From Hondaea fermentalgiana (lineage: Eukaryota; Sar; Bigyra; Thraustochytrida; Thraustochytriidae), in contig NPFB01000040.1 in the NCBI GenBank assembly GCA_014084085.1, positions 365,699-429,698 of the forward strand: DNA of 64,000 bases. Direction: 5' to 3'. Positions 1-64,000 of this stretch are shown one piece after another. The translations under genes and the position numbers were made by a program. The notes under the pieces are model-generated. The model was not told the DNA's origin, did not search any database, and worked only from the letters and a program-made list of their open reading frames with translations. Within the stretch, counting starts at the first letter, position 1, and each line of letters begins with the position of its first letter.

Positions 1-182
1 GCGCGGCGCGGGGCCGGAGCGCGGGCCCGGGACGCATTGCGAGGAGACCGCTTGCGTGCTTGCTCGCTTGAGCGCTGCGCCAGTCGCAAAAAGCCGCGGA
101 GAATTCGCTGGTGAGAAGTGGACGAAGGAATGAGGGGATGAATGACTGACGACGATCATGTTTTCTATATGCGCGCGAACAG

Positions 183-715
183 TCTTTCAACGCGAGGACA
201 GACGAGTTCAAGCCGGAAATTCCGCTACCCGTGGTGTTGACAGCTTTTGCTGATCGCTCCTTCGAGTTCGTTGCCAAGGTGAGTCATATATGTATATATA
301 TTTTTGTCCTCCGCGAAGCGACTCGCGCGGCGACCCATCTCGGTCACTGGACCAAGCTAGGCGCTCTGCATCTTGCTTTCATTTATAGCATCCTGCTTTG
401 CCATCTGATACTATACCAGAACATGAAGACTAACACCTGCATGCGAATTAATTTTCGCCTTTTGACTGGGGCTTACTTGTCACTTTTCTGAATTGCTAGA
501 CGCCCTCGACGAGCTACTTGCTGAAGAAGGCTGCCGGTATCGAAAAGGGCGCCGCGGAGCCTGGCACGCAGGTTGTGGCCACCATCTCTGTCAAGGCTGT
601 GTATGAGGTTGCCAAGATCAAGCAGACCGACCCGGGCCTTCAGGATATTCCTTTGCAGAGCATTTGCAAAAGCGTCCTCGCCTCAGCAGGCTCGATGGGC
701 ATCAAGGTCGTCTAA
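183..715 (+). CDS. MRPL11: Mitochondrial large-subunit ribosomal protein uL11 (L11), 3' part, two exons visible
   Basis: Two exons are visible: 183-278 and 500-715. The intron 279-499 has a GTGAGT donor and a CTAG acceptor, phase 0. Together they encode the last 103 residues of a bacterial/mitochondrial-type L11. The first exon carries FNART and ADRSFEFVAK, and the second carries LLKKAAGIEKG and ends SMGIKVV, all L11 C-terminal domain signatures. Cytosolic uL11 (RPL12) does not match this tail. The protein binds the GTPase-associated region of large-subunit rRNA. The upstream end of exon 183 is set by an AG at 181-182 and an in-frame stop at 147-149. The N-terminal domain is not found in the first 180 bases, so the gene is cut by the window edge. 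The tail is certain; the 183 boundary is likely. Confidence 0.88.
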
Positions 716-1066
716 TTAATGGGCACGCACATTGCAGCAGAGCAGGCGCGCGCGTCGCTCTCGCTTGCGCCCCTTGTTTATTAGCCGAGTCGCTCGCCGA
801 GTCGTCCGTCTTGTGCAGCCAGATGCTGTCGTCATTTACTTACGCTTCATTAGCGCTGTGCAGAACAAGCTCAGAGCGGAGCCGTGCACTAGGGTTCGCG
901 TGCGCTGCAGTAGGTGTCGTTCACGCAGAACCGAAGCAAATCAAAGGAACAAACAAAAGCAACAGTCGGCGAGCAGACAGGTGGGAGGGCGGGCGGGCGG
1001 GTAATCGAGTGGGCCGGCCGCGGGAGCGCTGGCCTGGTCGCGCGTTTACCTTCTCACTGGCTTGCT

Positions 1067-1099
1067 TGCATGCAAGCTTGCATGCATGCATGCACCCGG
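1067..1099. repeat. TGCATGCA-rich palindromic tract
   Basis: About 33 bases of overlapping TGCA/GCATGC/AAGCTT palindromes, lying just 3' of a GGGC array (about 983-1001). It can self-pair. The function is unknown. Confidence 0.6.
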
Positions 1100-2219
1100 T
1101 CACGAGTCGTCTGAAGACACACGTATTATCTCTAGCATTGACTATTGACGTCGAAGACGCCAAAGGAATTTCGCTCGTGCTCATCGCTCTCTTCTTTCCC
1201 TTTGCTTGACCCCCTCAACTTTTTTTTGCCTGATCTGGGATCGAACTCTTTGGGCCTACGTTGGCGGGCTCCTCCTCTTCACACCTTTTCTTGCCTTCTC
1301 CTGTTCCTGTCTTGGGCGTATATACTACCTGCCCGCTGGCCGATGTCGAGCGCAAAGAGCTCGCAGTCGCTCGCTCGATCGATCGGGAATGAATTACGCG
1401 ACCAGGCCTCCGGGTGCTCGCCACGACGCCGCGGCGCGACGCCATGGTGGGACGATCCGGCCTTCCAGGCTGCGCGCGGACTCTAGGAAGCGGCGGCCGT
1501 GATCAGCATTCTGAACGAAAGAAGCGCAACAAATGGATGACGCAAATGCAAATGCAACCATGGCAAATGCAAATGCAGCCACAGAACAAAGCGAGGTAGA
1601 ATGAGAACGGAGCTTGTGTAAGTTGTTCCGATGGCGACGACGGTATCGACAACTTTGTCAAGCTCCTCCTTTTCATTTCGCGAGCCCAGCCAGCCAGCCA
1701 GCCAGTCAGCCAGAAAAACCACCCACCCAATCAACTTGGTCGACGGAGTCAGTATGCTAGCGGTGATCGATTGCACGTCCGCCGGCGGCTCGATTGGCGG
1801 GAAAAGCCGTGCCGCCAGAGCATTCATCCATCCCCATGCATTCATTCGCCCGTCACCAACCATGGCAATTCATTCGTTCCATTTATCTTACAAAAGGGCG
1901 CGGCCGCCCGTCCGTCCGCGCGTCCGTCCGCACATGCCGCGTGCGTCGTGTGCGGGCACGTGCAGTTGGTCGGTGTGCGGCCCTTCCGGTGCCAGGTTCT
2001 CCACCTCTCGCGGGCGCTCGCGCCGCCGTCTGAAGCCAGCCGCGCCGTGCCGGGCCGGGCCGTCGTCCGGAGCGCGCAGCGGTCGGGCCAGGCCAGGTCA
2101 GCCGCCGCCGCATGAATGGCATGCCATGGCGGGCTGGGTTTCGTTGGCTTTCTCGGGCTGGCTGGCTGGCTGCCTGCCTGTCTCGAGAGCCTGAGAAGAG
2201 GCGGAGAGCAGCGATCAAG

Positions 2220-2361
2220 CAAAGAAAAGCGACCATGTGAGAAAGCGACCCAGAAAAGCGACCAAGAAAAGCGACCAACCAAGAGAAGCGAATAAAAAAA
2301 GCGAAGGATGGCGATGAGGGAAAGGCGAGATAAAGGAAAGGCGAGCAGGTAAAGGCGAGAC
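2220..2361. repeat. Imperfect tandem array of AAAGCGA(CC) and AAAGGCGAG motifs
   Basis: Roughly ten copies of a purine-rich motif spaced about 12-16 bases apart. The first half uses GAAAAGCGACC, and the second half drifts to AAAGGCGAG. The spacing is more regular than in the neighbouring simple repeats, so it may be a decayed minisatellite or a cluster of protein-binding sites. Confidence 0.6.
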
Positions 2362-4293
2362 GTGCAGGCCCTCGCTCGAAGGGTGTGCACGTTGGCGGCA
2401 GGAACCGCGGCGCCGCATTGGCCCTGCTTGGCCGCCTTCGGCCCACACCGTTTTCGAGTGCGCAGCGAGACTTGGAAGATGTCCCCGCAGCGCGCGCCGC
2501 GCCAATGAACAGCCAGCTCGCGGTCACCAACACCCCCTGGAGAAACAGAAAAAGCTTTCAAATGCGCGCCCCTCGCACCGCCGCAGGCCGCCGCCGCGGG
2601 TCGCGCAGCCCTCCCGCCCTCCACGTCTCCCGCCCTTCACGTCTCCCGCGCTTCCGGACGCGCGCCATCCAGCCCTGCAGGTCTGTCATCGTACGAACCT
2701 GCAAGAACCAGTCTAGGCGAGGCGCCTCTCGAATCGAGCCCGCTCGGCCTTCGATTCAACCTGCCTTGCTTGCTTCCTTCCTCCGCTTGTTGCTCCTTCC
2801 AGGGCTCAAACTTCGACCCCCCCGCACGTGACGAGATGCGCCGAAGCCGCGCGATCGCGATCCCGGGCCGCTTTCGTCTCCGATCACGCGACTCGAGTCC
2901 GCTTCGCTTCAAGCTCGCTTCGCTTGGCTTGGCTTGGCTTGGCTTGGCTTCCTTTCGCGCCGCTCTCTCTTCGCGAGCCGCGAGACGAGATCAGCGGAGG
3001 CGGGACGATGCATCTGCATCGGCCACGGAGGAGGAGACGTTTGTTTTATTCGCTCGGCCTCGGCGACGGACGGGAGCCGCAGCCGCGCTTTTTTTGCCTC
3101 TTTGCCTTCGGCCAGCCGGGCCGGTCCCGCGGCGGCGGTGGCGCGCTTTAAGAGGTCGAGTGGGCGGGCGCCGCGAGCAATTTCGCGCGAGTCGCGAGGG
3201 CGAGGGCAGGACGAAGGAGGAGGCGGGGGACGAAGGAGGCGAAGGAGGCGAAAGCGGCCTGCGCAAGCCAATGAATGGGATGGGATGCACGGCCCGAGGG
3301 CGCCACGACCCCGTCTCGGCGCTTTGGGGCCACTGTGGGCGCGTGAGTTTCACCGACGGCAGGACAGATATATAATCTATCCAGACAGACAAGACAGTCA
3401 TACAGATAGAGGCTAACTGTGAGACAGAGAGAGAGAGAGAAAGTTTTGCCCAGCTCGCCCACCAGCCCTTCAGCCGCTGCCATTCATTTTCCTCGCGCGC
3501 TTGTCAGGCTGCCGCCTTCTCGGTCAGTCCTCGGCGGCGGGGGGCGAGTCCTCCGCACCGCGCCCTACATCCTGCCCTGCAGCAGACGCGCCGCTGCCTG
3601 CCAGCCAGAGCAGGCTGCAGACGCTGCTGCTGCTGCCACGGCTGCTGGCTGCTAGCAGTGGCAGCTGGCAGCCCACGTTTCCCGTTCTTTCCACTGCTAC
3701 CCTCCGCCGCAACACACTCCCCACGCGTGGGCGCATTACCCGCAGAAGTCTCGGCCGTCTTTTCCCGAGATTCACCGTGTGGCCAGCCACGCCAAGCCAA
3801 GCCAGCGCCGCCTCGCCTCGCCTCGCCTCGCCTCGCCCGCCGGCCGCTCACAGATCTAGCTCGCGTCTCGCCTGCGCCGCGCCGCGCCGCGCCGCGCCGC
3901 ACTGCACTGCACGCGCCGGCGCGGCGTACGGCCGGGCCGGCTGCCGCGTGCGCGGGCTGAAGCATGTCCCGCAGAGCAGAGCAGAGCAGAGCAGAGTCCA
4001 TCTCCGCTCGCTCTTCAGCCGCGCGTTGTCGCAGGCATTCTGTCGCGCGTGCGGTGCGCGCGCTCGCTCGCTCGCTCGCTCGAGTCGCGGAGCGGGACCT
4101 CGAGATCGATCGGTGCTGTCCTGCGCGCGACTGCGAGGCGCATAGGTCGCCGCGTTGGCGAATTCAAACGCGGAGAAAGCGAGATTGCGAACCTGGACGT
4201 GCGACTTGCTCTATTTTTTCTTTGTTTGTGTTCAATATCTCCCTGTCAGCGACCAGTCGGTCTGCGGAAGGGCAGGCGAGCTGCAGCTCGGCG

Positions 4294-4334
4294 CGGGGCG
4301 AGAGCGAGCGAGCGAGCGAGCGAGCGAGCGAGCG
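4294..4334. repeat. (GAGC)n tetranucleotide array
   Basis: Uninterrupted GAGC repeats. A reverse-complement-type GCTC array lies at about 4060-4083, so the two could pair as a long stem. Typical of the spacer DNA of this window. Confidence 0.7.
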
Positions 4335-4920
4335 GGAACGCCGAGTTCTTTGGGCGCGCGCGGTCGCAAAAGGCTCTTCTCGTCTCGTTGTCGCGTTTGG
4401 CGGGCGCTGGCGGCAGGATTCGGTGCGTCGCGCCGCGCCGCCGCCCGCGCCCGCAGCCCGCGGGCGACTGCGGGAAACAGCCCGGCCGGCCAAACGAACG
4501 ATTTTCGTGGCAGCGGGAACTGCGGGTCCGCGCGCGTGAAGAAGCGGAAAACGAGTCTCCATCGGCCGGAACGGACTTCTTCTCTATTTCAAAACCAAAA
4601 GAAAATGTAAAAAATAATTTGGATAAAAAAAAGAGAGAGAAAGTTTTCCATCTTGCATTCCAGCGAGCCCAGCCCAACCCAGCCCAGTCCAGCCGAGCCC
4701 AGCCCGGCATGGCCTGGCGCAGCTCAGCCCGGCATGGCGCGCTGCCGCGTAGGTAGGCGTCGCTCGCACGCGCAAGTGCTCCCCCCCCCACTTCCCTTCT
4801 TCCCTCCCTCGTCCACCCGCACTGAGCTGGCTGTTCGGGCAGCCGGGCTGCGCAGTGCTGGGCCGGCGGGCTGGATCCTCCCTCTCTCTCTCTCTCCCTC
4901 TCCCTCTCTCTGACAAGAGA

Positions 4921-4956
4921 CCAAATTCAAATTCAAACGCCAATTCAAATTCAAAT
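4921..4956. repeat. AATTCAAATTCAAA-type AT-rich repeat
   Basis: Two copies of an AATTCAAATTCAAA-like unit within very GC-rich DNA, about 600 bases upstream of the TIL-repeat gene start. A longer relative lies at 9660-9713. Confidence 0.6.
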
Positions 4957-5277
4957 GAAATAAACAAAAAGGTTTTTGTTTTATTTTTTTCCCATCTCCT
5001 GGCTCACGCCTCGCCACGTCTTCGACACCCCGCAAGTCACTTCTCCCACTCAGTTCGCTCGCTCAGTTCGCTCGCTCGCTCGCCCGCCGGCCACGGAGCT
5101 TGCTTGCAGTAAAAGTAGCCACGTGTCGCCGCCCTCGCTCGAGACCCACGGGAAGCGCAGCCGCCGCCAGGCAGCCGGGGTGCGGCGCGCGGCCGACTCG
5201 TCTCGTCTCGTCCCGTGTCTTTTCTGCGCCTCCCTCCTCCCTCTCTCTCTCGCTCTCACAGTCCACTGTCGCTCTTT

Positions 5278-5301
5278 TTTCTTTCTTTCTTTCTTTCTTT
5301 C
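5278..5301. repeat. (TTTC)n pyrimidine tract
   Basis: Five to six TTTC units following a T-rich run in the presumed promoter or leader of the gene starting at 5553. Confidence 0.7.
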
Positions 5302-5479
5302 CTCCCTTCAGCCGCGGCCCTTCTTCCTGCTCTGCTTTCCGCTTGTTTTCGAAACAAGTTCCCTCTCGCGCCGCCGTCCTCCGCGCGAGGCCTTTCGGGC
5401 GCGCCGGCCAGCATACCTCTATCGCTCGAGCGAGACGCCGCTCGCGCCTGCTTGCCCTCCAGACGCGCAGGCACGCAGA

Positions 5480-5514
5480 CAGCAGCAGCGGCAGCAGCAG
5501 CAGCAGCAGCAGCA
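5480..5514. repeat. (CAG)n tract in the presumed 5' leader
   Basis: Eleven CAG-type triplets with one CGG interruption, ending 38 bases before the ATG at 5553. The frame through it has no stop and would read poly-Ser in frame with the gene, but the signal peptide follows only after the ATG at 5553, so the tract is most likely untranslated. Confidence 0.75.
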
Positions 5515-5552
5515 ACGCCTTCGCTGGTTGGACCGAGAGCGAGCCCGAGAGG

Positions 5553-7202
5553 ATGACGAACCGCAAGGTGGTCCGCGCCGCCCTGGTGGCCGTGCTGGCC
5601 GTAATGCTGGCGAGCGTGAGCGCCTTCGCGCAGACGCCGTCCATGCTCGCGCGCGTGCGCCAGCTCGCGAAACTCGCAGAGTGCTCGCTGGACACTGAGT
5701 GCGACGGCGACGACAACGTGTGCCTGAAGAACGGCAAGTGCGGTGCCAAGGACGACAGGAAAGCATGCGGACGCAAGGCATGCACGCCTGAAGACGAAAA
5801 GCGCTGCACCAAAAACAGCGACTGCTTGAACTCCAAGTGCATGGCAAACCCCCTCCTCGGCTACAAGAGCTGCGCCTGCCCAAACAACCTCGAGTGGAAG
5901 ACAGAAGCCTCGGAAATGTCCAAGTGCAAAAAGAATGGAAACCTCAAGGCCATCTCTCTCTCCGCCTTCGAGTGCGGATGCCCAGACTCCATGGTACTCG
6001 ATAACGGATGGTGTGTCGAAGCCTGCTGTGAAGGTAACATGAAGCCTCGTGACCCCAATGGCATGTGCACCCTTCTCTGCAACAGCGACTCGGAGGACTG
6101 CATTCAGGACGCCGCCGACACAGGCATCCAAGTTGCAGTCGCCTCGAGCAGCGACTATGTCTGCGGCTGCCCCAACAACAAGCCCTACTTTGATGAAGCC
6201 ACGGGCAAGTGCGTCAAGGAGAACAAATGCACAGAGACAGAGGATGAAACCGAGGATCTCGAAGGCGACGACGAATGCCCGAGCGATCAAGAGTTGTCCG
6301 GGGATTGCCAAAAGACGTGCGCCAATCCGAATCCCGAAGTTTGTACCCGAGAAAACAAATGTGTCTGTGCAGAGGGCAAAGTCTTCCTCACGGATGCCTT
6401 GAAGACCTGCGTCGAACCCGATGAGTGCCCCGACACCGAGACTGACGATCAGTCCATCGACGAAGGAGATGACGAAGATTGCCCGAGTGGACAAACGTAC
6501 TCTGGAGGCTGCCAAAAGACTTGCGCTGACCCAAGTACGGAAATGTGCATCAAAATTCTCAAGTGCGTTTGCCCCGAAGGCCAGGTTTTCCTCACGGATG
6601 CCTTCGAGACCTGCGTCGACCTTGAGGAGTGCCCCGATGACGAAGAAGAAGAAGGGAACTGCCCGACCGGCCAGTCGTACCTTGGCGGCTGCAAAAAGAC
6701 TTGCGCCGACCAAGACCCCGAAAATTGCTCCCAAGAAGTCAAGTGCCTCTGCGATGACGGCAAGATCTTCCTCAGCGACAGCGACGAGACGTGCGTGGAA
6801 CCCGAAGAATGCCCCGATGACGAGGAAGTTAGCGACCAGTCTTCTGGCGACGAGGAGGAAGATTGCCCCAGCTACATGGAGCTTGTTGACAACGCATGTC
6901 CTGCAACCTGCGACAACCCGGAGCCTTTTTGTGCGCTCCGCGACGTGAAGCGATGCACGTGCACATCGGGCAGGTACCATGACGAGGCGAATGGCCGATG
7001 CGTCGACGTCTGCTGTCCATCAAACAAGGTTTTCCGTACAAATGGCAACTCTTGCGTGGACACGTGCCAGCCTGAGTATCAACAAACCTGCCTCGAGGAA
7101 GTCACGGATGGCTGCTTTTGCCCCGAGAACATGCTTTGGGACGTATCGACCGAGACTTGTGTTGAAACGTGCCCAGAACGTGACGACCTGCGCCGTTTGT
7201 AA
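5553..7202 (+). CDS. Secreted cysteine-rich protein with tandem trypsin-inhibitor-like (TIL) domains
   Basis: 549 residues. The ATG at 5553 is chosen because it starts a classical signal peptide (basic NRK, a hydrophobic run of about 18 residues, Ala-X-Ala-type end near residue 26). Downstream the protein is almost entirely Cys-patterned. Three consecutive 51-residue units lie at residues 242-292, 310-360 and 370-420. Each begins CP, contains KTCA and C-x-C, and ends CVEPDECP or similar, the TIL-domain pattern known from serine protease inhibitors and mucin/VWF-type proteins. Acidic linkers of 10-18 residues separate them. Two more divergent units follow at about 433-546, and a Cys-rich region of other type fills about 45-240. 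It probably acts extracellularly as a matrix or inhibitor protein, which is inference. No membrane anchor is seen, and there are no introns. Confidence 0.85.
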   Translation: MTNRKVVRAALVAVLAVMLASVSAFAQTPSMLARVRQLAKLAECSLDTECDGDDNVCLKNGKCGAKDDRKACGRKACTPEDEKRCTKNSDCLNSKCMANPLLGYKSCACPNNLEWKTEASEMSKCKKNGNLKAISLSAFECGCPDSMVLDNGWCVEACCEGNMKPRDPNGMCTLLCNSDSEDCIQDAADTGIQVAVASSSDYVCGCPNNKPYFDEATGKCVKENKCTETEDETEDLEGDDECPSDQELSGDCQKTCANPNPEVCTRENKCVCAEGKVFLTDALKTCVEPDECPDTETDDQSIDEGDDEDCPSGQTYSGGCQKTCADPSTEMCIKILKCVCPEGQVFLTDAFETCVDLEECPDDEEEEGNCPTGQSYLGGCKKTCADQDPENCSQEVKCLCDDGKIFLSDSDETCVEPEECPDDEEVSDQSSGDEEEDCPSYMELVDNACPATCDNPEPFCALRDVKRCTCTSGRYHDEANGRCVDVCCPSNKVFRTNGNSCVDTCQPEYQQTCLEEVTDGCFCPENMLWDVSTETCVETCPERDDLRRL

Positions 7203-7614
7203 GGCTTCATATTTCTTAACTTTTTCTCGGGGAATGCCTCCCATTTTATTTGGACTGATGAACATGAATATGTGCTCCTTTTTTTGTTGACTTCTTTTCC
7301 CTTTTTCTCTGTGGATGCGAGCAACTCTTGAATTCGGCATTTCTTCCTCATGATGTGCTTGACTGCCTCGGGAATATCTGTTTTACTTTTGCAGTTAAGC
7401 GACTCTTTCATTTTACGTTCCAAGCTCTCTGCCTGCCACCATGGCCTTTTCCATTCCTCTGATTGTAATGACAATGCCATACAATTCTCTCTCTCTCTCT
7501 CTCTCTCTTGCATATCTGACGTGATCTGGACTTGCAATCTCGAGAAAAAAGACCTTGGGCCTGTGTGTGTACATGAACTTTTTCCGTTTCCTTCATTCTT
7601 TACTCTGTCAGACG
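7203..7614. other. Convergent 3' intergenic spacer
   Basis: 412 bases between the TIL-repeat gene and the oppositely transcribed prolyl hydroxylase. It is more AT-rich than upstream spacers and holds a (CT)n tract at about 7484-7509. No gene is seen. It presumably holds both poly(A) sites. Confidence 0.6.
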
Positions 7615-8541
7615 TTAGCCCGTGCATTCGGGCCAGTAAGACCGATAGTCGTATTGATAGAGCCAAAAATTGGCCGCAACCTTGACAACGTCTCCAGTCA
7701 CGGGAAGAGCCTCGTGCATGGTGCGCAGATCCCGATCGTCCGGGTTGCTGCTCTTTACATTTGCCCAAATGACGGCGCGGCCGCGGACAGGCTTGACGGA
7801 GAGATTCAAATCCGGAAAGCTCGTCTCGCCTCCGTCTTCAATCGTGTTGAGATACATGAAAACAGTCATTACCCGGTGACCCATGGGCATGTTCACATAG
7901 GCCGAGTTCGTATCATGATGCTTCTTGTAGTACTGGCCCTTTTTGTACCTGACAAACTGAATGAACTCCATGTATTCTTCATCAAGACCCACCAGGTATG
8001 CCACGCGGTCTTGCACATCTTGAACTGCCTTGGACTCTGCACAATCTCCAGTGCAGAATTTCGTCTCGCTGGTGCGGTGTTGCGTTCTCTTGCTATTATC
8101 TCCGGACGAGGATCGAGAGAACTCCTTGCTTGGCGCAAAGTCATCTCCGGCCTCCTCTAAGAGCGCGTCCACCATCTCGCTCGACAAAAAGTTGTCCACG
8201 TAAATGACCCATGGATCTTTTGACAGCACCGTTACCTCGACCTCGTCTTCCTCGGAAAGCTCATCCACCATGTCTTCAAAGATTGCATCGAGCTCTCCGG
8301 CCTCCACGAGAGGAATACTTCCCTCCTCGCGTGCGCATCTGTCCCTTTGGGCCGTATCTTCATCCTCGTCCTCGTCGTCGTCCTCGCCCTCATCGTATGC
8401 CCTGGTCTCCGCGTCTGCGCACGTTTCCGGGTCTGCACACGTTTGCGCGTCCACGTCCACCGCCGCCGCTGATACTTGCAGCGCCACTACGAGGACGGCC
8501 AGAAGCACCAGCGCCAGCGTCAGCGCTCGCGAGCTGCGCAT
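7615..8541 (-). CDS. Prolyl 4-hydroxylase-type 2-oxoglutarate/Fe(II) dioxygenase, ER-targeted
   Basis: 308 residues from the ATG at 8541; the frame extends six codons further to a GTG only. An N-terminal hydrophobic segment (about residues 5-28) suggests a signal peptide or anchor. An Asp/Glu-rich stretch follows (about 45-65), then a P4H catalytic domain from about 110 to 300. The Fe(II) ligands appear as H208-x-D210 (HHDTN) and H276, and the 2OG-binding Lys as K287 in GDVVKVAANFW, with the 11-residue spacing usual for the family. Family knowledge: these enzymes hydroxylate prolines in secreted or cell-wall proteins, or in regulatory proteins. The ER-type leader favours secreted substrates. 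It is divergent from the SulP transporter gene, 2.3 kb away. Confidence 0.9.
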   Translation of the reverse strand: MRSSRALTLALVLLAVLVVALQVSAAAVDVDAQTCADPETCADAETRAYDEGEDDDEDEDEDTAQRDRCAREEGSIPLVEAGELDAIFEDMVDELSEEDEVEVTVLSKDPWVIYVDNFLSSEMVDALLEEAGDDFAPSKEFSRSSSGDNSKRTQHRTSETKFCTGDCAESKAVQDVQDRVAYLVGLDEEYMEFIQFVRYKKGQYYKKHHDTNSAYVNMPMGHRVMTVFMYLNTIEDGGETSFPDLNLSVKPVRGRAVIWANVKSSNPDDRDLRTMHEALPVTGDVVKVAANFWLYQYDYRSYWPECTG

Positions 8542-9329
8542 GGTAGATCGTTGGCGCACGCGGTGCTGCTACCCACGCCAACAATGTCACCCGTTTGCGC
8601 GACGAGGGTGACGTCGAAGACGGCGCGGAAGAATTTTAAGGTACTTTGGAGACCCAGAAAACCTCGGCTTTCTTTCCGAGTCATCCCCGCCTCATCATCC
8701 CATGAGAAAGAAAGCAGCGAGGACGACGACGACGGCGACGGCGACGATAGCGAGGTCGCCGTCGAAGTGGTCAATGGCAAGACGGGCGTCATTTCGTTGT
8801 CGGGGCGCTGCAGTTGGGAGGGAGGAAGGAAGGAACCCGGGAGGAAGGAATGGACGGAAGACACGTGGAGGGGAGGGGGGAGGGGCAGAAAAACTGCGGC
8901 CTTGTCGCCTAACTGTTATTTACTTGGCCGGAGCCCATACCTTCGAAGCCCCTTTTTTATACTACACTGGACCGCCACGCGCGTTTGCGGGGTGGTCCGC
9001 GACAAGTGCCAAGTCCGGAAATCCGCCCGGCGCTCCGCTACGCGGCTGCAGTCGCTTGCGAGGCGCTTGCGAGGCGATCGCGAGGCGAGGCGACGAGAGG
9101 CGAGGTGCTTGGAGTCCCGATCACCAGCGACAGCCTGCGCAGTGTGAGTGGCATGCGGTGGCATGCGCGTCGCACACGCGGTCCGCGGCACGAGCTCGCC
9201 TCGGTTCCGACTGCCAGACGCGTGGCCGCGACCTGGCCTTCCTTGCCTGGCCTTGCCTCGCTCCCTCCCACGCCGGCCGGCAGCGGCGGCTGCGGCTGCT
9301 GTTGCTGCTGCGGCGGCGTCAGGCAGGCA

Positions 9330-9375
9330 CCCAGGCAGACAGACAGGCAGGCAGACAGACAGACAGACAGACAGC
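9330..9375. repeat. (CAGA/CAGG)n array
   Basis: About eleven tetranucleotide units mixing CAGG and CAGA, ending CAGCAGACG. Similar CAGG arrays recur at 61657-61690. Confidence 0.7.
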
Positions 9376-9659
9376 AGACGCGCGAGCGGTGCGGGCGCCG
9401 CTTTCGCTTTCGCCTCCGCCCCGCGAACTCGACGGCGGCACGGCGCTGCGAGTAGTTCGTTCGTTTGCGTTTGCTTCGTCGCGCCGAGCGAGTTCGCGGG
9501 AGCGGTGCGGCGGATTTGAATTTCGAAGGCGCAGGGCCGCGCTTCTCACTTTCTCCTGCTTGCTTGCTTGCTTTCTTTCCTTCTTTCCTTGTTTGCTTTC
9601 GCACGCGCCGCGGACACATGACATGACGTGACATGACATGCAGCAGAGCAGATCCGGGT

Positions 9660-9713
9660 TCAAATTCGAATTCAAACTCAAATTCGAATTCAAACTCAAA
9701 TTCGAATTCGAAT
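9660..9713. repeat. 18-bp AT-rich minisatellite, three units
   Basis: Two exact 18-base units (TCAAATTCGAATTCAAAC) and a third diverged in its last bases, set in very GC-rich DNA. Each contains the palindrome ATTCGAAT overlapping GAATTC. The perfect repetition suggests recent expansion. Confidence 0.85.
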
Positions 9714-10810
9714 CCACTGGCAGCGACGCGGTGGCGGCTGGCTTGGCGTGGCGTGGCGTGGCGTGGCGCCGCGACAGTCTCTGACTGCCGGCGAGGCGAG
9801 CTTTTCTCGCAGCAGCACGGCTCGCTTGCCTCCGCACGCTGGCTCGCTCCGCTGTCTGTCTGTGCAGCGTGTCTGCCCCTTCTTCCTCCCTCCCGGCCGA
9901 CAACTGCCTCGCCGGACGTAGAGCGGGCTGGGATCCCACCGCGCGGCATTTCACACCTGGCTTGTCCTCTGCTGCTGCAGCTGCAGACTTCTCCGGTCCA
10001 TCGCGGATCATCGCGGATCATCGCGGTGTGCGTCGCGTCGCGTCGCCGAGCTGAGCTGAGCTCGGCTGAGCGCCCGGGCGCCGCGCTGAGCTCGCAAGCG
10101 GAGGCAAAGCCTCCCCTTCTCTCTCCTCTACCGCGCCTACCGGGCCAATAGTTAGGGAAAAGCTGGCTGCACGAGCACTCGCCTCGACTTTGACTTTACA
10201 CGACAAGGAGCAGGAGAGCGAACAAAGTGACGTGAGCGCGGTGCGCCTGCTCCGGCCGGCCAGCCTCCTGGCCAACCACCCAGCCAGCCAAGCAGCCAGA
10301 GTAGTTTCCTTTTCCTCGTGTCCTCTTTTTCTGGTTGCTCCTCTCCCCGGTCCCCGCGCCGTCACTCCCCGAGAAGACGAGGCCCCTTGAGCCGCGCGAG
10401 GGAGCACGAGAGAGTCCAAGTAGCCCAGAACAGACGGCGGACCAGGCATTCATCAATTCATCTAATCCATCTTTCCATCCAACCCGACCCTGCCGACCCG
10501 AGCAGACGGGCAGCAGGAGAGGAGAGGAGCATCGAGGCCGCGGCGCAACTCTAGCGCGCCCACGGCTCCCCCCGCCGCTCTCCCTTCCCCCGCGCCGGAC
10601 GCTCCTCTTTTCTGCGGCACGCCCTTCAACTTTTTTTGTCTGGCTTGGTTATCCCGCACGCGCAAAAATCCTCACAAGCAAGCAAGCAAGCAAGCGCGTG
10701 AGCGAGCGCGCGAGTGAGCAAGGCCGGGTGGTGCCCTCGTGCACGCTCGCCTCGCCCCCCCCGCGCCCCGTTTCGCGAGTCCGCCGGCCACGCAAACAAA
10801 CGAACAAGTG

Positions 10811-13800
10811 ATGACGCAACACAGTGACCATGGCTCCGGCAAGAGGACTAAAAAGGACCTGGTCGTTCAAGGCTTCACGGAGCTGCTCAGTGGCATCGTC
10901 AACGGCCTGCTCATGCTCAGCTTTTGCTATGTGTTTTCGAGCCTCATCTTCGGCACCGATGAAGGCCTAGCACCCTACATCCCCGTTGGCGCCGCACAGC
11001 AAATCACCTCGGCAGCCATCCTCGGCCTCACCTTTGCCACCTACAGCGATTCAGCCGTCACCATCGCAGGCCCGGACATTAACCCGACCATTTTCTTCGC
11101 CACCGCCGCAGAAGTCATCCGCCAAAATGTCGACCAAAACCACCCCAACGCTTCCGACGATGAGCGCACACAAATCGTGCTCACCACCGTACTCATCACC
11201 ATCGTTTTTGGCACCGCTCTGGTTTCGGTGCTCTTCTACTCTCTCGGTCACTTTCGCCTCACGCGCGTCGTACAGTTCGTGCCGGCTGCTGTCCTCGGTG
11301 GTTTTCTCGCTGCTGTCGGCGTCATCGTCATCATCAAAGCTGTAAAATCCACGGTCGGCGACGAGCTCCCCCACCATCTCGACTACTGGGAGTTCTGGGC
11401 CCTATTGGCGCCCTCTGTGCCCATTGGCGTCGCGCTTTACTGCACCAAGCGTTTCCACATCGGTGCGCCCATCGTCACCATCCCGTGTCTGCTTTTTGGA
11501 CCTTTTATCCTCTTTTACATTGTCGTCTTTGGACTCGGCTACAACCTCGACGACGTTCGCGAGATGAATCTTTGTCACGACCGTGGCCATGGCCTGGAGT
11601 GCGGCTGGCTCTACGACAAGTATGACGCTGTCCTCATCTCGGACCAGTGGAAGTTCAGCTTTGGGCAATCCGATCTCATTGACTGGAGCGCTTTCACAGC
11701 CGCGCTTCCTAACCTCTTCATCATGCTCATCATTGTCACGCTTGACTCGCTCCTCAAGATTGCTGGTACCAAGAAAAAACTCGGTATTACCGATCTCGAC
11801 TACGATCATGAAATGCAGCTCGGCGGCAAAGCTCACTTTTTTCTCGTCTTTCTCGTCGGCGCACCCGGATACGGTCAGCTCAAGTTCAATGCGCTCAACT
11901 CAGGCATCATTCGTAACACGAAAAGTCGTTGGCCTGGCGTCATTGCAGGCCTCTTCAACGCCGGTCTCTGGTTCGCTGGTTTCCCACTCATCAACTACCT
12001 TCCTCGGTTCTTCATCGGCGCCCTTCTCATCTACGCCGGTCTTGGCTTTATTGTTGAGAACCTCATCGACACGCTCATTCAGGATCGCTTCTCCTTGCTC
12101 GAGTACCTCACCGTCTGGGCCATTGTGATCCTCAGTCAGACAACCTCGCTCCTTGTGGCAGTCATTGTCGGCGTCATGGCCTCCTTTGTGCTCTTTGCCG
12201 TGCAGTATTCCAAGACTGGCGTTGTCAAAGCGGTCCTCAGCGGATCCGACTTTCAGAGCTCCGTCGTCCGCAGCTCGCAAGAGGATGCCAAGCTCGAGCA
12301 TCTCAGCTCCCAGGTCGTCATCATCAAGCTCAAACGATACATTTTCTTCGGGTCCGCAAACCAAATTACAGAGCTCGTATGGTCCATTCTCGACGACGTG
12401 GCGGCTGCCTTTGAAGACGAAGATGACGAAGAGGCCGACTTGATGAGCAAACGCTCCATTGCGCCTCATGACGGTCTTTTGCACACCCTCGTCTTTGATT
12501 TTGAAGACGTCTATGGCATCGACTTTACCGCGTGTGGGACCCTCATGGAGCTTTTGCAGCAGCTCATCCAGGCGACTACAACAGACTCGAACTCCATCAC
12601 CGCCGAGTCCTCAATGCCGAATTTTAACGAGGACCAAGACGATGAGCCACCACACAGCTTTGTGTCGCGCAACCCTATTCTGCGCCGTTTTCGCCGCGCC
12701 CGACGGGACAACGACCAAGCCAAGGGTTTCACCATCCTCTTCACCGGCATGTCTACCAAGGTATACCGTCGCCTTCACATGGAGGGCGTGATTCAACTGT
12801 TACACAAATCCGGATACCCGGTGGGACCAACACCAGCCGAGGTTGATCAAGTGCTCCCCAAGGTCCTTGCCATGCCCCGCGCGCATCGTCTCGTCACATA
12901 CATGCGCAAGATTCTCGGCCCCCTTCGCCCTCGCCGAACCAAGGCGCCCAAGGGTGAGCCCCAGGAAACTGAGAAAGACTTTCTCGACGACGATGAGAGC
13001 CCCAGCGACATGAACGACATTGGCGCCCAGATGCCTCAATCGAACTCGAACGATATTGCAAGCGAACCTGGTGGCCAGGAACTTAACCTGACCACCCCTG
13101 ACTACTACGCCAATGGCGATTTTTCGCCTGCACTTCGCCGCGTCTTTCCTACGCTCGATCTCGCCATGGAATGGGTTGAAGAGAGACTTCTCGAGCGCGC
13201 AAGCACGATTCGTCAGCGTTGGTTGGTGTTTTCCGAATCCTTTCGCCGCCTGCACGAGCTTGCTCGGCTCAAGGCCCAGCACGAGCCTTTTGAGCACATT
13301 CTCGGCGGCCATCTTGGTGACTCGGTCTGGAAATATGTGCAAACCATTCGGGTCCCCAGCGGCGCGCGCCTTCTCACCGCCGGCCAGGTCAACCCTCACC
13401 TCTTTTTGCTTCAGCATGGTCGTCTTACCTCGTACATGGTGCGTAATGACGACTCCATGATGCGTCTTCAGAGTCACCGGCGTGGAGCCTTCATCAACGA
13501 GGACGCACTCTTTGTCGAGTATCCAGTCTCACACACGGTCATTGCTGACGAAGACTGCACGCTTCTTGCGCTCTCGCGCGAGAGTCTCAAAACTCTCGAG
13601 ATGCACAAGCCCGAGGTTGCCTTTGAAATCCATCGCAACGTCCTGCGGCTCACGGCTCGTGCGCGAAACCGTCTGGCCCGCGAGCTCGATGTTGTGGACC
13701 ATTGGTCGCTCTTCGAGCGCCAGGCCGTCGAGGATGATCCCATCCAGACGGCGTACATGGCGTCTGCGACGCGCGCCTCATCGATTCATCACCGTTCGTC

Positions 13801-15754
13801 TTCGCACCACTTTGCGCCCACCCAACCCATGCTCATCGGAACATCGCAGTCGCGTAGCTCGAGCTTTTTCGGCGGCCATCACTCGCACCATCATGGCCAC
13901 CAGTCTAGCTTCCGCCTCAGCCATCATTCTTTCAGCGGTCGCGACCACTCGGCCACACCGCCGCCGCTTTCGCTGTCTCCGTCTCAAAAGCCAAAGTCAC
14001 AGCAGCAACAACAGCCGCCTCATAGCGCCTTTGACTTGGAGTCCCCGATTCCTGAGAGCTCCCGCGCGGATCTTGACCAAGCCCGTGACGTGCCATCCAT
14101 CACAGTGGAAGAGCAGCAGGCGCAGCAGAATCAGATGCAGCAGCAGCAGCAGCAGCAGAAGAAGAAGAAACAATTGCAGCAGCAAGGCCAGCCTCAAGAT
14201 CCACAGACCCACTTGCGTTCCACTTCGCGCAAGGTCGGACGCGCCATCATGAACGAAGCTGCTGCAGCGTACAAAAAGGAAGCTGCGCGCAAGGAAAAGT
14301 TTCTCAAGTTTGACACAAGTCACTCCAAGACCGTGCCTCCTTTGCGATCGGAAGCTCCCGGCGCGCAAGACTATGGGCTCGAGGAAATGGTCCAACGAAT
14401 TGCAAACGACGATCCGTCCAGCAGCAAAGGCCGTAACCGTAGTGGCAGTAGCCGCGGTAATGGCCGCAACAACAGTGGTGCTGGGGACGGAAGCTACGCG
14501 CGCCGACATTCGGAGCGCAACAGAATGCCGTCGCGCACATCGAGCATGCATCACGATCGTTCGCTTTCGTTCCGCCCAGACCTGCGCCACGATAGTTTTC
14601 TTCACGCGCCACCCTGTGACGAGGGCCCTACGGACTCTGTTGATGCAAATGAGACGCGGCGCAACATCCATTTGTCTCGCATCCAAGAGCTTGATGCCGT
14701 TGCTTGTTTCAAACGAGCGGCTTCGAATCGCTTCCATGCCCGAGGCAAGCGACCTGGCTCCGATCCCGAGAGGGACGGTGCACCAACGGGTTCGTTCGCG
14801 AACGCGGCTCCCGATTTAAGTAGTGATGACCTCGAGGCGAATGGCGCGCAAGCGCAGGGCCAACTTGACGCCAGAATCAACCGCGCTGCGGGCGCCGCCC
14901 GCCAGCAACAGCAACAACGGATGCAAGCTAGCGAGGACGCGCAGCCCGCGCTAGCCGGTTTGTTCTCCACTTCTCTTTCGCGCTCACGACTCCGACAAAC
15001 GCTCATGGATATGGGACACTTTCCCAGCGATCATGAGCTCGACAACATCATGTCCGCAAATGGATGCGCCAGTTCGGCATCCATCTCGGAGAAGCAGTTC
15101 CTTGGCATCGTGCGCGCGCTGAGCCTCGAGGAGCTCACGGACGAGCAAATTTATGGGTTTGCGTTGTTTTTTCAGCGCCACGCCCAGCGTCTCACCGCCG
15201 GTGAACGTGCAGTGCTCCCGTCGACAATTCCTGTGCTGCCAGACATGGTTCTCACGGTCCAGGGTCTCAAGGAGTTCCTGGACGATATCGGCCACGTGGA
15301 GGATCCGCTACGACTTGAAAAAATGTTCGCTGAATGGTCTGATTTCTCTGTGCCCTCGACGAATGGACAAAAGCCCTTTCGAGCTCTTCATTTTGCAAGT
15401 CTCTGCAGCATGATGGCTTGGCATATTCACGCCGAGAAGCTCTTTGAAGAGGTTGCGCAGGACTTTGGCCAGCTCACTGTCGGAGGGACGGCAGACGAGC
15501 TCGTCTACGCGGAGGACATTGTCCATGTCATGTCCACGCTCAACGCCCCCTGCACCTGGGATGAAGCCACGGAAATGGTCTTTGAGGCGGATCTTTCGGC
15601 CAACGGTGGCGTTTCTTACGAGGATCTTGTCGAGACCCTCACAACCGTTTTTGACGCAGAGATTGAGCCGCAGCTCGAGCAACTTAACCAGGACATTCTC
15701 GACGCGGATCAGGTCATCGTCCGCTCGCTGACAAACTTTCACAAAAAGGGATAA
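10811..15754 (+). CDS. Giant SulP-family transporter with STAS, cyclic-nucleotide-binding-like and degenerate EF-hand-like regions
   Basis: 1647 residues. The ATG at 10811 follows an AACAAGTG context; the frame upstream has only a GTG. Residues about 20-490 form a multi-pass SulP/SLC26-type membrane domain (GFTELLSGIVNG, TIAGPDINPTIFF, TLDSLLKIAGTKKKLG). A STAS domain follows at about 500-690, with an inserted acidic linker. Residues about 835-955 resemble a cNMP-binding beta-roll, but the phosphate cassette lacks its usual GE...R pattern. A low-complexity stretch with His-rich and Gln/Lys-rich runs follows (about 1000-1400). The last 250 residues contain EF-hand-like helices, with a partly conserved loop near the end (ADLSANGGVSYEDL). 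The SulP-STAS-cNMP order matches fungal Vsb1/YGR125W-type proteins, implicated in vacuolar basic amino-acid storage, so an endomembrane location is plausible. The substrate is not established. Intronless. Confidence 0.85.
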   Translation: MTQHSDHGSGKRTKKDLVVQGFTELLSGIVNGLLMLSFCYVFSSLIFGTDEGLAPYIPVGAAQQITSAAILGLTFATYSDSAVTIAGPDINPTIFFATAAEVIRQNVDQNHPNASDDERTQIVLTTVLITIVFGTALVSVLFYSLGHFRLTRVVQFVPAAVLGGFLAAVGVIVIIKAVKSTVGDELPHHLDYWEFWALLAPSVPIGVALYCTKRFHIGAPIVTIPCLLFGPFILFYIVVFGLGYNLDDVREMNLCHDRGHGLECGWLYDKYDAVLISDQWKFSFGQSDLIDWSAFTAALPNLFIMLIIVTLDSLLKIAGTKKKLGITDLDYDHEMQLGGKAHFFLVFLVGAPGYGQLKFNALNSGIIRNTKSRWPGVIAGLFNAGLWFAGFPLINYLPRFFIGALLIYAGLGFIVENLIDTLIQDRFSLLEYLTVWAIVILSQTTSLLVAVIVGVMASFVLFAVQYSKTGVVKAVLSGSDFQSSVVRSSQEDAKLEHLSSQVVIIKLKRYIFFGSANQITELVWSILDDVAAAFEDEDDEEADLMSKRSIAPHDGLLHTLVFDFEDVYGIDFTACGTLMELLQQLIQATTTDSNSITAESSMPNFNEDQDDEPPHSFVSRNPILRRFRRARRDNDQAKGFTILFTGMSTKVYRRLHMEGVIQLLHKSGYPVGPTPAEVDQVLPKVLAMPRAHRLVTYMRKILGPLRPRRTKAPKGEPQETEKDFLDDDESPSDMNDIGAQMPQSNSNDIASEPGGQELNLTTPDYYANGDFSPALRRVFPTLDLAMEWVEERLLERASTIRQRWLVFSESFRRLHELARLKAQHEPFEHILGGHLGDSVWKYVQTIRVPSGARLLTAGQVNPHLFLLQHGRLTSYMVRNDDSMMRLQSHRRGAFINEDALFVEYPVSHTVIADEDCTLLALSRESLKTLEMHKPEVAFEIHRNVLRLTARARNRLARELDVVDHWSLFERQAVEDDPIQTAYMASATRASSIHHRSSSHHFAPTQPMLIGTSQSRSSSFFGGHHSHHHGHQSSFRLSHHSFSGRDHSATPPPLSLSPSQKPKSQQQQQPPHSAFDLESPIPESSRADLDQARDVPSITVEEQQAQQNQMQQQQQQQKKKKQLQQQGQPQDPQTHLRSTSRKVGRAIMNEAAAAYKKEAARKEKFLKFDTSHSKTVPPLRSEAPGAQDYGLEEMVQRIANDDPSSSKGRNRSGSSRGNGRNNSGAGDGSYARRHSERNRMPSRTSSMHHDRSLSFRPDLRHDSFLHAPPCDEGPTDSVDANETRRNIHLSRIQELDAVACFKRAASNRFHARGKRPGSDPERDGAPTGSFANAAPDLSSDDLEANGAQAQGQLDARINRAAGAARQQQQQRMQASEDAQPALAGLFSTSLSRSRLRQTLMDMGHFPSDHELDNIMSANGCASSASISEKQFLGIVRALSLEELTDEQIYGFALFFQRHAQRLTAGERAVLPSTIPVLPDMVLTVQGLKEFLDDIGHVEDPLRLEKMFAEWSDFSVPSTNGQKPFRALHFASLCSMMAWHIHAEKLFEEVAQDFGQLTVGGTADELVYAEDIVHVMSTLNAPCTWDEATEMVFEADLSANGGVSYEDLVETLTTVFDAEIEPQLEQLNQDILDADQVIVRSLTNFHKKG

Positions 15755-17482
15755 CTAAAACCCAAGCTCAGCAAAGAGATCACAACAGAGTTTCCATGTA
15801 TTTTATTCTTGTCTCTCCTCAGCATTATTCAGCCCTTCAGACGCGCAAACGAGATCTTGGCCCTTCTCATAAAAGCTTCACTCGGCCTGCTGCTCCTTAT
15901 TTCTTGCAAGGGCGGATCAGGTCATCAAGGAAGGAAGATCACACTTCCATGTTTCTACTCACATGTCAGCAGTGTGCAATCCTTCAGAGCGGTAGCGAGC
16001 CAAGTATTGAAGCGCAAACAAGATCTTGGCCCTCTTCCCAAAGGTCCCACTCGGCCTGCTGCTCCGCTTCTCCTGAAAGGCGGATCGCATCCTCGTGTAT
16101 CCTGTCGCCAAGTGATGCAAGTCTCTTGGGTTTCAAAACTGGAAGCAAAGATTGATCTTGACCAAGACCACTGCGAGCGCGAGAGGGTTTCTTGACTTCA
16201 GGTGCATATGTGCGCTGCACGTTAGCGCTTGCGATAAGGTTCTCCTTGTCGCAAAGTGTTGGAGAGAATGGAGACGGCGGTGCTTGACGTCGCGTCACGC
16301 GTGCGCGTTCTCGGACATTATCACCCGTTGGTACATGCTCCGAAGCAACCACGGTTTTAGATGGTCGTCCGCATTTAATCTCTTGCAGGCGCCGACGATG
16401 TGCAGCTTGGCGACGCTCGCGCTGTAGTTATGATGCATACACGAGTTCAATTTGGGTTGTTAGTTTTTTTTCCCGTTGCTGGTGTCAGGGCGTGCGCCCT
16501 CGCTTTGCCAGGGTCTTCAAGTCGTTGCAAGGTGGCTTGAGGTCGAGCGAGCGACCTCTCACAGTCAGGAGATCTGGGTGCGATGTGCTCGGTTTCCACT
16601 TACCTCTCGGCGCGCGAGTGGGCTTTCCCGAAAAGAGTACACGTTGAACATGACGATGCGCGAGAGCGCACCGTTCTATACCTAGCTTGCTAGCCCGCCC
16701 ACCCAGGGCCTGTACGTTGAGTAACAACGTCTGCGAGGACACCGTGGCCACAGAGGCGCAAGGCAAAGGTCGCTTTCCACCAGCAGGTCTGCTGCGAGCT
16801 CGACGGCCGCTGCTCGTCGTGCTACTCGGCCTACTACTACAACTAGTATACACGCGACCCTCTCTGCCAAGTGCAGCGGTTTTTTGCCTTCACTTACCTA
16901 GTTTGGGTTCCGAGTCGTATTGGGCCTAAAAAGGCAGTGCGGCAACGGGGAGGAAACAGCCCAGCAACGGGGAACGTAAAAAGAGAACAACTCGCCACGG
17001 TCATTCGTAAAGCTGGAAAGGATCCTACTGATTTCTTCGGTTCTTCGTTTGGTTGGTTCGTGGTTTTGCTTCATCGACGTGTAGACTGAGACAGCGAGAG
17101 TGGCGATTTTCTTATTTGTCATGGGTTCAAGAAACAGCAGTTAGGGAGCAAGTGTTGATGCTCCGGTCTCAAGTACCGACAACGTTCGCAAGCGTCTGTT
17201 CCTGGTTTGCCTAAATTGTTGCAAAGGGAAGAAGCTTGCAACGACAGCAAAGACGGACTTCATCTTCTAGGTCTACTAGCAGTGGTCAACAAAATAAAAT
17301 CAAAACTTGCAAACCTCAAATACATGCGGAGAAGATAACACCACCACAAGCGCACGGGCTGCGGCACAGGAAGGCAAAGTTGCTGCTCGCAGTCGCGTAC
17401 TCGACCCTGTCGTTGGAGTGCGCGCGCGCAAGATCGCGCGAGAACACGAGCGTCCGCGTCAGGAAAAAAGAGAGAAATAAAC
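15755..17482. other. 1.7 kb intergenic region with a diverged direct duplication
   Basis: Separates the SulP transporter from the DP gene, both on plus. Its 5' part holds a two-copy repeat (listed separately). The remainder is near-neutral GC with no recognisable gene; the minus-strand frame at 15984-16352 is built largely on the repeat. The last 200 bases are presumably the DP promoter. Confidence 0.55.
15821..16090. repeat. Two-copy imperfect direct repeat, unit about 100 bases
   Basis: Copy 1 core at 15843-15919 and copy 2 core at 16013-16087 share CGCAAAC(G/A)AGATCTTGGCCC, then CACTCGGCCTGCTGCTCC, then a GGCGGATC end. Both are preceded by a CTTCAGA(C/G) element, though copy 2 has about 20 extra bases there. 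Read on minus, both encode a similar RSSRPS..F..RAKI.FA string, so decayed coding DNA is possible. Confidence 0.75.
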
Positions 17483-18726
17483 ATGGAAAAGGATGCCAAG
17501 GACGAGTCCGTGCACGACGCCTTCGTGCGCGGCATCAAGGTAAGTCGAGCAGTCGCTCTGGTAACGTCGACGCGCGCGCGCGTGTGGAAGGATGACCAAG
17601 ACGCGGTGGAAACGTGCCACGCCTCTGCGCGACACATCTTGATATGTAATGGCAACAACTAACGTCAGCGAAACTCTGGTCGATGTTCACGTAGGAGGCT
17701 GGCCTCAGCGAGCTTGCAACGACACTCGAGGTCATTGACCCGGAGGGCAAGCTTCCTGCGCTAAGCAAGGACAAGGGTGAGTGTTTTTTGTGCTGGTGAG
17801 GCTGACAATACAAGTCTAGACAAAGCAAAATCTGACGAGACGAGAAATGGAAACCTTTAACCATCATCATGCGAATGAGGATAGACGAAATGATGTCGAC
17901 CCTCTTGGGCAAAGAAGCTCCCGAAGACGAGGATACCGCTGCAAAGCAAGGCGAAGCTGCACATGCGCAATCTCAACGCAAGAGAAGACGCGAAATTGTT
18001 ACAGGCCAGTCGGGAAGTGTTCGAAAGGAGGACACCCCGCCTTCAAACCTCGCACAACGTCAAATCACGGCGGCGCATGTGCTGCATGCGATGCGCGAGG
18101 CGGAGACCATTTCGTACACAGATTTGGCTTCTCAGATGATCGACAACGTCAGAGAGGCCCTTGCACCATCGAAAACCGATACTCAAGATGCCCTCCGCCC
18201 GGAAGAAGAGCGATCGTTGCGCAGACACATTTACGATGTTGTGAATGTTCTCATTGCGATGGGCCTCGTCGAAAAAGACCAAAATATGCTCACGTGGACC
18301 GCTGTTCCGCAATCTACCGAGCGAGAGTTTGTCATGCTCGACAAGGAACGCCGAGATGTGCTCGGACGGATTGCCGATAAACAAGCGCAATTGCGTGAAC
18401 TCATGCTTCAAACCTCCGCGCTTCACAATTTGGCGCAACGAAACAAGAAGCGCGATCAAGGCCGCGCCGACGCGAGCAAGCAGGTTGCGCTGCCCTTTGT
18501 CGTGGTCACCACCGACAAAAACGCAGTCATCGAATGCGAGATGGCCGAGTCTCGCAACGATATTGTACTCAACATGTCCGAGCCTTTTAAAATTCATGAC
18601 GACACAGAGGTCCTTAAGCGCCTCAAATTGCACCTAAGTGACGCTGACACACTGCGCAAGCTCTTTCCAAAGTCTCTGCACTCTTTCATCCCATCATTGA
18701 CGGACGATGCAACAAAGAAATCATGA
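17483..18726 (+). CDS. TFDP: E2F-dimerisation partner (DP) transcription factor, three exons proposed
   Basis: The third exon holds a clear DP protein. A winged-helix half (TAAHVLHAMREAETISYTDL, then RRHIYDVVNVLIAMGLVEKD) is followed by a coiled coil (LDKERRDVLGRIADKQAQLR) and the DP dimerisation region (LPFVVVTT, FKIHDDTEVLKRL). DP proteins pair with E2F and bind TTTSSCGC promoters to control S-phase genes. The proposed exons are 17483-17539, 17695-17776 and 17840-18726, giving 341 residues. Intron 1 (GTAAGT, CTAAC branch-like site, GTAG) is convincing. Intron 2 has a good GTGAGT donor, but its only in-frame acceptor (17838-17839, GACGAG) is poor. The better CTAG at 17816-17819 shifts frame and stops after 13 codons. 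The N-terminus is therefore uncertain, and the ATG at 17869 is an alternative start. Confidence 0.8.
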
Positions 18727-18957
18727 GAGAACGAACACCAAGCCATCAATTAATCAATCAATCAAGCCCTGGGCCAAAAGAATCGATTCACGCATTCTGC
18801 CTGGCTTGAAGGTTGATCGTTTCAGGTTCACATCTCTAAGAAAAGCTAAGAAACCAAATAAAACGCAAGGGCTCCAGAACTTCGGCCATGAGGACGCGAA
18901 GACGAGCGAACGAGGCATTTTACGTTTTCATTGTGTTATTCATACTTTTTTCTTCTC

Positions 18958-19653
18958 TCAGTCCGTCAACTTATCGTCGGCCTTGACCTTGTTGAGAATC
19001 TTCTTTACATTTGTCTCCTGAATTTTGCCACCCAATATGTATTCATCAACGACATTGAAGACCTTGTTGAATTGGAAGATCAGGTCAAGCTCGCACACAG
19101 ATCCAAAGTAGCCGTCGAGCGCTTCAACGAGCAGATGAATTGCCTCATAGATGCCGAGCTCGTTGTCCTTTTCATCAACGCAAAAGACAAAATTGAGCGC
19201 TGCATAGCGTCGGTAGATGAGTTTGTGTGTGTGCTTGCCCATGTTAAACTGTAACGTGCTCGCATGGACATGTCAGCATCTTTCCGTGCGTGAAGATGAT
19301 GGGTGAATGTGACGAGCCCTCCAAATTTGCTCTTTTCCTCCGCTCCGTCCCTCCTCCCCGCCCTCAAAAGCTAACGTACCTCTACAAAGTTGGTAAAGGC
19401 ATCATCTCGCGTAGCGACAACACGAAAGACATCCTTTTCGATGGCGTGCTTTTCCGCATCCTGCAATGGCGTGTACCACTTGGACAGTCGCGTCCTGCCC
19501 TGGCGGTTCTGGACCAAGATAAAGTTGATCTGTTCGCCTTGCGCGCACGCACGTTCACGAGGCCGAAGAAAGCTCTCTCGTCAGGGTCCGTCCGAGCTTC
19601 CCATTCCATCCGCAGATGCTGCAGCGCCCCCGCGGCGCGCGCCAACGTACCAT
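18958..19653 (-). CDS. AP2S1: Clathrin adaptor AP-2 sigma subunit, three exons including an ATG-only coding exon
   Basis: Exons in transcription order: 19653-19651 (the ATG alone), 19529-19380 and 19248-18958, giving 147 residues (family about 142). Donors are GTACGT in both introns, and acceptors are AACAG and TTACAG. The product begins M, then INFILVQNRQGRTRLSKWY. It contains ATRDDAFTNFVEF, IYRRYAALNF, then YFGSVCELDLIF and DEYILGGKIQET. The TNFVEF-to-IYRRYA stretch favours AP-2 sigma over AP-1 or AP-3, with a three-residue insertion before KLIYRRYA. It forms the small core of the heterotetramer that recognises dileucine cargo at the plasma membrane. It is divergent from a syntaxin gene and convergent with the DP gene (231-base gap). 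Confidence 0.93.
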
Positions 19654-20082
19654 CCTAGCCCGCGCGCGAGCAAAAGCTCGCTCGTTGCGATGGGGTTCTG
19701 CCTGCCCATGATTTGAATGAAGTCTCGGGAAAGAAGATACGGCGCCGCGCAAGTGCGTTATAGGGCGGCCTGGAAAGCGGAGTTTGCGAGTACTCACAGT
19801 GGACAGTGCGCGGCACAGACTGCGACAAAGCCGCCGCCAAGTGGACGAAAGCGGCCCGTCGAGGCGCAGAAGCCGCTCCTCTTCGTGGGCAAAGCAAGGC
19901 GAAGCAAAGCAAAGCAAAACCAAGCGCTCTTCGCCCGGGTCGTCGTGCCGCCGCAGCTGCCGCCGTGCCGCGCCGAGCCCGCGTCGACGAAGCGCCCTCC
20001 GCACCCCAGCTCGCTGACGACCGCCGCGCGAGACGTTCTGGGTGAAGAAAAGGCCCGGCGGGCGAAAGAGAAGAGGGAGACC
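19654..20082. promoter_or_regulatory. 429-bp divergent promoter shared by AP-2 sigma and syntaxin-16
   Basis: Lies between two start codons facing away from each other. GC-rich, with AAAGC-type repeats at about 19895-19920. No TATA box is obvious. Whether it works as one bidirectional promoter is inference from the spacing. Confidence 0.5.
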
Positions 20083-20958
20083 ATGGCGACTCGGAACCTG
20101 ACGCGCAAGTTCAAGCAGCTGCGCGAGGGCTTCAATGAACGACGCCGGCCGCGGGGCTTCGGGGCGAGCCCGATCGCAGACTCGACCACGGAGATGATGA
20201 ACACGCTCCCGCCCCACTGGGTCGATAGCGTGGAACAGGTGAACGACGTCATTCGGCAGATCGAGCAGCAAATCTCCAAGCTTCACGAAGCGCATCGCAA
20301 ACGGCTCATGGTCCGCTTTGACGAGGCCGAAGGCATGCGCGATCGTGAGATCGATATTCTCACAAAACAGATTACAGACAAATTCAGACAGGCGGAAAGA
20401 AAGCTCATGGAGCGCATCGCCAAGCCGGACGCGCGAACGCGAGGGACGGGCGATGAGCTTGTCAGAAAGAACATCCAGCGCCAGCTCGCCCAGCAGCTTC
20501 AGACTTTATCCATGTCCTTTCGCAAGTCGCAAAAGGAGTACATGACGCGTCTCAAGTCGCAAAAAGGCGGCGGAGACCTTGATGATCTCCTCGGCGCGGA
20601 CCCAGAACAGCCTTCCGTTGAAGTCGATGGCTTCACGGACGAGCAGGCTGTGCTACTCGAGCTTGCAGAGACCAACGTTGAGGAGCGCGATCAAGAGATT
20701 CAAAAGATTGCGACCTCCATCAATGAGCTTGCTGCCATTTTCAAGGAACTTGCAGTGCTCGTGATTGACCAAGGGACGGTGCTCGATCGTATTGATTATA
20801 ATATGGAAAACGTTGTTATGCAGACCGACAAGGCTGTGGAACAGCTCAAAAAGGCAGAAAAGTATTCCAAGAGCACGCGACCCATCAAGTGTATTGCCAT
20901 CCTCGTTGTGCTCATTATCGTCTTTACTATCATTCTCATCATCAAGTGGACCAGTTAA
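20083..20958 (+). CDS. STX16: Qa-SNARE, syntaxin-16/Tlg2 type
   Basis: 291 residues from the ATG at 20083 (CCATGG). The start MATRNLTRKF matches the syntaxin-16 N-terminal peptide, which binds the SM protein Vps45. A helical Habc-like region spans about 40-160. The SNARE motif at about 195-255 has the zero-layer glutamine Q230 in VIDQGTVLDRIDYN, typical of syntaxin-16. It ends in a single C-terminal anchor (about 271-288) preceded by KC, a possible acylation site. Family role: fusion of endosome-derived vesicles with the trans-Golgi network. The frame is open upstream of this ATG but has no family similarity there. Intronless. Confidence 0.93.
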   Translation: MATRNLTRKFKQLREGFNERRRPRGFGASPIADSTTEMMNTLPPHWVDSVEQVNDVIRQIEQQISKLHEAHRKRLMVRFDEAEGMRDREIDILTKQITDKFRQAERKLMERIAKPDARTRGTGDELVRKNIQRQLAQQLQTLSMSFRKSQKEYMTRLKSQKGGGDLDDLLGADPEQPSVEVDGFTDEQAVLLELAETNVEERDQEIQKIATSINELAAIFKELAVLVIDQGTVLDRIDYNMENVVMQTDKAVEQLKKAEKYSKSTRPIKCIAILVVLIIVFTIILIIKWTS

Positions 20959-20968
20959 GGGGTCTGAA

Positions 20969-20988
20969 ACTTGGAATGCGTTCCAAGT
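20969..20988 (+). other. Short perfect hairpin just after the syntaxin stop codon
   Basis: An 8-bp perfect inverted repeat (ACTTGGAA / TTCCAAGT) with a TGCG loop starts 11 bases after the TAA. It could form in the mRNA 3' end. No poly-T follows, so it is not a bacterial-type terminator. Confidence 0.45.
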
Positions 20989-21209
20989 CTCGTCATCCGA
21001 TCGTGACATCCCTCAACGACAACTATGACAAACGCTGAGTGACATTCAATGTTGGGAATTTTGTTGATTTGCAAACGGTGTTGCTCCACCCTTTCTCCAT
21101 CCATCTTCCTCGACAAAACATAAGGTCTTTGATCTTGACTTTTTCTTTTCCTTAATCGCCCCAAGAGGCAAACAAAAAACTAGGCCTATAATGCAACCTC
21201 CGTGGCTTT

Positions 21210-22397
21210 TTACTTGGTTTGGTCCAGTGCTTCCTGTAGGAGAACACGAAAATCAGAAGCCCCGGTTCCATATGCTACCTTGCTCAGGAACGCAAGGACA
21301 ACTCGCTGGTGAAAAGCTCGAAAAGCATGGAGTGCATTGATCGCAGACTTGTACTCCTTGTGGATGGCCTCAATCTCACGCAGAGAGCCGCAGGCATTGA
21401 GTCGTTCGCGAAAATCAATGACACACTCGCGATGTTTGCTCGGAATGTAATCGAGCATTTCGTTCGCAAATGCTCCGGCGCTCTTGACGTGATGAACGTC
21501 GAGCGCGGCGTCAATGAGGAAAAACATTGCCGTCTGACCCGCGCTTGCACCTTTGGCAACCACGACCGAAGGCGGGCCCTCCCGGCGCGCAAACACAACC
21601 CCGTTGGGGTTGAAGCCTTGCATATAGGGACGGTAGGCCTCGAACGAGTCCGGCTCCAGGCGCTCGACCATCACCTTGAAAATCTTGATACAGTTCAGAA
21701 GACCGCCACGTACTTTGCGCAACGTCGACTTGAGAGCTTCCATGTCGCCGTCTCTGACGTGCTCCGGCGCCTGCAAAAGATCAAACATGGCGTCAGCCAT
21801 GTCGCCATGCATGGCAGCAGTCAAATGAAAGGCCTCCTCAGCCGTCTCACCCGACATGCTCGCCGACGTCTCCAGGTTGTCGAGACAGACGGGACCACTC
21901 GGGTCCCGGAGCTTCCATTTGAAGGTGTCATAAGTACAAGAGCAGCAGATCCCAGGGAGCCCGAGTCGCTCATTCACAATCATAAAGGGTTCTGCGAGCT
22001 CGACGGGAATTTCGTCAGAAGCCTCCCACGGTTCCTTGGAAGGACCGTTTACAATCACATGCACGATGAACCCAAAAACGACATGCGCGCGAATGAGAAA
22101 CCGGCGCTCGCAGCACCGCAAAAACACCTCGACACTCTCCGCATTCTCACTCTGCGCTGCCACGGCCCTGAAGATTTCCTCACGGTCTGCGCCAATCTCA
22201 GGAAGCTTCTTCATGAGCGCTTCCCACCCTGCAAACGCGGACCCAGGCAGGGTTTCCGGCGTGTCGAGCGGTAGGAAGCCTCCTCGCAAGTCGAGCTCCC
22301 AGCGCGCCGCGAGCGCGGCACGTGCACGGTCCGCTGTCGCCGGGACTCGTGGCGATTCTGGCACTCCAGCTTGAACTTCTTCAGGCAACGTAGACAT
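21210..22397 (-). CDS. IDO: Indoleamine 2,3-dioxygenase family protein
   Basis: 395 residues, one exon. Family features run in order: an N-terminal helical region with GFLPLDTPETLPGSAF and IGADREEIF, the RAHVVFGFIVHVIVNG helix, LPGICCSCTYDTFKW, and the KGASAGQTAMFF loop corresponding to the mammalian GGSAGQS loop over the heme. The last helix carries the probable proximal heme ligand H363 in FRAFHQRVV. IDO enzymes are cytosolic heme dioxygenases that cleave L-tryptophan to N-formylkynurenine, the first step toward kynurenine and, in many eukaryotes, NAD. Its substrate affinity cannot be judged from sequence. The ATG at 22397 is the only good start. It is convergent with syntaxin and divergent from the TPR-2OG oxygenase. 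Confidence 0.9.
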   Translation of the reverse strand: MSTLPEEVQAGVPESPRVPATADRARAALAARWELDLRGGFLPLDTPETLPGSAFAGWEALMKKLPEIGADREEIFRAVAAQSENAESVEVFLRCCERRFLIRAHVVFGFIVHVIVNGPSKEPWEASDEIPVELAEPFMIVNERLGLPGICCSCTYDTFKWKLRDPSGPVCLDNLETSASMSGETAEEAFHLTAAMHGDMADAMFDLLQAPEHVRDGDMEALKSTLRKVRGGLLNCIKIFKVMVERLEPDSFEAYRPYMQGFNPNGVVFARREGPPSVVVAKGASAGQTAMFFLIDAALDVHHVKSAGAFANEMLDYIPSKHRECVIDFRERLNACGSLREIEAIHKEYKSAINALHAFRAFHQRVVLAFLSKVAYGTGASDFRVLLQEALDQTK

Positions 22398-22769
22398 CCT
22401 TGCCGTCTTCCGCTCTCAAGAAACCAGCTGGAGCAAGCTTGCAATCGTGCAGGCAAGCAAGCGAGGCGAGTGCTCGCTGCTTCGTGCGAGTCGAGTCGAG
22501 TCGAGTCGAGTTCGAGGTCGAGGTCGAGTTCGAGGTTTGCTGTCGTGAGGCGAAGTGAATGTCAACTTGGTGTTCCAACCAAACCAAGATCGAGCACGCA
22601 GGAGCACCCACCCACCCCGCTCGCAGCGTTGCCAGAACGCGCCCGAGGGACGGACGCTTCGAGCTTCACTTGCCTGCCTGCCGGCCTGCCTGCCTGCCTG
22701 CGTGCGAGCCCGCGCGGCCGCGTGCCCGGGCAGGTCTTCGCGAAGCCGCAGGAGCGCGCGGACATCGGG
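22398..22769. promoter_or_regulatory. 372-bp divergent promoter with (GTCGA)n and CCTG repeats
   Basis: Lies between the IDO and TPR-2OG start codons. It holds a GTCGA/GTTCGAG pentamer array at about 22489-22535 and a CTGC/CCGG array at about 22671-22702. No TATA box is seen. Confidence 0.5.
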
Positions 22770-24545
22770 ATGGCGGCGACCAAGGAGGCCGCGCTCGAGC
22801 ACGGCCCGGACGGCTCGCACGAGGAGGGCGGCGACCTGGGCGACGAGGCCTTTGAGCTGTTCACGGCCGCGCAGGCGCACGAGGAAGGCGGGGACCTGGA
22901 CGAAGCCTTCGCGCTGTACGAGCGCATCGAGGCGCTGGCGCTGGGCCAGTCGCCCGCGGGGGCCGGCGAGCGCAGGGACCCGAGGTGGAAATTCGCGGAA
23001 CTCGTGGCCAGCGACGAGCCGCCTCTGCACGTGCTTGCCGCGACGGCGGCGAACTGCGCGGGCGGGCTGTTTCTCGATGAGGGGGAATATACAGAAGCAC
23101 GTTCCTGGTTCCAGAGGAGCTTGCAATGGTGGGATGCTGCTGTCATGGCGCGACTCAACCTCGGCAACATCGAGCGTGAGCACGGCAACCCCGAGGTCGC
23201 CATCTCGCTGTACTCGAAGATTGCCGAACAAGAACAAGAGTGGGCCTCGCAAAGAAACGAGTTCACGGCGAAGAGCGATGCCGACGCCCAAGCTGCGCAG
23301 GATTCCTGGATCTCGAACTGGCTTGAACATCCGCTTCGATCGTGCGGACAACAAGCTGCCTACTTGATCGCGCTCATGCACCATCAATGGGGGCGCTACG
23401 ATGCGGCTGTGCCTTACCTTCAAAAGTATCCCGTAAAGTGGCGCATTGGCCCCGCTGTTTGGAAATGCGTTGGCAAGAGCAGCGAAGCAGATCCTGGCGC
23501 TTCGCTCGAAGTGGATCAGACCTGTCCTGTGCGGCTTGTCAAGGGAGCGCTTAACGATGAGCTATTGGCTGCTCTGCAGCATGCCTTCCGCCCATCATCG
23601 ACTTTCTGGGACGGAACGAACTACTGCGATGGTGCCTACTTTTCCTTTTGGTACGAGATCGACCGTAAACCTTCGAACCTCGTTGAGCAGGCTATTCAAG
23701 AGTTGCTCTCGCATCTTGGCAGAGACGATATTGTTGGGGCGGAGTGGTGGGTCCATTCACGCCCAAGTGGGCGCAATCTGGGCCATCAGCTCCATTTTGA
23801 TACAGAGGAAAACTCGCTCGGTGGGGAAAACGAGACCATCCTGCACCCAGCCGTGAGTTCTGTCGTGTACCTGACAGGCGCGGCCACTGGCGCCGGCCCG
23901 ACAGTGGTTTTCGACCAACGCGTACAGGACGTGACGCCGGGGAAGCGGGCGTTTGTGTCCAATCCCGTGGATGGAAGCTTTCTGACCTTTCCCGGAGATC
24001 GTCTGCATGGTGTTCTTCCTGGTCGCCCGCCCAAGCCTGGCAAGCGTACGCGTCAAGCAGAAACAAAGTTGCGAGATCCCACCTCAGAACCTCATCGTCT
24101 CACCCTTCTTGTAGGGTTTTGGACTCGCGAAGTTCAGAAAATCGGCAAGCGGCGCAGACTCGGTCCTTGCGCGCCTTTCCCACGTGCATCTCGCGGCGTG
24201 GACTGGCCCTCTGAAATTGACACCATCCCATTGTCTGATGAATCAAAGGCCTCGACATCAGGCTCTTCCATTGTGCCACTACCCGTACATCGAGTCCCCG
24301 AGGGCCAGGCCTGGGAAGCTGTGCCTCCTGGGCCGCACCCTCCGCAATACGAGACGCTCCCGGACGGTCTTGATCAGCACTTTTTCGTCGCTGATCATGC
24401 GGAGTTTCGAAGGAGACTTCTCTCGACAAATGCTGGAAACGACGAAGACGACGATGATGTTGATGATGCGGAGGCCAATATCGATGTCGAAGAAGAAAAC
24501 AACGACGATGACGCCAGCGGCGACGGGGCTTCGTCTGCCAAGTAG
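22770..24545 (+). CDS. TPR protein fused to a 2-oxoglutarate/Fe(II) oxygenase-like domain
   Basis: 591 residues from the ATG at 22770. Two adjacent 20-residue acidic repeats (HEEGGDL.DEAF) start the protein, followed by TPR-like helices at about 85-155. The catalytic-type domain spans about 250-455. H342-x-D344 sits in HQLHFDTEE, a distal His at H413 in DRLHGVLPG, and a basic residue R443 in HRLTLLVGFW fits the 2OG carboxylate. This HxD...H...R set is that of the double-stranded beta-helix oxygenases. The substrate is unknown. The C-terminal 40 residues are almost purely Asp/Glu/Asn with a Ser/Ala end. The TPRs suggest docking to a partner protein. The architecture resembles TPR-containing prolyl hydroxylase-like proteins, but no exact subfamily was recognised. 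Confidence 0.8.
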   Translation: MAATKEAALEHGPDGSHEEGGDLGDEAFELFTAAQAHEEGGDLDEAFALYERIEALALGQSPAGAGERRDPRWKFAELVASDEPPLHVLAATAANCAGGLFLDEGEYTEARSWFQRSLQWWDAAVMARLNLGNIEREHGNPEVAISLYSKIAEQEQEWASQRNEFTAKSDADAQAAQDSWISNWLEHPLRSCGQQAAYLIALMHHQWGRYDAAVPYLQKYPVKWRIGPAVWKCVGKSSEADPGASLEVDQTCPVRLVKGALNDELLAALQHAFRPSSTFWDGTNYCDGAYFSFWYEIDRKPSNLVEQAIQELLSHLGRDDIVGAEWWVHSRPSGRNLGHQLHFDTEENSLGGENETILHPAVSSVVYLTGAATGAGPTVVFDQRVQDVTPGKRAFVSNPVDGSFLTFPGDRLHGVLPGRPPKPGKRTRQAETKLRDPTSEPHRLTLLVGFWTREVQKIGKRRRLGPCAPFPRASRGVDWPSEIDTIPLSDESKASTSGSSIVPLPVHRVPEGQAWEAVPPGPHPPQYETLPDGLDQHFFVADHAEFRRRLLSTNAGNDEDDDDVDDAEANIDVEEENNDDDASGDGASSAK

Positions 24546-25673
24546 TTGCATCACTAAAAAAATTTCAATAGCTAGCCCCCTCAGCATCTCTACGCCGCGT
24601 CGCTCTTTCTCTTGCTCCTGCCTACTACTACCACTATCCTGTCAGCCGTCTGCCTACCAGCCTCAGCCGCCTATGAGCCGCTCCTTTCCGAGCATTTCTT
24701 TGCGCGCCCGAGAAGCAGTTTCGCTCCAAAAGCACCCATCCCACCTCGTCCCGTCGCGCTGTCGGTCATCCGCGAGGAGGCAGAGAGCGAGCGCATCGGA
24801 GCTCGGCACGCCGCCGAGCAGACCTGTGCTCAGCGGGAACAGCCGTGCTTACTTCTGATGGCTTTCGATGTAACGCGCGCGATTTGCGCACCTCCCCTTT
24901 CTTGCTCGGTCTGTGGGCGGACATCTGCATGCGCCCCATCGCTCCCCATCGCTCGCTCCCCTTCGCTCCACGCCGCCGTCCCGAGGCCGCTTCCCGCGCC
25001 AGGCCCCGGCGTCGGGGCCCCTGCCCGGCGACCGCCGCGGGCGCGGGAATCGGGGCGCGGGATGCGCGCAAATGCCTCGCGGGTGGGCTCGCCCGAGACA
25101 AATTGGAGAAGTGATAACTATTGTCAAGAGCGGCCGTTTCTCGTTGCCCGCGCCAATGTGGAGCCCCGCCGCCAACGCCGCTCGCTCTCCTCGCTCTCCG
25201 CGACGCGCGGGGCTCGCCAACTTGCGCGATATCGCGCGCGCGCGCAAGCAGCTGCAAGCGGCAGGGCGTCCAGCCGCGCAGCCCCCGCGCTGGGCGGCGC
25301 GCGCAAGCTCGCGCGAGCTCGCGAGCTCTCCGTTCATGGACTCGTACGAGAGCTGGAGGTGCGCGCACACACACATTGAGAGCGCGAGCGAGTGGGTGAA
25401 AGACCCCGTCTGGAAGGAAGGAAGGAAGGAAGGAAGGAGGCGAGGAGAAAACGCTCGCGACGTGCTTGACCCACCGAGAGCGGCTTTGCGTGCCCTTTGC
25501 GCAAAAGCCGGGAGCAACTGGTGCAAAAGCAGAAGCAGAGGCAAAGCAAAGCAAAGTGGGAGAAGCATTCGGGCAAAGGCATTCATTCATTCACTGGTTG
25601 ATTGGATTGATCGATTGGGAGGGGGAGGGAGAGCTCTGGCGGCAACTTGCGCGTCGCGACGACGGGGCCCGAG
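24546..25673. other. 1.1 kb intergenic region, promoter of the RBR ligase gene
   Basis: Between two plus-strand genes. Very GC-rich in the middle, with GCGC runs. A (GGAA)n array lies at about 25413-25440 and ATTC/GATT short repeats at about 25578-25620. No gene was recognised; the frames on both strands are Ala/Arg/Ser-rich noise. Confidence 0.55.
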
Positions 25674-28600
25674 ATGATGCTTATGGGCAACAACGGCGGC
25701 GACGGCGACGACGTCGACCCAGAAAGCGTGCTGGAGACGGAGAATGGCCCTCGCGAAGAGCCAAGAACGCCCGTGCCCGCGGCATCGACGGAGCTCCTGC
25801 TCCGCGAGCTCGGAAACGTGAAGATGCGAGGACGCGTCCGAAAGCTGCCAAAGTACCTGTCCTTGAGCCAGATGGTCGAAGAACGAATGCCCACAAAGGT
25901 TGGCGTGCTGCAAGTCATGCGCTTCGCGGGCAGACGCAGCGCCATCTGGCAAAATCAGCTGCTTGTACTCTGCGGGAACACGATCGCCATCTTCCCCACG
26001 ACATATGGACCAGAAGACGAAGAGGTCTTGACGCGCATCTTCCGCGAAAAAAAGTCCGCGCGCCGGAAACTTCGCAGCGAAACTCACTTTGATCTCTCCG
26101 AGCCTGACCTTAGCGTCAGCGTAGCTCTGTCTGCTGCAGTACACCGACAGCCCGGAGAAATTGCTACCGCACAAGACAGTCAGCACAGCTACGAGTGGAC
26201 CATCTCAGTGCCGCGATACCGAGGTCTTCTTCTTGTGCGTCTTCGCAGCCCAACCGCCGAGGATCGCGACCAGTGGGTCAGTGCATTGCGTGCGTTTGAG
26301 TCTCGCGTGTCCACCTCGTTTTCCGCGTTTCGGCCCAAATCATTGTCAGTCGAAACTTCGCAAAACTCTGCACTTCTTCAATCGTCCAGAAAAAGTGCGC
26401 AAATTCCTCGTCATCAGTCTTCCACGCGACGATACTCGAACCTAAAAGATGCAGCAAAAGCACTTCCGCTGCCCGACATCAAAACCGTTGACGGGCTTGC
26501 AGGAGCGGCGAAAACCACCAACTCTCAACCCAAATCGAGACGATGGGGCATACCGAAATTTCGCAGACGCAAAGGTGCTCCGAACGGCTCAGCCTTACGA
26601 TCACCGCGTTCCCCTGCCCTACGCAAGGTCCATAGCGAGGCGCGCTTTGACGCAGCTGCCTTGCACACAATCAAGAAAATCGCGACACCCCCAAAAGACG
26701 AAAAGGACGAAACCTTTACTTCCGACATCATCAGAGCCATGCAGGATCGCTTCTCCTCAGCTAGCGACTACATCGTGTACTCGGATCAGGAAAAAATTGT
26801 TGCTCGGAGGCAGGATGTCACCAATTGTCTTGCTGACTACCTTGTCCGGACGAGCCACGAACACAGCTATACTCCAGATCAGACCGTTGCCGAGGAGATC
26901 CTTCGCGACCATGACTGGAATCTGCGTGCCGCAATGCTAGCAGTTTTGCAAGCTCCCTCACCACGAGACACATCTCGAAGCACAACACAAGATACGCCCG
27001 ATACTTCGCTCCACGTGACGACATGCGCAATTTGCTTTGAAAACTTTGGTGTGGATGAGAGCAACGAGGACCCAAGTAAAGAAGCTGCATCGCTCCGTTG
27101 CGGTCACGCCTTTTGCCGAGGCTGTTGGACAGCAAATATCTCATGTAGGATTCGAGATGGCAAGGCATGCCTTTGCACAGAATGCATGGCCCCAGGCTGC
27201 CGCGAACGCGCGACGGCAGCCTTTGTTCGGCAGCATGCAGAATCAGACGAGCTACGAGAGCGCTTTGACCGCCTCTACGCCGACGCCTTTGTCGACTCTT
27301 GCGAGACAGTGCGTTGGTGCCCACAATCGGGCTGCGGTAATGCGGTAGAATGGAAGCTTGCTGAGGACACTAATACCTCACAAAGCACAGCAACCTCTGC
27401 AAAGCATGAGACGGACATGTGCGCGCGCAGTGTACACTGCTCGTGCGGATTCAAGTTTTGCTTCGACTGTGGTAGCGAGTCTCACGCACCTGCCACATGC
27501 GAGCAGGTTGAAGCCTGGCACCAAGTCCTCGTTGCAGCGGAGGAGGCTCGCCAGGTCAAGGCAGCTCCGCGAAAGGAACAAGAGCAGGTCATGGCGAAGC
27601 GATGGATCCTTAACAACGCAAGACCATGCCCCAAGTGCAAAGTTCCCATCGAAAAGATGCAGGGCTGCAATCATATGGTATGTTCTTCGTGCAAGCACGA
27701 GTACTGCTGGGCTTGTCTTGGGCCATGGACGGATCACTCGACCGAGACAGGTGGATTTTTTCGCTGCAAAATCGCAGACGAGCGTACAGACGAGGTTCTC
27801 GCTCGCCAAGACGCTGCTCGAACTGCCATGCAACAAGATTTTGCCCAAACTCGCGACCGTGCTCTCGAGGAAAGAAAGCGAAACGCCGAGCAAGAGGAGG
27901 CCTTTCGCAAGGCAAATCAGCTTCGAAAGCGCGTGGCGCATTTTGTGAAGCAGTACGATCAGCATGATGCAATCGCGCAATGGGCCAAAAACGTTTCTCA
28001 AGATTTTGATCGCGCTCTCGAGAATGAGACACAGATTCTTGGCCCCCAACGCGCGCTGGTTGACTTTTTGCAAAAGATTCTGCGCGTTCTAGCGGATTGC
28101 CGTGCCATGCTCAAGTGGGTCGTTGTGGTTTCCTATTTCCTCAATGCAGAATCATCGACGGCTGCAAACTGGGTTTTCGGCCTCGATGAGTTGAAAGAAA
28201 GACTTCCCTTAACAGACGCTGTATCGATCGACGGCCCGCATCGTGCTCTTTTTGCGGCCAAGCTCGGGGCGTGCGTTCAGCTTGCAGATCGTCTGCAGCA
28301 TGCCGTGGAAGGGCCTGCTCTTTCGATCGGTCTCGACGATGCCAATGCCACGCGCGCAAAACTTTGGAAAAAGTCTCCTTGGGCGAGGCAGCGCGTTCGA
28401 AAGGCTCTAGAGCTTGCAACGGTGCTTGCGCCTCTGCAAAGTGAATTGTCGACGGTGTCCTGCCAGGCACTCGAACGTCTGCAAGAAGTTCAACGACTCG
28501 CCGAGGTTACAAACGGAGTGTTCCCTAGACTCTCACGCCCGCTCCTTGAAAACCTGGATAGGCCTGTCGACGGCCAAAGCGACAAAGAACCTCTCATCGT

Positions 28601-30641
28601 CGCGGGTTCACTGCCACAGCGATGGATATGCACATTATGTGGTTGGCAGAACCAACAAGAAGCCAAATGCCAGGCGTGCTCCAACGTAGGAGTTACGAAC
28701 CATTTCGCTCGCTGCAGGCTCGGGCTTTTCCAGCAAGTTCGTCGCTGCGTGGGCTGCAGCGCCGAACTCTCGCTCGCAGACCGCTTTGAAAGCCCATGCC
28801 CATGCTCAGCATCGGCTCTGTCTGTCTGTTCCGGGCGCCGCAGATATCTTGGAAAGAGTACCTCGTCTTCGAATCACGGAGGAGATGACCTTGTTGTGGG
28901 AAAGATTGACCTTATTTGCCCCGAATGTGAGCGCAAGGTTCTTCAAGGCGGGAATCCATGCGAAACAGCAACACAGGCTGACCTAGAAGAGGTCGCTCTT
29001 CTTGAGGTTCTCGAGGAACCCCCAAGCGCCCAAGAACATCATTCTACACAGGTCAGCGACGAAGTATCTGCCTCCTCACAAGGTGACTTGGAGGTCGCTC
29101 AGGATCAGGCTTCGTTCACGTGTCGCGAAGGACACGCGTTGAGCTTTGAAGAGAGCCTTGTTGGGGTCTTTGAATGCGACGCATGCTGCGAGCAGATTCA
29201 AGGTCCGCCAGGAACGTGCTTGACGTGTAACTCTGTTCTTTGCAAGCCATGTGCGCATTTGCAGCGCTATGCTGATCAAAACCGGAATTCTTCGTCCACT
29301 GTTGGTCCGCGACGGCGACGCAATGCTGTCATTTATAGCTCGCCAGAGTCTTTTCAAGCTCACCTCACGCGCGATACGCAGCCCCGGCGTCGAGCGAGGT
29401 CACACGTCGAGGCTGGTCGAGGAGCGCGCGCGTCCTCGCTTCGCAGTCTTGGGAGTAACACGAGGGACATGCGAAGTCTGAGCCAGCCGAGCGGCTGGGA
29501 ATGTGGACAATGCACCTTTTGGAATCTTCGCGAGTCATCTCGGGTTTGTGAGATCTGTAATAGTCCCCGAACCTGGCGCCAAAATTCGACGCAAACCCAT
29601 GATGCCAGCATGCGAAATCTTATTGCCCGCCACGATGCGGAAACCGACCAGGACGAAGACGTGGACGAAGACGATGATCTTACACTCGTTGACGACGAAG
29701 ACGACCTGGAAAGCTCAAGTGGCACAGGACTTACGTACTTCCAGCAGCATCCCACGCCCAGGAATCAGCGTCGTGTCTCGCGCCGTCCTCGTGCTGGGGC
29801 TTTCGATGGTGCCATGCAGAGTCCCGAGAGAAGGCGAATTGACTTTACTGCTCGAGGCATTGCAAATCGCACCGACAATACTAACGACAGCGACAGCGAG
29901 TCCATGGTTTCGCTTGACGATGATGCTGTGGCCAACCCTCCAAGGGTTACTGAATCTGACTCGCTACAATTCTTCCGAACATCGCTGGACAATCTTCGTC
30001 TCGATAACATGCCGTCGCAGACGTCCCGGATGACCAGGTCTACATCTCTTTTCTCGCCGAGAACAGACTCAAGCCTCTCACATGCTCGCTTTGGAAAAAC
30101 CTTGGCCGAGTCTCTCGTGCCAGCGCCCCCATTTCTCTCTGTCTGTCAACCACATGGTCAGGAGCTCGGCACGCGCTGTCTCACACTACTCAAACCCTTG
30201 CGCCGTGACGCATTGCGACTTCAAGAGAGCCCTCTCGTGCTTCACCGCGCATTTTCGATGGAGGTCTGGTGGGAAACGCGTTGCACAGGGACGCCAGGCT
30301 TTTCCTGCATTCGTGTCACACTCGAGCTCACAGATTGTAGTAGAAACGTTGTGTTTACGACTGCCAAGGACGTCCCGGACGTCGGTACATGCATGATCCA
30401 CGTCCCTGCACTTTGCGATTTCTTTGATCAAGCTGCATCGCAAAATGCTTCTTCTTCTTCTTCTTCTTCTTCTCTTTCTTCTTCTTCTTCTGATCAACAA
30501 AAAGAAAAAGAAGAAGGAAACTCACAAAACCTTCGTCTCACAGTGCGTCTTGAGGCTTGCGACGTGGACTCGCAGCCTCTCCTCGCAGTGTCTACGCCAT
30601 CCTTTCCAGTCATTGGCAAATCACAAGGAGATCAGCTTTGA
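25674..30641 (+). CDS. PH-domain RBR E3 ubiquitin ligase with several additional zinc fingers
   Basis: 1655 residues, one exon, ATG at 25674. A PH-like domain at about 60-220 (YEWTISVPRYRGLLLVRL, DQWVSALRAFE) is followed by basic Ser-rich linkers and a UBA-like helix set at about 390-430 (VAEEILRDHDWNLRAAMLAVL). RING1 starts at C451 (CAICFENF, LRCGHAFCRGCW). An IBR follows (VRWCPQSGCG, CSCGFKFCFDCG). The RING2/Rcat (CPKCKVPIEKMQGCNHMVC) has a putative catalytic cysteine at C665, equivalent to the HHARI active Cys. An Ariadne-like helical region follows. Two RanBP2-type fingers begin at W984 (WICTLCGW) and W1275 (WECGQCTFW). Between them lie a Cys-rich ribbon and a DC1/B-box-like segment near 1150. 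A Ser-run sits near 1590-1605. RBR ligases pass ubiquitin through a Rcat thioester. PH suggests membrane lipid recruitment and NZF ubiquitin binding (inference). Confidence 0.88.
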   Translation: MMLMGNNGGDGDDVDPESVLETENGPREEPRTPVPAASTELLLRELGNVKMRGRVRKLPKYLSLSQMVEERMPTKVGVLQVMRFAGRRSAIWQNQLLVLCGNTIAIFPTTYGPEDEEVLTRIFREKKSARRKLRSETHFDLSEPDLSVSVALSAAVHRQPGEIATAQDSQHSYEWTISVPRYRGLLLVRLRSPTAEDRDQWVSALRAFESRVSTSFSAFRPKSLSVETSQNSALLQSSRKSAQIPRHQSSTRRYSNLKDAAKALPLPDIKTVDGLAGAAKTTNSQPKSRRWGIPKFRRRKGAPNGSALRSPRSPALRKVHSEARFDAAALHTIKKIATPPKDEKDETFTSDIIRAMQDRFSSASDYIVYSDQEKIVARRQDVTNCLADYLVRTSHEHSYTPDQTVAEEILRDHDWNLRAAMLAVLQAPSPRDTSRSTTQDTPDTSLHVTTCAICFENFGVDESNEDPSKEAASLRCGHAFCRGCWTANISCRIRDGKACLCTECMAPGCRERATAAFVRQHAESDELRERFDRLYADAFVDSCETVRWCPQSGCGNAVEWKLAEDTNTSQSTATSAKHETDMCARSVHCSCGFKFCFDCGSESHAPATCEQVEAWHQVLVAAEEARQVKAAPRKEQEQVMAKRWILNNARPCPKCKVPIEKMQGCNHMVCSSCKHEYCWACLGPWTDHSTETGGFFRCKIADERTDEVLARQDAARTAMQQDFAQTRDRALEERKRNAEQEEAFRKANQLRKRVAHFVKQYDQHDAIAQWAKNVSQDFDRALENETQILGPQRALVDFLQKILRVLADCRAMLKWVVVVSYFLNAESSTAANWVFGLDELKERLPLTDAVSIDGPHRALFAAKLGACVQLADRLQHAVEGPALSIGLDDANATRAKLWKKSPWARQRVRKALELATVLAPLQSELSTVSCQALERLQEVQRLAEVTNGVFPRLSRPLLENLDRPVDGQSDKEPLIVAGSLPQRWICTLCGWQNQQEAKCQACSNVGVTNHFARCRLGLFQQVRRCVGCSAELSLADRFESPCPCSASALSVCSGRRRYLGKSTSSSNHGGDDLVVGKIDLICPECERKVLQGGNPCETATQADLEEVALLEVLEEPPSAQEHHSTQVSDEVSASSQGDLEVAQDQASFTCREGHALSFEESLVGVFECDACCEQIQGPPGTCLTCNSVLCKPCAHLQRYADQNRNSSSTVGPRRRRNAVIYSSPESFQAHLTRDTQPRRRARSHVEAGRGARASSLRSLGSNTRDMRSLSQPSGWECGQCTFWNLRESSRVCEICNSPRTWRQNSTQTHDASMRNLIARHDAETDQDEDVDEDDDLTLVDDEDDLESSSGTGLTYFQQHPTPRNQRRVSRRPRAGAFDGAMQSPERRRIDFTARGIANRTDNTNDSDSESMVSLDDDAVANPPRVTESDSLQFFRTSLDNLRLDNMPSQTSRMTRSTSLFSPRTDSSLSHARFGKTLAESLVPAPPFLSVCQPHGQELGTRCLTLLKPLRRDALRLQESPLVLHRAFSMEVWWETRCTGTPGFSCIRVTLELTDCSRNVVFTTAKDVPDVGTCMIHVPALCDFFDQAASQNASSSSSSSSLSSSSSDQQKEKEEGNSQNLRLTVRLEACDVDSQPLLAVSTPSFPVIGKSQGDQL

Positions 30642-30861
30642 CTGTTCTTGAAACTCGAAAAGATCGTAAAATCTCGCAATCTTTCATGGTATTTTTAGTT
30701 TTTCTTTGTGTGACCGTTACGATTTTTTTTCACAAAGCTCAAAGTTGCCAGCCAGTGACCATCTTCTTCGGGAAAGCTTCGACTGGGCTCCTGCTCCTAG
30801 AAGAAATAAAGACGAGGCTTGCACAAAAGCATGAGGCAGAATCGAAACTTGGCAGCTGGCA

Positions 30862-31566
30862 ATGGCGAAGGAAGAGACAGCGCAGGCCCGGAAGGAGGAG
30901 GCCTCGGGCGATGACGCGGACGAGCAGGTGGCGCCTCAGTTCCGTGCGGAGGCAAAGTCGTACAGGGACCATCTGCCAGGCATGAAAGCAGCACAGCTGC
31001 GACCCTTGCTAACTCTCGTTCGGAGACGTGGAAGAGAAAGCTCGCAAGAGCAGCTCTTGGACCTGCGAAAGTCGCGAGGGCGCGCAGTCCTTCTCACAGG
31101 TTGCAGCCTCGACGATCTTCGTGAGAGCGAAAATGATGGAGAGCTCAGACTTCATGTCGAGGAGCTCAATGAGCTTCAACAGCGGTTCCGGGATTCACTT
31201 CAGATTGTTGTCTTGCAGTCTGAGCACAAAGGGAAACTATGGCGCAAACGGTCGCGCGCAGAAAAAGCCCAGGCTTTGCGTCAGACGCGGCAAGCAATGG
31301 AGACCCTTGACGTTGAATTTCAAATGAGCCGTCCTTTGGCTGTGGATGGCCCGGACACCCTCGCCTTGCTCAAGCACCTCAAAGCTCAATCCCAAAACCC
31401 TCTCGACATTGGCTCAAAGTTCTCAACATACTTTGTTCTAGATGCGACGGGATGTTTTCACTGTAGGCGAAGTGGCATCTTTCCGATGCAGCTTGAGGCT
31501 GAATTGGAGAGTCTCTGCTGCGTGACAGGACTTTTTTCATACGTGGAATCAGCAGACCAGGCTTGA
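30862..31566 (+). CDS. Hypothetical protein, 234 residues, charged and helical
   Basis: No family was recognised. The sequence starts acidic/basic (KEETAQARKEE) and is predicted mainly helical, with a heptad-like stretch at about 95-150 (LRLHVEELNELQQRFRDSL, then RKRSRAEKAQALRQTRQAM). The last third is more globular and has six Cys, including CFHC. No signal peptide or membrane segment is seen. It follows the RBR gene by 220 bases in the same direction and ends 58 bases from the convergent PG-rich-repeat gene. Intact frame, ordinary codon use and an ATG in AATGG context support a real gene. Confidence 0.65.
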   Translation: MAKEETAQARKEEASGDDADEQVAPQFRAEAKSYRDHLPGMKAAQLRPLLTLVRRRGRESSQEQLLDLRKSRGRAVLLTGCSLDDLRESENDGELRLHVEELNELQQRFRDSLQIVVLQSEHKGKLWRKRSRAEKAQALRQTRQAMETLDVEFQMSRPLAVDGPDTLALLKHLKAQSQNPLDIGSKFSTYFVLDATGCFHCRRSGIFPMQLEAELESLCCVTGLFSYVESADQA

Positions 31567-31624
31567 TTTTGATCGTAGACCGAGCACGAGTGCCGCTTTT
31601 GAATCTTTCGGCTTGCCTGAGTGA

Positions 31625-34600
31625 TCACAAAACTTTTTGCGCACGCGGAATCGTCTTGCCAGACTTGACTTTTGTCGTACGCGGAGGACGGGTCCTCCTT
31701 TGTTTGCCTGAGTCATTTTCCTTGTCTCCTCGTGCGCGAGCCACGGCTTGCTTGCGTTCGCTTCTGATGGCCTTTCGCAATTGAGCATTTTTCCCAGCTT
31801 GGTTCACCTTAAATGTGCGCTCTTCATGGGCTCTTTCTTCTTGGCGATGCGTAAGAATCGGTTTCGGCACGTCCGTCTCAAGACCAACGGCGCCACCAAT
31901 TACACGAGGCTTTAGAAAATGCTCGGATGCGCGTACATCGGGATGAACCGGCGATGCCATGAGAACGCCCGGAGAGTGAATGTCACACACTGGAGACGAC
32001 CTCCCCGTCTGCGTTTCCATCGCAAGGGTGCCTGCAGCTTTGCGCTTCAGCAATGGAGTGGGATCCGGATTGAGCTCCAAAACGTTGCCTTGCTCTGCAA
32101 GGGCCCTTGCATGTGCCGACATTGGGGCTGCGCGGTCGTCGGCGGCAGGAATGACGCCTCCCACAACGCGTAGATTTTGTGACGGCGCGTCCCGGGCTGC
32201 GCGCGCGTCAATCTCGGAGAGAATGTCGGGAGGTGCTCCTTTAACTTGGCGTCCAGGCTGCTTCCTCATGTTCACATGACCCTTAGGTGCCGGATGTACT
32301 GACCTGCCTAGCATCGAAAGCTGGGCCATACCCTTTTCTAACTCTGCTAGGTTTGGCGAGTTCGGACCTTTGCCAGCGTCTTTTCCGCTCGTGTCCGCCC
32401 ACCTTGGTTGCGACTTATCCATGCCGAGAACGCCTCGAATATGGCGGGGGCGCACGTGAGCGTCTGCCCTTGTAGGATCAAGTACGAGTTCCTCTGTTTG
32501 GAACGATGAATTCTCTCCTGTTTTCTTCTCCTTGACATTCTTTGCATCGAGATGGCGAGGTGCTGATTTTGCCATATTTACCAACGTCCGCGAGGTCCTT
32601 GCTCCCCGACGCTGCGCGCCCTTTGCATTTCGGCCACCAAGGCAATCATGGCCCTTTTCTGCGTTCGCATAGTCTGCATCCAGATAACGAGGTCGGTCAG
32701 CCTCTCGTTTTTCGTTATCAAAACGTCCCTGTTGCCGCTGCATGTCCACGGTTGCACTCTCACTTGCCTGTCGCGGCTTGGTGATGCGAAGACCCGCATC
32801 TACGTCATATTCCGTGCGTGAATGATTCGCTTTTGACTCGCTTTCCTCATCGGGAAACCTCTTTGGAGCCTTGGCAAAGTCAGGTACGTGACGCACAACC
32901 CGAGGTTTGACAGCATCGAGGTTTCGCGATAAAGTCTCGCTTTCGAAAACTACTGGCAATGCTTCATCACCTTCGCCGAACTCATCTTGAATTTGTACGG
33001 GAAGCAAGTTGCGCGGGGATCCCATGCTCATGTTAGCAGCTCGGGAACGCTTGCGAAGAAAAGCGCGACCACGTTCGGGATCGAGAGCCAGATACTCATT
33101 CTCGTATTCGTCCTTTGATTGCCGATCTCCGTCGCCTCGACCGCGTTTATCTGGTGAAAATCGTTGTGGCAATTTGTCCATTGGCACGAGTTCTTGGGTA
33201 CGTTTGTACTTGAACTTTTCTCGGTCAGGTTCGAGATCCAGAAATGCCTCGTCGCCCGCGCCACTTCCAAAATCAATGTTTGGGAAAGAGTCGTCCTGCT
33301 GCCTGGCGTTTCCACTGCCTTGTCTGTTTGACGGGAGCTTCGAAAAGGCGTATCCAGCGGCACCCGGGGCCTTCTTTTTGGTCCTTTCCTTGGCGCTTAC
33401 GGCATCGAGTTCCAATATTGGCGCATGATTGTCCAGCTCTTGCGCTTTTTCAAACCGTGACGACGCGTTCATTCGATCCATATCTGGGGCTCGGGATTTC
33501 TCAACACCAAAGCGACTGACGCGTGACGATACCTGGTATCGCCCTGGGCCGAGGGCTGCAAGATCAGGATCCTGCTGCTGAAAGTCAGCCTCTGTGAATG
33601 GAATGGTGCGTAGAGCACCCTTCCGACGAACACTGACACGTTCACGACCCGTCGCGCGTGACATAAGTGCGGGACGGTTGTCCTCGTCGTCAGTGATCCA
33701 CTCGCGGTGTGTCGTTGCGGCTTCATACGTTCCTGGTCCTCTATACATGTTTTCCAGTTCACGTCGCATCTGTGCTTCAAGCGCTTGCGGTGGAAGCGGC
33801 GCGGGTTCTCGATAAGTAAAACCTTTGATTTTACTTGGATCGTTGGGGGTCGTTGCAAGAGCATCTGCTTGCATTTCCGCAACGTCGAGGTCAACTCCCA
33901 GAGCCTCCAGTATTTGGTCTGCACGCGTTGCGCTTGCAGCCTTAATCTTGTCGCGTATCGCTTCATTTGCGGCACGCTGCTTAGCGCGTTGGGCTTCTGC
34001 TCTTTCCATAGATACAACGTGTGTGTTGCGGCGAGGCTCAACCGCTTCTTGATTGAGATGCAAATGGCGCGCAGGTCCTCTTTTTTCGCTTGCTTTGCGA
34101 CGCATGTGTCGCTGCAGAATGAGCGCGCGCCTTGCATCTGCTTCGACCATGAACGGTCTTCGCGCCCACGAGGAGGGTTTCTCATGCAAGAAGTGCTGAG
34201 CAAGACCTTCCATGCCTTGATCTGAGTCGGCGGAGCTGCTGCTCGAATAGCTCGTGCAAGACCTGCTTCCCAGTGAAGACGTTTCCGCGGAGTCGTACTC
34301 GTCAATGTCAAAGCACTTTGATTCGCGTTTACCTTCATCCGTAAATCGAGATCGTTCGGAAGTAGGACTTGAACAGTCTGCACCCGGTGAATGGGACGCA
34401 TCGACTGCAAAGGCTGTTGCTTCCTCTCTATCCTCTGTCTTGGTTGGTTTGAGGTCCTCTTGCAGTACCGCCACGGGCTGACCTTGCGGCTTTGGCCAGC
34501 GTGGAGGACCCTTGAAGGAACTTGAGCCCCCCGGGACTCGACTTTGAGTAAGGGTGAACGCGCGCTGAGTGTCATAGCTCCCGACTCCCGGAGTCTCTTG

Positions 34601-35845
34601 AGGAGGCCTCTGAGAGCGATGTTTAGTTTTCGCCTTTTCCAGAGACTGCATCGTATTCGTCTTGGTACTTTCGTCACGACTCGCCTTTCGTGATTGTTGA
34701 AAGGAAGTAAAGGTGGACTCGTCAAAGTGAGCTCCAGGCCCTAGTTTAGCGGCTGAGGCGGTTTGACGCGCATTTCGAGCGATGAGCTGTTTAGATTGTT
34801 CAACAGGTTTTGCAAAGCTGCTGGAAGGCGGGCAAAAGCCTGAGGTCAGCCTGACTTGTTGCGGAGACCTTTCCGTGATATCGTCTTTTTTCATTGGCGA
34901 GGGAGGCTTTCGATAAGAAGTTGGCACCCACGCAACTGCGCCTCGCTTCGGTTTGGAGGCAAGCCATGCCTTTAGCGGATCGAAATCACGGTCGTCAATA
35001 ACAGATTCCTCATGCAAAGTCGTCTCTTCCTCGTTGGACTCTTCAGAGGGTGACTTGGGTCGCCTGTAAATGTCCGCAGTAGAGGTAGCAGATTGCCAGC
35101 AAGCCACGCCTTTCACGCGTGCTTCCGTGGCGCGATATGCGCGCTCGAGAGATGGCATAAAGATTTCTTGCACAGTCTCGGCATTGGGCTTGCTTTCATT
35201 CTTTGCACGAATTTCGCGTTTTGACACATAATCTGTAAGCTTGGCTCCTTTAGGTGGGGCAAAGCTCGGACCGGTGGTCCTCTTCTCCACGAGACGATGA
35301 CTGGGGTTGTATTGACCTACTCCAGGCCCGTTCGCTGATCGATTTGCTCTCGACGTTCTTTTGTCTGAAGGACCCTTTTCTGGTCCAAATCGGCCGCCGC
35401 GCGGCTTTTGGACGCGAGAGGAAGCTGCGAGAGCCTTGCCCAGATCTTCTTGTGTGTGCAAGACTGGTTGTGAATTGCCTTGATTGTTTGCGATCGGCAT
35501 CTGACGACGTTTCGTGCAAGATCTGACCATTTTGATGCCTGATGGTTTTCGCAGCACCGCCTCATGACAAGGGTCATAGTGTCCGGGAGCAGGCGTCACG
35601 AATGGTTCACGCTTGCGCTTCTCCTTTCGTAAACAGTAGCGTGCTTCGTTACCAGGTGTGGAACGTGGTCCGCGGTCGTCGGGCCTTTTGCGCGTGGAAA
35701 TTGGATCATCATCAAAGGTCCATACTGCAGCAGGATCAGCAGCAGCAGTAGGCGAAGCAGTAATCTCCGTGGTCTGCGCGCTGGCTTCTAGATTCGATAC
35801 AGCTGCTTCAACTTGCGCAAGCAGGAGCGAAATATCGCTAGCCAT
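31625..35845 (-). CDS. Sperm-tail PG-rich repeat (SHIPPO/STPGR-type) protein with a second C-terminal repeat
   Basis: 1406 residues, one exon. PG-Y motifs typical of STPGR proteins recur: TPAPGHYDP (about 84-92), GPGVGQYNPSHR (about 173-184), TPGVGSYDTQRAFT, GPGTYEAATTH and ALGPGRYQVSSR. Spaced GxSF/RF elements accompany some of them. STPGR proteins are associated with axonemal doublet or other stable microtubules, pointing to the flagellum. An Arg/Ala-rich helix with RADQILEALGVDLDVAEM lies mid-protein. The final ~540 residues contain a different repeat of about 45-60 residues (consensus roughly LDPDR....RPR.....M.K...RF), seen in at least six to eight units between 33260 and 31850. The protein is basic overall, with acidic patches. 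A start at 35845 fits an intact N-terminus (MASDISLLLAQVEAAVSNLE). Confidence 0.85.
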   Translation of the reverse strand: MASDISLLLAQVEAAVSNLEASAQTTEITASPTAAADPAAVWTFDDDPISTRKRPDDRGPRSTPGNEARYCLRKEKRKREPFVTPAPGHYDPCHEAVLRKPSGIKMVRSCTKRRQMPIANNQGNSQPVLHTQEDLGKALAASSRVQKPRGGRFGPEKGPSDKRTSRANRSANGPGVGQYNPSHRLVEKRTTGPSFAPPKGAKLTDYVSKREIRAKNESKPNAETVQEIFMPSLERAYRATEARVKGVACWQSATSTADIYRRPKSPSEESNEEETTLHEESVIDDRDFDPLKAWLASKPKRGAVAWVPTSYRKPPSPMKKDDITERSPQQVRLTSGFCPPSSSFAKPVEQSKQLIARNARQTASAAKLGPGAHFDESTFTSFQQSRKASRDESTKTNTMQSLEKAKTKHRSQRPPQETPGVGSYDTQRAFTLTQSRVPGGSSSFKGPPRWPKPQGQPVAVLQEDLKPTKTEDREEATAFAVDASHSPGADCSSPTSERSRFTDEGKRESKCFDIDEYDSAETSSLGSRSCTSYSSSSSADSDQGMEGLAQHFLHEKPSSWARRPFMVEADARRALILQRHMRRKASEKRGPARHLHLNQEAVEPRRNTHVVSMERAEAQRAKQRAANEAIRDKIKAASATRADQILEALGVDLDVAEMQADALATTPNDPSKIKGFTYREPAPLPPQALEAQMRRELENMYRGPGTYEAATTHREWITDDEDNRPALMSRATGRERVSVRRKGALRTIPFTEADFQQQDPDLAALGPGRYQVSSRVSRFGVEKSRAPDMDRMNASSRFEKAQELDNHAPILELDAVSAKERTKKKAPGAAGYAFSKLPSNRQGSGNARQQDDSFPNIDFGSGAGDEAFLDLEPDREKFKYKRTQELVPMDKLPQRFSPDKRGRGDGDRQSKDEYENEYLALDPERGRAFLRKRSRAANMSMGSPRNLLPVQIQDEFGEGDEALPVVFESETLSRNLDAVKPRVVRHVPDFAKAPKRFPDEESESKANHSRTEYDVDAGLRITKPRQASESATVDMQRQQGRFDNEKREADRPRYLDADYANAEKGHDCLGGRNAKGAQRRGARTSRTLVNMAKSAPRHLDAKNVKEKKTGENSSFQTEELVLDPTRADAHVRPRHIRGVLGMDKSQPRWADTSGKDAGKGPNSPNLAELEKGMAQLSMLGRSVHPAPKGHVNMRKQPGRQVKGAPPDILSEIDARAARDAPSQNLRVVGGVIPAADDRAAPMSAHARALAEQGNVLELNPDPTPLLKRKAAGTLAMETQTGRSSPVCDIHSPGVLMASPVHPDVRASEHFLKPRVIGGAVGLETDVPKPILTHRQEERAHEERTFKVNQAGKNAQLRKAIRSERKQAVARARGDKENDSGKQRRTRPPRTTKVKSGKTIPRAQKVL

Positions 35846-36244
35846 GTGTTCGACGTTTTTCTTCTTTCTCCCTTGCAGTCGCCACGCACGCCAATCACCT
35901 CTCCAAGTGACAGGCCAGGAATGGGCGCGTCTTCGCGACGCCTCGTATGCCGCAGACTTGCTTGCTTATGTGCTTTGATGATTTGGGACGACTTTGACAT
36001 TCCATGTTGAGGTGTCCGTTATTCGGGACATGACTAACCTGTCCTTTTCGCGTTTTGCTCTGTTTCAACTTTTTTCTCTTCAGATTGTAGGCCTAGCACC
36101 GACGCTAACAATCCGCTCTGCATGTGAGAAGCAGACGCAAGGGAAAGAAAAAGAGACAGAGAAAGCTCTCTCGCATTGGCGTCTCGAATTCCTCTTGGTG
36201 ACAGCTTTCCAGTAAATTTCTATACTTTTTTTATTTCCAATTTC
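35846..36244. other. 399-base intergenic spacer between two minus-strand genes
   Basis: Holds the 3' end of the PG-rich-repeat gene's promoter and the presumed poly(A) area upstream of it; pyrimidine-rich on plus with T-runs. No gene was recognised. Confidence 0.5.
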
Positions 36245-37567
36245 CTATGCGGCATCCACGATCATAGCTTCCGGTCCACTGGAATCAGAGCTGGACTTCA
36301 GGTCTTCTGTTTTCGTCGTCGCTCTGGGCGACGCAGCAAGAACGTCAGATTCAACAAGGATCTGTTCAGGCGTCACTGCGTCCCATCGCCACAGAATGGA
36401 ATCAGAAGTGGCAATCGCCACACTTGAGCAGTCACGGATGAATGCGCAGGAGGTCACGGGCGAGCGAATACGAGGCATTCCAATCATGTGGATTTGCGCA
36501 GCTTTCTCAATGTCAAAGACATAGACCTCGCCCCAATTGTTTCCGCATCCAATGAAGCGACGGCAGGATGAAATGCCAAAGCGTGTGCGACGATGGTTTG
36601 TGTAGTCGGCGCGAATGGTCGGATCAGAGCTGTGCGGAACAGACATGACGGACAGTGGCTCAGAGTCAGATATGTTCTGCACCACAAGTCGACCGCGCGC
36701 ATCGAGGACAGCAACGCGATTCTCGTCAATGAACTCGAGACTGTCAATGGCAGCATTGCCTGGAGCAATAAGGTCCCGAGCGTTTGCAGACCTCTTGCAA
36801 TGGCGGTCGTCGGACGCGGAAGCAGGAGCAACAGGGGCAGCAGGAGCAGGATTTTCTGCAGCAGACTCCCAAGAGGTCATTATGTCTGCATCAAAGAAAG
36901 TGACTCGGCCACTCGTGTAGCCAACGACGAAGCTCTGTCCGGATGGATGACATGCTATGCTGCTTGGAACATCCGTGCCAATATCAAAGACAGCCAGACA
37001 GGCTGGGCGGAGTTCTTGCTCGCGTGTGGCATAGTCGTGCTCCTGCAGACCGTTCCATACGCGCGCAGTTTGGTCGTCAGCGACGGAAACGACGACACCA
37101 GGAAGACACGGATGGGCCTCCAGATCCTTGACGGCGGACGTGTGGCCCTTGAAGAGGCCAACCACGCGACAATGAGCCACGCTCATGACGCTCACTTCCC
37201 CGGACTCGCCGGCAAAAGCCAAAAGGGCTTCATTTTCCCAGTTCTCTGGCTGTTGCAGCCAAGCGAGGCAAGACAGCGTGCCTCCCTTGGCGTACTCAGT
37301 TTCAACGTTTTGCAGCACGCACGAAAGGTCCAAGTGGCCTCCACAGTGACTATTGTCGTAGATGCTTACGAGGCTGGCGCCCACGGAGGCCAGCATGTGT
37401 CTGTTGCTCTCCTTGGGATGGTATTGAAGCATCTCCACGGGAGCCAGATGGTTTTCCTTGACGATCTTGCGCAGTTGAAGGTTTAGGATGCGCTCCTCGG
37501 CTGAGCTGGCTGTGCGCGCCGCCGCCGCCGCCGCCGCCGCCACGACGGCATCATCGGAGGCCTGCAT
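36245..37567 (-). CDS. WD40-repeat protein resembling the Polycomb subunit EED/ESC
   Basis: 440 residues from the first ATG at 37567. The frame is open for 27 more codons to a TTG, then a TAG. The N-terminus has a run of nine alanines encoded by GCC/GCG triplets. WD-type blades follow: LLAFAGESGEVSVMSV, GLFKGHTSAVKDLEAHP, VVSVADDQTARVWN, SIACHPSGQSFVVGY. The last blades are the most telling: RTRFGISSCRRFIGCGNNWG, then VYVFDI and CAFIRDCSSVAIATSDSILWRWD. This closely parallels the EED C-terminus, where a loss-of-colour-like FS..ALGNQ.G...VWD block is followed by [20 protein letters not shown]. EED reads H3K27me3 within PRC2, so a chromatin role is proposed. The aromatic-cage residues were not verified. 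A different WD40 family, such as LRWD1-like, remains possible. Confidence 0.7.
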   Translation of the reverse strand: MQASDDAVVAAAAAAAARTASSAEERILNLQLRKIVKENHLAPVEMLQYHPKESNRHMLASVGASLVSIYDNSHCGGHLDLSCVLQNVETEYAKGGTLSCLAWLQQPENWENEALLAFAGESGEVSVMSVAHCRVVGLFKGHTSAVKDLEAHPCLPGVVVSVADDQTARVWNGLQEHDYATREQELRPACLAVFDIGTDVPSSIACHPSGQSFVVGYTSGRVTFFDADIMTSWESAAENPAPAAPVAPASASDDRHCKRSANARDLIAPGNAAIDSLEFIDENRVAVLDARGRLVVQNISDSEPLSVMSVPHSSDPTIRADYTNHRRTRFGISSCRRFIGCGNNWGEVYVFDIEKAAQIHMIGMPRIRSPVTSCAFIRDCSSVAIATSDSILWRWDAVTPEQILVESDVLAASPRATTKTEDLKSSSDSSGPEAMIVDAA

Positions 37568-39247
37568 GCGTCTCGCGTTCTCCCGTCCGTCCTCGTGCTC
37601 GTCCGCGTCGTCGTCCTCGTGCTCGCTCTTCTTCAAGTTTTGCTCCAAGGGCTCGACCTAACCGTGGCATCGAGCGGGGCGCACACCTTTGAGAACACGT
37701 CGTGATTGAGAACGCGACGCAATGGCAAGCCTGGGGCCTAGCACGGCGGCGATTGAAAGAACGAGAACGCGCGGCCACAACTCGAACTTGAACTTGAAGC
37801 GCGCTAGCCGCACGCCACGAAGCCAGCCGCCTAGGGCCGCTTGCTGGCTTGTGGCCGCGCAAGCATACTCATTGTCAGCCACCGTCAGCCAGTTTGCTCA
37901 CAAGATTTGCACGAGGGCCTACTCGTAGACGGCCGACTGGGCCAAATCTGTTGCTCGGCCGGCCGGTCGGTCAGTCGGTCGTTCCGTCATTCGTTTTGCA
38001 CTACTCGTGAACGTTGACAATTCCGTCGTAACAAGTACAGTAGCAGGCCTGCACCATCCTTTGTTTCTCTTTCTATCCCCGCGGGCCAGCTTCGAGCTTC
38101 GAGCTTCAGCTTGGCCTGGCGAGCCACCCAGCTAGCGGACGTTTGCCAATAAACTACGACTTCGTCGCAGCGAGTAGGTATGGCTTACATATACATAATT
38201 CTTTTTGCATCCCCGTGGGCCATCCAGTCCAGCTACTCGTGACCGTCCAGATAGACATCCGCGCCAGCCAGCCAGCCAGCCAGCCAGCCACCTCTGCGGA
38301 ACGTATCGTACTGGCCTCATGCATCGACGCCGTGCTGGAGCTCTTCGATGATCCATCATCATCGCGCACAACCACATCAACAACGACACCGACACCAAAA
38401 AAGTAATAAAACGTTCGACGAAAAGATGGTGCGTTTGGTTTTTTACCATCATCATGAAAGAGCGCCCCGCCGCTTCCCTAGATCTCCCCACCATCTCAGC
38501 GATGGCCGCGCCGGCTGCCACCATCAGTTGGCCATCCCCGCGTCCCTCGCCCATTCCTCCTCCTCGTCCATCCAGCTCCGTCGCTTTTCTAAAGTCGGGC
38601 TCGATCTCGCCTCCGCCACCGTGGCCGCCACCGAGGCGCCGGCCGACGGGGCCAAGCATGCCCTCCATCCCCACGGCCTTCAAGTGCGACGCGCACGCCA
38701 CGGCCTGCACGCATGCAAGCATCAGCATGCTCTCGCCCGACAAGAAAGACGACACCCCGCGCTCCCCGCGACAGCCTCCGCGTGTCCCCTCTCGGTACAT
38801 CAGACGTCGCTGGGTGTGGGCTGGAAGCAGCACGGCGAGCGAGGGTGTCCACCGCGGCTCTCGCGATCGCGCTATACCTCACCGCAGGCACATCCATCGG
38901 GTAGAGCGACGTGTGCACTCGTTTACCACTCGCTGCACTTGAGGGAATGGAACGAAGATCAGCCAGGCCAGCGCAGCCGGGCAAAACCCGAACGGCGGCT
39001 CTCGTCCTAGCAGTTGCCGACACCAGGCCGCCCGCCCCGCGCGGCTTCGAGAATCAGGCTAGCAAGCAAAAGCAAGCAAGCAGGCAAGCCCCCCCCCTGC
39101 TCGCGCGCGCCCCCTTGCTCCGCTCGGGCCCTCGCGTGGCCTCGCGGCGGCGCCAAGTGACGGGACAAAGACTTGACAGCGACAACGAGCAGCAAGTCAA
39201 GGTGGGCTTGTCGTCTTCATACTTGGCGAACAGAATAGCTACGTAGG
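37568..39247. other. 1.7 kb divergent region between EED-like and MFS genes
   Basis: Divergent start codons face outward. Arrays include GGTC at about 37955-37985, TCGAGCT at about 38089-38112, CCAG at about 38258-38295, and a CAAG/poly-C stretch at about 39063-39105. An ORF pair on both strands at about 38130-39020 is His/Arg/Pro-rich low-complexity sequence and is not called a gene. Confidence 0.5.
38258..38295. repeat. (CCAG)n array
   Basis: Eight or nine CCAG/GCCA units. The same tetramer recurs at about 1687-1712 and about 58152-58178. Confidence 0.75.
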
Positions 39248-40762
39248 ATGAGCAAGTCTTCGGAGCGCAGCGTGGAGCTCCTCCCCGATGGGTCAATCAA
39301 GGTGTACCCAAGACGCTGGGCGGTTCTAGCATCCGTGGCTCTCTGTGGCTTTGGGTGGACGATGAACATGAGCAGGCAGGTGCCGCTGTCTCCGACGTAC
39401 GCCAAGCATTTTAACGTCCCAAACCAGGCCTTCTCGCGGGATGACAATAATAACCTTGTGCTGGGTATCGACTTTCTCACCACCTTTGATGCGCTTGTGC
39501 TCATTTGCTCCTACATCGTTGCAGCTAAAGTTGTGTCTCGCTGGGGACTCCGCATGCTCACGTTAAGCAGCTTTTGCCTGGCATTTTCAGCTTGGATGTG
39601 GTACGCTGCTGATGATAGCTACTTTGGAGTGCTTGGGGCGCGCACCATCACGTCTATCTTTGCGCCCTGCATCTCGTCGAGCATTCTCGTTGTCAGTAAT
39701 GTGTGGTTCCCTGAGAACGAACGCGCAAAGGGAACCGCTGTAATCTCGCTCTTTCTGCTACTCGGCACGGGCGCTGCGCTGATTGTGGGCCCGATGCTGG
39801 CTACTTCTCCCTTCAAGGTTGTTGACTTGACGTTGCGCAGCTGCAACGTGGATAAGATTCAGCCAGACCTTTACATTGCCTACACGGCTGCACAGGTTGC
39901 AGGCGAACCCCTGTCTTGCGAGATCGAGGGGTACGAGTACGCAGAAGAGGAATTTTGTTGTTATTTGCCCGTGAATTTGCGCCTGCTGGACCTCATCATG
40001 GCAATCTTTATGACTGTCGTGGCTTTCATTACCCTCGTTTCTGTTCGCAATGAGCCACCTACATTGCCTTCCCCTTCCGCTGGCCGCAAGGCGGACACAA
40101 GCATCAGAACGGGCCTTCACGCGCTCGTTTCGAGTCGCCGCTTCCTCATGTTGACGCTTAGTGACTTCATCATTTCAGGACCCGTGAGTGTACTTTATTA
40201 CGCGATGGCACGCATGTTTCCTCCGGCGGTGTCGAGTCTGAGTTTTGTCGTAAGCGCCATCGGCCTCGCGCTGGCCATCCCCACGGCAATTTTGGCGGCG
40301 CACCTGCTCGACAAGCGTGGTTGGTACTATACCACTACGGTGGCAGGCTACACGACCGGCACGCTCATGTGGATTCTTGCAACCATTGCGTTCGCAACAG
40401 AGACCTCGGGGCTCTTTATCTTTGGCGTGGTGCTTGCGCTCTCGCTCTTTATCGCCTGGCAAACGGCCGTCTTTGAGACCAAGCTCGAGTACGTCTTTAC
40501 GCACCAGCATTCGCTCGAAACCTACGTCATTTCTACGGACCGTATTATCATCCAAATTGGCAAGTTCGTCTTCGTGTCCTGCTTGGTGCCCGAGGTTGTC
40601 GGCGGAGCGCTCAACACGTACGGCATTGGCTGTGGCCTTATGGTGGTTGGCTGCTTGCCCGTGCTCTTCATCCGCGATCGCTACCTTTACTTGCGCCAAG
40701 CTTACGATCACAGCAACGCAGAGGCTGAGTGCCAAGGCACGGCGTCTGTCTCACAGGCGTAA
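39248..40762 (+). CDS. MFS transporter, SLC49-like, tandem copy 1
   Basis: 504 residues, about 12 membrane spans. A short cytoplasmic start (VELLPDGSIKVYPRRW) precedes TM1. The TM2-TM3 loop reads SRWGLRML, a reduced MFS motif A like the GLR loop of SLC49-family proteins. A conserved VVSNVWFPENERAKGTA segment precedes TM5. A large loop with paired cysteines (CEIEGYEYAEEEFCCYLP) links the halves before TM7. Transport type and substrate are unknown; SLC49 members carry heme, choline or pyridoxine-type compounds in animals. It is a close paralogue of the next gene, in the same direction. Confidence 0.8.
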   Translation: MSKSSERSVELLPDGSIKVYPRRWAVLASVALCGFGWTMNMSRQVPLSPTYAKHFNVPNQAFSRDDNNNLVLGIDFLTTFDALVLICSYIVAAKVVSRWGLRMLTLSSFCLAFSAWMWYAADDSYFGVLGARTITSIFAPCISSSILVVSNVWFPENERAKGTAVISLFLLLGTGAALIVGPMLATSPFKVVDLTLRSCNVDKIQPDLYIAYTAAQVAGEPLSCEIEGYEYAEEEFCCYLPVNLRLLDLIMAIFMTVVAFITLVSVRNEPPTLPSPSAGRKADTSIRTGLHALVSSRRFLMLTLSDFIISGPVSVLYYAMARMFPPAVSSLSFVVSAIGLALAIPTAILAAHLLDKRGWYYTTTVAGYTTGTLMWILATIAFATETSGLFIFGVVLALSLFIAWQTAVFETKLEYVFTHQHSLETYVISTDRIIIQIGKFVFVSCLVPEVVGGALNTYGIGCGLMVVGCLPVLFIRDRYLYLRQAYDHSNAEAECQGTASVSQA

Positions 40763-41840
40763 AAGTCCGTCCATCGTAGAACATAATACCCATCAATCAA
40801 TCTATCAATCTATATCTATTTATCAATGACAGCAAAACGAAGGCAAACGTCACAGGACAGATAGTAATGACGCCGCACTCGAGTGGTCAAACGTAGCAAC
40901 ACGCTAAGCTCTTGCATGCTCTCCTCGCAAGTCTCGTCTCTGGGGAATTTTCATTCCCTCCGAGGGTCCCGGATCTCGTTCCCGGCGCCAGCCCTCCCTC
41001 CTCGACATGCGAACTGCAACCGATCCCAGACCGCGCGCTCGCATACACACATACACACTCACGCACACGGCAAGTACTAGCACGCGACCTCTCCTCTGTA
41101 TGCGCCAGCTGAAGCTGTATTGAGCTGTAGCCGACGCGTCGAGCATTGAGCTTGCCGAGACCGAGTCAGGACTCGCGGACACGTGCTGCGGCTAGGCGCC
41201 GGTTCACAAGTTACACTCGTAGCGTTTCCCCTACGAGAACGCGCTACCGTCATCCACGGGCAAGCTACGCGTCTCTTACGGAGTCCAGTTGCTCATAGCC
41301 AATCCCGCCGCGCAAAACCTCGGCGAGACCGGGTCTGCCGCGCAGGTCGCCCAGACCTTTTGCGCTGCTCGGGTACTTGCCGCTCCGGCCTGGAGCAGCC
41401 TTTGAGCAGAGCTCGCTCGCTGCGCGTCGAGCCTGCAGACACCGCGGGCGCGTGAGGAGACCGCCATCGGCGGCTGACGCTGCAAATTAATTTGTAGCGC
41501 AGCATCGCGCAGCACTGCGCCTTGTCGACTTCGAGCAAGGCAAGGCAAGGCAAGGCAAGGCGAGGCCAGGCAAGGCGAGCCAAGGCGCAAGAAGGCAAGA
41601 CGTGGCAAGACAAGCGATTTGCGCGCAAAGCTCGAGACACCTTCATCTCGGAACCCAGCTCACCAGCGAGCAGACAGAAAGGCAAACAGACAGACAGACA
41701 GAGAGACATACCGACCTTGAACGCAATTAGGCCTTACTTCACACTCGAAGTACTAAGCTTATCGTGCGGACGTCTTTTTCCATTGATACATAGCGTTTGA
41801 CATCTTGTCGAACTAGGCCTACTACAACGAAAGTAGGACG
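40763..41840. other. 1.1 kb spacer between tandem MFS genes
   Basis: Holds CACA repeats at about 41043-41072 and a (CAAGG)n array at about 41534-41580. Unlike the flanking coding regions, it shows no second-copy similarity. No gene was recognised. Confidence 0.55.
41535..41580. repeat. (GCAAG)n pentanucleotide array
   Basis: Six clean AAGGC/CAAGG units decaying into AGGCGAGG-type variants. It begins about 300 bases before the second MFS gene. Confidence 0.7.
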
Positions 41841-43391
41841 ATGCTCGCGCGCATGAAAAGGTCTGCAGAGAGCCGCGCACCAGAGGAGCCGCGCAAGATG
41901 GAACTCCTGCCGGACGGGTCCATCAAGGTGTACAAGCGACGATGGGCCGTGCTGGCTTCATTGGCGCTCTCGTACTTTGGATGGAATCTGTCCATCAGCA
42001 GGCAGGTCCCGCTTTCTCCGACATATGCCAAGTACTTTGACGTGCCAAACCAGGCATACTCGCGAGATGCCGACAACAACCTAGTGCTGGGTATCGACTT
42101 CCTTGCAACTTTTGACGCAATCGTGCTCATCTGCGCCTATCTCTTTGCCGCCTTTTCCGTCTCCCGCTGGGGCCTGAGGATGCTCAAAGTTGGCAGCTTC
42201 TTTCTCGCGTTTTCAGCGTGGATGTGGTATGTCGCTGACGACAGCTACTTTGGCGTGCTGGGAGCTCGGACGATTTCTTCGATATTTGGACCTTGTGTGT
42301 CCTCAAGCTTGCTTATGGTCAGCAACGTTTGGTTTCCGGAGTCGGAACGAGCCAAGGCCACGGCCATCACCGCGCTACTCTCTCTTCTCGGCACAGGAGC
42401 CTCGCTCATCGTTGGGCCGATGCTGGCTACCTCAGACTTCAAGGTTGTCGACCTTTCTTTGCGCAGCTGCAACGTGGACCAGATTCAAGCGGACCTCTTG
42501 AACGCCTACAACGCCGCGCAACTTGCAGGCGAACCTCTCTCTTGTGAAATCGAGGAATACGAGTACGCCGAGGAAGAGTTTTGCTGCTACCTCCCCGTTA
42601 ATCTGCGCCTTCTCGACCTCATCATGAGTCTCTTCACGACGCTTGTTTTTTTAATTACTCTCGTGTCCGTCAAAGATCACCCGCCTACGCTTCCATCGCC
42701 CTCCGCGAGCCGGCCGGCGCATACGAGCATTAAGACAGGACTCTCGCTCCTCTTCTCGAACCGCCGCTTTGTCCAGCTTGCGCTGAGTGATTTTATCATT
42801 TCCGGCCCAATTCAGGTGGTCTACTACGCAATGGCGCGCATGTTTCCCCCGGAGGTATCCAATTTGACCTTTGTGGCAAGCGCAGGTGGCATTGCTTTGG
42901 CCATTCCTACCGCGCTCGTCGCAGCTCACCTTTTGGACAAGCGCAGCTGGTATTACTCGATCACCGTGACTGGATACACCAGTGGAACGGCCATGTGGAT
43001 CCTGGCTACGATCGCTTACGCGACGGATGCCTCCTGGCTTTTCCTCGTTGGCATTGTTCTGGCGCTCATGCTCTTCATTGCGTGGCAGACAGCTGTCTAC
43101 GAGACCAAGCTCGAGTACGTCTTTACACATGAGCACTCTCTGGAGTCGTACGTTATGTCGACGGACCGCATGATCTTTCAAATTTCCAAATTCATCTTTG
43201 TCTCCACTTTGGCGCCCGAGGTCGCTGGTGGCGCCCTGAACTCGTACGCGATTGGTTGCGGAGTCATGGTTGTTGGCTGTCTGCCGGTGCTTCTCATCCG
43301 CGATCGATACACGTACCTTCGCCAAGAGTATGACCATGGCACTGCCGATCCCGAGGTGAAGAACGCACATGCGGATAGAGTGTCTCCTTAA
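41841..43391 (+). CDS. MFS transporter, SLC49-like, tandem copy 2
   Basis: 516 residues, same architecture as the preceding gene. Long identical blocks include the PLSPTYAK, WYVADDSYFGVLGARTI-type and EYEYAEEEFCCYLPVNLRLL segments. Variation is concentrated at both termini, in TM1 and the first half of TM2, and at the C-terminal tail (NAHADRVSP). Three ATGs lie near the start (41841, 41853 and 41898). The first is used here, but the third aligns with the copy 1 start region. The pair arose by tandem duplication, and both frames are intact, so both are probably functional. Confidence 0.8.
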   Translation: MLARMKRSAESRAPEEPRKMELLPDGSIKVYKRRWAVLASLALSYFGWNLSISRQVPLSPTYAKYFDVPNQAYSRDADNNLVLGIDFLATFDAIVLICAYLFAAFSVSRWGLRMLKVGSFFLAFSAWMWYVADDSYFGVLGARTISSIFGPCVSSSLLMVSNVWFPESERAKATAITALLSLLGTGASLIVGPMLATSDFKVVDLSLRSCNVDQIQADLLNAYNAAQLAGEPLSCEIEEYEYAEEEFCCYLPVNLRLLDLIMSLFTTLVFLITLVSVKDHPPTLPSPSASRPAHTSIKTGLSLLFSNRRFVQLALSDFIISGPIQVVYYAMARMFPPEVSNLTFVASAGGIALAIPTALVAAHLLDKRSWYYSITVTGYTSGTAMWILATIAYATDASWLFLVGIVLALMLFIAWQTAVYETKLEYVFTHEHSLESYVMSTDRMIFQISKFIFVSTLAPEVAGGALNSYAIGCGVMVVGCLPVLLIRDRYTYLRQEYDHGTADPEVKNAHADRVSP

Positions 43392-43886
43392 GTCGCTGGC
43401 TCTGTCTTGCCAATATATGTCGCGCCCTTTTGTTGTTCTGAGGATGTCATGTACTAAAAATCACACTCCTCTTTTGTCATATCGTACAGCCTTTCGCCTT
43501 TCATAAATAAAAAATTGCTTGCTGAGGATGTTTGTTGTGTCGACCTTGCCCAAGAGATGAGATTCTTTTGTCGTGGGGTCTTAACGTGACTTCTGCAGTG
43601 CGATGACGTCTTTCGCTGTGTCGACCATGCCCAAGATTTCTTCTTTACACTCAAAAAGTCCTTGCAAAAACTGTCTCGTCCCACATTCTGCAGCGCCTCT
43701 CTTTCTCTTTCTGGATTCTCTTCTGGCTTATTTTCTTGTCTATGCGGTAGGCCAATAAACACATGCTACAGAGGCCATTGAATCGCGGCTCCTCGACCAG
43801 GTAATATCTTGATTTATCGACAGTAAAACATGAAAAGAAAATAGAGAGTGTGATCACTGGACTGATCACAAAACAGATTATAGACT
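43392..43886. other. Convergent spacer with a two-copy repeat
   Basis: AT-richer 3' spacer. A 20-base element TGTGTCGACC(T/A)TGCCCAAGA occurs at 43536-43555 and 43617-43636 (81-base period), each followed by an ATTCTT/ATTTCTTC segment. A minus-strand frame through both reads SWARSTQQTS and SWAWSTQRKTS, but it is not called a gene. Confidence 0.6.
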
Positions 43887-44567
43887 TCAGAGTTGGCACG
43901 CGCTAGGGGCAGCATTCAGACACAGTCTGACGCTGTCATCCAACCAACTTTTTTGCTGGGCCTCGACATCGTCTTCGACGGCATCATCAGCGTCGGAATA
44001 ACCTCGCGAGAGATTCCGGAACGACCAGCTTGATGGCTTCAGAGCAAAGCCAATTATTTCGTCTTCAAACGTCTCGATATGAAAACCTGAATTTACGGGC
44101 TCAACCCAGCTTTTGGCGAGTTTACGCGCCATTCCACTTGGGTTGCATAGATTACTCCACACCGCTGCTGACCGAGCCTCAATCCGACGCCGCGAAGCCC
44201 ATGAACCAAAGTCGGTCACCGCAGCTTGACGATCCTTTACAGCGCGCTTCTCGTTTTCCTCCCGAGTCTGTCGCGCCACGCAGATTGCAATCTTGACCAA
44301 ATTGATCAAGGTCAGAGCAATGTAGACCAATGCCAGCGCGAAAACAAGCCACCCGAGTACCTCGACAATACCTGCCAGGGAAATTGAGAATAAATTCCCC
44401 AGAGGCAGGAAATAACCTGAGGCACCGTGCGTATAGTTGGCCACGCACGCTGAGGCGTTATTCGCGTCCGCATACAACAGGCTCGTCGGCTTCACCCCGG
44501 TCGCCTTTAGCGTCGCCGAAACTGCGACTGGGGCGCCTCGTTCGCCGGCAAGCTCGTGAAAGCCCAT
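43887..44567 (-). CDS. Unknown single-span membrane protein, 226 residues
   Basis: Unrecognised. An N-terminal extracellular-type segment with two Cys and an N-glycosylation sequon (ANYTHG) precedes one long hydrophobic stretch at about residues 57-95 (SLAGIVEVLGWLVFALALVYIALTLINLVKIAICV), which could be one or two spans. A basic helical region (RQTREENEKRAVKDRQ) and an acidic, Ser-rich tail follow. It is divergent from the EF-hand/ankyrin gene, sharing a 0.7 kb GC-rich region. Confidence 0.65.
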   Translation of the reverse strand: MGFHELAGERGAPVAVSATLKATGVKPTSLLYADANNASACVANYTHGASGYFLPLGNLFSISLAGIVEVLGWLVFALALVYIALTLINLVKIAICVARQTREENEKRAVKDRQAAVTDFGSWASRRRIEARSAAVWSNLCNPSGMARKLAKSWVEPVNSGFHIETFEDEIIGFALKPSSWSFRNLSRGYSDADDAVEDDVEAQQKSWLDDSVRLCLNAAPSACQL

Positions 44568-45262
44568 GAGGCCTTTCTCTCCTTCTCTCTGTGGAGCGTC
44601 TTATGAGGCCGCGAGCGCGACCTTGCGCCCTCCGCGCGCGTGAAGTCTTCGAGCCGGGGCAGCCGCGAGGAGGTATAACAAGCGCGCACGCGCCCGAGGG
44701 CTCGCTCGCCCACGCGCCCGACCGAGCACGATGCGCGCCGGCGGCTCCGCGCTGGGCCTGCCGCGTCGCCGGCGGTCCCGGCGTGCGCGAGCGAGCGCGC
44801 ACGGGGGCGCCGCGTTGCGAGTCTGCGCGCGTCGCGTGGCGGCGGGTCGACCGACCTCGCTGCGCCAAAGTCGAGCGAGTGGTATAAAGTAGAGCAGCAG
44901 GCAGGCAGGCGCACACCTTTCTAGTTCGCAAGGTGCGAAAGTGCTCTCTCTGTGGATGGCTGGGCCGCGCCGTGCCGCCGCACGCGTGTGCACGCGCTGG
45001 CCCCGCCGGCAGGGAGGGAGGCAGGGAGGGAGGGAGGGAGGGAGGGTGTGCGGCGGCCCGAGCACACGCGCGATCCGAGCCAGAGGGCGCGGGCGGCAGC
45101 GCCGAGTTCGGGCTGCTCCGGGCCGAGTCGGTGCCCCAAGGAGAGCGAGGCAGGCGAGGAGGGGACAGAGGGAGGTTAAAGCTGACTGGTACGCGCGGGG
45201 ACCCAGGTGTGTACTGGGCCTTGCATAACGGTAAAAGAGTGAAGAGTCTGCAAAGCGGTGCG
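44568..45262. promoter_or_regulatory. 0.7 kb divergent GC-rich promoter region
   Basis: Lies between the unknown membrane protein (minus) and the EF-hand/ankyrin gene (plus). A TATAAA at 44883-44888 on plus is about 375 bases before the ATG. A (GGGA)n array lies at about 45012-45045. The frame is open upstream of the ATG (to a GTG at 44933), but the extra residues are repeat-derived. Confidence 0.45.
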
Positions 45263-48200
45263 ATGCAACGCGAGCAGGTGGTTGGTAAAAGCGAGCAAAT
45301 CTCTCTGCGCGCGTTGGGCGCCGGAGGAGGAGGAGGGGGGTTGCAGGCTGGCGCCAGAAACGCATGGGCGCGAGCGATGGCGTCGCCGCGCGATGACGAA
45401 GAGTGCTTTGCGATCCCCTCCGGCGCATCGTTCTGCGGTCCTGGCAAGACAGATATTGCGCAGCACCAGCACCAGGCATTCAGGGGCCCAGAAAGTCAGC
45501 AAGCCTCTCCGTACAACACCAACAGCTATGTGGACCGCGACGAGAGTAGCAAAGATTGCGAAGAAGATGATTTCGTCAGCGAAAGTGACCTTGCAACCGC
45601 GACGTGCAAAGGTGAAGCTGTTGTAGATGCTGACGACGACGACGGAAACGTCGACAAACACCACTACCACGATGGCAACGACGACGATAGCCAGGCGTTT
45701 GCTGAAGACAGCAACTACGACGACGACAGCGACGATAACGATGACGTAAACAATGGTCGACGGCGTGACGATCAGCTCGGGACGGAAAAAGTAGCTTCGA
45801 GTGATTCTGAAGAAAACGACAGCGACGTAAACGAGCACGGTCAGAACGATCGTCCCACCAGGCCAGAGACAGCTTTCTTTACCGCTCTCTCCGATGACGA
45901 AAGTAGCGATGAACTCGACGAAAATGCTCTCTTTTCACGACACAACGAGGAGCTCAAGCTGCAAGCAAAGGGCGAAGCACCAACGCGGCCCGTCGTGCGC
46001 GAGGTAGGTCCATCGCGAATTCATGCGGAAAGGTCATATTACGATGGTCTGCCATTTGGCCCTGGCCCCGGGATGCTTTTTCATCTTCAGCCGCTTTCCA
46101 GCAAGCCAAAAAGTAGTCTGACGCGAAAGCATGCATCAGGCGCTGGCGTGCAAAACGGGCTCCGACGACACCGCCGTGATGGCGTGCTTCACGTTCGCAT
46201 GCCTGACACTGCCGTCTTTGGAAGGCAGGGGCGACGCGTTTTGCTACGTTTCAGCTCCAAGGCCCAGGGAATGGTGGCAAGTTCTCTCGAGGCTGATGCG
46301 TGGGAGGAAACGCTATGTAAAAAGTGGCTTGCAGAAGCACGCCCTGTTGGCGTCGAGCACGAACCAATTGTGGCCGTTCTCAAGTTCCCGTCTTGGCTTC
46401 ATGTTGAGGGCTCGGAGACACGACTTGTGAATGCTGCAACACTTCTCGGTAGACTAGAACAACGCCCGAACATCTGCGTGGTGCAGAGATTTGTGAACCC
46501 CAAAGGGGCCAAGCCGTCCGTTTATCGCGCGACGTGGCGCCGTGACAAGCTGCCTATCGTTGTCAATATTACCGCTTCACGCACTTTTCGAGAGGCCAGC
46601 AGAGACGCGCATGCGCGACAAGACGCGGACGTTCTTCGCCATGACCATGGCCAATCGACGCAAAACTCAAAAAATCAAAATGAGGACAGCTCAGATGAGC
46701 GTTTAGTCACAGTGCCACAAGCACAGCATTTCTTCGAGGAACGTTTACTCTCCGAATGGTTTTGCCCGGGCTCTGCGGATACGGACAAAACTACAATCTT
46801 CAAAGTTGCAAATGTGGCTGTCAGCCAGGTACACGAGGCGCTCACGCGCATTGCGCGCCACCTCGAAGCGTCCATCGGGCGCGAATATGGACTTCGCAAG
46901 TTTGCCTTTGAGCAACTTCAGTGTGACTTAATGCGATCCAAGAGCGACGAGTGGATTCTCACCAATGTACGAGGCTTTGAGTTGACCCCCGAAGCGTATC
47001 GCGAGGCCCATCAAGTCGAACTCGAAATTCGCCATCGTCGCGAAGCGCAAGGGGATTACTACGATTCAGAAGACGAAGAAGTGCACAACAAGCAAAGAAG
47101 ACAGTATGTCCGGCGTCAACATGGGTACGAACGCAACGGTGCTCGTTCTTTACGCGCAAATGGAACGCGTCGTCTTTGTGCGATGTGCAGCAGGCCGATT
47201 CTCCCCGACGAGAAAGTCCCTTGTCGTCCCCGTGATACAAATCAGGTATCGGCTGCGACGTCTTCAGCAGTGGAGCAATTTCCGACAGTCAGCGAAGCTA
47301 CCTCCGCGGAGGGAAGCAACGAAATCAGTACTTCGGAACAGAAACGAAAAAAGCCGGATAATCCAAAACAGAAAAAGCCTGGAGAGCCCGCAGCGAAAAC
47401 CAACTTTGAAATGACGAGTGTTCTAGCTCGAGTTCTAAGGACGCAGCTTATGCTTCGCGGGCGCCGCGTTGTTGCTTTTGACAATTGTCTTTTTGCGCGG
47501 AATGAATCTCGATTCGAAAACGGAATCCTTGTGCCTGGGTCCTCCGCTGCTGTGGGGAACTCGTTCCAGGTCTGTAAACTCTGTCATGCTCTTTGGGAAG
47601 CCAACGAAACTCTAGTCCATACTGGAAAAGAAATTGGAGCCTCGTGGCTTCCGCAGAATATCCGTGCGCAGAAAAATCATGGAAATCAAGTCCGCAGTCC
47701 AACTCGAGCTGAGACACCCGCAAAGGCCTCCAGGACCAAGGTCAATGCAAGGAAGAAAAAAGCAAATGTCAAAGTCCCCACCAACCCTTCAACGCGGGCC
47801 TTGCTCGAGCGTGTGGCAAGCTCGGGCCAAGATGCTCGAGCTCGCGCCGACTCGGAACGCAACGCAGGACAGACAGAGGTGTACGATGGAGATTCGCAAC
47901 CGAAAATCATTATTCCAGGAGCCCCAAGCTACGGCGCCAAGCCTGGGTCAAGGGCTGGATATATTTTTTGCGGGTCTGAAGAAGACATGTATCGGCCAAA
48001 AACAGAGTCGCTAAAGATGACATCCACCACAGCAGGCGTTGCAGCAGCAAAAGACGCTCGAGAAACCAAACTCAACCCGGCTCATGCTCGACTTCAGTTC
48101 CGTCTCGCGATCTTTTTGCGAGACATTGTTGGTCTTCCTGGTGAAAAGCTTGACCTGCAGTACAGGTTCCATCCCTGGGCTGGGACTGTGAGCATTCCTG

Positions 48201-51200
48201 TCTCACGAGGCACAGGAAAAGACTCGGTATGCACTGTCCGTCAGATTCGTGTTCATTACTTTATGGCTAGCAGAGTTGGCCTGCAACAGCTCTTCATGCA
48301 ACCGCTGGTGGTAAAGCTTTCGAGGCACGAGGGTGTTGATAAGGAAGAAATGCCTCAGTCCATCGAATATCATGGCGAGCTCTTTTTGACGCGCTTTCTC
48401 GCCTCGTTCGCAAGACACAGCCTCGTCAACTTTGACCTGCGCTTGCATCCTTCTTCAGAAGCGGCAAGCGGCCATGGAGAGGCGCCACTCCTTCGCTGTG
48501 CGATTGGAATCATTCGAGATGGTCTTCATCTCACCGAGCTCGACCCGGGCATGCCCCTTGCAGTCGACGGAGCTGTTTTGCATCTGCCGCCCAACTATTT
48601 TGACGTCCGCCCTCTGCCGGAATCATGGATTTCGAGCATCGTGGCAGGCCAGCAGCAATTGGCGTCAAAAAGTGATGACGATGGCGACAAAAGTATGGCC
48701 CAAGGCACCGGAAACGGCCAAGCAAGCGATGGTCCTCCTGGCACTCTCCCCAGCACGGATGTATCTGAAACAAGACCTTCACAACGATGGCGAGCGCATG
48801 CAGCACGGAGACCCTTCCATCAGGGAAGAGAAACGGAGAGTCTTCATGGACAGGCCCCCATTTTGAAAGAAACTTCGCAGGTGATTCAGGAGGTGGTCGC
48901 CATGGGCCATGCAGGCGCGGGGGCTTCTGTGGTCCTCGATTCCGCGGAAGCATGGGAGCAGGCCGCGGCGTTCTTCGAAGACGTCCAAGAAGCCTGTGAG
49001 GGTCTTCCCGTGTCTCGCGCTACTTTGATTGCAGAAGCAATGAAGCGCGCCAAGAACCAGAACCACGCAAACCAGAATTTGCGTGACGATGCACAGGGAA
49101 CCAGCGAGACAGAAACATCAACGACATCTTTACTTGCCCAATCTGCAGGCGCGGCAGATGCAGGAGAGGACGAGCTCGACTGGGCGACAATCGTGGCAAT
49201 GCTGCAGGATCCTCGTATGAAGACCTTTGCCGACGACATGCAAGATGGTAATCTGAGCAGGATTGCGCGCCGGCGCGCGTCAGAGTGCATGGTTTTCACC
49301 AAGGATACCTTTTTGCTCTACCTGCAGCACAGAGCCAAGGAGCTCGCCCTGCAGACCAGCTCCTTGGTGCCTCATGAAGACGGCGTCGAAGTCCAGGCGA
49401 CGGAGAAGACAAGTGAGTGTGATAATGCATCAGCGGCCAAGGCTTGGTCGCTTGGGTTGTTCTCGCGCCGTGTGAAGAAAGACGCAGTAGTGCGACGGTA
49501 CCTCCGCTTCCGAGCGTACGCGCGTATTTGGGCGTGCATTGACATTGACCAGAATGGGCGTCTCGATGCTGCGGAGCTCCGAGCGTACGTGCGACAGCGT
49601 CAGACTCTGGAAGATCCGCGCGCCATCTACAGCAAAACTTTTGCAGACTGGTCTTTGCGCGAAATGCACGCGCATCTCTGCATGTGGTTAGGTGCCTCTG
49701 CACGAGCGAATGAAAAGTTTGAGCGATACGACGTTGATGCATCGGGGCTCATTTCCTGGGAAGAGTTCGTCAACATGGCTGACCGCGCGTTTCGCGACGA
49801 GGCGCTCGACGAAATCTCCTTTTCGGTAAGTCAGGGATACGGGGAATGCCCCAGACACGGCAAGACCAGAGTGTACAGTATTGATTTGTCTTGTGTAGCC
49901 TGCGAAATTGCCAAGCACGATCCCAGCCGCGCGTGGGACCAGGACCTCTTGACGAACCTTAATCCAGAGATCCTGAGCAAAGTGAAAACGGCCGCTGGAC
50001 GAATGCTTCGAAGGCTGAGTTATGGGGTCCACGACGACGTAAATCCTTTACTGTCTCGCGAGCAAGAGCCATCGCAAAGCTCCAGAAGCGTTTTGGACAT
50101 GCTTTCGCCAAGCATGCATACTGTCTCCGATGCTCCAGGCAGTGGAGCCTTGCATTCTCGCCCACCATCGCGCCGACGAACGGCAGAACGCAAGCGAGCA
50201 GGCCTTACCAACGTGGAAGAAGAAGATGACGATAGCGACGTCGATGATTGGGATGAGTCTCGAGAGGACAGAACCGAAAAGGGCACATCAAAAGAAGGGA
50301 TTGCGAAGAAATTGCAGAAACGGGCATCCAAGGATGGACGGAGGCATAGCAGAAAGGTGCCCACTGAAGGTACATCAGGCGAGGACTTGACACGTGCTAC
50401 GTCGAGGCCCCGGCTACAGCTGGAGTCGGTTCCCTCCTTCAAGTCATCGCTTGGTTCCAACTCCAAACGACGAATGACAAAAACACCAAAGCGCAAGAAA
50501 ACGCTTAACAAGACCGGGCAACGACAGAGTGTGAAAGTCAGTGCACTTGCTCCGCTTCGTAAATCGGGGCCATCGGTCGCGAGGCAGCGCCCGCTGGACC
50601 GCAATGGGGATTCGCAAATTGAACGGTTGAGTCACCATCATACCGTAAATACGAGACAAAAGAGGAAAACGTGTGCTCAGCGCAGCACGATAAACGCCAA
50701 TCTCTCGTTCCTCGACGCGCTATCTACAGAGGTAGCCAACTTTCGCGACGCAGGCAGTAATGAAAGCTACGTGTGTACGACGCCAAGTAATTGCAGCAAG
50801 CGGGGCGGAACGAAGCGAAAGACTTTGCGTCCCTCACGCTCTGCATCTCAGTTAATGTCAGCTCGGCCAATGCGTTCGAGCCCGAGTCAGCCAGGCGAGA
50901 ACGAAGCCAGCGAGGCGAAGTCCCTTCGATCTCAGCAGGCTGCAGAGCGCAAGCAATCATTGGCCCTGCTTCACGATGCCGAGGTGGAGACCTTGCTGGT
51001 GTATGCAAAATTTGGAAATGTTTATCAAGCTCGCCGTCTTCTTGCACAAGGCAAGGTGAAACCTTCGACGCAACTTCATGGACGCCTGCCACTACACGAG
51101 GCGGCAGCCGCTGGCCAGCGTGAGATGGCCGAGTTGCTTTTAGCATCTGGTGCCAATGCAAATGCCACAGATGCAGAGGGACTCACTGCGGCGCAGGTGG

Positions 51201-51253
51201 CTGCCCAAGCTGGCCATAGAGACTTTGCTGCATGGTTGTCATCTAGAACTTGA
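45263..51253 (+). CDS. Large EF-hand and ankyrin protein with zinc-binding motifs
   Basis: 1996 residues if the ATG at 45263 is used; 45377 (MASPRDDEE) is an alternative start giving 1958. The first ~220 residues are extremely Asp/Glu/Ser/Asn-rich. A globular region at about 270-640 has no recognised family (VLHVRMPDTAVFGRQGRRVLLRF; LQCDLMRSKSDEWILTNVRGFEL). A CxxC pair (CAMCSRPILPDEKVPC) suggests one zinc site, with a second cluster downstream (RHGKTRVYSIDLSCVACEI). A canonical EF-hand pair follows: loop 1 from D1427 (DIDQNGRLDAAE) and loop 2 from D1490 (DVDASGLISWEE), both with Ca ligands at 1,3,5,12. A basic Ser/Lys-rich region precedes three ankyrin-type units in the last ~95 residues (GRLPLHEAAAAGQREMAELL). 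It probably acts as a calcium-responsive scaffold. One exon, no frameshift seen. Confidence 0.75.
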   Translation: MQREQVVGKSEQISLRALGAGGGGGGLQAGARNAWARAMASPRDDEECFAIPSGASFCGPGKTDIAQHQHQAFRGPESQQASPYNTNSYVDRDESSKDCEEDDFVSESDLATATCKGEAVVDADDDDGNVDKHHYHDGNDDDSQAFAEDSNYDDDSDDNDDVNNGRRRDDQLGTEKVASSDSEENDSDVNEHGQNDRPTRPETAFFTALSDDESSDELDENALFSRHNEELKLQAKGEAPTRPVVREVGPSRIHAERSYYDGLPFGPGPGMLFHLQPLSSKPKSSLTRKHASGAGVQNGLRRHRRDGVLHVRMPDTAVFGRQGRRVLLRFSSKAQGMVASSLEADAWEETLCKKWLAEARPVGVEHEPIVAVLKFPSWLHVEGSETRLVNAATLLGRLEQRPNICVVQRFVNPKGAKPSVYRATWRRDKLPIVVNITASRTFREASRDAHARQDADVLRHDHGQSTQNSKNQNEDSSDERLVTVPQAQHFFEERLLSEWFCPGSADTDKTTIFKVANVAVSQVHEALTRIARHLEASIGREYGLRKFAFEQLQCDLMRSKSDEWILTNVRGFELTPEAYREAHQVELEIRHRREAQGDYYDSEDEEVHNKQRRQYVRRQHGYERNGARSLRANGTRRLCAMCSRPILPDEKVPCRPRDTNQVSAATSSAVEQFPTVSEATSAEGSNEISTSEQKRKKPDNPKQKKPGEPAAKTNFEMTSVLARVLRTQLMLRGRRVVAFDNCLFARNESRFENGILVPGSSAAVGNSFQVCKLCHALWEANETLVHTGKEIGASWLPQNIRAQKNHGNQVRSPTRAETPAKASRTKVNARKKKANVKVPTNPSTRALLERVASSGQDARARADSERNAGQTEVYDGDSQPKIIIPGAPSYGAKPGSRAGYIFCGSEEDMYRPKTESLKMTSTTAGVAAAKDARETKLNPAHARLQFRLAIFLRDIVGLPGEKLDLQYRFHPWAGTVSIPVSRGTGKDSVCTVRQIRVHYFMASRVGLQQLFMQPLVVKLSRHEGVDKEEMPQSIEYHGELFLTRFLASFARHSLVNFDLRLHPSSEAASGHGEAPLLRCAIGIIRDGLHLTELDPGMPLAVDGAVLHLPPNYFDVRPLPESWISSIVAGQQQLASKSDDDGDKSMAQGTGNGQASDGPPGTLPSTDVSETRPSQRWRAHAARRPFHQGRETESLHGQAPILKETSQVIQEVVAMGHAGAGASVVLDSAEAWEQAAAFFEDVQEACEGLPVSRATLIAEAMKRAKNQNHANQNLRDDAQGTSETETSTTSLLAQSAGAADAGEDELDWATIVAMLQDPRMKTFADDMQDGNLSRIARRRASECMVFTKDTFLLYLQHRAKELALQTSSLVPHEDGVEVQATEKTSECDNASAAKAWSLGLFSRRVKKDAVVRRYLRFRAYARIWACIDIDQNGRLDAAELRAYVRQRQTLEDPRAIYSKTFADWSLREMHAHLCMWLGASARANEKFERYDVDASGLISWEEFVNMADRAFRDEALDEISFSVSQGYGECPRHGKTRVYSIDLSCVACEIAKHDPSRAWDQDLLTNLNPEILSKVKTAAGRMLRRLSYGVHDDVNPLLSREQEPSQSSRSVLDMLSPSMHTVSDAPGSGALHSRPPSRRRTAERKRAGLTNVEEEDDDSDVDDWDESREDRTEKGTSKEGIAKKLQKRASKDGRRHSRKVPTEGTSGEDLTRATSRPRLQLESVPSFKSSLGSNSKRRMTKTPKRKKTLNKTGQRQSVKVSALAPLRKSGPSVARQRPLDRNGDSQIERLSHHHTVNTRQKRKTCAQRSTINANLSFLDALSTEVANFRDAGSNESYVCTTPSNCSKRGGTKRKTLRPSRSASQLMSARPMRSSPSQPGENEASEAKSLRSQQAAERKQSLALLHDAEVETLLVYAKFGNVYQARRLLAQGKVKPSTQLHGRLPLHEAAAAGQREMAELLLASGANANATDAEGLTAAQVAAQAGHRDFAAWLSSRT

Positions 51254-51669
51254 ACGAGACGCTAGCAACTGTCAGGTCAGAAATGAAGCTAGGCTGACAT
51301 TGAGACGAATTTTAAATTTATGAGCCTACTGCCAAGGTAAATGAAGAATGCGATACCGTTGTCTCGACTGGCTGACTCAAGAATTCGCACTCTCTTTTGT
51401 CGAGATTCTCCAACAAGCAGCTGAGCGCACAAAATTGGTCTGGGTTAGGATAATAGACACGTCTCTTTTTATCGAGCGAGAGGTTCTGTAGAATGAAGCC
51501 GAATCTTCGAGGCCAAGAATTTTCAAGGTTCAGACCTTCGACTCGACGCAACTGATGGATATAGTCTAACTAGCTACGGTGAGAAGTCGATAGAAACGGT
51601 CGCAGACCGTGACCGGCACAGTGCAACCGCTTTCTAGAGAGGTTGGGAGCGAACGAGCGAGCGGGCATC
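51254..51669. other. Convergent 3' spacer
   Basis: 416 bases between the EF-hand/ankyrin gene and the minus-strand membrane protein. AT-rich for this window, with short A/T runs and no repeats of note. No gene is seen. Confidence 0.55.
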
Positions 51670-52889
51670 TTACGCACCCTTCTTGTGCAGAGACGCAACA
51701 TCGACCATGGAGATGTGGCCCTCGTTGCCATAGAGGCCGTGGAGCCAGTCGAGCGTCAGGGTCGCGAGAGTGGGCTTGCCATCGCTGCCACGCGCGCCAG
51801 GCTGGAAGAACTCGTTGGCGTAGTAAAAGAAGGCTGCCGTGCAGACGGCGTGGACGGACATGTGGAAGAGAGTCGCGGCACCAGAGCGGCCAAGAGCGTA
51901 CTCGCCGGCGCGGTACATGGCCCAGGCGTCGAGAATGAGCACGACGACGGAAACCCAGAACATGGTAATGAGGGAGGCGCCCATCTGGATGCCGTCCATG
52001 TAGGGATCGTCAGAGCCAAGGCCAACAAGAGTGTCGACGATGGGGGACTTGGGGTTCGGGGTGACGCCGTCCCAGGCCCAGCCAAAGAGAAAGAGGTACG
52101 GCCAGCACATGGTGTAGGTCTCAAAGAAGAGGGCAGCAAAGAAGATCCAGCGAAGGATGAGCGGGGCCTTGTTGACGCCGCGCTCTTTGGTCTGGAAGGC
52201 CAGGTAGAAGACGAGGATGAGACCAGAGATGACGATGGTGAAGTGAAGAATGGCCTCGCTGTGCTGAAAGTTGGTCACCATGCGGCCCACCCATTTCTTC
52301 TGCTCCGGGGTCGGCTTGTCCGTGTCAAACCAGATACCCGAGAAGAGGGTCATGGTCGCATCGGCGCAGAGGCGCGCGTCACCACCCTGTGTATATCATC
52401 AAGCATATCGATGCATTGCACTCGTGTCAGTAAGTCAATTCTTGCGCAATGGATTTTTAGCCCAAACGCTTCACGTACAAAAAGGTTGGCAAAGAAGGCG
52501 CACTCCTTTTCCATGTTCAGACGCCCTATAGGTTTAAAATGTGTAGCAAACGGATATTGTTCGTCAGTATGTTATGTCAGTGTTAGTGTCGTGTGAGTCA
52601 CGCGTGGGGAGAGCGGCGCAAGGTGAAGGAGGCAAACGTACAGAGCTCACCGGTCTCCCAGGTCTCGGAGAGCTGGCGCTGCAGCTGCGCATCGATAATT
52701 GACGAGGAAAGGCGACAGAAACGGTTAGCGTTGGAGCTTCAAGCTTTCTCTTTTGACTTTGCGCAAATTTGAACGTACGAAGAGCACGATGAAGTACATG
52801 TGGTGCACAATGGACTCCCAGGCCCACCAGATGACGGCATTGGTGTGCCAGTCAAGGTCCGGGTTGTAAAAGAGGCGGTCGAGGCCCAT
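51670..52889 (-). CDS. Unknown multi-pass membrane protein, four exons
   Basis: Reconstructed by splicing on minus: exons 52889-52779, 52684-52651, 52525-52479 and 52386-51670, giving 302 residues. The introns are 94, 125 and 92 bases with GTACGT, GTGAGC and GTACGT donors and GCAG, CTATAG and ACACAG acceptors, with phases consistent throughout. The product starts MGLDRLFYNP and has five or six hydrophobic spans: WESIVHHMYFIVLF, ILHFTIVISGLILVFYLAF, LILRWIFFAALFFETYTMCW, MGASLITMFWVSVVVLILDA, and AATLFHMSVHAVCTAAFFYY. Unusually Trp/Phe/His-rich. No family was recognised. The 34-base second exon could start 6 bases later without changing frame. Confidence 0.72.
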
Positions 52890-53949
52890 GGTTGCCAAAA
52901 GCTTTGTTTTCTGCGGTATGTCAGACGTCCACGGAAAAGCAGGAGTCCGTACCCAAGACGGTTGTCAGTTAGTTAGCTAGCTGGTCGGTCGAGCCGAACA
53001 ATCATTCGCTCATCGCCCAAGACGCTCTCGCGACGTGGCGGGCCGCCCCGTCCGGCCGGCCGGCCAGGCAGCCAGGGCCAAGTCACCCAGTCAAGCCAGC
53101 GAGCAGGTGCACAAGCGTCTGCTTGTGTCTACCGTGCGCCAACCGCTGTTTCTGCTGCACTACAATCTCTCTCATCGCGCATGCATTCCGCGCGAGCCTT
53201 CGAGGTCGGGCTCCCGGGCGCTGGCTGCCGCATAGCGAGCGGGCGTGCAGCCCGACCACGGGGGCAGCTGCGCATGGCAACGCCAGCGCGCCCGGAGAAG
53301 CGCCAGCACGGCGTACGTACCGAGCGGGGAGGTTAGGTTACCTGCGGTCGATCGATAGGTGTCTGTTGCGGCCTTCGGGTGCGTTGTTTGCTCCGTCTTG
53401 CCAGCCTGTTCTTCCAGGACCAGTGTGCGCCCTCGGCGCGCCTCTGGGAGGGGCCGCGCGCTTTCACTCGGGGCCGATGACCCCACACTCGCATTAAGAT
53501 GGGGGCGTCAGGAGGGCGGCGCGCGCTATTGGCGCCAAGCTGCGGGGTGTCTATTGCAGGGAGAACCGTAGTTTTTGAAGCAGTGGAGAGGCCCACCGCA
53601 GTAGTAGCAGCAGCAGCAGCAGCTACCCGCTTGATGGTTCGCGCAATCCCCTTTTCTTTGTTGCGAGCTAGGACGGTATGGTATGGGCAACTCGAAGGAA
53701 AACACATACGCACACCGTGATACCGGACCGCGGCGAGCTCGCTCCGCCCGCCAGTGACAAGCTAATCCCCCAAGGTAGGTCCTTTGGCGGAGTTCCGGGG
53801 ACCCTTCTGAAATGGAGGCGTCACGAATCGTCACACCAAAGTAAGTACACACACTAGCTATCTTTAAAGTTCTATATCAACTTGAAGGGACCCCGACGGG
53901 CGAATAAGGTTCGTGACAGTCGGTCTCATGACGCGACGCGGTCGGTCGG
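52890..53949. other. 1.1 kb intergenic region
   Basis: Between two minus-strand genes: the 5' region of the membrane protein gene and the 3' region of the FolD-like gene. Contains CCGG/GGCC runs at about 53045-53070 and a CAG tract at about 53603-53622. No gene was recognised. Confidence 0.5.
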
Positions 53950-54852
53950 TCATGCGGACGAAGTCTTGCGGAGCTCAAGGATGGCCTGAGCGAGATTGTC
54001 GCACATGACAGCGGAGCGGACGCGGCCAATGCCGTGAGCGAGGGAAGAGTAGGCCTTGATGTGGCCGCAGGAATTCAAGTCCACATCGCCACCGACAAAC
54101 TTTCCATCGGCAACGTTCATGCCGAGGTCGAGGAGAATCGCCCCTGGCTTGAGCATGTCCCCGGAAATGGTATGATGACCAAGATTAGCACTTGAGACGA
54201 CCACGTCAGCCGACCGCGTGTACGCGGCAAAGTTGGCCATGTGAGGGTGGCACACCGTCACGGTGGCACCTTCGCCATGGAGAATGGAGACCATGGGCTT
54301 GACAAGGACATCGGAGTTGCCAACGACGAGAACCTCGACTCCAGCCAAACTGTCGGTGCCCTCGAAGTCGAGGAGACCCTGGCGCAACACCTCAACGGAG
54401 GCCTTGGCCGTGCAAGGCCAAAGAATTGCGCCTTGGAGCTTGCTGCCGTAGACGACGCGCCCAATCGAGTTGGGGTGCATGCCCTCGATGTCCTTGAGCG
54501 GATGTACTGCTTGCTGCAAGAGGTTGATGGAGAGCTGCTCTGGAACGGGTCGCACCACCAAAACACCGGCCACGGACGGGTCGTTGTTGAGCGCTGCGAC
54601 CGTGGACATGATCTCGTTCGCCGTGGAGTCTGCGTCCATGGTCTTGGTCTCCCAGCTGACGCCGAGCTCCTTGAGCGCGAGCCGCTCCGCGTGCTTGCGC
54701 GCATTGACGTACCACGCCTGCTGCTCGCCGCCCACCTGGACGGCGCACACGCGCTTGCCGGTCGCCAGGCCCGCGTTGGCGCCGCTCAGCCGGCTGCGCG
54801 CCTGCGCGGCCAGCCGCTGCGCCACGGCGGCGCACTCGATCTTGCGCAGCAT
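53950..54852 (-). CDS. FolD/MTHFD-type methylenetetrahydrofolate dehydrogenase-like protein with altered active site
   Basis: 300 residues. The fold-family landmarks are present: VGGEQQAWYVNARK (substrate loop), HPLKDIEGMHPNSIGR (the conserved KDVDG aspartate, D121), WPCTAKASVEVLR, a Rossmann GxSxxVxKP-type motif (VVGNSDVLVKPMVSILHG), TVCHPH, ADVVVSSANLG and GGDVDLNS. Three hallmarks differ. The catalytic Lys four residues after Tyr (Y48) is Arg (R52, with K53 following). The Gln of VQLPLP is Val (V100 in VVRPVP). The C-terminal PVPGGVGPMT segment is replaced by AHGIGRVRSAV. It is therefore a family member by fold, but bifunctional dehydrogenase/cyclohydrolase activity is doubtful. No mitochondrial leader is obvious. 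Intronless. Confidence 0.75.
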   Translation of the reverse strand: MLRKIECAAVAQRLAAQARSRLSGANAGLATGKRVCAVQVGGEQQAWYVNARKHAERLALKELGVSWETKTMDADSTANEIMSTVAALNNDPSVAGVLVVRPVPEQLSINLLQQAVHPLKDIEGMHPNSIGRVVYGSKLQGAILWPCTAKASVEVLRQGLLDFEGTDSLAGVEVLVVGNSDVLVKPMVSILHGEGATVTVCHPHMANFAAYTRSADVVVSSANLGHHTISGDMLKPGAILLDLGMNVADGKFVGGDVDLNSCGHIKAYSSLAHGIGRVRSAVMCDNLAQAILELRKTSSA

Positions 54853-55517
54853 CCTGTCCTCCGCGCCTCGCGCCTCGCCTCCTCGCCCCGCGCCCGCGCT
54901 CGCGCACGCTGCTCCCTCGGACGCGCCCGAGCGACCGAATCAGCCCAGCCAGATCGCCCAATCCGTCTCTGCCGCCGCGCTCGACGAAGCCGCGCTCGCG
55001 CGCCGCGGCGCCGTGCTTGGCCCCGCCCGGTCGACTTCAAGCGGCCCTCCGCGCCCGTCAGGCCTGACGCCGCCGCCGCGTCCGGTGCGACAGCGCTCGG
55101 CTTTGGCGGGTCGCCCGAGCGCACCGGACGCGGGGAGACGCGGGGACCTGGCGCAACCCAAATTGGCGCAACGCAGAATGGCGGGGCTGGCGCGTCTCGT
55201 GTCGACGCTGACATGAAGACGAACACGAGGAAAGAGACAGACAAACGGAGACAGACAAGAGACTGATCGCCGCCCATCCCGTGGAGGCGGAGGCGGGGGC
55301 GGAGGACGCGCGCTGCGGCGAGTGGCAGCTGGCGGGGCCCGCGAGGCGAGGCGAGGCGAGGCGAGGCAGGCGACAAAGCTCGGGCGCCAAGCTCAGCTTG
55401 CAGATCGCAGCAGACCAGCCTATGAAAGAGAAAGTGGGACGCGTCTTCACGCACGAAGAGACCGGCAAAGACGAGGCCGACAAGGCCTTGGGGAAATGCT
55501 ATGTATACTTTGCTGGC
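54853..55517. other. Intergenic region between Frizzled-like and FolD-like genes
   Basis: 665 bases, GC-rich, upstream of the FolD-like gene. Holds GCGCGCC runs and a (GGCGA)n array at about 55338-55372. No gene was recognised. Confidence 0.5.
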
Positions 55518-57560
55518 CTAGCAGGGCCGGTCGTCTGCGGCGCCGCGTCGCGCGGCGTGCGTGGGCGAGGTCGCGATGCGCGAGGTCGTGGCGCGCACAG
55601 CGGCTACGCGCACGCTTTGCAGTCCCCGAGGAAAGACGCGGAAGCGCGTTTGCTGCAGGGCTCGCTTGGCAAAGGCGACCCCGAACACGAGCGGGGGAGA
55701 CGCTCTTGCGAGCACAAAGGCCACGAGCAGCGGCGCACGAGGCATGGCCTCGCCCACTCGAGCGCAGAAACGGATGGAGTCTTTCGGGATGAGCGGCAAG
55801 GCAGCATTGGCCAGCTGGGAAACGGTGTTTGCATTGTCCTGAAAGTTTGACGCGGCGCAGGTTTCCCAGTGCGCTAAAATAGTGGCCGGAGTCTCGTCGA
55901 GACTGTCGACATTCCGGTAAAGCTCGAAACTGAGAGCACTCATGACCACACAAACCAACGCAACAAATGCGAAGCGCGAAGTCGCGAGAGAAAGCCGTAG
56001 CAGGGCACGACTTTGAGTGGCTGCACCAGGCCTCTTGACGTGACCCGAGTGGATTGCTTGAATCAGACCTCGAAAGGTCATAAACAGCCATCCATAGGCT
56101 GAGGCGGCCACAATAGCGCTCGCCAAAAGAGGGCCATCGATAAGAAGATGGGCTTGCGCTGGCGTCCGAAGCTGGGGCCCGCAGCTATACCGATACCTAA
56201 GCGCAGAGACGAGAGGTAATATGGAACCGAACATTGGATTCTCCCCTTGCTTGACGCGGTACGCGCTCGAAAGAACGAGCAGCGGATCCACCTGACTTGC
56301 CAAAGTGGCTCCGGCTAATGTCGCGGGTATGACAATGACAAAAACTGTCCTTGACGTCAAGAAAAACAGCGATGGCCGGTATGATTGCACGGTCACAGCA
56401 GCATGAACTTGACAACATAATTTCACCAAGGCAAAAGCCAAACAGCTCACAAAAACTTGGAGAACATGCTCATTGAGGAGCGCTACCTTGCAGAATGGAT
56501 GCCCTCCAAGGCTTTCGAAGCGCGACACTGTGTCATGACCCGCGCATCTAACGTCGTAGCCCAGAAAGAGTGCAATGCTGACATCAAGAACGGCAATCAC
56601 CACCGCCAAACATGCCATGTACATTTCCGTTGCGTCAAGCTGATATCGTGGTTTGCGCGGGATGCGCCGCGCCGCACGGCGTCGTGCAATTCCGGAGGAT
56701 ATTATAAAGACATTGAGCGGCAAGCTCAAGAGACCGGGTACCCAGTGCGCCATCCACAGCATTCTGTCTTGGCGGTCGGTGAGTACGATTTGATCTGGAC
56801 AGGGGAGCTCGCATGCTGCGAAAAAGGAGGCAGGGGAGCCATCGAGATTTGAGCCTTGAACAGCGGCAAAATCTGCAACGGCAGAGTAAGTTCGTGTGCG
56901 ATATGGCCAGGGGCACTGCGCCTCGCTGGACGTATCGTTCGCAGCATGCAAACTCATGCCCGACTCTTCCTCCTGAAAGACATTAGCGCACTCGACAAGA
57001 ATCTCATGAGATATATACGTGTTGCTTGCAGCAAATGCGTCCTCGGTTCGCATTTCAGCAAAGAAAGTATCGAAGAGGAGGCTGTTGGCTTCCAGACTTG
57101 AGTCACAGTGCACGTCGAGCGGGTACTCCGCATTTGCGCAATAGTCTTGCAAAAGTCTGTGGCATGATGATCGACATATCTTGCGAGGTTCCTTTGAAGC
57201 CTTTGCACAAGGCATAAAATTTGCATAGCAGCTGACTGTCTTGAAGGCATTCGCGCACGAAACATCGTCGCCTGCCACTTCGTCTACGCGCGCACGTATT
57301 GCGTCCGATTCGGCTTGTGCATCGGCATCGGCGTTGAGAAACACAAGCGTCTCTTGACCGAGAACATCTGCGCAAAAATGATCTGATGGTAGTGAGTCGC
57401 AGTGCGCATCGAGGTATTCGCGACTTTCTCGCGCCAGACTTGAAGAAGCGAGCCTGGAGGTTTCTCTCGGCGGAGCTGATACCCTGCTACTTTCTGCCAA
57501 GGCGTCGGAGGCCTGTACAACAACAATAATGCCAAGGTACAAAATACCGAGGCGCATCAT
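55518..57560 (-). CDS. Frizzled-like receptor: cysteine-rich domain plus seven membrane spans
   Basis: 680 residues; the first of two adjacent ATGs, at 57560, starts a signal peptide (MMRLGILYLGIIVVVQ). A Cys-rich domain of FZ type follows at about 54-152, with Cys at 54, 63, 102, 111, 118, 129, 133, 141 and 152. The FZ core C-x8-CYxNFMPC-x10-C-x3-C-x7-C is clear (SCYANFMPCAKASK, ICRSSCHRLLQDYC). About 100 residues of further ectodomain with an N-glycosylation site precede seven hydrophobic spans at about 268-290, 312-335, 363-385, 398-420, 474-498, 523-545 and 608-632. A loop cysteine at C357 (HPFC) could bridge to the cysteine pair in the long loop before TM5. Similar Frizzled/Smoothened-like receptors are known from amoebozoans, so no Wnt ligand is implied. 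The C-terminal tail is short and basic, without a KTxxxW motif. Intronless. Confidence 0.8.
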   Translation of the reverse strand: MMRLGILYLGIIVVVQASDALAESSRVSAPPRETSRLASSSLARESREYLDAHCDSLPSDHFCADVLGQETLVFLNADADAQAESDAIRARVDEVAGDDVSCANAFKTVSCYANFMPCAKASKEPRKICRSSCHRLLQDYCANAEYPLDVHCDSSLEANSLLFDTFFAEMRTEDAFAASNTYISHEILVECANVFQEEESGMSLHAANDTSSEAQCPWPYRTRTYSAVADFAAVQGSNLDGSPASFFAACELPCPDQIVLTDRQDRMLWMAHWVPGLLSLPLNVFIISSGIARRRAARRIPRKPRYQLDATEMYMACLAVVIAVLDVSIALFLGYDVRCAGHDTVSRFESLGGHPFCKVALLNEHVLQVFVSCLAFALVKLCCQVHAAVTVQSYRPSLFFLTSRTVFVIVIPATLAGATLASQVDPLLVLSSAYRVKQGENPMFGSILPLVSALRYRYSCGPQLRTPAQAHLLIDGPLLASAIVAASAYGWLFMTFRGLIQAIHSGHVKRPGAATQSRALLRLSLATSRFAFVALVCVVMSALSFELYRNVDSLDETPATILAHWETCAASNFQDNANTVSQLANAALPLIPKDSIRFCARVGEAMPRAPLLVAFVLARASPPLVFGVAFAKRALQQTRFRVFPRGLQSVRVAAVRATTSRIATSPTHAARRGAADDRPC

Positions 57561-59058
57561 CGCTGATTGCAAGTATAAGCGGTCCCCGCCACGCGGACTC
57601 GAATGGGGTTTACATTTCCCATGTCGACGTAGAGGAAGCAACAGCCGTGGCCGACAGTGCTTTTAGGTGTTGTGTTGGCCTTGCCTTTACTGTTAAAATG
57701 TAAAACGTTTTTTTTTCATTAATCTTCTGCGGGAGTTCACAGTGAAAGCAGGAAGAGCAAGAAAAGAAGAAAGAAAAAAAGGAGGATGCAGATCTGGCGA
57801 TCGACGTGGGCCACAAACGATTGCTGCCGTCTTTGCGAACCGGAAGAGGGTCTTTGGACAAGCAAGTTCGCTTGGCTCAGGGCTTGAGGCTTCATCGCGA
57901 AACACCACACCGTCCCTCACTCACTCGCTCACTTCGTATCACGCATGACTGTCCGTTGCTTTTTTTTTTTTTAATATGCTCTCACATTTGAGAGGCTCAA
58001 GGCGCTCAAGGCTTTTGCTTGCCCGTTTGATAATGATCCAGCGGCCAAGGCGTATACACGTGGCTTGGACAATGAATGTGTTATTGTGTGTTGGTTGACA
58101 GCGCCAGAGTGCCCGGCAAAGGAGAATGAATGTCTTTACTGTTAGGTAACAGTGAGCCAGCCAGCCAGCCAGCCAGCCTGCGGTGACGTGACGCTGAACT
58201 TGAAATTTGGGGCGTAACGGCAATTTGAGAATAAGTGACAGCAGAAGCGACCAACCCACACAGAACGAAAGCAACGTCAAATTCTATCAGCCAAGGCCCT
58301 CGTCCGAGCCAAGGTTTGGCCTGACGCCCAGGCTTGGCCTTGGGCCTCGATGGTCTGCACTCAAGCCAACATTTAGGGCAGCTGAATGTTGTACTGACAG
58401 GTAAGGTTCGCAAATTGAAAAAGGAAGCAAGTGCAAAGATCGAAGGACACGAAACGACAAGGTGCCGGCGCACGCAAGCGCGTTCGCCAAGCTGTTCGGC
58501 CACGTGAACGTCCCTACTACCAAATCGAGCAGTTTCGTTTTACGTCGTGTGCAAACGAAACTGGTACATACTGGTCATTTATCGCTTGGGCGGCGGCAGC
58601 AAGAAGAAGAACACGAGTTCTCGGGCAGTAGTGTTTGGGTGACACCGGCATTAGCAAAGGCGGCCAAACTAGGTTGCCTAGGTCTGATCTTTGATGCAAC
58701 ATTTAGGGTAAGCAGGGGTTCGATAGACGAGTGACGAAAGGAAAGAGACAGCAGGGCAAGTCCAAAGAATGTCCGTCCCGATGACGTTCGCTTACTTTCT
58801 TGCCAGGCTCTACCTATGTCACAGGAAATCTTCCTCCTTACTTCTTTGCGTGAGTGTCCCACGACAGGTATTGGTAAACGAAACAAAACGTCGCTCAAGG
58901 TGGAGCAAAAGATCGTTAAAAACAAATGGAACGAGGTGCAGATTGCTTGCTTCCGTGTGCGCGTGTGCTTGTCCAGAATGAGTCGAGGGCTTTGGAGAAA
59001 GATCCAGAGGGCGCGCTGACTGGGTTGCTTGCTTCTTTTTAGGTACTTCGAAGATGAC
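57561..59058. other. 1.5 kb intergenic region
   Basis: Promoter side of the Frizzled-like gene and 3' side of AIP1, both minus. Holds a T-run at about 57959-57972, a (CCAG)n array at about 58151-58179 just after the short inverted repeat CTGTTAGGTAACAG, and two unrelated short direct repeats of CAACATTTAGGG. A plus-strand frame at 58462-58734 was considered but shows no family. Confidence 0.5.
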
Positions 59059-60882
59059 TTACTTGCCGGGCAGCTTAGGAGACCACTTGCGAACGCAAAA
59101 GTCACCACCACCGGAAACAACAGTCTCGTCGTCGAGCCAGGCGACGCTCATAACGCCGAGGGCGTGCGCCGGATGAATCTTGGTCTTCGCCATCTTTTTG
59201 TCAACATTCCAGATGATTACTTGGGTGTCGGTCGATCCCGAAGCCACAAATTGGCCCGAGGGCGAGAAGGCAAGGGAGGTGATGGAGCTCGAGTGGAAGA
59301 CCCACTTGTTTTTGATGAGGCACTCGCGCGACTCGCGGTCCCAAAGCGTGACCTCCTTGACGTCATCACCCAGAGCAATGTGTGTACCGGTGGGCGAGTA
59401 CTGCACAGCAGTGCACTTGCCTTGGATTCCACTGAGCGAAACGCCCGTGTCCTCGAGTTTGTTGCCGTTGATGGCGAAGATGTGGGCAGCCTTGTCCGTG
59501 CCGCCCACAATGCACTCGCTGCAGTCCGGAGCCATGGCGACACAAAGGCCCTCATAGCCAGAGAATTCGATCGAGTGCTTGCGCTTTCCATCGCGAGCCA
59601 AATACAGCGACGCGTGCGTGGCTACCACAGCAAGGGATGCGTCTTCAGGGCCGGCGCTGACACCAACTGGCGTGAAGTCAGTGGGCATAGAGGAGGCCTT
59701 CAACTTGTAAGCACCGTCAGAGACGTCCGCAGTGTGAAGCGCATCGTCGTGCCCGACAGCATACAGCTGGCCCTCGCAGACGACGATGCCGTCACTGGGG
59801 CCTGCATCGCCCTCAAAGCGCTCGGACATGCCGTCCGGGTGAATGGCGAAGATACTTCCGTCTGCAGTGCCCACGTAGACCTCCGGAGTGTCAGCACTCC
59901 AGTCACGGGCGAGATGGGCCGGGATGCTCGAGTGCGACTGCACCGTACGATTGACCTTGCCTGCGGACATGTCGATAAAGTGAAGGTCGCCGCTGAGACT
60001 GAGCGAAACGACCTCATCGCCAGCAAAGACACAGCCGACTTGCATGTCGGGGATCTTGGAACCAAGAGAGACAGTGCCCGCGCACGAGGCGCTTTCGATG
60101 TCCCAAAGCTTGACGGTCTTGTCGCCCGAACAAGACACGAGCATGCTCGAGTCCGCGGACCAGGACACGGCGTAAATGGAGCCCTTGTGCTCCGTCGGCA
60201 ATTGCGAGATCTTGTCGCCGGTTTCGGCATCAAGAATGTAAATGGACTTGTCGTTCGAAGCCGTCGCGAGGAAGCGGCCGTCCGGAGAGTAGCGCACGCA
60301 TTGGACGAAGTTGGTGTGTTCCTCAAAAGACCCAGAGAACTTGTAAGGTGGGCCTTCGTGGAGGCGCACCTTCATGTCCTCGCTCGAAGATGCCATACGG
60401 CTTGGCTTCGTGGGTCGGATGTCAACCGAGAGGACACGCTTCGAGGTGCCACCGGGTTCGCCCTGGGGGCTGCCAGACTCCCACATGAAGACGCGCGTGT
60501 TGGTGCCGCGGGCATCGCCGCAGACGACCATGCGCTTGCCGGTGTCGTCAAAGGCCAGATCAAAGATGGGGCCCCCCATGCAGGGGAGCTCCTTTTTGAG
60601 TTCGAGGTTGCTCGAAGACCAGACGCGGATCACTCCGGCAGCGTCGCCAGATGCGACCAGCTTGCCATCGGGCGAGAACTTGGCCACGTTGACCTTCTTC
60701 CGGTGTCCAATGTGCACCTGTACGTCCTGCGGATCCTCGACATCGCGGATGACTACCGAGTATCCTGCGCCGTACACGATCTTGCTTCCATCGGGGCTGG
60801 CGTTGAGCGCGTAGCTCAGGCCACGCTCGGGGCCCGGGTTGGGCGCGAAGCAGTTCACGCCTGCCGCTGCGAACGAGGCCAT
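59059..60882 (-). CDS. WDR1: Actin-interacting protein 1 (AIP1/WDR1), WD40 protein
   Basis: 607 residues, the family's usual length (606-615). ATG at 60882. It has the two-propeller AIP1 pattern from the first residues. The N-terminal strand FAPNPGPERGLSYALNASPD is followed by blades such as GHRKKVNVAKFSPDGKLVAS, EHTNFVQCVRYSPDGRFLAT, GSIYAVSWSADSSML, SCSGDKTVKLWD, then SSITSLAFSPSGQFVASGS and SVAWLDDETVVSGGGD. AIP1 binds cofilin-decorated actin filaments and speeds their severing and capping. Divergent from the PP1 gene. Intronless; a 740-codon open frame on the opposite strand is a codon-bias shadow. Confidence 0.95.
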   Translation of the reverse strand: MASFAAAGVNCFAPNPGPERGLSYALNASPDGSKIVYGAGYSVVIRDVEDPQDVQVHIGHRKKVNVAKFSPDGKLVASGDAAGVIRVWSSSNLELKKELPCMGGPIFDLAFDDTGKRMVVCGDARGTNTRVFMWESGSPQGEPGGTSKRVLSVDIRPTKPSRMASSSEDMKVRLHEGPPYKFSGSFEEHTNFVQCVRYSPDGRFLATASNDKSIYILDAETGDKISQLPTEHKGSIYAVSWSADSSMLVSCSGDKTVKLWDIESASCAGTVSLGSKIPDMQVGCVFAGDEVVSLSLSGDLHFIDMSAGKVNRTVQSHSSIPAHLARDWSADTPEVYVGTADGSIFAIHPDGMSERFEGDAGPSDGIVVCEGQLYAVGHDDALHTADVSDGAYKLKASSMPTDFTPVGVSAGPEDASLAVVATHASLYLARDGKRKHSIEFSGYEGLCVAMAPDCSECIVGGTDKAAHIFAINGNKLEDTGVSLSGIQGKCTAVQYSPTGTHIALGDDVKEVTLWDRESRECLIKNKWVFHSSSITSLAFSPSGQFVASGSTDTQVIIWNVDKKMAKTKIHPAHALGVMSVAWLDDETVVSGGGDFCVRKWSPKLPGK

Positions 60883-61655
60883 CTTTCCTTGTCTGCGAGC
60901 GCCTTGCCTTGCCTTCCCTTCCCTTGCTGTTCTACTTTCTCTCTCCCTCTCTCTCCACGCGCGCCTCTGCGTCTCCGTCTACGTCTGCTGGTGGCTGTAC
61001 GTGGACTCGCTCGCTCGCTTGGCTTCGCTCGCGCCTGCGCTGGATGGATGTCCGCCGCGAGACGGTCAATCAAACGAAGCGCACCGGCGTACAAACCGAG
61101 CACGTCTGCCTCCCACGACGGCTGGCCCGCCTCTCCGCCGCGCTCGCGCTCCCGCTCGCGCTCAAGCTCGCGCTCAAGCTCGCGCTCTCGCTCGCCCGCT
61201 CGCGCCACGCTGGCCTGCCGCGCGTCCCCCGCTCGCGAGTTGCGGAATTGATTGCCAGGCCGCTCGGCGCGTTTGCTGCATTGGCGGGCGCCCTCTGCGA
61301 GTCAACAATCAAAGATTTCCTCCTTCCCTTCGCCAGCCAGGTATAGTATGCACATACAGTTTGGGTGAGGCCGGCCAGGGGTGTGTGTTCTACTTGCCGC
61401 CGCGCCGCGCGCCCTTTCCCGCGCGTCGCGCAAGTCGAGAATGGGCCTTCGTTGCACTTGCGCCTATACTTTCTTTCTTGATTGATTCACAGCACTGTCA
61501 TTGGCAAGTCAAGAAAGTTGAAGTTTCTTTCTCTCCGGGTCGTTCTTTCGTTCCTTCGTTCTTTCTCCGTGCACACGAACTTGGATCTCCAACGTGCACC
61601 GGCAGAGCCAAAGCCGAGCTCGAGCTCGAGGCGGGGCCAGCGCGCGAGGACGGCC

Positions 61656-61689
<34 letters not shown>

Positions 61690-62320
61690 CTGCGCGCACG
61701 CACGCATGGCCGGCGGGGACGCGCGCGCGGCCCTCGCCAGTCGGCCCCGAGGCCTGCAGCTAGCTAGCTAGCTGCGCTGGCTGAGCCCGAGCCAGCGCGT
61801 AATCGCGGGGGTCGCAGAAAGAGATCCGGGGGCGGAAAGTGCATTATAGCGCGGGTGCAAGTGAGGAATGGCGCCGCGCACAGTGACGGCTAGCCCTATA
61901 CCTCGATTATTCATCACTTTTTCTTGTTTTTTGAATTGACCCGGACCCGGCCTAGGCTGTATCATAATCGAAGCGCGCTCGAGCGCGGGCGCGGGCGACT
62001 TCGCCGGCGACGGGCGCGTCTGCACGCAGGGCCTAGCTACCGCCGCGCGGGTGCGGTGGGCCGCAAGAGGGGCAAGCAAACTCTGTCTATCCATCCGACT
62101 ATTCATCATTCTGTCCAGGCAAGCCAATCCATCCATACATCCATCCATTCCAAAGCAGGCGCAGAGAGCTTGCTCGCTCTCCGGCGGCAAGGCGCAGCGG
62201 CGCGGCCCGAAGAGACGCGAGGATACCGAATAACCGGTACGCAGATCGCGCACGCGAGCACGCCGTCCGTCGGCCTGTGGAGAGTCTGCTCTAGAGAAGG
62301 GCAGAAAAAAGGGGCACGAA
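60883..62320. other. 1.4 kb divergent repeat-rich region between AIP1 and PP1
   Basis: Divergent start codons. Contains a 12-base GCTCGCGCTCAA-type array at about 61138-61195, a (CAGG)n array at 61657-61690, an AGCT run at about 61758-61773, and CATC repeats at about 62122-62150. No gene is seen. Confidence 0.5.
61657..61690. repeat. (CAGG)n array
   Basis: Eight uninterrupted CAGG tetramers, followed after about 70 bases by an AGCT palindromic run. One of several such arrays in the divergent promoters of this window. Confidence 0.8.
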
Positions 62321-63544
62321 ATGCCAAAAAACGCGGTCGGGACCGCGGACGCCGCGGCGGGCGCGCCGCAGCAGAACAGCAGAAACGAGGAGGGCAACAG
62401 CACCGTCGCTGGCGCTGGCGCCGGCAGCAGCCACAGTCGTAACAACAGCAGCACGAGCCGGGGAGGCAGAGACGTCAGTCGCACGGGCGTGGGCGACTTT
62501 CAGCCTGGGGCCAACTCCGCGATAGGCGCCACGCCTCAACGCATGCCTGCGTCCCCGCCACCGCCGCTTACAAACGAAGAGACAGCCATGGTAGACGGTG
62601 TGATCAACTCTTTGCTCAGCGCACGCTCGTGCGCCCGCGCAGCCGATCTCAAGGTGGACTTGGACGCTTCGTCGATTCATAAGATCTGCGCACGAGCAGA
62701 AAAGATCTTTCTCAGCGAACCAGGCCTCTTAAAGCTCAAAGCCCCCATCAACATCGTTGGCGACATCCATGGCCAATTTCTAGACCTTTTGCGCTACTTT
62801 GAAATCGGGGGTCTTCCGCCCAATACACAGTATCTGTTCCTTGGTGACTATGTGGACCGCGGCAAAAATGGCGTAGAAACAACGATGCTTTTGCTGGCGT
62901 TCAAGCTCAAGTATCCAGACAAGATATACATGCTCAAAGGCAATCACGAGTGCACGACGATCTCGAGAATGTACGGATTCTGGGACGAATGTGCCGTCAA
63001 ATATAGCGAGACGAGCTGGCGCGAAATGAACGCGGTCTTCAAAACCCTTCCCTTGGCAGCTCTCGTGAACGATCGCATCTTTGCCACTCATGGTGGCCTT
63101 AGCCCAGATCTTATTTCGCTACGAGACATCAATGCGATCGAACGTCCGTCTGACGTCCCCATCGATGGCCTGCTCTGCGACCTGCTCTGGTCTGATCCAA
63201 CAAAGGATTCGGCAGTGTGGATGCCCAGCGACCGCGGCGTCTCTTACTGTTTTGGGGAAAGGATCGTCGATGACTTCCTTCAGGCCTTTGATGTTGACAT
63301 CATCGTTCGAGCGCATCAAGTTGTACCTGAAGGCTTTGAGTTCTTTCCTGCAAACACACGCAAGCTTGTCACCGTCTTTTCAGCAGTTAATTACTGCAAT
63401 CAGTTTGACAATGCTGGCGCCATGATGCTTGTGGACAAAGACCTCGTTTGCTCCTTCCACGTTCTTAAACCTGAAACGAGCGAGGTTCCTTTGGCCCCGA
63501 GAGTCAACTCATTCACGCGACCACAGACGCCACGTCCGGACTAA
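62321..63544 (+). CDS. PPP1C: Serine/threonine protein phosphatase PP1-type catalytic subunit
   Basis: 407 residues; an ATG at 62321 starts a ~80-residue Ser/Asn/Gly/Pro-rich extension not found in animal PP1. The PPP core follows, with metal-site motifs GDIHGQ (D148, H150), GDYVDRG (D176), GNHE (N208, H209) and HGG (H257). Then come LLCDLLWSDP and RAHQVVPEGFEFF, and the PP1-style C-terminal TP tail (RPQTPRP). The beta12-beta13 segment reads SAVNYC, where animal PP1 has SAPNYC. The region corresponding to the RVxF-binding hydrophobic channel looks PP1-like. PP1 is a broad nuclear and cytoplasmic phosphatase targeted by regulatory subunits. Intronless. Confidence 0.93.
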   Translation: MPKNAVGTADAAAGAPQQNSRNEEGNSTVAGAGAGSSHSRNNSSTSRGGRDVSRTGVGDFQPGANSAIGATPQRMPASPPPPLTNEETAMVDGVINSLLSARSCARAADLKVDLDASSIHKICARAEKIFLSEPGLLKLKAPINIVGDIHGQFLDLLRYFEIGGLPPNTQYLFLGDYVDRGKNGVETTMLLLAFKLKYPDKIYMLKGNHECTTISRMYGFWDECAVKYSETSWREMNAVFKTLPLAALVNDRIFATHGGLSPDLISLRDINAIERPSDVPIDGLLCDLLWSDPTKDSAVWMPSDRGVSYCFGERIVDDFLQAFDVDIIVRAHQVVPEGFEFFPANTRKLVTVFSAVNYCNQFDNAGAMMLVDKDLVCSFHVLKPETSEVPLAPRVNSFTRPQTPRPD

Positions 63545-64000
63545 TTGACCCGCCACGCTCAGCTCAACGATTGCGCTTTGAATACAGTGTTTACTTATTA
63601 CTCAGTATTTGCGGAGGTGGATCGACGCAACGAGCTCCGACGCATTGACGCACCGATTGATCGTCTGACCGACGTCTTGACTGACTGGTGGCTTGACACA
63701 CCGACGGCTCAACTGACTGACGGCTTGACCGACGGATTACCGCGTCCTCGTTCGACCGCTTGAACATTCGCGTTGCCAAAAAAAATGAAAGAGCAAGGCA
63801 AGAGCCAGCCAGTTCTTGTGGAGTAGTGGCACGCTCTCATTGGCAAAAGCTGTTCTCTTTCGAATTACTCTCCGTGGTATAATCAACCAAAGCAATGAAT
63901 TTTCCCGTTTGTTTTCTCATAGGCGCGATCGACCGTCAATCGTTGCTTTCTCGCACCACGATCGACCGTCGATCAGTTACTATGGAAAGGAAAGGAAAAG
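63545..64000. other. Terminal 3' region of the PP1 gene
   Basis: AT-richer tail. Contains a CTGAC/CTTGACCGACGG repeat cluster at about 63661-63742 and a 17-19-base direct repeat CGATCGACCGTC(A/G)ATC at about 63925-63942 and 63959-63976 with a 34-base period. No gene was recognised before the window ends. Confidence 0.5.

Follow-up and report, generated by a model that had tools for sequence, protein, structure and literature searches.

The genome of the thraustochytrid Hondaea fermentalgiana, a unicellular marine stramenopile only distantly related to animals, contains a family of genes that join a Frizzled-type (FZ) cysteine-rich domain (CRD) to seven membrane spans, and it is near certain that the gene described here is a real, mis-annotated receptor gene belonging to this family. 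We consider its product to be a very divergent class F-like (Frizzled/Smoothened) receptor of a small thraustochytrid family, a reading to which we assign a probability of about 0.6. The first-pass annotation had called the gene a Frizzled-like receptor, and the FZ CRD (in all six members), the hinge with its seven spans, and the GPCR fold of the predicted models uphold that description, but its place in the Frizzled class is no more than probable, the result with the Frizzled seven-transmembrane (7TM) model, PF01534, being negative.

The gene is encoded on the minus strand of the window (the whole stretch of 64,000 nucleotides that was analyzed, part of a 934-kb contig in a 36.0-Mb, 238-contig genome). 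It runs from 57560 to 55518 as a single, stop-free frame of 680 residues (complete gene, 55518..57560), with an ATGATG start at 57560 and a stop codon at 55518-55520; an upstream extension is possible only to a TTG at 57641, and the plus-strand frame over the same interval has many stops. These coordinates and the uninterrupted 680-residue frame had been correctly reported for a unicellular eukaryote, here H. fermentalgiana, with the strand left unstated. A signal peptide, a CRD, and seven hydrophobic spans in one frame had also been described, and this layout is borne out by hydropathy, Pfam Fz, and the helices of an AlphaFold2 (AF2) model. Using a 19-residue window and a cut of 1.0, hydropathy identifies a signal-like segment at residues 4-22 (value, 1.94; signal-peptide-like residues 1-22, 57495..57560, minus strand) and seven further spans at residues 274-292, 315-333, 365-383, 398-416, 478-496, 530-548, and 611-629. 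The spans fall within a 7TM domain at residues 262-642 (55635..56777, minus), for which there are also seven AF2 helices and GPCR fold matches, followed by a short cytoplasmic tail (residues 643-680; 55521..55634, minus). A chance open frame is ruled out by the deposited protein and by the paralogues, five of which have the same layout, and a bacterial or viral origin by the 934-kb contig and the eukaryotic domains in neighboring genes. The neighbors are ordinary, including tetrahydrofolate dehydrogenase, a WD40 protein, and a serine/threonine phosphatase; elsewhere in the window are one long frame combining a sulfate permease with a cyclic-nucleotide-binding domain (10739-15751, plus strand) and an indoleamine 2,3-dioxygenase-like gene (21210-22397, minus strand; E 2.2e-42).

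At the level of sequence, the CRD is established as FZ type (residues 54-152, from C54 to C152; 57105..57401, minus). The FZ model PF01392, with which the first-pass annotation proposed to check the domain, matches all six members, with E values from 9.2e-6 (best) to 0.0049 (weakest seen, in L022), although every Fz score seen for a member is below the curated cut-off of 32.1 bits; for the window gene, the match covers residues 61-144 at 25.3 bits (E 2.4e-5). The cysteines of its CRD are C54, C63, C102, C111, C118, C129, C133, C141, and C152, and because the gaps from the third to the seventh (8, 6, 10, and 3 residues) are identical to those of the FZD8 chain, positions in the protein can be assigned to nine of the ten FZ cysteines, the tenth being uncertain. 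Conservation is complete across the six members for C54, C63, C102, C111, C118, C133, and C141, whereas C129 is present in five and C152 has a cysteine at its column in only one. When the family profile was searched against the PDB at E values up to 10, 16 of the 21 matches listed were FZ-type CRDs (ROR2, sFRP3, FZD8, FZD5, and FZD10); only ROR2 (2.2e-5) was below 0.001, and the five rows other than FZ CRDs had E values of at least 0.93. The CRD in the AF2 model of the window gene is mostly at pLDDT <50, and its fold is unconfirmed by that model.

Searches with Pfam Fz, the window gene, and its relatives recovered at least six genes with both a CRD and a 7TM part in the H. fermentalgiana genome, all such counts being lower bounds. 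The six are distributed over three contigs: the window gene and L022 (both C172), a tandem pair on C203 (L010; a single intron follows the greater part of the CRD, and the exons were joined by hand), and another tandem pair, L011, on C184. Paralogues are 15-28% identical to the window gene. Among 1416 scored candidates in a protein search at E values up to 10, only three matched: the two deposited C203 proteins and P0005, a protein of 585 aa that shares 65% identity with C203a across the region used as query and is the one relative found elsewhere. UniRef names one of the three "FZ domain-containing protein." P0005 has no Pfam matches at E values up to 1, and both it and the deposited C203a protein, as predicted, lack most of the CRD.

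A Frizzled-class gene might also have been acquired horizontally from an amoebozoan, a fungus, or an animal and then have duplicated and changed rapidly, in which case the family would be class F but not by stramenopile descent. Frizzled-class genes have been described from animals, fungi, and amoebozoans (in the available text of PMC3251606 and PMC12716839), and the third-position GC content of the six family genes (GC3, 0.56-0.62) is below that of seven window neighbors (0.63-0.79). The GC3 difference, however, is small and gives no indication of origin, and any transfer would be old, since there are six genes on three contigs with only 15-28% identity to the window gene. We judge such an acquisition to be quite improbable.

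The deposited H. fermentalgiana protein, FCC1311_044872, is only 432 aa long and is 100% identical to the matched part of the 680-residue frame. It is the only match to the window gene at E ≤0.001 among the 7997 scored candidates in the protein database that share most words with it, and a search with the six-member family profile likewise matched nothing but this deposited protein (7998 candidates scored). The 432-aa model starts at an internal methionine downstream of the CRD and excises residues 385-463 (TM4 and ECL2, with P412, R455, and C460; 56172..56408, minus) as a GT-AG intron. These residues, which are most likely coding, are open and in frame, their third-position GC is 0.57 compared with 0.568 for the whole gene, and in alignments to the five paralogues they show 18-31% identity (flanks, 10-32%). 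Because the paralogues align through this TM4/ECL2 stretch, the deposited intron is probably wrong, and so, to judge from these comparisons, is the 432-aa model, which is missing the CRD and one membrane span (TM4). It is conceivable that the six-span splice form is a real product and that the 680-residue frame is not one translated protein, inasmuch as the excised stretch is in frame and has GT and AG ends; yet the same stretch is encoded in all five paralogues, with P412, R455, C460, and P462 invariant, and the CRD dropped by the deposited start is carried by the other five genes. P0003 and P0005, deposited or predicted relatives, are also without most of the CRD, and therefore either the predicted starts of this family are unreliable or some of its products lack a CRD. 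We give the six-span product almost no credence and retain the 680-residue frame. In practical terms, a deposited model without the CRD and one span hides the receptor, and this mis-annotation may be one reason that it escaped notice.

Sequence comparisons of the 7TM part are largely negative. PF01534, with which the first-pass annotation proposed to check this region, matched none of the six members at E values up to 10, nor did PF05462 (Dicty_CAR) at the same limit, a model that does match a gene on contig C92. Against the PDB, phmmer with the window gene returned no Frizzled chains, hmmsearch with the family 7TM profile returned no receptors and no Frizzled chain, and phmmer with the L022 hinge returned nothing at E values up to 10. 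A whole-genome search with PF01534 listed one locus, the same C92 gene (L009; 18101-18763, minus), with matches to Dicty_CAR (E 2.1e-18), PF01534 (E 2.8e-12), and 7tm_2. We first read this locus as a true Frizzled, but its best family is Dicty_CAR and it has no Fz match, and it is instead cAMP-receptor-like. As a 7TM GPCR of the same organism, it differs from the CRD-bearing family on each of these points, and it is a warning for stramenopile surveys that count PF01534 matches. A further case is that of another stramenopile, H. seosinensis. Its GPCR genes match PF05462 and PF01534, with no CRD mentioned in the available text (PMC5447177). Stramenopile genes that match the Frizzled model are thus in themselves no novelty, and double matches of this kind can be cAMP-receptor-like genes, since the C92 locus is one.

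Profile-profile comparisons by hhalign yielded a single lead. Without the linker, the family compared with class F, the beta-2 adrenergic receptor, or the C92 protein gave noise (for example, 23.4 for Smoothened and 16.1 for the C92 protein), whereas class F against the C92 protein, the positive control, gave 90.7%. With the linker, the FZD1, FZD4, and FZD7 profiles remained at noise and a pooled FZD and SMO profile scored 18.2, and Smoothened alone reached 37.7 (39% probability; single-pair E 3.1e-4), the highest score among 18 comparisons, with the local match at the hinge. All controls were below this value: 450 shuffled Smoothened sequences (maximum, 34.3), 119 other open frames (maximum, 23.1), and the family profile scored against its own reversal (30.3). 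When sequences were left out one at a time, the Smoothened score was 21.6-33.3 in six of seven runs and 42.3 in the seventh, and in two of the seven the local match shifted from the hinge to TM5-TM6/ECL3. We therefore treat the Smoothened score as a fragile lead and not as proof.

The absence of PF01534 matches from all six members and the noise-level hhalign scores of the FZD profiles would also be expected if the resemblance to class F were convergent, the FZ CRD being a mobile module in this lineage that was joined to the 7TM part of another, or lineage-specific, GPCR family. Consistent with such mobility, the same genome has FZ domains on other membrane proteins, namely, a NIPA-type transporter and a protein frame with a single strong hydrophobic span. 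We rate convergence as unlikely, although it is the alternative that we take most seriously. The transporter fusion (L001, 1282-3216; contig C194, about 11.0-13.0 kb) links an FZ CRD (Fz E 1.6e-6) to a NIPA-type magnesium transporter (Mg_trans_NIPA E 1.4e-25), an architecture that we know of from nowhere else. Two other FZ-domain frames are L003, on the minus strand of contig C31 at about 102.7 kb, and L002/L013, at about 63.2 kb on contig C1; one of these has its strong hydrophobic span near the end, followed by what looks by eye like a coiled-coil-like tail, and the other is 319 aa long, its 3' continuation untraced.

The cysteines outside the CRD are in keeping with a class F-like receptor. 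Smoothened has four bonds, which connect the linker to the hinge, the hinge to ECL1, and TM3 to ECL2 and lie within ECL3, and the eight non-CRD cysteines of the window protein (C216, C250, C254, C339, C357, C460, C568, and C599) appear to fit this plan, as judged from their positions along the chain, with the bonds themselves putative. Five of the eight are present in all six members. In the linker/hinge (residues 216-254, C216 ... C250ELPC254P; 56799..56915, minus), which is recognized by cysteine conservation and by alignment with Smoothened in hhalign and in the C203b structure, C250 is found in all six members and C216 and C254 in five each, and the ECL3 pair between TM6 and TM7, C568 and C599 (55764..55859, minus), occurs in all six. 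L022 has a serine for the second hinge cysteine and a leucine for the ECL1 cysteine, both of which are kept in the other five members, a pattern suggestive of joint loss of the two partners of the proposed hinge-ECL1 bond; C216 is unaligned in L022, where a nearby cysteine is a possible equivalent. A random fusion of a CRD to an unrelated receptor need not have hinge, ECL1, and ECL3 cysteines that follow the Smoothened plan.

Predicted structures, which the first-pass annotation had suggested searching, give a class F result that is clear for one paralogue but not for the window gene. The AF2 model of the window gene has seven long helices matching the hydropathy spans but is poor overall (mean pLDDT, 54), and Smoothened is first in both of its structure lists but is tied in Z with the class A receptors LGR4 and FSHR, as a CRD joined to some other GPCR family would allow. 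Against such a fusion, the AF2 model of the paralogue C203b (pTM, 0.66) places class F at ranks 1-16 (Foldseek) and 1-21 (VIA), with the hinge aligned and Smoothened leading the best listed non-class-F receptor by 2.4 Z. Ranks in this list are not independent votes, many Smoothened rows representing few proteins, and its FZD rows tie with TSHR.

Among known systems, the class F-like receptor proposed here resembles Smoothened, with which it shares an FZ-type CRD, a CxxxC hinge, a 7TM part, and hinge-ECL1, TM3-ECL2, and ECL3 cysteines, in addition to the leading structural matches; it differs in having only about 10% identity in the structural alignment and in the family's lack of a PF01534 match. 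Its likeness to FZD1-10 of animals, also reported from a chytrid fungus, is in the order and gaps of the CRD cysteines, and four of seven family rows, like FZD7 and FZD1 but unlike Smoothened, have W x3 W at TM1 after a CxxxC hinge (FZD4 was compared without its hinge). The family differs from these receptors in its lack of KTxxxW and in the noise-level scores of the FZD profiles. By description only, it also resembles the dictyostelid Fsl/Fsc receptors (amoebozoan family 5), a lineage-specific expansion whose members, in the available text, often have no CRD or KTxxxW and often score too low for the Pfam thresholds (PMC10445921), and a missed Pfam match is thus not decisive. Those receptors were identified through IPR000539 and BLASTp (PMC10445921), whereas the Frizzled 7TM model misses the Hondaea family.

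Published accounts trace the Frizzled class to the lineage that gave rise to animals, fungi, and amoebozoans (PMC3251606 and PMC12716839, in the text available); according to the available part of a 2025 survey, Frizzled genes were found in none of 23 choanoflagellates, and four, possibly contaminants, were found in the corallochytrean Syssomonas (PMC12716839). Within the literature searched, some of it available only in part, we found no report of a CRD-hinge-7TM receptor in stramenopiles, which is not proof of absence. A stramenopile family of this kind would either move the origin of the design closer to the eukaryotic root or demonstrate that it can evolve more than once, and the design may be older, or more mobile, than now thought. 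A tentative possibility, and one that we hold to be somewhat doubtful, is that class F receptors with a CRD, hinge, and 7TM part predate the split between stramenopiles and the animal-fungus-amoeba line, near the last common ancestor of eukaryotes, and that thraustochytrids keep a fast-changing branch that signals via G proteins without Wnt or Dishevelled. If so, Smoothened/Frizzled-type sensing of lipids or sterols would be far more ancient than the Wnt and Hedgehog pathways. The family also offers a protist in which to study a Frizzled-type receptor apart from the known Wnt pathway.

In the signaling mode that we propose, the CRD would face outside, held on the 7TM bundle by the hinge, and would bind an outside ligand, most likely, by analogy with other FZ CRDs, a lipid, a sterol, or a lipid-bearing protein. 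Smoothened has sterols as ligands, and Frizzled has lipid-modified Wnts. The CRD and hinge would then move on the bundle, which would activate a heterotrimeric G protein of the cell. In the genome, 11 G-alpha loci score above the Pfam cut-off, which makes G-protein coupling the likely output if the receptor signals at all. Docking of Dishevelled via KTxxxW, in its canonical form, is not expected. As the first-pass annotation had noted of the tail, this Dishevelled-binding motif is absent after TM7, and this holds for all six members. Its absence does not set the family apart, given that only FslJ and FslK have KTxxxW in Dictyostelium discoideum (in the available text of PMC10445921). With neither PF01534 nor KTxxxW found, we place the gene not as a member of the Frizzled family but only as one that would work like it. 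A search of the genome for the Wnt family returned no match, and the positive controls of that search were equally silent. The genome's only DIX locus found (L036; contig C175, 17051-17287, minus; E 7.2e-10) was considered as a candidate Dishevelled and rejected, since Pfam at E values up to 1 gives it a DIX domain but neither DEP nor PDZ; DIX proteins are known from the SAR group (PMC12077222, available in part). The G-alpha loci are on contigs C26, C70, C91, C203, C114, C163, and C58, with three each on C26 and C91, and one of the C26 copies has an internal TGA.
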